From a virus, in the IMG/VR virus record IMGVR_UViG_3300044302_001795, positions 1 through 22,487 of that record: DNA of 22,487 bases; one strand, written 5' to 3'. The notes beneath the pieces were generated by a model. That model did not search any database and was not told where the DNA came from. It saw only the letters and a list, made by a program, of their open reading frames with translations. Below, in pieces: positions 1 through 22,487 of this stretch. The stretch's first letter is position 1; every line of letters starts with the position of its first letter. The position numbers and the translations under genes were made by a program.

Positions 1-156
1 GGTGACGTTTTTTCTAAATTCGTCTAACTGTACTATTTTTAGTATTTTTTCTTCAGACAGCTTAATAAAGGTGTCTAAAGTATTTGTAAAAGTTGTTTCG
101 TCGTTATCCATATAGTTTTGGATAGCTGTTTTTAAACCTGAATATGTAAAACTCAT
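1..156 (-). CDS. Structural-module protein, 3' part outside window
   Basis: Only the first 52 codons are present; the reading frame stays open to the window edge. The protein begins MSFTYSGLKTAIQNYMDNDE and continues with a helical, acidic stretch. The start codon overlaps the stop of the preceding gene (ATGA), so the two are translationally coupled. It sits just after the zinc-ribbon and gp4-like genes, in the head-to-tail part of the virion operon. I recall similar N-termini in structural modules of marine phages, but no function is assigned here. Confident that it is a gene, unsure of its role. Confidence 0.8.
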   Translation of the reverse strand, partial: MSFTYSGLKTAIQNYMDNDETTFTNTLDTFIKLSEEKILKIVQLDEFRKNVT

Positions 157-488
157 GTTGTCACCGTTAATGTTCCGAGACCTGAGGTAGCCTCAAGTCC
201 TGTAAAATATGTTCCTATTGTATCTGCAGTAGTGTCTGTCATAGGAGAAGCAGCACCTGCGGTAACTACACCTAACTGCGCCTGAGGTAAAGGAACTTCT
301 GGTCTAGGTTGATATAAAGTTTCTGGGTCAGAAGAAATCCTTGCTGGTGTGTCTTGTGGCTGTCTTGGTTCATAACATTCAGGGCAAACCTTTAAATTAT
401 TCCATTCTACTTTCATAGAAAGGTAAGGATACGACCAACCACATCGGTCGCAAATTGCTAAAGAGTGCGTTCCTTTGGCGTAAGCCAT
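153..488 (-). CDS. Small zinc-ribbon protein of the head-tail module
   Basis: A 111-residue protein. Two CxxC pairs (CDRC near residue 14 and CPEC near residue 36) frame about 20 residues containing an aromatic GWSYPY segment and a VEWNNLKV strand, which is a classic zinc-ribbon layout. The C-terminal 60 residues are rich in Pro, Thr, Ala and Gly and probably flexible. The gene lies between the gp4-like adaptor and another structural gene, with overlaps of one and four bases, so it belongs to the late operon. A virion-assembly or DNA-contact role is an inference from position only. Confidence 0.85.
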   Translation of the reverse strand: MAYAKGTHSLAICDRCGWSYPYLSMKVEWNNLKVCPECYEPRQPQDTPARISSDPETLYQPRPEVPLPQAQLGVVTAGAASPMTDTTADTIGTYFTGLEATSGLGTLTVTT

Positions 489-1156
489 TAGTAAGTAGCC
501 TTCGGGACTAGATGAAGACTAGCCCTGCCTCTGTCCTCGTCTTGTGCTCTTCTTAAATCTTGTTCGTATATGGGTAAAAGCATAGCAACTCGTTCAGGGT
601 TCTTTTTGAGTGCTAAATAATACGCTAATCCAGAAACCATAGCAGGTATAAACCGACTAGGTACTTCTTGATCTTGGGCAGAAGCCGAAACATCATCAAT
701 ACGTTGAATCCTATAGCTTACAAAAACATCAGTAGAGTTTTCAGGGGTTGGCCAAAGTTTAAGAACAGGAGTAGCTTGTCTGTCAACAAAAAACTCTGTA
801 GGTCTTGCTTCCGTTGTTTTATTAGGAATATTTAAATATTCCATTCGACCAATCCTTGACATCTGATAGTCCGTTTGAGTGCTGTTTACTGTTCTTCGTA
901 TAACTGCTTCAAGAATGTCAATGTCGTAAGAATTCAACGTATAACTTGCTGTGCCTTCTGTTAGTGTTAAACTAACTTCAGCAATCGTCCATATATTAAT
1001 GCCTCTGTTTGACCAATCTGCAAACATAATGTTTAGAGATCGTCTAGCTGTTGCTGCATCATATCCTGTCCGAGCCTCTAGCCCAGCAAGTTCATACGCT
1101 TCTTCTATTACTTCGCCTGTGTCTAGGGCAAATGTTTTAGTACCAGAAGTTGCCAT
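488..1156 (-). CDS. Head-to-tail adaptor, P22 gp4-like
   Basis: A 222-residue protein. The N-terminal part (TGEVIEEAYELAGLEA, then AARRSLNIMFADWSNRGINIW) matches the helical start of gp4-like packaged-DNA stabilisation proteins, which bind under the portal ring after packaging and create the platform for the tail. The middle is beta-rich (SLTLTEGTASYTL) with a LWPTPENSTDVFVSYRIQ segment. The C-terminus contains FIPAMVSGLAYYLALKKNPERV, also typical of this family. It lies downstream of the capsid gene, which suits a connector protein. Family assignment is from motif memory, with no alignment run. Confidence 0.75.
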   Translation of the reverse strand: MATSGTKTFALDTGEVIEEAYELAGLEARTGYDAATARRSLNIMFADWSNRGINIWTIAEVSLTLTEGTASYTLNSYDIDILEAVIRRTVNSTQTDYQMSRIGRMEYLNIPNKTTEARPTEFFVDRQATPVLKLWPTPENSTDVFVSYRIQRIDDVSASAQDQEVPSRFIPAMVSGLAYYLALKKNPERVAMLLPIYEQDLRRAQDEDRGRASLHLVPKATY

Positions 1157-1159
1157 AAT

Positions 1160-1585
1160 CTAAGATCCTGGAGCTTCGTAGTATTTTAAAAATTCGCACC
1201 AAACAGTGTACTCGTTTCCTGCGTCAGCGGTAGAAGGGATAACTAAAAGAACATCCCCTGAATACCCCGATGCTGCAGTGTTCTTTAAACCACCTATCTC
1301 ACTAAAGTCAAAAGAATTATCGTAAGCTAGTGTTAAAAAGGTAACGTCAGTGGTTGCGTCCCAATCAAGAGAAGCAGGAGCATCAGGTGCTCCACTACAT
1401 GTATACCAAATTTTATTTAAAGACACGTGTGCACAAGACTCACCGTTCAATGTTGAAGCATTCAATGCTGAAACATCTACTAAGGTTGTGCTGCTGCCAC
1501 TTCCATCAGAGTAGACTGAACAATAGACTATCAGTTTTTTCTCGCCATCTAATTGGTTAGTTGGACCTGTAACTGTATCAGCCAT
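1160..1585 (-). CDS. Unrecognised virion-module protein
   Basis: A 141-residue, beta-strand-rich protein with many Ser, Thr, Asp and Gly residues and no membrane segment or signal peptide. It starts behind a near-ideal AAGGAGGTG ribosome binding site. That strong site and its place three bases before the adaptor gene suggest an abundant structural protein. The segment DVTFLTLAYDNSFDFSEIGG and the acidic composition would suit a capsid decoration or head fibre subunit. I do not recognise the family, so function is open. Confidence 0.8.
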   Translation of the reverse strand: MADTVTGPTNQLDGEKKLIVYCSVYSDGSGSSTTLVDVSALNASTLNGESCAHVSLNKIWYTCSGAPDAPASLDWDATTDVTFLTLAYDNSFDFSEIGGLKNTAASGYSGDVLLVIPSTADAGNEYTVWCEFLKYYEAPGS

Positions 1586-1596
1586 GGTTCACCTCC

Positions 1597-2103
1597 TTAT
1601 GCGTCAGCGAATGGAGTAACTAGTGTTCCTGAACCAAGTATGATTCCTTCAACAGCATACTTAGCAGAAGCCATCGCAGTTACTTTTACGATACTGCCAG
1701 CTAGTCCGCCTTTAGTTGTTCCGTTCATGGTAATAACGTCGTTACTTGCACCAGAAATAAAAGTTTTACCAGTAGCGTCAGTTACACCTGTATAAAGACC
1801 GCCAACAAACTTATCCGTTCCATCAGTTAAGATGTCCATGTCTGTTGCAGCAGTTTCTACGATAAATATAAAAGTAGCACCTAAGTTATTAGTTTGGTTA
1901 GGGTCTGTGTCTTCACCAGGAGCAGTTGCAACGATAGAGGGTAAAGTAAATTTACCATCTGCGTCATTACATGTTAATACTTTGCCTGAATGAGAAGCCA
2001 CTGTAATTGATGTGTCAGCAGTAAGGCTAACTACATTAGCATTACCTGCTGAAATAAATCCAGCCAGTGACTTTACTGGACCTGAAAAGGTTGATTGCGC
2101 CAT
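1597..2103 (-). CDS. Putative capsid decoration or structural protein
   Basis: A 168-residue protein almost entirely of small and beta-forming residues (Ala, Gly, Thr, Ser, Val) with very few Lys or Arg. It contains TDGTDKFVGGLYTGVTDATGK and an Asn/Asp-rich EDTDPNQTNNLGATFIFIVE stretch. A GGAG site six to ten bases upstream supports this start. It is the first gene after the hairpin that follows the major capsid gene. Composition and place suit a head decoration or fibre protein exposed on the virion. No specific family is recognised. Confidence 0.8.
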   Translation of the reverse strand: MAQSTFSGPVKSLAGFISAGNANVVSLTADTSITVASHSGKVLTCNDADGKFTLPSIVATAPGEDTDPNQTNNLGATFIFIVETAATDMDILTDGTDKFVGGLYTGVTDATGKTFISGASNDVITMNGTTKGGLAGSIVKVTAMASAKYAVEGIILGSGTLVTPFADA

Positions 2104-2261
2104 AATTTTTTCTCCGAAAAAATAAGTCCTACCGTCTTGGCTTGTCTGCTAGGTCAGTCTGTAGGACAAGTTTACCCCTAGATAAAGTTTGATGCGGGTT
2201 GAGTGAGAAACCCCCGCATCACAGGTTCCATATTACTTGCGTTTTAATGCTCTATTTGGCA
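2104..2261. other. Intergenic region after the capsid gene, with two hairpins
   Basis: There is no gene here. A 9-bp perfect inverted repeat (TGATGCGGG at 2190-2198, CCCGCATCA at 2213-2221) has a 14-nt loop. A second pair, GTCCTAC at 2126-2132 and GTAGGAC at 2161-2167, could form a larger stem further along the message. No run of T follows the first stem on the minus strand, so simple intrinsic termination is doubtful. Partial termination or mRNA stabilisation at the 3' end of the capsid message is possible. Confidence 0.6.
2190..2221 (-). terminator. Stem-loop downstream of major capsid gene
   Basis: Perfect 9-bp GC-rich stem, extendable by two A-T pairs, 41 bases after the capsid stop codon. 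The U-tract is poor (AAACTTTAT on the message), so it may be a leaky terminator or a stabilising 3' hairpin that sets capsid-to-minor-protein ratios. Confidence 0.45.
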
Positions 2262-3170
2262 TTAAGCACCAGGAGATCCGAAGATACCACGCCAGTCAGA
2301 CCAGCCGAAGCTGTATCTTTCTCTTGCTTTATATCTTACGTTTCCTGTTTCGAAATCACCTTCCATGTTAGTGGAAACTGGAGTTCGAACAAAGTGCTTG
2401 AGACCATTAGGTATATCTGTCTTAACAAACCAAGCGTCGGTGTCTGTCAAATAATGATTCACAGCGTAGCCATCTGGGACCATGCCCATATTTCTAATTG
2501 CATTGATGTCATTATCTGAAGTTGCGACTCTTCCTGGTGTGTTTAACAACCGATCTGCAATGAACTGTAATGCAGGTGGCACAATTAATCGTTGTGCTTG
2601 TGCATTAACTTTCAGACCTCTCTCATCTTTAAAGCCAGCAATATCAATTAGTGCTTGCTCCATAGATGTTTCATTAAGGTCTGCAGCTGTACTTAGTTCA
2701 TTCTTAAGATCACCAGCAGTCAAAGAGGTATGATCGGTAGCGAATAGTTCTTTACCGTCTCCTCCTGGATAACTGCTGCTAAATCCATTATTCAACACGT
2801 TTGCAGCTTTAATCTGCTTCGTTTGTTGCATAGAACGAGCTAGTGCTCTTGTGTATCTTGCAGATAGGGTATCATAGAGATTATCTTCCATTGCTTCTTC
2901 AGTCAAGGAGAAGGCTAACGCTACAGTGTCGTGAGTATAACGAGCTGTCCAAGTTTCTTGAGCAGTGTCATACTTGACCGCAGCACCTTCGCCTTTAACT
3001 GCAGCTTCTCCGAATCCAGAGAGCATCACTTCTTCCTCATAAGCACGATCAGAATTTTCAGTATCGAAAATCATAGTATGCTCATCAGCGTAGCTTGAGT
3101 ACTCTAGCCCGAATAAAGCATTAAGTCCTGGAACAAGTTCTTTAACGAGTTGTGCTCGATTAATCGCCAT
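2262..3170 (-). CDS. Major capsid protein (HK97-fold, Mu gpT-like)
   Basis: A 302-residue protein. It opens with MAINRAQLVKELVPGLNALFG, then the ETWTARYTHDTVALAFSLTEEAMEDNLYD region and a long helix with KAANVLNNGFS. It continues with FATDHTSLTAGDLKN, a TSMEQALIDIAGFKDERGLKV segment, LIVPPALQFIADRLL, and the C-terminal WFVKTDIPNGLKHFVRTP and YSFGWSDWRGIFGSPGA. This order is characteristic of Mu-type (gpT-like) HK97-fold capsid proteins. No separate protease gene is visible in the window, and an N-terminal scaffold domain is absent, agreeing with the separate scaffold-like gene upstream. An AGGAG site fixes the start. Confidence 0.9.
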   Translation of the reverse strand: MAINRAQLVKELVPGLNALFGLEYSSYADEHTMIFDTENSDRAYEEEVMLSGFGEAAVKGEGAAVKYDTAQETWTARYTHDTVALAFSLTEEAMEDNLYDTLSARYTRALARSMQQTKQIKAANVLNNGFSSSYPGGDGKELFATDHTSLTAGDLKNELSTAADLNETSMEQALIDIAGFKDERGLKVNAQAQRLIVPPALQFIADRLLNTPGRVATSDNDINAIRNMGMVPDGYAVNHYLTDTDAWFVKTDIPNGLKHFVRTPVSTNMEGDFETGNVRYKARERYSFGWSDWRGIFGSPGA

Positions 3171-3180
3171 TTCTTAACTC

Positions 3181-3717
3181 CTATTCAAACGGATTAGCTG
3201 GGAATCGGAAGAATGCTCTAGCATTTGCTCCAATTGAGTTGCTTGGTGTATCCACAAAGCCAACACAAAGAGCAACACCAGAAGATGTAGTAGCAGTTAC
3301 CCCTTCCGCAGAACGACCAGTAGATGTACTACCAGCAGTCGTTGAAAGAGTATACTTATTGCCTATAAAGCTCACAGCTGGTGTACCAGCAGTAAATTGA
3401 GCTTCGTAAACGATGTCTGGATCGTTATAAACATAAGCCTGAGCATCTGCACTTCCTAATGTAGCAGTGTCAGCAGTCCAATGTTTTGAAAACGTCGGAG
3501 TGCCGTCAGTTGCCTCATAATAAACGCCAGCAAAAACGCCAACAGGAGCACCAGTAGCCGTGCCTTGAATGATGTAACCGCTTGATAGATTGACAACATC
3601 GCCACTAAAGATAGAAGCATTTGTCGCACTAGCGATTCTCATTTGAGCAGGTCTAATGATTCCACCAGTCAAGTGATATGCTGGTGTAAACCCATTGGGA
3701 TCATTAGTATTTGCCAT
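3181..3717 (-). CDS. Putative head decoration protein
   Basis: A 178-residue protein starting MANTNDPNGFTPAYHLTGG, followed by an RIASATNASIFSGDVVNLSSG strand pair, a GVFAGVYYEATDGTPTFSKHW segment and YVYNDPDIVYEAQF. I recall this pattern in proteins encoded beside the capsid gene in many marine phages, where they are annotated as structural or decoration proteins. It lies 10 bases before the capsid gene and is probably co-transcribed at high level. The ribosome binding site is poor (GGGTAAATAA). The structural call is strong by context; the exact role is inferred. Confidence 0.8.
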   Translation of the reverse strand: MANTNDPNGFTPAYHLTGGIIRPAQMRIASATNASIFSGDVVNLSSGYIIQGTATGAPVGVFAGVYYEATDGTPTFSKHWTADTATLGSADAQAYVYNDPDIVYEAQFTAGTPAVSFIGNKYTLSTTAGSTSTGRSAEGVTATTSSGVALCVGFVDTPSNSIGANARAFFRFPANPFE

Positions 3718-3743
3718 TATTTATTTACCCATTTAGTTAAAGG

Positions 3744-4208
3744 TTAGTCTTCAGAAAGATCCTTTCTGCTACCAAACTCCGTTTTCGTTCGACGATTCGG
3801 TTTTTCGATAGGCATGATAGGATTACTTTCCCTCATTAGTTCAGAATCAACAGCTTGCATGGACGCATCGGTCATATCTTGAAAATATTCCTTACGTTCA
3901 TCTACTATCGATTCATCAATCTTGGCTAAAATTAAACCACCAACTCCAATAACACCTGCGTGTTTTCCATCCTCAATTGTTGGACCTTGAAACTCAGGGT
4001 GAGTTTCTGCCCTAACTGGCTCGAATCCTTCACGAATACGTTTAGACATATTCGTTTTGTCATCTTGCCCAAGAATGCTTTCACGTATCCAGCGATATTT
4101 ATATCCTGGAGGAGGTTGAGGCGCATCCAAACTGGATGGTGGTTGCCAAGGTTTTCTGCGAGTAGTTTTTTCTCGAACTTCAGCAGAACGGGAGTTTCGA
4201 TCTGTCAT
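3744..4208 (-). CDS. Conserved capsid-module protein of unknown function
   Basis: A 154-residue protein. The N-terminus is basic (RNSRSAEVREKTTRRKPWQPP), then comes a Pro-rich APQPPPGYKYRWIRESILG segment and the motif NMSKRIREGFEPVRAETHPEF. A short hydrophobic patch, HAGVIGVGGLILAKI, follows, and the tail is charged. I have seen this arrangement beside scaffold genes of marine phages without an assigned function. It sits between the scaffold-like and decoration genes, and AGGAG precedes the start. A head-assembly cofactor is plausible but unproven. Confidence 0.75.
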   Translation of the reverse strand: MTDRNSRSAEVREKTTRRKPWQPPSSLDAPQPPPGYKYRWIRESILGQDDKTNMSKRIREGFEPVRAETHPEFQGPTIEDGKHAGVIGVGGLILAKIDESIVDERKEYFQDMTDASMQAVDSELMRESNPIMPIEKPNRRTKTEFGSRKDLSED

Positions 4209-4223
4209 ATTATACTCCTATAT

Positions 4224-5054
4224 TTAGACATACTTTGCGTACTCTTCTAATGGCACACCGAGCTTTTTAGCAATTGCTTGCTGACTTGATGTGAGTTTTA
4301 CTTTTTTGGATTTCCTAGCGGTTGGGTTAGCCCCAGCACTAGTTCGTCCAACTGCTTGCACAGGAGGAGCTTTAGACTCCTCTTGTTCAAATTTATGTGG
4401 AAACGCTTCTTTAATACGATCATCTAATTGGTCGTAATAATCAGGAGCGGTAGGGTTTATGCCTTGCTCTTGCATTTCCTTATCGATTTCAAAGGCAGCA
4501 GAAGTCATGACTCTGTCTCTTCCAAACCAAGAGTTTTCCTCTTTTTGCGCCCAAGCAGTAGCTCTTGGATCGACTGGTGGAGTTGTGTTAGCAGCTCCAT
4601 TTTTTGGTTCGGCTGACTTTTGTTTTCTGCGTCGATTAATTGTTTCTTGTTCGACAGCCAATTTAGCAATCTCCTGTTGCGTAGCAACTTGAGTATCGAT
4701 ATCACCATTTTCTAGTGCTGCTCGATACTTATCGTTCGCTTGTTGGAGTTGCGTTTCAACCCGACCACCGTACTCAGTAATTAGAGCTTCGTCCTTATCT
4801 TGGACCTTTTCTTCAAACTCTTTTACTTTTTCTTGTAAGTTTTGGGCAACTCGGAGAGCTTCGTCTCTTTGTCTTTCGGCTTCTCGTTGGTTATAGGTGA
4901 GCTTGTCGATTCTTTTTTGAACCTTCTCGCTATATTTTTCGATTTCCTCTTCGTGTTCTTCAGAAGCTTGTTGAGTTTCAACCTCTACTTCTTCTGTTTC
5001 TTCTTCAGTAGGAACTTCTATTTCTTTTTCTAGATTTTCAGTTTCTTCTGGCAT
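4224..5054 (-). CDS. Scaffold-like assembly protein
   Basis: About 276 residues when started at the second ATG, which has GGAGGAG directly upstream; the ATG 12 bases earlier has no site. The first 50 residues are extremely acidic (EVPTEEETEEVEVE), followed by a long coiled coil with heptads to about residue 120. A low-complexity linker leads to a basic C-terminus (ARKSKKVKLTSSQQAIAKKL ending LEEYAKYV). Acidic N-terminus, coiled coil and small basic capsid-binding tail are the usual plan of phage scaffolding proteins. Its place just upstream of the capsid genes supports this. No protease active site is visible. Confidence 0.75.
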   Translation of the reverse strand: MPEETENLEKEIEVPTEEETEEVEVETQQASEEHEEEIEKYSEKVQKRIDKLTYNQREAERQRDEALRVAQNLQEKVKEFEEKVQDKDEALITEYGGRVETQLQQANDKYRAALENGDIDTQVATQQEIAKLAVEQETINRRRKQKSAEPKNGAANTTPPVDPRATAWAQKEENSWFGRDRVMTSAAFEIDKEMQEQGINPTAPDYYDQLDDRIKEAFPHKFEQEESKAPPVQAVGRTSAGANPTARKSKKVKLTSSQQAIAKKLGVPLEEYAKYV

Positions 5055-5110
5055 GGTCTCCTCCATGTATTGTTTTTGAGTTTAGCGTGAATTTTAACAA
5101 GAGTAAAGTA

Positions 5111-5569
5111 TTATCCCCCAAGAATATCTTCAGGATCGTCTATTAATGCTAAAATTTCATCGTCGTTTAAAAGGCGCAAGTCTCCTCCTTCAATCTGGAT
5201 TCGAGCACCCGCATAGCGTCCAAAAATGACCCAATCTCCTTCTTGGCACCAAGCGCCTTCAGGAAATTTATTTAGGTCTTTATAGGCATCTGGTCCAAGG
5301 GCTACAACGTAGCCGACTACTGTAGTTAGACGCTCTCGGTCTACAGTTTGCTTAGCCAGATAGATTCCACCTTTTGTCTTCTCTGCAGGAGCAAAAGGTA
5401 AAATTAGCATACGATAACCTGTTGGTTTAGGTAGTTTTTCTGACAACTTTTGGTCTTTCATCAGGTCATCTGGTGTAAAATTAGTTGGTTCTGGTTCTGT
5501 GTCTTCAGAGCCAAAGTTCGAAACGAAAGGAGGTATCTCCTTCTTAGTTTTTTGCGCTTCATTCTTCAT
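5111..5569 (-). CDS. GroES-like co-chaperonin
   Basis: 152 residues from an ATG at 5569; a longer frame would need a TTG start and 40 bases of overlap. After a 45-residue charged extension comes a GroES fold: GYRMLILPFAPAEKTKGGIYL (roof and mobile-loop region), VVGYVVALGPDAY, then GAWCQEGDWVIFGRYAGARIQ and LRLLNDDEILALI, equivalent to the GroES barrel strands. GroES forms a heptameric lid on GroEL; phage versions such as T4 gp31 adjust the chamber for capsid protein. Its place three genes upstream of the capsid protein fits that role. Residues 20 to 45 are not part of canonical GroES. Confidence 0.85.
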   Translation of the reverse strand: MKNEAQKTKKEIPPFVSNFGSEDTEPEPTNFTPDDLMKDQKLSEKLPKPTGYRMLILPFAPAEKTKGGIYLAKQTVDRERLTTVVGYVVALGPDAYKDLNKFPEGAWCQEGDWVIFGRYAGARIQIEGGDLRLLNDDEILALIDDPEDILGG

Positions 5570-5759
5570 CTGGTGTTTCCATCCTTTTATGTAATCCAAT
5601 TATTTCGTTTTCAATAAAGTTTAGTCCTGTTATTTCGCCAATCAGGCGTTGGTATTGCGTATAGTCTGCCGCACCACCACCAACGAGAGTATTTTTTAAC
5701 TCTTCCTGTCTTTTACGAGACTGTTTGAGTAAAAACTCAGTCGCCGTTAACCAATCCAT
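5559..5759 (-). CDS. Small coiled-coil protein of the portal region
   Basis: A 66-residue, helix-rich protein (MDWLTATEFLLKQSRKRQEE ... FIENEIIGLHKRMETPDEE) with heptad-like spacing and a short Gly-Gly-Gly-Ala-Ala turn in the middle. It is packed between the small basic protein and the GroES-like gene and overlaps the latter by about 10 bases. Short coiled-coil proteins in this position are common in related phage operons. The function is unknown; oligomerisation is a guess from the helix pattern. Confidence 0.75.
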   Translation of the reverse strand: MDWLTATEFLLKQSRKRQEELKNTLVGGGAADYTQYQRLIGEITGLNFIENEIIGLHKRMETPDEE

Positions 5760-5762
5760 AAG

Positions 5763-5924
5763 TTATCTTGCTTTTTTAACCCATTGGATAAAGCTAAGTC
5801 CTTTAGTGGCAGCACCGCCACCTTTAACCTTACCTTTAACTGCTTCTACTATACCGTCGCCATCTGTGTTTATTTTGACTGGGTTTTTCTGCGGTCCAGG
5901 ATACAATTTAGACTTTTTAGGCAT
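5763..5924 (-). CDS. Small basic protein
   Basis: 53 residues from the ATG at 5924, chosen because GAGGAG lies just upstream; an in-frame ATG 39 bases earlier lies inside the end of the portal gene. The protein starts MPKKSKLYPGPQKNPVKINT and carries a Gly-rich KGKVKGGGAATKGL loop and a WVKK tail. Strong positive charge suggests nucleic-acid or acidic-protein binding. It is the gene directly after the portal. No family recognised beyond similar small proteins in marine phage operons. Confidence 0.75.
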   Translation of the reverse strand: MPKKSKLYPGPQKNPVKINTDGDGIVEAVKGKVKGGGAATKGLSFIQWVKKAR

Positions 5925-5925
5925 T

Positions 5926-8286
5926 TTATTCTCCTCTAGTTCGTTCGTCCGCTTCTCGGACACTGTTTAAAATATCTGCGTATGTTCTGTCTGCTTCAAG
6001 TATAGCCGACTGAATGTTCTTTTCCCTATCAGCAGCAATTTTCATTTCTGCTATAGCCTCTTGAGACTCAATCTTCTCTTTCTCAACTTCTCGTTTTTGA
6101 TCTGCTGCGACTGCTCGTTGCCTTATCTCAGCTTTTTGAAGCTCTATTATCGGATCCATCTTAGCTTTTTCTTCTGCTTCAGCAACCGCTTGAGCTCTAC
6201 CCGTTACTTCTGCTGTAGCTTGAGTTGCAGACTGTGCAATTTGATTCATAACTTGTTGTGCCTGTTCTGGTGGCATTTGTTGTAGCTGTTCTAGTGGTGG
6301 TAACGGTTGTCCCATAGCTTCTTCAATTTCTAATCGATATTTCATCGATTGATGTTCTTGTATGTTTGAACTAATCATTTGCACAACCATTTCATTTTGT
6401 TGTGCCATAGGGTTTTGTAAAAAAGCAGAATGAGATTCAATATACGCCTCGTGGTCTTGCCACTCAAACGCTTTAATCGGTTGCCCCATCATCGCTGCTT
6501 GCTGTTCGCTAATTGGGTCTCTTGGTGGAACTTGCTGCTGTTCTTTAAACAATGTTTGTGGGTTTTTAATTTCAAGCGCTTCGTACATTCTTCTATACGC
6601 TTCTTGCATATTGTGTATTTCTGGTGCAGCTTGTGCCATTTGTAATTGCTGTTGAGCAATTAATACTCGTTGAGACATTGAAAAAATATTCGGGTCGCTT
6701 ATAGGTAAAACGTCAACACGTTGGTCAAAGTCCTGCGCCATAACAACCTGTTGACCACCGTCTGTCATGTACGGATATTCTGGTGGTAGGTATTTAGCGT
6801 AAAGAGTAGAAAGAAGTCTAAATTCTTTCTTCTGTGCAAAGTGTAACCGCTTATGTATAGCCGACATTACTTTTGTTCCTCTTTCTAGCATAGCTATGGT
6901 AGTTCCTACAGGCAATTGTTGGCTACCGATGTCTCCAACCTGCATATCCGCTATGCTTGCAAAACGTCTACCCGAATCAACTAAGATACCTAACAACTGT
7001 GACAAAACAGCTGACGGCTCTTTATAGGGTAGCGGTAAAAGTGAATCTTTAATCGTTGCGCCTGCAACATCAACATCTCTAAACTCTCCAGGCTGTAGTG
7101 GTTCGTCTTCGCCTTGTATTCGCATCCCACGAGCTTTAAACCCTGCGGGAAGGTTAGCTAAAGTACCAGCATCAATAAGTTGTCTTAATATAGCTGTTAC
7201 CGATTTAGTTAAACCACCGATCATGTGAATTAGACCGAACCCATAGAAGCCTAGTCCTGGAAGAAATTTATACTGAACGAAGTAGTCTACTTTCTTATAA
7301 AGCATATCGCCTTCTTCCCAATTACGGCGAATAGCGAGTATTTCATTCATATCTTCACAGATCGTTACAATATACGGACAAGCAAATCCATGGTCTTCTA
7401 TTTCCGTTAGCCTTAAATCAACGTGCATTTCTAATATAGTGTAGAGCTCATTATTCTCTGTGTATGTAGAACTAAGTCCTTCGAGTTCTTCCATTTTTTC
7501 TTGAACATCGTTCGGAGTCACTGCTCCAGGGTTCTGCATCAAGTCGATATCTCTGTACGTGCCGTTTAATTGCATTTTAAGCAAATCGTTTTTAGTCATG
7601 CTCATAACATGAGTAACACGTGGCGAAGTAGATAAGTCAGTAGTAGAATAGCTGACTACTAGGTCTTCCGCCTTAACAAACTCGCTCACAGCACGATCTA
7701 ACATCGTATCAAAATAAACTTTCTTAAAAGCGCTACCAGAAAGTGGTAAATAAAACAACATTGAATCCATCTCTGGATCGTATTCTTCCATTACGTGAGT
7801 GATTTGATAATTCATAAATTCCTTAACCCGAGTAGACTGTCCTACGATTTCAGGGTCGTGCGCTCCAACAACCTGTACTTGTACTGGTCCACCTGGAGGT
7901 AAAAGCTCTTTATACGCTTGTGCTTGAAACTGGGTTACTGCTTCTGCGAGTATAGGGTGGTCTACGCCACTTGCTCCTTGAAAAGGTTGCGTTCTTTCTT
8001 CGGTTTTAATTCCTAGTAAATCTAAGCCTTTACTAAACGCTTCGTACCATTCTTGACGAGACTCTTTGTCTTCTTCGTACATACCGACAAGTTCGCTCCC
8101 TAATGGGTTTAGTACTGTGTCGTCTAGGTATTCGGCTAAGTTTTCGTTGAACTGTGGTGCTTGAGGCATTTCCTCTTGCATCATCTCTTCACCGTCTGGT
8201 AGCTCGAGCTCTATCTCTATTGGAAGTGGGTCTCCAGTAGGTGGGACTTCTCCGTTCATTACTGGAAGCTGTTTATCAATCGCCAT
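5926..8286 (-). CDS. Portal protein, P22 gp1-like
   Basis: 786 residues. An acidic, Pro-rich N-terminus leads into SRQEWYEAFSKGLDLLGIK and the hallmark PFQGASGVDHPILAEAVTQF plus AQAYKELLPPGGPV region seen in large P22-type portals. The core contains the LPLSGSAFKKVYFD and GFYGFGLIHMIGGL segments, and PVGTTIAMLERGTKVMSAIHKRLHF. The last 200 residues are Gln-, Ala- and Glu-rich helix, matching the barrel extension of P22-like portals. The portal forms the dodecameric DNA channel at one capsid vertex and docks the terminase encoded just upstream. The ribosome binding site is modest. Confidence 0.9.
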   Translation of the reverse strand: MAIDKQLPVMNGEVPPTGDPLPIEIELELPDGEEMMQEEMPQAPQFNENLAEYLDDTVLNPLGSELVGMYEEDKESRQEWYEAFSKGLDLLGIKTEERTQPFQGASGVDHPILAEAVTQFQAQAYKELLPPGGPVQVQVVGAHDPEIVGQSTRVKEFMNYQITHVMEEYDPEMDSMLFYLPLSGSAFKKVYFDTMLDRAVSEFVKAEDLVVSYSTTDLSTSPRVTHVMSMTKNDLLKMQLNGTYRDIDLMQNPGAVTPNDVQEKMEELEGLSSTYTENNELYTILEMHVDLRLTEIEDHGFACPYIVTICEDMNEILAIRRNWEEGDMLYKKVDYFVQYKFLPGLGFYGFGLIHMIGGLTKSVTAILRQLIDAGTLANLPAGFKARGMRIQGEDEPLQPGEFRDVDVAGATIKDSLLPLPYKEPSAVLSQLLGILVDSGRRFASIADMQVGDIGSQQLPVGTTIAMLERGTKVMSAIHKRLHFAQKKEFRLLSTLYAKYLPPEYPYMTDGGQQVVMAQDFDQRVDVLPISDPNIFSMSQRVLIAQQQLQMAQAAPEIHNMQEAYRRMYEALEIKNPQTLFKEQQQVPPRDPISEQQAAMMGQPIKAFEWQDHEAYIESHSAFLQNPMAQQNEMVVQMISSNIQEHQSMKYRLEIEEAMGQPLPPLEQLQQMPPEQAQQVMNQIAQSATQATAEVTGRAQAVAEAEEKAKMDPIIELQKAEIRQRAVAADQKREVEKEKIESQEAIAEMKIAADREKNIQSAILEADRTYADILNSVREADERTRGE

Positions 8287-8313
8287 GGAAAATTACCTTA
8301 TCATAGAAAATCA

Positions 8314-9831
8314 TTAATAGTAAACCATTTGTCTGTGTCTATATCCGTCAAATGAGTCTTCATAATCAGAAGCTAACTGAACAAATCCACCTTGGCGGAA
8401 ACGCAGAACTGCTTGTGTCATTGAGTCGACTAAGTCATCGTGATCACCGTTAGGGAAAGCTGCACACTCTTCTACAACTTCTGTCGCCCAGTGCATGTCG
8501 GGCTTCCAGACCATTCCTGACTCAAACAATGGTGTACAAGCGTTTACTCGAGCAACCTTATCTGCGCCTTTGCTTGGAGTAAAGTTTTGAACAGGAATAC
8601 CGATTCTCCTTAATTCTTGTGTTAAAGGCGTTCCGCTTCCTTTCGCCTCAATAATTACTGTGTCTGGATCCCAATGCTCATAAAGTTCTAGTGCTTTGCG
8701 CTTTAATTCAGGAAACTCAAGCCTCTGTTTCACAGAGTCCAGTAGTATGAGATGAGCAACGTCTCCTTGGTAAAAATCTTCGCCTATGCGTCCGTGCGGG
8801 TAAAATACGCCCCACGTTGTGATTGCGGAGTAGTCAGCAGTTTCTGACTTTAAAAATGCCGTGTCGTAGCTTTGTATAATATATTCGCACTCGGGTGGTT
8901 TTTCGGTTACCCATTCTTTCCACCATTCACGTTTAATTAGCGCACCTTCTTCAGAAGACGGCGATTGCATGTATTGAGCAAACCATTTCGGTCCATTACC
9001 CAATGCTGCTTTGATTGCTTCCAGTTCTTCAACTTTCCAGTACTCTGGCCAAACTGCGTCTCCACTCGGCAGTATAGCTGGTAATTCAATGACTTCCCAC
9101 TGATCGTTTTGAGAACTACGAGACATATCCTTGATTAATCTCCCTGTTAGGTCTTTAACTGACCAACGAGTCATAACGATAACTATCGCTCCTCCAGGCT
9201 GAAGTCTTTGCCTTGGTCCAGAGGTATACCACTCATAAGCGTCATCCAGTGCTGCTTTTGACATTGCGTCTTGCTCTGAGTGCGGATCGTCAATAATAAA
9301 GAGGTCTGCACCCCGTCCAGCGATCGCACCGCCTGTACCTACCGCATAATACTCCCCTCGTATCGTCGGTTGGTTTTCTGCCATGGTTTCCCACTTTCCT
9401 GCTGCTTTTGAGTCTGGGTTTAGTATCGTATCGGGAAAAATACGTTTATATATGTCGGATTGTATTAAATCCCTTACTTTACGACCAAAACGCACCGCAA
9501 GGTCGGATGTATGCGTTGCTTGTATGATTTTAAGTGCAGGGTTGCGCCCAATTAGGTACGCTGGGAGTAAAAAACTCGCAAACTCACTTTTTGTATGTCT
9601 TGGAGGCATATTGATGATTAATCGCTTTAAAGTGCCGTCGGCTATGCGGTTAAAAGCGTCTGCGACTATTTTATGATGGTGACCTTCTATAAAGTTTGGC
9701 CACTGGCTTTTGACAAAGGATAAAAACTCTTTTTGCGACTGTTCTACTTCACTAAGCTCTTTGAACCGTTCTGTAAGCTCGTAATACTCTTTTAATGTAT
9801 CTTCGGGAAGGTTATTGAGGTCTTTATTCAT
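8314..9831 (-). CDS. terL: Terminase large subunit
   Basis: About 505 residues from an ATG that overlaps the small-subunit stop; a TTG five codons earlier is an alternative. The ATPase part has a Walker A-like MPPRHTKSEFAS (about residue 80) and a Walker B region ADLFIIDDPHSE. The nuclease part shows the expected acidic triad: YDTAFLKSETADYSA, TVIIEAKGSGTPL and HDDLVDSMTQAVLRF. It pumps phage DNA through the portal and cuts the concatemer. Gene order small subunit, large subunit, portal is canonical. All motifs are intact. Confidence 0.93.
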   Translation of the reverse strand: MNKDLNNLPEDTLKEYYELTERFKELSEVEQSQKEFLSFVKSQWPNFIEGHHHKIVADAFNRIADGTLKRLIINMPPRHTKSEFASFLLPAYLIGRNPALKIIQATHTSDLAVRFGRKVRDLIQSDIYKRIFPDTILNPDSKAAGKWETMAENQPTIRGEYYAVGTGGAIAGRGADLFIIDDPHSEQDAMSKAALDDAYEWYTSGPRQRLQPGGAIVIVMTRWSVKDLTGRLIKDMSRSSQNDQWEVIELPAILPSGDAVWPEYWKVEELEAIKAALGNGPKWFAQYMQSPSSEEGALIKREWWKEWVTEKPPECEYIIQSYDTAFLKSETADYSAITTWGVFYPHGRIGEDFYQGDVAHLILLDSVKQRLEFPELKRKALELYEHWDPDTVIIEAKGSGTPLTQELRRIGIPVQNFTPSKGADKVARVNACTPLFESGMVWKPDMHWATEVVEECAAFPNGDHDDLVDSMTQAVLRFRQGGFVQLASDYEDSFDGYRHRQMVYY

Positions 9832-10297
9832 CTGTTTGGACGTCAATTATCTCGCCTTTGGGCAATACTCCGCCCGATTCGTAGTAAAGTTCGTTCATTC
9901 TGACTAAAATCTCCTCTTTAGTCATCATTTCGACTTTATTGATGGTTAATTCGCTTTTTCTTACATAAAGTCCTGCTGCTTTGCCTCTTGCGACTTCTGC
10001 TGCGACTGCTGCCGACCACATTCCTGCTCCAACTGCTCCATCCCGTATATCTTTGAGATCGTTGAGGTGTGTTCCTAGATTTACGCTCACTAAATCGGCT
10101 GCACGGTCTTGCAACGCTTGGATTCTGTTTTTTATCTTAGGATTTTGATCACTGGCTAGAGCTGTACCCGCTTTTTGCGCATTTTTAGGCGAATATCCTG
10201 CTTCGATTGCTGCTTGTGTCTTGGATAAGCCTTTTGCCACGCTTTGAGCGAATTTTTCCTGTCTAGGAGTCAGTTTATCCTTGTTTTTCTTTGTCAT
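9824..10297 (-). CDS. terS: Terminase small subunit
   Basis: 157 residues. The N-terminus KLTPRQEKFAQSVAKGLSKTQAAIEAGYSPKNAQKAG is the typical helix-turn-helix DNA-recognition domain of small terminases, followed by ALQDRAADLVSVNLGTHLNDLKDIRD for oligomerisation. A C-terminal NELYYESGGVLPKGE tail would contact the large subunit. It selects viral DNA and hands it to TerL, whose frame it overlaps by a few bases. A four-base overlap with the upstream membrane protein suggests coupled translation. Confidence 0.88.
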   Translation of the reverse strand: MTKKNKDKLTPRQEKFAQSVAKGLSKTQAAIEAGYSPKNAQKAGTALASDQNPKIKNRIQALQDRAADLVSVNLGTHLNDLKDIRDGAVGAGMWSAAVAAEVARGKAAGLYVRKSELTINKVEMMTKEEILVRMNELYYESGGVLPKGEIIDVQTDE

Positions 10298-10734
10298 CGC
10301 TTAACTAAACTCCCGCCAAAGTACATTCCAATGATTGCAGACACTAAATTCGTGTCTAATTGCGTAATAACAAGCCCCTGAAACGTCACCCACTCAAAAA
10401 CTTCCCTTCCTTCTTTAAAAAACCAGAATCCAGGCATCCAATTCGTGTACCCTACTGTTACATCGACCTGTGGATAGAAGACTGCGACTAGTTTTGGCAG
10501 TAAAACGATGGCAAATATGGCAGTTAGGGCTATAATCCGCCTTGTCCAAGCGAAACCCTTGTCTTTTAAGCCATGATCCAGCGACTGTTTCCTCGCTTTC
10601 ATGTCAAACTCGCCTCTTGTGATCAAGAGTTTTTGTTCTTCCGCCTTGGCTTTACGACTTTGCGCCCAAATGCTCAATAAACTACTCAGCAGAGTAGAAC
10701 CAAGCATGGTTATTATCTCAAATGGGAAGCCCAC
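10294..10734 (-). CDS. Membrane protein, possible holin-like
   Basis: 146 residues from a GTG next to the upstream stop codon; an ATG nine codons later is an alternative. Three hydrophobic stretches are visible: ITMLGSTLLSSLLSIWA (residues 9-25), IIALTAIFAIVLLPKLVAVFY (about 67-87) and LVSAIIGMYFGGSLV near the C-terminus. A charged helix (RKAKAEEQKLLITRGEFDMKARKQ) lies after the first. The segment is common directly upstream of terminase in marine phages. A lysis or host-membrane role is possible, but there is no direct evidence. Confidence 0.75.
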   Translation of the reverse strand: MGFPFEIITMLGSTLLSSLLSIWAQSRKAKAEEQKLLITRGEFDMKARKQSLDHGLKDKGFAWTRRIIALTAIFAIVLLPKLVAVFYPQVDVTVGYTNWMPGFWFFKEGREVFEWVTFQGLVITQLDTNLVSAIIGMYFGGSLVKR

Positions 10735-10735
10735 A

Positions 10736-10897
10736 TTACTTCTTTTTTCTATAAGTCTTAGTAGTGTACGCTTCGTTTATGTCTTTTGTCTTAGGATCGT
10801 CTGCTACGAACCTTCCTTTCTTTGTGCGGTTGCGAACAGTTTTTTCCTCATAACCGAGAAAAGTCTTTTTGAACCAATTCGTTAATCCGATTGCCAT
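10736..10897 (-). CDS. Small basic protein, first gene of the late operon
   Basis: A 53-residue protein, MAIGLTNWFKKTFLGYEEKT ... YTTKTYRKKK, behind a strong AGGAG site. It is rich in Lys and Arg, with a WFKKTFLGYEEKTVRN stretch and a basic tail. Its stop overlaps the GTG start of the membrane-protein gene (TAATGTG). It is the first gene transcribed in the packaging and structural operon. I recall related small proteins upstream of terminase in marine phages; no function is known to me. Confidence 0.75.
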   Translation of the reverse strand: MAIGLTNWFKKTFLGYEEKTVRNRTKKGRFVADDPKTKDINEAYTTKTYRKKK

Positions 10898-11121
10898 AAT
10901 TTTCTCCTAAAAATTTTGCAAGAAATATTTTTGCTTATTTTGCACAAGAAGTAAAGGAAATTTGCAAAAATTCGAAATCCATGGTGAATGCCTCTCCAAA
11001 TCTTACCCTTTAGCTATAGCTACAGGGTTATGCTATAAAGGGGGGCGGGGCTACCCCTACGGCTTAATTATAGCCCTTTTAAGCCCTTTACTTTTATACC
11101 CCTTTACTACCCTACGCCCCT
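10898..11121. other. Gene-free region upstream of the late operon
   Basis: There is no gene here. Near the late-operon start are repeated TTTTGC(A) words (10914-10970) forming an imperfect inverted repeat. At 11031 the composition switches sharply into the dinucleotide-restricted island. A GC-rich GGGGGGCGGGG block at 11038-11050 is followed by CCCTTTTAAGCCC-like words up to the terminator. Confidence 0.6.
10927..10955 (-). promoter_or_regulatory. Weak candidate promoter for the late operon
   Basis: A TTTACT box (10950-10955) identical to the -35 of the early promoters lies about 55 bases upstream of the first late gene, but at the 17-bp distance there is only a poor A/T-rich -10. Late transcription may need a phage activator, or may read through from upstream if the terminator at 11122-11159 is suppressed. 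Confidence 0.3.
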
Positions 11122-11159
11122 ATAAAAAATAAGCCCCCTAGTTATTAGCTAGGGGGCTT
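11122..11159 (-). terminator. Intrinsic terminator of the restricted gene
   Basis: A perfect 11-bp stem (AAGCCCCCTAG at 11131-11141, CTAGGGGGCTT at 11149-11159) with a 7-nt loop is followed on the minus strand by TATTTTTTATA. It starts 19 bases after the stop codon of the gene at 11178. It is itself built without CA, TG, GA or TC. Confidence 0.88.
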
Positions 11160-11177
11160 ACCGCTAGGGTTTAAAGG

Positions 11178-11510
11178 TTAGCTTATAGTTATTTTACCGC
11201 CCTTTAAAAAATACCCTAACCCCGTTTTACTTAAAACGGTACTAGCGCTACTACCTAAACTAATATTAGCTTTAGCTAACGCTTTAGTACTTAAAGCGTT
11301 ATTAACTTTAGCGCTAGGGTTAGCTTTAGCCCGTACTATATTAGCTACGGTAGCCCCGTTATAAACGCTATTTAATATATAAGCGTTTTTAGGGTTTACC
11401 GTACCGCCGTTAACTACGGTTATAGTAGCGGTTAAGGGGTAGCTAGTACCGTTTATAGTTACGCTATTAGCGGTAAGGTTAGCGTTAGTACCTTTAGTTT
11501 TATTTACCAT
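11178..11510 (-). CDS. Small basic protein built from 13 amino-acid types
   Basis: 110 residues. No Asp, Glu, His, Gln, Cys or Trp occurs, and Met only at the start: exactly the residues whose codons contain CA, GA or TG. Ser is always AGY and Leu never CTG or CTC. With 10 Lys, one Arg and no acids the net charge is about +11. The segments YPLTATI (residues 24-30), NGATVANIV and LGYFLKGGKITIS (C-terminus) align with FPVTATI, DGLTIGDFI and LRYFVKHGFVTIG of the protein at 12661-12951, so this looks like a true, folded paralogue. The promoter (11563-11591), an AAAGG ribosome binding site and the terminator all match. The function is unknown; DNA or RNA binding is possible from charge. Confidence 0.85.
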   Translation of the reverse strand: MVNKTKGTNANLTANSVTINGTSYPLTATITVVNGGTVNPKNAYILNSVYNGATVANIVRAKANPSAKVNNALSTKALAKANISLGSSASTVLSKTGLGYFLKGGKITIS

Positions 11511-11562
11511 TTTTATTTACCTTTATTTACGCTATTAAACTTAATTATTTAATAGTACCTAT

Positions 11563-11591
11563 AATAGTACGCTTTTTAACGGGTAAGTAAA
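11563..11591 (-). promoter_or_regulatory. Promoter of the restricted gene
   Basis: -35 TTTACT (11586-11591), 17-bp spacer, -10 ACTATT (11563-11568), then ATAGGTA, in the same register as the TATGCT-ATAAGGG core of the other cassettes. The TG in TATGCT, forbidden in this island, is absent. A more canonical TATTAT lies two bases further on. Confidence 0.6.
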
Positions 11592-11677
11592 GGGGTTTAA
11601 ATATAATATTTAGTTATAAGGTAAAACTATATAACTACTAGTTATAAGTAAAGGGGTAGCCACATACACACGAATGC

Positions 11678-11709
11678 GAGCATGAACAAGAACATGAGCA
11701 TGAACAAGA
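11678..11709. repeat. 14-nt direct repeat, 18-nt period
   Basis: GAGCATGAACAAGA occurs at 11678-11691 and again at 11696-11709. It borders the restricted island and uses almost only the steps that the island lacks. Confidence 0.8.
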
Positions 11710-11760
11710 GTATGAGTTCGGGTTTGGTTTTGTTTATCTTTATCTTTATCGAGGTTTAGA

Positions 11761-11796
11761 GCTCATGGTTCTGTAAGGTAAACCAGAACCATGAGC
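11761..11796 (-). terminator. Perfect 13-bp hairpin after the gene at 11806
   Basis: GCTCATGGTTCTG (11761-11773) and CAGAACCATGAGC (11784-11796) flank a 10-nt loop, 9 bases beyond the stop codon. No U-run follows (TCTAAACC), so it is either a rho-type or processed 3' end, or a protein-binding site. CAGAACCATGAG recurs at 13363-13374. Confidence 0.5.
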
Positions 11797-11805
11797 CACG
11801 GGGGA

Positions 11806-12138
11806 TTACTCGTAGCGAGGTGTGTAGCGAGGGAAGTTAGCGCCTATATGGTCTTCAACTAAGAAGGATATTTCGTCCTTCCCCCAAGCGCCACCTGGGA
11901 TGAGGTAGGCATCATCGCCGTTACCTGAAGGGTCAACACCGTCGTGATCACCGTACCCAGAGTGATAGGTGGGTTCGTAAGTAAGGGACTCTTGTAGCCT
12001 TTTTACCTTTAAATTAGCATCCCCGTTGGAAGAGTACATGCCGTAGCACTTTATGAACTCTCCCTGAGTATACCACCAGCCTCCCTCTTCGGGTCCACCG
12101 TAGCACCTGCTGGTGCGGTACATATTAACATATTTCAT
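11806..12138 (-). CDS. Small Gly/Tyr-rich protein, WWY family
   Basis: 110 residues, starting at an ATG behind AAGGTG. Near residue 20 it has EGGWWYTQGEFIKCYG, which resembles GWFFKNNNLYKY and STWWYDEETNELYKW of the proteins at 15400-15675 and 12205-12453. The middle is very rich in Gly, Asp and Tyr (GYGDHDGVDPSGNGDDAYLIPGG) and could bind metal. No signal peptide or membrane segment is present. It is a single-gene unit with its own leader (12145-12191) and hairpin. I do not recognise the family. Confidence 0.75.
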   Translation of the reverse strand: MKYVNMYRTSRCYGGPEEGGWWYTQGEFIKCYGMYSSNGDANLKVKRLQESLTYEPTYHSGYGDHDGVDPSGNGDDAYLIPGGAWGKDEISFLVEDHIGANFPRYTPRYE

Positions 12139-12144
12139 AATTTC

Positions 12145-12191
12145 ACCTTATAGTAATTTATTACCCTACTATAGTAGTAAAAACTAGGGGG
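12145..12191 (-). promoter_or_regulatory. Leader and promoter of 11806 gene, restricted text
   Basis: A 47-nt stretch free of CA, TG, GA and TC, containing TACTACTATAGTAGGGTAATAA on the minus strand: a TACTAT -10 in the same register as other cassettes. No TTTACT stands 17 bp upstream, so the -35 is weak or activator-dependent. Confidence 0.5.
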
Positions 12192-12209
12192 AAGACCTAG
12201 TGGATTATA
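12190..12209. repeat. 20-nt exact repeat, copy 1
   Basis: GGAAGACCTAGTGGATTATA is identical to 12505-12524. This copy includes the stop codon of the gene at 12205. Both copies stand just upstream of the -10 of the following gene, so they may be an activator or operator site. Confidence 0.85.
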
Positions 12210-12453
12210 AAGACCAACCTAAGTATTTAGTCTTCATTCGTTTAAAAACGTAGTTAGGGATATTCATACTATCAATATTAAACTCAGTGACCTTTCTAAT
12301 AGAGCTGGGGCGGTTAATATACCCCGTTCCTGCATGGTAAGCTGGTGGAAACCACTTATACAGTTCATTAGTTTCCTCGTCATACCACCAAGTGCTTGAA
12401 GCGCCTTTAGATATAGGCTTTAATTTGACCTTATCATTTATTACATAGTTCAT
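12205..12453 (-). CDS. Small WWY-family protein
   Basis: 82 residues. It contains STWWYDEETNELYKWFPPAY and a C-terminal SSIRKVTEFNIDSMNIPNYV followed by FKRMKTKY. The protein at 15400-15675 shows a parallel GGWFFKNNNLYKYLATQR and LTKITHYNYLSHYIPPYIYK, so the two are probably paralogues. It has a single promoter leader (12460-12506) and AAGGTG-type ribosome binding site. The stop codon falls inside a 20-nt repeat shared with the region upstream of the gene. No known function. Confidence 0.75.
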   Translation of the reverse strand: MNYVINDKVKLKPISKGASSTWWYDEETNELYKWFPPAYHAGTGYINRPSSIRKVTEFNIDSMNIPNYVFKRMKTKYLGWSL

Positions 12454-12459
12454 AATTTC

Positions 12460-12506
12460 ACCTTATAGTTTATTAATACCCCTATATAGTAGTAAAAAGT
12501 AAAGGG
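12460..12506 (-). promoter_or_regulatory. Leader and promoter of 12205 gene, restricted text
   Basis: A 47-nt stretch without CA, TG, GA or TC. It contains CCTTTACTTTTTACTACTAT followed by ATAGGGG on the minus strand. TTTACT is present but lies too close to TACTAT for a 17-bp spacer; the -10 register matches the leader at 12145-12191. Confidence 0.5.
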
Positions 12507-12524
12507 AAGACCTAGTGGATTATA
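12505..12524. repeat. 20-nt exact repeat, copy 2
   Basis: Identical to 12190-12209. No gene ends here, so the conservation is not for a shared coding end. Confidence 0.85.
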
Positions 12525-12660
12525 CCCAGCGTGAGTTCATGTTCTTCTTGTTGTGCTTATACTGAACAACAAGAAGAAGAATCTTGGTTCGTGTTCTTGT
12601 TCTTGGGGATTATCGGTTAGAGAAAATCCCCCTTACCTAAGTAAGAGGGACTTCTTGGGA
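12525..12660. other. Spacer with a 12-bp hairpin and a terminator
   Basis: There is no gene here. TTCTTCTTGTTG at 12542-12553 and CAACAAGAAGAA at 12567-12578 form a perfect 12-bp stem with a 13-nt loop. GTTCTTGTTCTTGG words follow at 12593-12606, then the terminator of the gene at 12661. Confidence 0.65.
12623..12650 (-). terminator. Intrinsic terminator of the gene at 12661
   Basis: A 10-bp stem with one G-U pair (12627-12636 with 12641-12650, 4-nt loop) is followed on the message by UUUUCU. It begins about 10 bases after the stop codon. Confidence 0.8.
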
Positions 12661-12951
12661 TTACCCTATAGTTACGAAGCCGTGCTTGACGAAGTAACGT
12701 AGAGCCGATGTATCTCGTTGAAATCCACCGAGCATTTTATCACTATTTTTAATAGCGATGAAATCCCCAATGGTGAGACCATCAAAAGCATCAACCCAAT
12801 CTTGGTTGTGCCCAGCTCTTGGTTGTTTCCCTGTAGCTTTAATAGTAGCGGTAACAGGAAAACCACCCATACCCTTAACTTCTACTTTAGCAGAAGCTTG
12901 AGCCTTGACCTTCTTAACTGCGGTTTTTTCAGCTTTACTTAATTGTGGCAT
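12661..12951 (-). CDS. Small basic protein, normal-composition paralogue
   Basis: 96 residues from the ATG at 12951, which lies 7 bases after AAGGTG; a GTG three codons earlier overlaps that site. The N-terminus is a Lys/Ala helix (LSKAEKTAVKKVKAQASAKV). The second half, GGFPVTATIKATGKQ, DGLTIGDFIAIKN and LRYFVKHGFVTIG, aligns with the protein at 11178-11510 in the same order. Unlike that protein it uses Asp, Glu, His, Gln, Trp and Met normally. The TIGDF..KHGFVTIG pattern could be a small alpha/beta or winged-helix fold, but I cannot name it. It has its own promoter and terminator. Confidence 0.8.
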   Translation of the reverse strand: MPQLSKAEKTAVKKVKAQASAKVEVKGMGGFPVTATIKATGKQPRAGHNQDWVDAFDGLTIGDFIAIKNSDKMLGGFQRDTSALRYFVKHGFVTIG

Positions 12952-13001
12952 GTAGTTCACCTTTTTAAGTTAATTGCTAACCGTTATTAGTTAGTAAAGA
13001 T

Positions 13002-13030
13002 ATGATACCCCTTTACTACTAGAAAGTAAA
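13002..13030 (-). promoter_or_regulatory. Promoter of the gene at 12661
   Basis: -35 TTTACT (13025-13030), 17-bp spacer, -10 TATCAT (13002-13007). A second CTTTACT word lies downstream at 12991-12999 on the same strand. Confidence 0.75.
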
Positions 13031-13203
13031 GCCCTTTTCTAAAAGAAGATAAAGAACATAAACAGGAAGAAAAGCCCGTGCCCGTGCCCTTGTGAGCAAG
13101 AAGAAGAACAAGGAGCAAGAACAAGAAGAAGAGCAATGGTTCATGTTCTTGTTCTTCATGATTATCGATTATCGCTCTTGGTTCTTGTCCTTGAACCAAG
13201 AAG

Positions 13204-13246
13204 AACAAGAAGAAGATCTCTGTTTCTGTCTCTTTTTCTTCTTGTT
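13204..13246. repeat. 11-bp inverted repeat of AAC/AAG words
   Basis: AACAAGAAGAA (13204-13214) and TTCTTCTTGTT (13236-13246) with a 21-nt pyrimidine-rich loop. The same stem sequence family occurs at 12542-12578. Confidence 0.7.
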
Positions 13247-13419
13247 TATCGATCTTGTAAGAGATTCTTGGCTCTTGGGACGGGGAGCCGAAGAATCTTA
13301 GAGGAGACCCAAGCTCCAAGAGACAGAACAACTATAGTATACAACAGTGGATACAGAGGTTCCAGAACCATGAGACTGTTTACATGTCGTCTTGTAAAAC
13401 ATACCCAAAATATACCCAA

Positions 13420-13470
13420 TTATATTGGCTAATCTAGGCAATATTCAGCCAATAGCTCTAGCCAATATAA
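13420..13470. repeat. 12-bp inverted repeat with TTGGCTA boxes
   Basis: TTATATTGGCTA (13420-13431) and TAGCCAATATAA (13459-13470) are perfect reverse complements. A third box, AGCCAAT, lies between them at 13447. Further boxes occur at 13517-13524 and 13633-13639, each next to a TATTGCCC word (13508 and 13624). Confidence 0.85.
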
Positions 13471-13659
13471 CATTTCTTCTTATTATTCAAATACTTACTT
13501 CAAACACTATTGCCCTATTGGCTAAAACACGATTTGATTTAACTTTTAAAAACATTTCTCCCACTCTCCAACACTAATACGCAAATAGCCCACTAACAAC
13601 AGGGGCTTCCATCCTCCTTAGGGTATTGCCCCAGCCAATGAACAGTGCAGAATCAGTTG

Positions 13660-13703
13660 TTAAAAAACAACAACGCCCTTTTACAAGAAAAGTAAAGGGG
13701 CGT
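13660..13703 (-). terminator. Intrinsic terminator of the gene at 13712
   Basis: A 12-bp stem with one mismatch (13673-13684 with 13692-13703, 7-nt loop) is followed on the minus strand by TTGTTGTTTTTTAAC. It starts 8 bases after the stop codon. Confidence 0.85.
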
Positions 13704-13711
13704 GAACAGGT

Positions 13712-14371
13712 TTACTTAGAATCAGCGAAAAACTTAAGCAGTTCTTCGTAGGTATATATAACCTTTTTTCCTGTTTGTATACGGGTTAATTCAAAAGTAC
13801 AATCTTCGGTGACCTCTTCCCAGTGTTCACTTTCTATATAGTAATTAACCATTTCAGCCAAGCGGGGCATATCCAGATAACAAATCCCCGTAGTTATTTT
13901 TGAAGCAGGGTTTATTGATTTAACCGAATATACCTTATTCTTAAAGTGGGCGATCAGCCTAACGTAAACCGCATTTTCAGTATTGGGTATAATACGGGCT
14001 ACAGGCATTCTACTATCCTGCTTCCAGTTATCAAAATAGTGTTTAAGTTTCTTTTTATACTTAGGGCAGGAGTGATTACGCACCTTTGATTTCCGTTTAT
14101 AAGCGTTAAGTGAGGAATCAGCCAAATCAAAACCTTCGGCTTTAGCCTTTTTAGTGAGTTCGTCTATAAAACGATCGTCTAGAAAATTATAGCATTTAGC
14201 CAACCTTCTATAGTTATACGCAGGATATATAGCGCCCCGTTTTTCTAGTTCGTATACCTTACCCCACCAAAGAGTATCAGTACAACTATAAACCCGAACC
14301 ATACCACATTCTTTAGCGGTTTGATTCATGAGTTTAGCTACTAACCGAGTATCTATAAGTTCTTTATTCAT
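13712..14371 (-). CDS. Unrecognised 219-residue protein
   Basis: A Lys- and Tyr-rich soluble protein. Visible blocks are MNKELIDTRLVAKLMNQTAK, the aromatic YSCTDTLWWGKVYELEKRG, KKAKAEGFDLADSSLNAYKRKSKVRNHSCPKYKKKLKHYF, VYVRLIAHFKNKVYSVKS and an acidic end (HWEEVTEDCTFELT). No catalytic motif is evident; scattered Cys and His do not form clear metal sites. It is the largest gene of the right-hand region apart from its neighbours' operons and has its own promoter and terminator, so it may be needed at a separate time or level. Function unknown. Confidence 0.8.
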   Translation of the reverse strand: MNKELIDTRLVAKLMNQTAKECGMVRVYSCTDTLWWGKVYELEKRGAIYPAYNYRRLAKCYNFLDDRFIDELTKKAKAEGFDLADSSLNAYKRKSKVRNHSCPKYKKKLKHYFDNWKQDSRMPVARIIPNTENAVYVRLIAHFKNKVYSVKSINPASKITTGICYLDMPRLAEMVNYYIESEHWEEVTEDCTFELTRIQTGKKVIYTYEELLKFFADSK

Positions 14372-14403
14372 AAGTGTTCCCCTTTATTATTTATTACCCC
14401 TAT

Positions 14404-14432
14404 ATTATAAAACCCAACGGCTTGATACTAAA
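14404..14432 (-). promoter_or_regulatory. Promoter of the gene at 13712
   Basis: -35 TTTAGT (14427-14432), 17-bp spacer, perfect -10 TATAAT (14404-14409), then ATAGGGGTAATAAATAATAA. The -35 overlaps the end of the upstream gene. The core closely matches the promoter at 15709-15737, including GTTGGGTTTTATA. Confidence 0.85.
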
Positions 14433-14715
14433 CTTGATCAATTTGAAGCTCAAAATACGCCACGGCAGAATCATATAGTTCCATATCTGAATACCGTTTA
14501 CCACGGAGAACGTACATACCCGCATTAGACCATTCCCCTATAGTTTCAACATAGGTACTTTCTTCGTCGTAGTAAAACTCCAGATACTCGCCCATCATGC
14601 GCTTCCTTAACACTTCAGGAAACCTAAAGGTTATTTGAGTTGTTAGTTCCTTATCGTAGTCTTCGCTAGTAGCCTCTTGAAAGGGGTATTTTTTATGATA
14701 TTCTTGTTCGTTCAT
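14428..14715 (-). CDS. Unrecognised acidic protein
   Basis: 95 residues, rich in Glu, Tyr and Asp. Two visible segments are LTTQITFRFPEVLRKRMMGE, which may be a strand-helix pair, and the acidic LEFYYDEESTYVETIGEWSN. It is the last gene of a four-gene operon (15675 to 14428) and overlaps the upstream gene by four bases. No domain recognised. Confidence 0.8.
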   Translation of the reverse strand: MNEQEYHKKYPFQEATSEDYDKELTTQITFRFPEVLRKRMMGEYLEFYYDEESTYVETIGEWSNAGMYVLRGKRYSDMELYDSAVAYFELQIDQV

Positions 14716-15131
14716 GCGTTGGTGTAACTCCTAGCCCAGTATTGTTCTTTAGGCACCCTAACATATTCAGTAAGGGCAGATTGAAGGCTGCAACCATGTA
14801 GACCAATGGCGTAGTAAATATATTCTTCGGTTGAAGCAGTATTTATTATGTTGTATTCACCAGCCTTATAATAAAATCCGAGAGGAGTACTATAGACCGT
14901 TCGCCACACCCCTTCACCATGAGGTATGTCTTCAGGTTCGTCGTGCTCGTGGATTTCATCAAAGTAATAGCCGTATTCTTCAGGGATAAATAATTTAAGC
15001 ATATTGTAAATAATTTGCTGTTCTTTATCTATTATGGGCGAGAGTCTTTCCTCCCAGTCTTCTTCCATGAATAACCCAGCCTTAGAATCAGCAGGTATTA
15101 TTTCCCAACCATCTTTAAATTTTTGTTTCAT
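14712..15131 (-). CDS. Unrecognised acidic protein, MKQKFK start
   Basis: 139 residues from the ATG at 15131. GGAG lies nine bases upstream, and the region GGAGAAATAAAG then ATGAAACAAAAATTTAAA closely repeats the start of the next gene upstream (15403), which fixes this start over an ATG six codons earlier. The protein starts MKQKFKDGWEIIPADSKAGL and is rich in Glu, Tyr and His with an EIHEHDEPEDIPHGEG stretch. It lies in the 15675-14428 operon. Function unknown. Confidence 0.78.
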   Translation of the reverse strand: MKQKFKDGWEIIPADSKAGLFMEEDWEERLSPIIDKEQQIIYNMLKLFIPEEYGYYFDEIHEHDEPEDIPHGEGVWRTVYSTPLGFYYKAGEYNIINTASTEEYIYYAIGLHGCSLQSALTEYVRVPKEQYWARSYTNA

Positions 15132-15148
15132 CTTTATTTCTCCGTTCA

Positions 15149-15403
15149 TTAGCTGTAATCTCCATCCTCACCGTACACCCAATCGGACTCAGGAGGTGCT
15201 GTTTCGATTCCGTACTTACTAAAACCCACAACAACCATCTCTCCAGTACGGTTACAGTTGTGACAGTTATGATCGGTTTGGTAATGGTCGTTGTAGTTTT
15301 CGTCACCAGTAGCTGGAGACATGGCGTACCAACCTTTACCACTACAGTCAGAGCAGACAACAGTGTCGCCTATCTCGGGAAGTTTTTTAAATTTTTGTTT
15401 CAT
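15149..15403 (-). CDS. Protein with DnaJ-type zinc motifs
   Basis: 84 residues. Two half-motifs of the DnaJ cysteine-rich type are present: CSDCSGKGWY (about residue 18) and CHNCNRTGEM (about residue 47), separated by a 29-residue His/Asp/Tyr-rich insert. Full DnaJ has four CxxCxGxG repeats; two are enough for one zinc site. The N-terminus MKQKFKKLPEIGDTV shares MKQKFK and its ribosome binding site with the neighbour. A role in protein folding or RNA binding is possible but unproven. Confidence 0.8.
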   Translation of the reverse strand: MKQKFKKLPEIGDTVVCSDCSGKGWYAMSPATGDENYNDHYQTDHNCHNCNRTGEMVVVGFSKYGIETAPPESDWVYGEDGDYS

Positions 15404-15675
15404 CTTAAACTCCTCCCGATTACTTCTTTATAAATATACGGAGGGATGTAATGGCTCAGGTAGTTATAGTGAGTAATCTTCGTAAGCCTAGCCCACGACC
15501 TAACTCTACCATCCCGTAAGTTGCCTTCGGCAGTATGCGCCCAGCGTTGAGTTGCTAAATACTTGTAGAGGTTGTTATTTTTAAAGAACCAGCCTCCTAC
15601 ACCATACCTACGGCTAAGGAATTCATAGCCTCGGTCTTCCAGTACTTGTACAAATCCAGGTTTTTCTTCGTTCAT
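15400..15675 (-). CDS. Small WWY-family protein
   Basis: 91 residues, first gene of a four-gene operon. It contains YGVGGWFFKNNNLYKYLATQ and LTKITHYNYLSHYIPPYIYK, which parallel STWWYDEETNELYKW and VTEFNIDSMNIPNYVFK of the protein at 12205. The shared pattern is an aromatic triplet, a short polar turn, LYK plus an aromatic residue, then an (S/P)xYI or NYVFK end. The ribosome binding site is AAAAAGGTG. Function unknown. Confidence 0.78.
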   Translation of the reverse strand: MNEEKPGFVQVLEDRGYEFLSRRYGVGGWFFKNNNLYKYLATQRWAHTAEGNLRDGRVRSWARLTKITHYNYLSHYIPPYIYKEVIGRSLR

Positions 15676-15708
15676 TTAATTCACCTTTTTATTATTTATT
15701 ACCCATAT

Positions 15709-15737
15709 AGTATAAAACCCAAAAGCCTGATCCTAAA
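15709..15737 (-). promoter_or_regulatory. Promoter of the 15675-14428 operon
   Basis: -35 TTTAGG (15732-15737), 17-bp spacer, -10 TATACT (15709-15714), followed by ATATGGGTAATAAATAATAA and AAGGTG. Confidence 0.85.
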
Positions 15738-15757
15738 CTACATCAGTACGATGCTGG

Positions 15758-16168
15758 TTAGTTTAACTTCTCCTGATCAGTAGTGTCTACAAAGACAAAC
15801 TCGGGAGACATTTTAAAATCATCCTTAGCCCAGCGAATACCGCCTGACGGAAGCACTAGGTCTACGAGCGTACCGTTCTCACACTCGTCATCCCACGATA
15901 TTAATAACGCAGTTCCAGCGAGGGGTGAGTGATAGTCTTCGGGCAAAAAATAGTAATTCTTTTCTTTAAGTAGTCCTTCGTCGTCAACAATTAAGCCCGT
16001 CACTATTTCTTGGTCTGGACCTGCGAACCGTTCAAGACGTACTAAATCTACAGGGCTGTCGATCCCCATAAGTTTTTTCCACTCCTTGTAGTCTGGTTTT
16101 GCTGAAAGTTCAATTACTTTAGTTTCTTTATTCTTAGGGTCTATGACCATTGCTCTTACAGTTTCCAT
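15758..16168 (-). CDS. Putative DUF3846-like phage protein
   Basis: 136 residues from the ATG at 16168, placed after AAAGGTG; a GTG three codons upstream overlaps that site. The order is: a strand-rich N-terminus (VRAMVIDPKNKETKVIEL), a VDLVRLERF strand, EIVTGLIVDDEGLLKEKNYY, LAGTALLISWDDECENGTLV and an acidic tail. The IVDDEGLLK then ALL(I/V)SWDDE pattern resembles DUF3846 proteins of phages, a match from memory only. The product has no known function. It is a single-gene transcription unit. Confidence 0.72.
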   Translation of the reverse strand: METVRAMVIDPKNKETKVIELSAKPDYKEWKKLMGIDSPVDLVRLERFAGPDQEIVTGLIVDDEGLLKEKNYYFLPEDYHSPLAGTALLISWDDECENGTLVDLVLPSGGIRWAKDDFKMSPEFVFVDTTDQEKLN

Positions 16169-16200
16169 AGTTTTCACCTTTTATTATTTATTACCCTTAT

Positions 16201-16229
16201 AGCATAACCCGCAGGGCTTACAAAGTAAA
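16201..16229 (-). promoter_or_regulatory. Promoter of the gene at 15758
   Basis: -35 TTTACT (16224-16229), 17-bp spacer, -10 TATGCT (16201-16206), then ATAAGGGTAATAAATAATAA. This is the cleanest copy of the cassette. Confidence 0.88.
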
Positions 16230-16247
16230 GGAGTTGTAAAAGATTAA

Positions 16248-16853
16248 CTAGATGCCTGTTCTAAAGGTTAGGCTGTATCTAGACCCCGTACCTACGAGAG
16301 GAGGAATCGCATGAGTCGAGCACATTTGGCTATGTCCGTCGAACACGTAGACGTCACCATCTTCCAATAAATAGCTGGTTTTAGTTGGTTCCCAGTAGTC
16401 GGCGATCTCTTCATCGTACTTAATAAAGTGAGTCTTGCTGGTATTGGTTTCTGCTTTAATATCGCCTCGGTAGGTCAGCCACTCTAAAATTCTAGGTGAA
16501 CCGTAAGAAACACCAACCACTAGGTCGTTGTAAGTTGGTACGGTATCCGAATGATGAGGTATCTCATCCCAAGAGTATTCATAAAGCCCACATAAACAAA
16601 AAGTGAACTTTACGGGTCGGTCGTATTCTACGGTCAACCAATCCTCTAAATACTTTTTTAAATCTTCCAAGTCTTCGTTTTCTTCCCAGGGGTGAGGTTC
16701 ATAGGTTTTTCCTGCGTACTCAAACACAGAAGTACCGAAAGCTCGGGTAGGTCTACCTATCACTTCCGTGTCCTCCCAATCTCTGTCGGTGCGTTCATCC
16801 CATTCTCTAATCCGCACTGGGTAGTTTTTGGCTCTTCCTTTAAATAGATCCAT
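16248..16853 (-). CDS. AlkB-like 2OG-Fe(II) dioxygenase
   Basis: About 201 residues from the ATG with GAGG seven bases upstream. Features in order: an N-terminal FGTSVFEYAGKTYEPHPW, then FTFCLCGLYEYSWDEIPHHSD, in which HSD supplies the HxD iron ligands. The distal ligand is in THAIPPLVGTGSRYSLTFR, where H starts the motif and RYSLTFR matches the RxxxTxR 2-oxoglutarate-binding strand of AlkB. These enzymes oxidatively remove alkyl groups from nucleic-acid bases; phage copies may repair DNA or RNA or act on modified bases. All key residues are present. Last gene of the 18057-16248 operon, overlapping its upstream neighbour. Confidence 0.85.
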   Translation of the reverse strand: MDLFKGRAKNYPVRIREWDERTDRDWEDTEVIGRPTRAFGTSVFEYAGKTYEPHPWEENEDLEDLKKYLEDWLTVEYDRPVKFTFCLCGLYEYSWDEIPHHSDTVPTYNDLVVGVSYGSPRILEWLTYRGDIKAETNTSKTHFIKYDEEIADYWEPTKTSYLLEDGDVYVFDGHSQMCSTHAIPPLVGTGSRYSLTFRTGI

Positions 16854-17100
16854 CGTCATTCCTCATTAATATAGTTCCTGCAAAGCAGATAAAGCAACCC
16901 ATCAATATAAACAACGCAGACAGTATAGACTGAAAACTTGCTGTTGAGGGGTCTAATGAAAACATATTGTTAAAAAGCCCCAGCACATCTATGGTGTATA
17001 GGTCTTTTTTCAAAGGCAGGGACGCTAAGTCCAAGAACACTAAGCCACTACTAAACACAAACATTCCTGCTAAAAATATAATTACACCCAGTATCTTCAT
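16840..17100 (-). CDS. Small membrane protein, two transmembrane segments
   Basis: 86 residues from the ATG at 17100, which overlaps the upstream stop (ATGA) and has GGGGAG upstream; a frame 13 codons longer lies inside the upstream gene. Hydrophobic segments are MKILGVIIFLAGMFVFSSGL and ILSALFILMGCFICFAGTIL, joined by a polar loop with DLYTIDVLGLFNNMFSLD. The protein probably sits in the host inner membrane. Function unknown; candidates include superinfection control or host takeover, with no evidence for either. Confidence 0.78.
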   Translation of the reverse strand: MKILGVIIFLAGMFVFSSGLVFLDLASLPLKKDLYTIDVLGLFNNMFSLDPSTASFQSILSALFILMGCFICFAGTILMRNDDGSI

Positions 17101-17525
17101 GCTGTCTTCTCCCCACGTACGTTTTTGTATACTTCGCACATTTCCTCAAAAGTACCATCCCACTGGTTCTCATTCTCAAAGTCGCACCAGACTATATTAA
17201 TGTTCTGGATGTCTTGGTACGAGACACGTATAGTATAAATGAATGCAGCGTCTGAGTTTATTTCAGGTTCAGTAAATTGGCGAAAGCCAGTATTCCCCAG
17301 TAAGAAGGAAATAGCTAGTCGGTCTGCATAATGAAGTCTACGGTCAGGGTAGGAGTCGCCCGAGTGGTCTTCAAAAAGGTTTTCCCGTTGCTTTTTCTCA
17401 TAATCGATCGCGTTCTGAATCCAAAGCACAGCTCCCGAAGGATAGCCATCGTGGTGTTTATAGATATCTGTGTAGACATTTATTCCGTCTTCCTTAACAA
17501 AACGGTAAACTGCTCTAGTACTCAT
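17097..17525 (-). CDS. Conserved protein of unknown function (MSTRAxYxF type)
   Basis: 142 residues. The start MSTRAVYRFVKEDGINVYTD is followed by IYKHHDGYPSGAVLWIQNAI. I recall MSTRA(T/V)Y(E/R)F and (Y/H)xDGYPxGA as the signature of a family of uncharacterised proteins spread among phages and bacteria. Further on are FRQFTEPEINSDAAFIYTIR and NIVWCDFENENQWDGTFEEM. The function has not been assigned to my knowledge. It lies in the 18057-16248 operon with four-base overlaps on both sides. Confidence 0.8.
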   Translation of the reverse strand: MSTRAVYRFVKEDGINVYTDIYKHHDGYPSGAVLWIQNAIDYEKKQRENLFEDHSGDSYPDRRLHYADRLAISFLLGNTGFRQFTEPEINSDAAFIYTIRVSYQDIQNINIVWCDFENENQWDGTFEEMCEVYKNVRGEKTA

Positions 17526-17806
17526 TCTGCGTTCTCCCGTAATACTTCACCGAGTGTAGCTAAGTACCCTATTTGAAGGTTTGAAGCAAACCCAGAACCA
17601 CACCTAAAATACTTTCCAGTTTTTTCTCGGATGTAGTTGTCTTCGGCACCTGTCCTGTCGCTGTGGTATATACGCATCACTTGTTTTTCACTGCCGTTAT
17701 ACCTCAGGCGTTCATACTCTGCACAGATTTCACCAACCAAGCGGTTTTTCTCTTGTTCGGTGAGTTGTGATTTATTTAATAACCGTGTTGTTATAGATTC
17801 AGTCAT
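17522..17806 (-). CDS. Unrecognised small protein
   Basis: 94 residues. The N-terminal half is helical and charged (LLNKSQLTEQEKNRLVGEIC, AEYERLRYNGSEKQ), the second half contains RIYHSDRTGAEDNYIREKTG and a hydrophobic YLATLGEVL. One Cys in each half gives no metal motif. It overlaps both neighbours by four bases, so translation is coupled along the operon. No function is known. Confidence 0.78.
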   Translation of the reverse strand: MTESITTRLLNKSQLTEQEKNRLVGEICAEYERLRYNGSEKQVMRIYHSDRTGAEDNYIREKTGKYFRCGSGFASNLQIGYLATLGEVLRENAE

Positions 17807-18057
17807 GACTGCTCCCCTAAAAGTACGCCATACTTTTTTATAAAGTTGTCGTACAGGGTTTCCCTTGTACCTTTTATATCAAAGTATTTTTTGACGTCTG
17901 TTACTTTCCAATGTCTATTTGGCTTCATACCAAGTTTACACCAGAGGGATAAATCTCGCTTTGTCATAACTAAGTTCCAATAAGCAAGAGGGATATCCTT
18001 CCCGTTGTAATTCATGGTCAGGCTTTCGTCCTGTGCGTCTTGTAAAAATGTGCTCAT
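17803..18057 (-). CDS. Unrecognised protein, first of the 18057-16248 operon
   Basis: 84 residues from the ATG at 18057; a GTG three codons earlier lies inside the AAAGGTG ribosome binding site. It starts MSTFLQDAQDESLTMNYNGK and has IPLAYWNLVMTKRDLSLWCK, then NRHWKVTDVKKYFDIKGTRE. The last part resembles a helix-turn-helix, with basic residues (KPNRHWKVTDVKKYF) able to contact DNA, but this is only a visual impression. It is directly behind a strong promoter cassette. Confidence 0.75.
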   Translation of the reverse strand: MSTFLQDAQDESLTMNYNGKDIPLAYWNLVMTKRDLSLWCKLGMKPNRHWKVTDVKKYFDIKGTRETLYDNFIKKYGVLLGEQS

Positions 18058-18089
18058 AATTTTCACCTTTATTATTTAATTACCTATAT

Positions 18090-18118
18090 AGCATAAATAA
18101 AGTAAAGTGGAAAGTAAA
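18090..18118 (-). promoter_or_regulatory. Promoter of the 18057-16248 operon
   Basis: -35 TTTACT (18113-18118), 17-bp spacer, -10 TATGCT (18090-18095), then ATATAGGTAATTAAATAATAA. A second TTTACT at 18101-18106 lies 12 bp inside the first, as also at 18834 and 20060. Confidence 0.88.
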
Positions 18119-18142
18119 GGGGAATATTTAGATCGTTTTGAC

Positions 18143-18436
18143 CTACCCATCGTCTTCTCCTTGCACGAAATAGTCGGCATTGTCTGACGTAACCGATTGA
18201 TACTTATCGGGATTTTCATACTCGGTGTCTGACCAACACGCACTACACACCGTACTGAACACGTTGCTGTTTTCTTTGAGGGAGTATGTTTGACCACCTT
18301 CATATGCTCGACGCACTATATCCATGCTGTCTATCTGAAAAGTTTCACCAACATTCCCATTGCCTGTGTCGAGTGGTTTGCCCCAAGTAATCGGGGCATT
18401 ACACTCTAAACACTTGTCCTCAAGCCTTATCTTCAC
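18143..18436 (-). CDS. Small zinc-binding protein
   Basis: 97 residues from a GTG start inside the end of the upstream gene; no ATG fits. CLECNAPITWG near residue 9 and CSACWSDTEYEN near residue 69 form two CxxC knuckles typical of a zinc ribbon. A VRRAYEGGQTYSLKENSNVF segment lies between them. It is the last gene of a three-gene operon. Nucleic-acid or protein binding is likely in general terms; the target is unknown. Confidence 0.75.
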   Translation of the reverse strand: MKIRLEDKCLECNAPITWGKPLDTGNGNVGETFQIDSMDIVRRAYEGGQTYSLKENSNVFSTVCSACWSDTEYENPDKYQSVTSDNADYFVQGEDDG

Positions 18437-18614
18437 GATCTATATCGTCCATTCTAAGTTGTGCCAGTCTGGCAGGAACAACGAGCCAGTGATTACATTC
18501 GTGACACGCTGACCCTTTCCCTACAGGGTAGGCGTTGTACCCTCCAGCCCAACCGTGTGCATCAGGCTTGATTTCACTACTGCATATACAGCATCTCTTT
18601 TTTGGCTTTTCCAT
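18420..18614 (-). CDS. Small zinc-finger protein of a common phage type
   Basis: 64 residues. CCICSSEIKPDAHGWAGGYN followed by AYPVGKGSACHECNHW and VVPARLAQLRM is a pattern widespread in phages: a CxxC pair, a GW.GG.NA.PV turn, a second CxxC and a V(I/V)PARL helix. It presumably binds one zinc and may be an HNH-like remnant without catalytic His-Asn-His. GGAGG precedes the start. Its function in phages is not known to me. Confidence 0.85.
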   Translation of the reverse strand: MEKPKKRCCICSSEIKPDAHGWAGGYNAYPVGKGSACHECNHWLVVPARLAQLRMDDIDREDKA

Positions 18615-18619
18615 GCTGC

Positions 18620-18784
18620 TTATTTCCTCCGACCGTTAATAATACCGTCTATCAGGATTTGTAAAAAACGCAGTTCGCCTTCACCGAAGTCGTGTAGTTT
18701 TTCGCCAATGGCAAAGAGCTCATCAGACATTAGTTTAACCCGTCTGGGTCTGTTCCCTTTCTCGATTTTAGTTATTTTGTTCAA
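18620..18784 (-). CDS. Small basic protein with TTG start
   Basis: A 54-residue frame beginning at TTG, eight bases after GAGGTGA, in the same place where neighbouring operons have their ATG. It reads (M)NKITKIEKGNRPRRVKLMSD then ELFAIGEKLHDFGEGELRF and ends DGIINGRRK. The first half is strongly basic, the second half helical. An internal ATG at residue 19 is an alternative start with a poorer site. First gene of a three-gene operon. Function unknown. Confidence 0.6.
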   Translation of the reverse strand: MNKITKIEKGNRPRRVKLMSDELFAIGEKLHDFGEGELRFLQILIDGIINGRRK

Positions 18785-18822
18785 GATTAGTCACCTCTAT
18801 ATATTATTTAATTTACCCATAT

Positions 18823-18851
18823 AGCATATAAAAAGTAAAGTGGAAAGTAAA
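18823..18851 (-). promoter_or_regulatory. Promoter of the 18784-18143 operon
   Basis: -35 TTTACT (18846-18851), 17-bp spacer, -10 TATGCT (18823-18828), with a second TTTACT at 18834-18839. Confidence 0.88.
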
Positions 18852-18869
18852 GGACAATCGGTTTAATGT

Positions 18870-19298
18870 TTATGTAGGTTCTTTGCGCCACCGTTCGTTT
18901 TCTGCTATTCTTTTTCTTAAGCCACTGGAAGAATAAGCATGATCCCTACTGATGTACTCTATGTTGATGGGCAGTTCTTTTCCTGTGAATGGTTTATTTT
19001 TGTAGTCGTCGCCTAAAAACCTGAAGTCTAGGTCTAGCATTTGCAACAAGTTCCATAAATCAGATTCGGTATCGTACGGGATAATTTCGTCAACATACTT
19101 CACTGAGTCGAGCCTCAGCCAACGTTCGTAGGTCGATTCACATGGCTTGTTTTTTGAGTCGGGGCGGTCTATTGTTGGGTCTGTGTGTAGTCCGATAACT
19201 AAATGATCACACTTTTGTTTTGCTTTTTTGAAGAAATATAGGTGCCCAGGATGCAGTAGGTCGAATGCTCCACAAGTAAATCCTCTAGTTTTCTTCAT
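18870..19298 (-). CDS. Cytidylyltransferase-like nucleotidyltransferase
   Basis: 142 residues. TCGAFDLLHPGHLYFFKKAK gives the HxGH nucleotide-binding motif (HPGH) of the cytidylyltransferase family, followed by VIGLHTDPTIDR. A YERWLRLDSVKYVDEIIPYD segment corresponds to the R(A/W)xxL..(V/I)D region. YSSSGLRKRI near the end matches the second motif, (I/S)SSxxL(R/K)xRI, seen in glycerol-3-phosphate cytidylyltransferase. The family makes CDP-alcohols or NDP-sugars for cell-wall, teichoic-acid or polysaccharide synthesis. In a phage it may modify the host surface. The substrate cannot be told from sequence. Overlaps the gene at 19285. Confidence 0.85.
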   Translation of the reverse strand: MKKTRGFTCGAFDLLHPGHLYFFKKAKQKCDHLVIGLHTDPTIDRPDSKNKPCESTYERWLRLDSVKYVDEIIPYDTESDLWNLLQMLDLDFRFLGDDYKNKPFTGKELPINIEYISRDHAYSSSGLRKRIAENERWRKEPT

Positions 19299-19488
19299 CC
19301 TCTATAACCCCTTCTATGACAAGAACAGTAGGTATAGCCTCGCTGTATTTTATATCTTGAGGCTTTCTGTGTTGTGTTCTTTTCACTATTTCTTCCTTTG
19401 TTAGCGGTATTTCTGAAACCACTTCATAAGTTTCTACAGTCGGTACTGCTATTTCGACGACGTATCGGTTAGTTTTTTCGCTTCCCAT
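19285..19488 (-). CDS. Unrecognised small acidic protein
   Basis: 67 residues: MGSEKTNRYVVEIAVPTVET then YEVVSEIPLTKEEIVKRTQH, ending VLVIEGVIEDEEN. Val-, Glu- and Ile-rich with two or three predicted strands, no domain recognised. It overlaps the cytidylyltransferase downstream by 14 bases and shares 40 bases with the 55-residue frame upstream. A GGGAGGG site lies 11 bases before the start. Confidence 0.7.
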   Translation of the reverse strand: MGSEKTNRYVVEIAVPTVETYEVVSEIPLTKEEIVKRTQHRKPQDIKYSEAIPTVLVIEGVIEDEEN

Positions 19489-19616
19489 GGTTCATTACCC
19501 TCCCAAGTATTAACAACATCAATTACTTCTTGTTCACTGATATTATACTCTTTTGCGGTAGCTTTGGCTCCATTGTCGTAAAAAGAGTCTGTAACTTCGT
19601 GTAGCCATGCTTTCAT
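19449..19616 (-). CDS. Small protein overlapping the gene at 19285
   Basis: A 55-residue frame starting one base after the previous stop (TAAAATG): MKAWLHEVTDSFYDNGAKAT then AKEYNISEQEVIDVVNTWEG. The AKATAKEYNISEQEVIDVV segment looks like a compact helix-turn-helix. It overlaps its downstream neighbour by 40 bases, which is long but in another frame with intact codons. It closes an otherwise empty 130-base gap in a tightly packed operon. Moderately sure. Confidence 0.6.
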   Translation of the reverse strand: MKAWLHEVTDSFYDNGAKATAKEYNISEQEVIDVVNTWEGNEPWEAKKLTDTSSK

Positions 19617-19617
19617 T

Positions 19618-19830
19618 TTACCCATCTACAAGCTCTCCAACATTGACGTAGCCGACGGGTACTTCTTGACCAGCCACGTAACAAGCGATATTATAATTAC
19701 CGACGTCTTCAACGTAGCTAAGTTCCTTGTTGACACCGTTCTCGTCCGTGTAGTAGACCTCGCCCGTGCCACTTTTTATTTCTTTATTCATGTCACGAAC
19801 AAGGTCTTGTATGTTTTCAAACGGCTCCAT
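19618..19830 (-). CDS. Unrecognised small acidic protein
   Basis: 70 residues from the ATG at 19830 with GGTGAG upstream and 14 bases of overlap with the previous gene; a start 20 codons earlier would overlap by 74 bases. Sequence features are MEPFENIQDLVRDMNKEIKS, a GEVYYTDENGVNKELSYVED strand region and IACYVAGQEVPVGYVNVGEL. It is probably a small alpha/beta protein. In the 20014-18870 operon. No function recognised. Confidence 0.75.
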   Translation of the reverse strand: MEPFENIQDLVRDMNKEIKSGTGEVYYTDENGVNKELSYVEDVGNYNIACYVAGQEVPVGYVNVGELVDG

Positions 19831-20014
19831 GTCGCTCACCGAAAGTTTTAGTCCAGTTCTCAAAAACCTTACTTGCTTCTGATCGCTCAAGACCGTAGTT
19901 ATCTACTAGCCAACCCACTGCGCCAAACATATTTATTTCGCCTGACTCTCGAAGGTCGTCTAAGATTTGATTCCACTTGTCGGTATTTTTTTGTTGCCAC
20001 TCATCGTAGTCCAT
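19817..20014 (-). CDS. Unrecognised small protein, possible HTH
   Basis: 65 residues, first gene of a five- or six-gene operon ending with the cytidylyltransferase. MDYDEWQQKNTDKWNQILDD is acidic and Trp-rich; NMFGAVGWLVDNYGLERSEA followed by SKVFENW could be a helix-turn-helix, since A-x-x-W-L-x-(D/E) and G-L-x-x-x-x-A-x-x-V spacing is present. No assignment is made. ACGGAG gives a good ribosome binding site. Confidence 0.75.
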   Translation of the reverse strand: MDYDEWQQKNTDKWNQILDDLRESGEINMFGAVGWLVDNYGLERSEASKVFENWTKTFGERHGAV

Positions 20015-20048
20015 AATATACTCCGTTAATTTAATTAATTACCCTTAT

Positions 20049-20077
20049 ACCATATAAAAAGTAAACTAGAAAGTAAA
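20049..20077 (-). promoter_or_regulatory. Promoter of the 20014-18870 operon
   Basis: -35 TTTACT (20072-20077), 17-bp spacer, -10 TATGGT (20049-20054), then ATAAGGGTAATTAATTAA; extra TTTACT at 20060-20065. Confidence 0.85.
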
Positions 20078-20082
20078 GGGGA

Positions 20083-20607
20083 TTAAAACCACCATGGCGT
20101 ATCTCTTTTAGTCCACTTAGCGATGTATGCTTTGTCGCCTCGGTAGTACGATCGGTAGGCAGTGATTGCGTCAGAGTTGCGATACTCGTCGGGCATAGCC
20201 TGAGCAAAGTCTGTAAGACCATCGTCAGGTAGTTTAATACTGGGTAGGTCGTATAATAGCTCAGCAGACTTATGCTTTCTATTGTATCGGTGTGTATACT
20301 CACGACCTAGTGCTATGCCTAGTGCCGTGAGATACATGTAATTTTGCATAGAGCTACGAACCCAGATAGAACAAGGGTGATTAGGCATCACAGGCTTGTA
20401 CGGAAAAATGTCGTACTCGCTAGAGTATTCCCGTAGTTTTTTGGTTTCATAGCTGTCGATAGCTTGGGGTATGTGCCCGAAAAAATGAGTAATCCAGTGC
20501 GCTGTACAAATCAGTTGTGCAGTCTCTAACGGCATTTTGACAACATGCTTGTCGAGGTGGTACTCGGCACAAGCACGAGGATTGTCATCTAATATAAATA
20601 TGTTCAT
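20083..20607 (-). CDS. Conserved phage protein, possibly DNA-repair related
   Basis: 174 residues: MNIFILDDNPRACAEYHLDK then HVVKMPLETAQLICTAHW, NHPCSIWVRSSMQNYMYLTA and a C-terminal AYRSYYRGDKAYIAKWTKRD. I recall this arrangement, with a (D/C)KHVVKM..E.AQ(L/I)(I/L)C(T/S)AH core and a W(T/K)KR.(V/T)P.W(F/W) tail, in many cyanophages and marine phages. Some relatives are labelled pyrimidine dimer DNA glycosylase-like, but I cannot confirm that. His and Arg residues are conserved enough to suggest an enzyme. Single-gene unit with its own promoter. Confidence 0.75.
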   Translation of the reverse strand: MNIFILDDNPRACAEYHLDKHVVKMPLETAQLICTAHWITHFFGHIPQAIDSYETKKLREYSSEYDIFPYKPVMPNHPCSIWVRSSMQNYMYLTALGIALGREYTHRYNRKHKSAELLYDLPSIKLPDDGLTDFAQAMPDEYRNSDAITAYRSYYRGDKAYIAKWTKRDTPWWF

Positions 20608-20629
20608 AATAAATACCCTATAAAAATTA

Positions 20630-20658
20630 AGGATAACTAATAAAAATTAGAAAGTAAA
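20630..20658 (-). promoter_or_regulatory. Promoter of the gene at 20083
   Basis: -35 TTTACT (20653-20658), 17-bp spacer, -10 TATCCT (20630-20635). A 12-bp stem just upstream (20663-20704) may end transcription of the previous gene. Confidence 0.7.
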
Positions 20659-20662
20659 GGAG

Positions 20663-20704
20663 TATGCGGTAGTGAAAAATGATAAAGTAAAAAACCACCG
20701 CATA
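20663..20704 (-). terminator. Candidate terminator-like hairpin
   Basis: TATGCGGT (20663-20670) pairs with ACCGCATA (20697-20704), extendable across one mismatch. The loop is long and T-rich on the minus strand. It lies between two transcription units, so termination is likely, though the form is not canonical. Confidence 0.45.
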
Positions 20705-20742
20705 CCAGCAACAAGGTAGTTAAAGGTGAACTAACGTAAAAT

Positions 20743-20910
20743 CTACCTTGTCGCTTTAAGTTTTGCTATTTTTTGTTTAAGCGTACCGTTCTCTACGGTC
20801 AGCTCATAGACCTTACGAGTCAGCATTCGTATTTCGCCTTGCTCGTGAGTTTCTATCTTGGAGCGACCATGCTTGGGTTGCTTTATAAAATTCATCTCGT
20901 CGTGTGCCAT
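20743..20910 (-). CDS. Small coiled-coil protein
   Basis: A 55-residue frame in a gap between longer genes: MAHDEMNFIKQPKHGRSKIE then MLTRKVYELTVENGTLKQKIAKL. The second half has a leucine-zipper-like L/V/I spacing (LTRKVYELTVENGTLKQKIAKL) and a basic end, suggesting a dimeric coiled coil. The promoter at 20938-20966 is in the usual position. Its stop codon lies in a 9-bp inverted repeat (20711-20719 with 20743-20751). Function unknown. Confidence 0.7.
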   Translation of the reverse strand: MAHDEMNFIKQPKHGRSKIETHEQGEIRMLTRKVYELTVENGTLKQKIAKLKATR

Positions 20911-20937
20911 AATATTCACTTATTATTAACTACTATT

Positions 20938-20966
20938 ATAGTAAAACTGAAAAACCCTAAAGTAAA
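20938..20966 (-). promoter_or_regulatory. Promoter of the gene at 20743
   Basis: -35 TTTACT (20961-20966), 17-bp spacer, -10 TACTAT (20938-20943); a TATAAT lies three bases further on. Confidence 0.7.
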
Positions 20967-20973
20967 GGACAAT

Positions 20974-21057
20974 CTAAAAGATAACTTCTATTAAAAAGAT
21001 GCAAACACAAAACGCTGTCACCAAAAAATAGATAAGTCGACCTAGTAGATTAAACAT
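20974..21057 (-). CDS. Tiny membrane peptide
   Basis: A 27-residue frame, MFNLLGRLIYFLVTAFCVCI then FLIEVIF, consisting of a single transmembrane helix. The start codon overlaps the end of the gene at 21050 (GATGTTTAA) and GGAAG lies seven bases upstream. Small hydrophobic peptides are common in early phage operons. It is short enough that chance is not excluded, but the ribosome binding site and operon overlap are good. Confidence 0.5.
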   Translation of the reverse strand: MFNLLGRLIYFLVTAFCVCIFLIEVIF

Positions 21058-21319
21058 CAACGTCTTCCTTCCAGTCTTCTATAGTGATTTTATAAGACTT
21101 TCCGTAGACGTCCTTGACGTATATTTCTTTAATGAATGGTCCACTTACCCAATCAGACTTTGAGTCATCAACATGACCAACCTCGCCAATCAATGGCTCT
21201 TGAGGTGTTGCAAAAAAGTGGTGTTTTATTTGTGCTTTGTCAATACATTTTTTTAGTAAGCCCTGTATTTCATACGCTATGTACTGCGAATATGAGGCTG
21301 TTTCTGGATTTAATACCAT
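21050..21319 (-). CDS. Unrecognised small protein
   Basis: 89 residues: MVLNPETASYSQYIAYEIQG then LLKKCIDKAQIKHHFFATPQ, followed by VDDSKSDWVSGPFIKEIYVK and YKITIEDWKEDVDV. The N-terminal half is helical, the second half beta-rich with alternating Tyr, Ile and Val. No motif recognised. It has its own promoter and is followed directly by the tiny membrane peptide. Confidence 0.78.
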   Translation of the reverse strand: MVLNPETASYSQYIAYEIQGLLKKCIDKAQIKHHFFATPQEPLIGEVGHVDDSKSDWVSGPFIKEIYVKDVYGKSYKITIEDWKEDVDV

Positions 21320-21350
21320 TTGCTTTCTCCTTTATAATAAGTATTAAACT

Positions 21351-21379
21351 AGCATATAACCGCTTTACTTGAAGGTAAA
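21351..21379 (-). promoter_or_regulatory. Promoter of the gene at 21050
   Basis: -35 TTTACC (21374-21379), 17-bp spacer, -10 TATGCT (21351-21356), about 30 bases upstream of the start codon; AAAGGAG ribosome binding site follows. Confidence 0.8.
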
Positions 21380-21385
21380 GGAACA

Positions 21386-21679
21386 TCAATTTAATGCTAG
21401 TGGTTGTCCTCGCATGACTCTAAACGCAGCATCGAGGATAACTTTCATTTGACGTTTTAATTCTTCATCTTTCATTAGGTCTTGTGAATCTACGTCGGCA
21501 TAGCCCAGTAGTTCAGAAACTGCACAAAACAACAAAGCAGGAGGAATTAATTCTTTTTCCATATCTAGATTTTTTATGGTGACTTCACAGATTTTAGAAA
21601 TGACCCTAGCAAGAGCCAAAATTTCTTCTAATCCTTCGTCGTCGTCTTCTGTCCAGAGTAGCCTCTGGTCAAACTTCAT
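21386..21679 (-). CDS. Unrecognised helical acidic protein
   Basis: 97 residues: MKFDQRLLWTEDDDEGLEEI then LALARVISKICEVTIKNLDM, and a C-terminal helix QMKVILDAAFRVMRGQPLAL. Mostly predicted helix with an acidic N-terminal patch. It overlaps the upstream gene by four bases (ATGA), so the two form an operon. No known family. Confidence 0.78.
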   Translation of the reverse strand: MKFDQRLLWTEDDDEGLEEILALARVISKICEVTIKNLDMEKELIPPALLFCAVSELLGYADVDSQDLMKDEELKRQMKVILDAAFRVMRGQPLALN

Positions 21680-22041
21680 TCTGTTTCCTCTTGAGGCTTG
21701 AAGGCTGTTGATCCCCCATGGCTTTTAAAATATTTTTGTGGCTCTTGTTTTATAGCTGTTAGTTCCAGCTTCCAGACTTCCGAGTCAAGATGCTTTCCGT
21801 CTTCCCGTATCGCATCGTCGGGGTAGTACTGTATACTTACATTCGACAGTAGTTCTATAAAGTCTTCGTAGCTGGGGCGCTTACCCTTGACGTTATTTAA
21901 GGGTAGAATAGCTTCGTGTTGGTCTCGCCAAGTCATCCAGCGTATTTTGTCTCCTAAATTAGTGCCTTTTATTACTAAAGACATTTCTCCAGGTCGTTTT
22001 TTCCACTCTTTCATGAGCTTCTTGAGTTCTTTTGTTTTCAC
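21676..22041 (-). CDS. Unrecognised basic/helical protein, GTG start
   Basis: 121 residues from a GTG seven bases after AAAGGAG. The start (M)KTKELKKLMKEWKKRPGEMS is an amphipathic basic helix, then LVIKGTNLGDKIRWMTWRDQ and VSIQYYPDDAIREDGKHLDS follow. No catalytic motif is visible. First gene of the two-gene operon 22041-21386. Function unknown. Confidence 0.78.
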   Translation of the reverse strand: MKTKELKKLMKEWKKRPGEMSLVIKGTNLGDKIRWMTWRDQHEAILPLNNVKGKRPSYEDFIELLSNVSIQYYPDDAIREDGKHLDSEVWKLELTAIKQEPQKYFKSHGGSTAFKPQEETE

Positions 22042-22070
22042 AACGTTCTCCTTTATTAAAATTAGGTAGG

Positions 22071-22103
22071 TATATAGTTTACTTAGATTAGGTACAAAGT
22101 AAA
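22071..22103 (-). promoter_or_regulatory. Weak candidate promoter of the 22041 operon
   Basis: TTTACT at 22098-22103 and TATATA at 22071-22076 are present, but the spacing is 21 bp, unlike the strict 17 bp of the other cassettes. At 17 bp only AAACTA is found. Confidence 0.35.
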
Positions 22104-22108
22104 CGAGT

Positions 22109-22487
22109 TCAACTTTTTAAGAATCTTCTTTTCTTATAGTCGAACTTCAAGCCTTTTTCCCAGCCTATGGCTTTCCGAGCTTTTTGTTTTCTGTGCTCTG
22201 TAGCTTGTTTCTCTGATCTTCGATATCTAACTCTTTCTGCTCTTACGGGGGAGAGTTCTTCGATTATTATTTTATCGATTTCTTGCATGTCTTCCTGCGT
22301 GTAAGGTTCGTCGGGTATTGAAGCAACAATGTATCGAACATTGTCAGGTATGTTGCCTATAAAACTGCCGTGCATCCATGTAGGGTCGCCTAGACCATAT
22401 CGTGCTTCTTTCTTATGTTTTTCTTTCTTCTGTTTTTTATTACCTTTAGTTCCATACTCACTAAAGGGATTTTGATGCCTCTTTAGT
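22109..22487 (-). CDS. Basic protein, 5' end outside window
   Basis: The frame is open from its stop at 22109 through the right edge of the window, so the gene is incomplete. Within the window it reads RHQNPFSEYGTKGNKKQKKE, a Lys-rich region, then ARYGLGDPTWMHGSFIGNIP, VRYIVASIPDEPYTQEDMQE and a C-terminal SEKQATEHRKQKARKAIGWE. An internal ATG (MHGSF) would shorten it to 88 residues but the upstream frame looks coding. Very basic; nucleic-acid contact possible. No family recognised. Confidence 0.7.
   Translation of the reverse strand, partial: LKRHQNPFSEYGTKGNKKQKKEKHKKEARYGLGDPTWMHGSFIGNIPDNVRYIVASIPDEPYTQEDMQEIDKIIIEELSPVRAERVRYRRSEKQATEHRKQKARKAIGWEKGLKFDYKKRRFLKS

Follow-up and report, generated by a model that had tools for sequence, protein, structure and literature searches.

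In the thymidine-hypermodified phages M6, ViI and phiW-14, resistance to restriction is seen chiefly where a site contains TG or TC (Flodman et al. 2019, PMC6449724), and TS, that is, T followed by G or C, was inferred as their modified dinucleotide and attributed to a 5-hmdU DNA kinase (PMC6449724). HTVC023P-type pelagiphages were previously known to carry a thymidylate synthase together with the aG/PT-PPlase1 system (PMC9599517), and the passages searched in that paper mention neither a TS-free island nor the gene family reported below. Effects on transcription are documented as well: bulky 5-substituents typically abolish transcription by bacterial RNA polymerase (RNAP) by blocking promoter contacts (PMC11550810), phosphorylation of hmU cuts transcription to 37% (PMC6457204), and glucosyl-hmU (base J) functions in kinetoplastid termination (PMC4150806).

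Here we analysed a 22,487-nt stretch of viral DNA (IMG/VR record IMGVR_UViG_3300044302_001795, positions 1 to 22,487; hereafter the window), which contains a short island nearly devoid of TS, and compared it with related metagenomic contigs and named phages.

Modification genes and affiliation of the phage

Terminase sequence places the window phage, a marine virus infecting bacteria, in the HTVC023P-type pelagiphage group. Its large subunit gene, terL (8314..9846, minus strand; phrog_38, E 2e-104), which served as the anchor for island position, is 56-63% identical to those of HTVC023P/HTVC027P-type named members; PolA, primase and helicase are present, and the modification gene cluster is the same. 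The terminase small subunit, also used as a locus anchor, was assigned to 9824..10297 (minus strand) from its position and sequence character.

The contigs holding the island are G001 (g1, 51.7 kb) and G002 (g2, 38.5 kb). The island contigs carry a thymidylate-synthase homologue (PF00303, phrog_5131; 43% identical to that of M6), which by homology would act as a dUMP hydroxymethylase, a PF18723 protein (5-hmdU DNA kinase helical domain / aG/PT-PPlase1; E 2.7e-48 in g1, 40% identical to that of M6) and a TET-associated glycosyltransferase (TAGT; PF20691 and phrog_842). The cluster also includes an FkbM methyltransferase, to which g1 adds a cupin, and is adjoined by a YfbR-like nucleotidase and PolA. 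The M6 gene order of PF18723, thymidylate synthase, HD hydrolase and PolA is matched, the first two proteins being 40-43% identical to those of M6, and here as in M6, ViI and phiW-14 TS is the dinucleotide that matters. The locus differs from those phages in that TAGT is present, that BLAST at 1e-6 detected no homologue of the M6 P-loop kinase (gp054) among the contigs, although a divergent one is possible, and that one unit is purged of TS, whereas the M6 genome holds no island. By analogy with M6, ViI and phiW-14, and from the genes just listed, the modified base can be deduced provisionally: TpS would be the step modified in this phage, and TAGT would act on the modified TpS. The hypothesis of TS modification was drawn from the island rule alongside the first thymidylate-synthase search; PF18723 and TAGT were found afterwards.

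Three further genes were observed in these genomes. A cytidylyltransferase-like protein (phrog_7878; window 18870-19298, minus strand) could supply an activated sugar or alcohol to the glycosyltransferase. An SNF2-type helicase (G001:C1:11437-12894, minus strand), also present in g2 and G015, runs against the direction of most genes, and a protein that looks structural and contains a TP repeat of great length (TPTPTP...) is encoded at 2023-3708 of g1 and in L038.

The TS-free island and its conservation

Between 11032 and 11661, a single CA, TG, GA or TC step occurs where the remaining sequence of the window predicts 148 (log10 P = -46.2), which confirms the 630-nt gap in these steps described in the initial annotation. 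By direct count, the island is flanked by the forbidden steps TG (11031-11032) and CA (11661-11662); the sole internal one, CA at 11508-11509, is the reverse complement of the ATG start codon (11508..11510, minus strand) of an enclosed ORF (11178..11510, minus strand). Boundaries between A/T and G/C within the island are of the allowed kinds (A before S, S before T) in 169 cases and forbidden in 1, compared with a forbidden share of 48% outside it. Each of the 85 A/T runs has A as its last letter and 84 have T as their first, as had also been stated. The GC content is 37% versus 41%, so the rule is not mere AT-richness. A log-odds scan of the window gave the island a score of 96 and no other stretch above background, the maximum in 3 Mb of sequence simulated under a first-order Markov model being 10.3. 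Since the missing set is closed under reverse complement, the rule reduces to the absence of TS on either strand, and it is best written as T never preceding G or C on both strands. It concerns double-stranded DNA, covers coding and non-coding bases alike and begins and ends abruptly, so that the earlier reading of it was right in these respects.

Three further metagenome assemblies (L001-L003) contain an identical island, which is thus not an assembly artefact. The rule is maintained over large divergence: it is kept over the matching stretch in L004 (84% amino acid identity) and in L005 and L006 (56-58%), with the ATG as the only break, and is obeyed by the divergent copy in L027 and L031 (57% amino acid identity), in which the few breaks are confined to the outer edge. 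The 57 coding substitutions between g1 and L004 include all six substitution classes. The initial annotation had named as grounds for doubt an assembly artefact or a homologous island of ordinary dinucleotides in close relatives; the relatives were found either to keep the rule or, in the case of contig G019 described below, to lack both the island and TAGT. As read from these comparisons, the island is under strong continuing constraint and is neither an artefact nor a relic.

The unit is bordered on its upstream side by a TS-dense, low-complexity flank (11661..11720), whose density percentile is 0.05 in g1 and 0.0001-0.05 in several other genomes. Measured by boundary fraction, such a flank is significant directly beside the island in G006 only; measured by density, it is high in many genomes, and these flanks are accordingly given as description. 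On the downstream side, the first gene (10736..10897, minus strand) encodes 53 aa beginning MAIGLTNWFKK... and is 94% identical in G019. The sequence GGGGGGCGGGG at 11040..11050, as read directly, is a form of the motif CCCCCCACCCCCCTTATA without its CA. This motif or a variant of it separates the island site from the first late gene in the window, G021, G026, G020 and g2, and the island-less G019 has it as CCCCCCTCCCCCTTTATGG at about 42753-42769; it is a possible packaging or regulatory site.

The island gene family and its signals

The ORF inside the island encodes 110 aa in which D, E, H, Q, C and W are absent and M occurs solely as the start. Each island holds one small gene of a single family, of which further copies lie in the same genome in ordinary or less depleted DNA; the window's own paralogue (12661..12960, minus strand) has ordinary TS content, with 65 forbidden steps (f = 0.46). 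Per 100 codons, strict island genes have 0-5 avoidable TS steps and paralogues 26-65, and the steps left over in strict island genes are mostly demanded by the amino acid or the start codon. The window's lineage has gone beyond this in losing the residues named above. In G024 and G027 even the start codon has given way: after the upstream stop, the reading frame offers no ATG, GTG or TTG and begins AGG GGT ATT ATT ATT AAT and AAA GGG GTT ATT ATT ATT AAT, respectively, so that a start at ATT is plausible from the sequence of both genes. ATG is likewise absent from the G012 island gene. Forced leftovers together with start replacement form the pattern expected of selection on DNA limited by protein. 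The ratio of leftover TS to SA steps, taken as a test of template-strand reading, was 127:63, which differs from that of long ORFs (p 3e-4) and not from that of paralogues (p 0.34); the strand asymmetry of the leftover steps is no greater than in paralogues.

The island protein family gave nothing significant in PHROGs and Pfam searches, and no relevant match emerged when named phages were searched for the island or for its gene family at nucleotide and protein level. DNA-pattern matches in L020-L022 were dismissed as chance, lying outside islands. Structure models of two family proteins (pLDDT 73 and 86) have, in the canonical member, a core of one strand, three helices and one strand, and a small mixed domain is predicted; the fold search of PDB, BFVD and VIA reached a best Z of 4.0, and no Foldseek match fell below E 0.001, winged-helix structures included. 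Proteins of about 180-200 aa near the small terminase gene carry the island-family domain at their C-terminus, preceded by an unrelated N-terminal part (G006 4286-4888, G009 9279-9839, G012 30713-31273, and others).

The TS-free stretch extends from promoter-like boxes to a terminator-like hairpin. In the window, pattern matching places a -35-like box TTTACT, a TS-free form of TTGACA, at 11586..11591 (minus strand) and, 19 nt from it and about 50 nt before the ATG, a -10-like box TATTAT at 11561..11566 (minus strand). These boxes are weak consensus matches and are absent as such in L004 and g2; a consensus scanner reported no sigma-70 promoter in the window, the island included. Most island ORFs are preceded by a pattern like TTTACT-(15-19)-TATAAT, mostly 40-80 nt before the start. 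A TS-free hairpin resembling an intrinsic terminator lies 3' of the window ORF (11128..11162, minus strand); its stem differs in relatives with the rule kept, and that of L027 and L031 is wholly different in sequence and still TS-free. A hairpin and T-tract follow the island genes in general, after which the absence of TS usually lasts another 0-35 nt; in the window's lineage it extends about 100 nt beyond the terminator.

Recurrence with TAGT and possible explanations

Islands recur in the PF18723 contigs G006, G012, G021, G024, G026, G027 and G028, with weaker ones in G010 and G020, and all of them lie 1.1-2.9 kb upstream of terL. Among records holding terL and its upstream region, one duplicate having been dropped, an island upstream of terL was found in 11 of 17 TAGT-positive contigs versus none of 11 TAGT-negative records (eight without PF18723, and G019, G030 and M6, which have PF18723 and lack TAGT). 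Fisher's test for this association gave 0.0009, or 0.004 when strict islands only were counted, values that are uncorrected for relatedness and optimistic: the contigs are fragments and share ancestry, part of the controls are incomplete, and thresholds were fixed once the data had been seen. Six TAGT-positive contigs of the group with terL hold no island, nor do the named TAGT-positive phages MW202897 and LuckyBarnes (GC 60-62%), and no member of the island gene family was found in the TAGT-negative records. A set of 80 terL-anchored loci (706 kb) yielded a clear island in L163 only, whose terL is 73% identical to that of the window. By sequence comparison, the cleanest control for the link is G019: the genes neighbouring the site are 94-97% identical to those of g1, terL 87% and PF18723 78%, TAGT is absent, and the equivalent site is ordinary DNA (f = 0.50-0.53) without an island. 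Outside islands, the TS share of coding boundaries is 0.411-0.495 in all 24 TAGT-positive contigs and 0.502-0.537 in all TAGT-negative ones; there seems to be a weak genome-wide TS pressure that tracks the glycosyltransferase.

Weak depletion was also seen elsewhere. The segment G015 9507-9736 (the same as L080 4468-4697), far from terL and beside the SNF2-helicase gene, is weakly TS-depleted (score 14), and many related loci have a TS-poor 200-nt segment upstream of PF18723 at about the distance seen in G015.

Taken as a whole, we consider it probable, at odds of roughly two in three, that the island is a small transcription unit purged of the phage's own TpS hypermodification target so that RNAP can read the modified DNA there. 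According to this reading, T would probably be replaced by 5-hydroxymethyl-dU by way of the thymidylate-synthase homologue, and hmdU at TpS would be converted by the PF18723 protein and TAGT to a bulkier, probably glycosylated base. The TS-free island would then stay unmodified within a modified genome, and RNA polymerase would bind, read and terminate normally on it, so that transcription would be the process protected. The island product would perhaps be a DNA-binding regulator at the early/late gene boundary. Base J (PMC4150806) offers a likeness, being a glycosylated hydroxymethyluracil that affects transcription, as the model supposes here, and a TET-associated glycosyltransferase is present in the phage; base J differs in being eukaryotic and made by the TET/JBP oxidation route, and the phage base is a candidate proposed from genes.

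The position of the islands, 1.1-2.9 kb upstream of terL, makes the main rival a packaging (cos/pac) site or an origin of replication, which the terminase or an initiator would have to encounter as unmodified DNA, the gene within being incidental. The conserved C-rich motif beside the islands also speaks for it. It is nevertheless unlikely: the limits of the island are those of a unit running from promoter-like boxes to terminator, reading frame and conserved residues of the ORF are retained, leftover steps sit at conserved amino acids, copies of the gene in ordinary DNA lie nearby, and 400-650 bp is large for such a site. With both strands considered, a lack of TS is also a lack of SA, which would equally suit an SA-directed adenine methylase or a host or rival-phage nuclease cutting SA/TS; only one unit per genome is purged, however, the association is with TAGT and the thymidine-modification genes, and no DNA adenine methylase was seen in the subset of g1 proteins scanned, all of which makes avoidance of such an enzyme quite improbable. 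General restriction avoidance is not supported, on the same ground of one purged unit per genome.

The candidate causes in the initial annotation had included both a very short recognition site, which these results favour, and dinucleotide rules imposed by mutation or copying, which they do not. A local process of the latter kind, such as deamination or template-restricted synthesis, would account for the sharp ends and the near-total absence of steps. Such an origin is very unlikely because of the forced-leftover pattern, and we give it hardly any weight: all six substitution classes occur among island copies, violations stand mostly where an amino acid or start codon demands them, two lineages replace the ATG, terminator stems change in compensation, and the islands of other lineages hold different members of the gene family. 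What the earlier reading lacked was whose site is avoided; thymidine hypermodification, which the phage group appears to apply to its own DNA, is directed at TpG/TpC.

A point against the reading as a purged transcription unit is that other genes also need transcription, yet one unit only is exempt. Also weighing against it are the M6-type P-loop kinase that BLAST did not find, the TAGT-positive records with no island, the leftover-step asymmetry that does not exceed that of paralogues, the weakness of the promoter boxes and, in the window's lineage, the TS-free tail past the terminator. The most attractive idea is that transcription of modified DNA, or the opening of the adjoining late genes, may depend on the island product. 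In a bolder and doubtful form of this idea, glycosylated thymine would block RNAP on most of the incoming genome, the TS-free gene would encode an enabling factor or a late-gene opener, and the TS-dense flanks would be modification-dependent transcription blocks. If that bootstrapping were true, DNA modification in the phage would be gene regulation, written as the total loss of a dinucleotide.

Restriction-site avoidance in phages and unmethylated CpG islands are cases in which sequence is shaped by what a modifying or reading enzyme recognises. The present case would differ from both in that the avoided site is the phage's own modification target, two bases long, and that a whole transcription unit is purged, down to its amino acids and, for two lineages, its start codon. 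A literature search, covering few subscription papers, found nothing relevant on an unmodified region within hypermodified phage DNA. If the purged-unit reading is true, part of a genome evolves to be invisible to its own DNA-modifying enzymes at the cost of seven amino acids and the ATG of two lineages, and a newly named small protein family is tied to glycosyltransferase-type modification. It would also let the modification specificity (TpS) of uncultured phages be read from sequence alone, point to a transcription cost of hypermodification, and make it possible to test if base modification in phages serves gene regulation in addition to protection from restriction.
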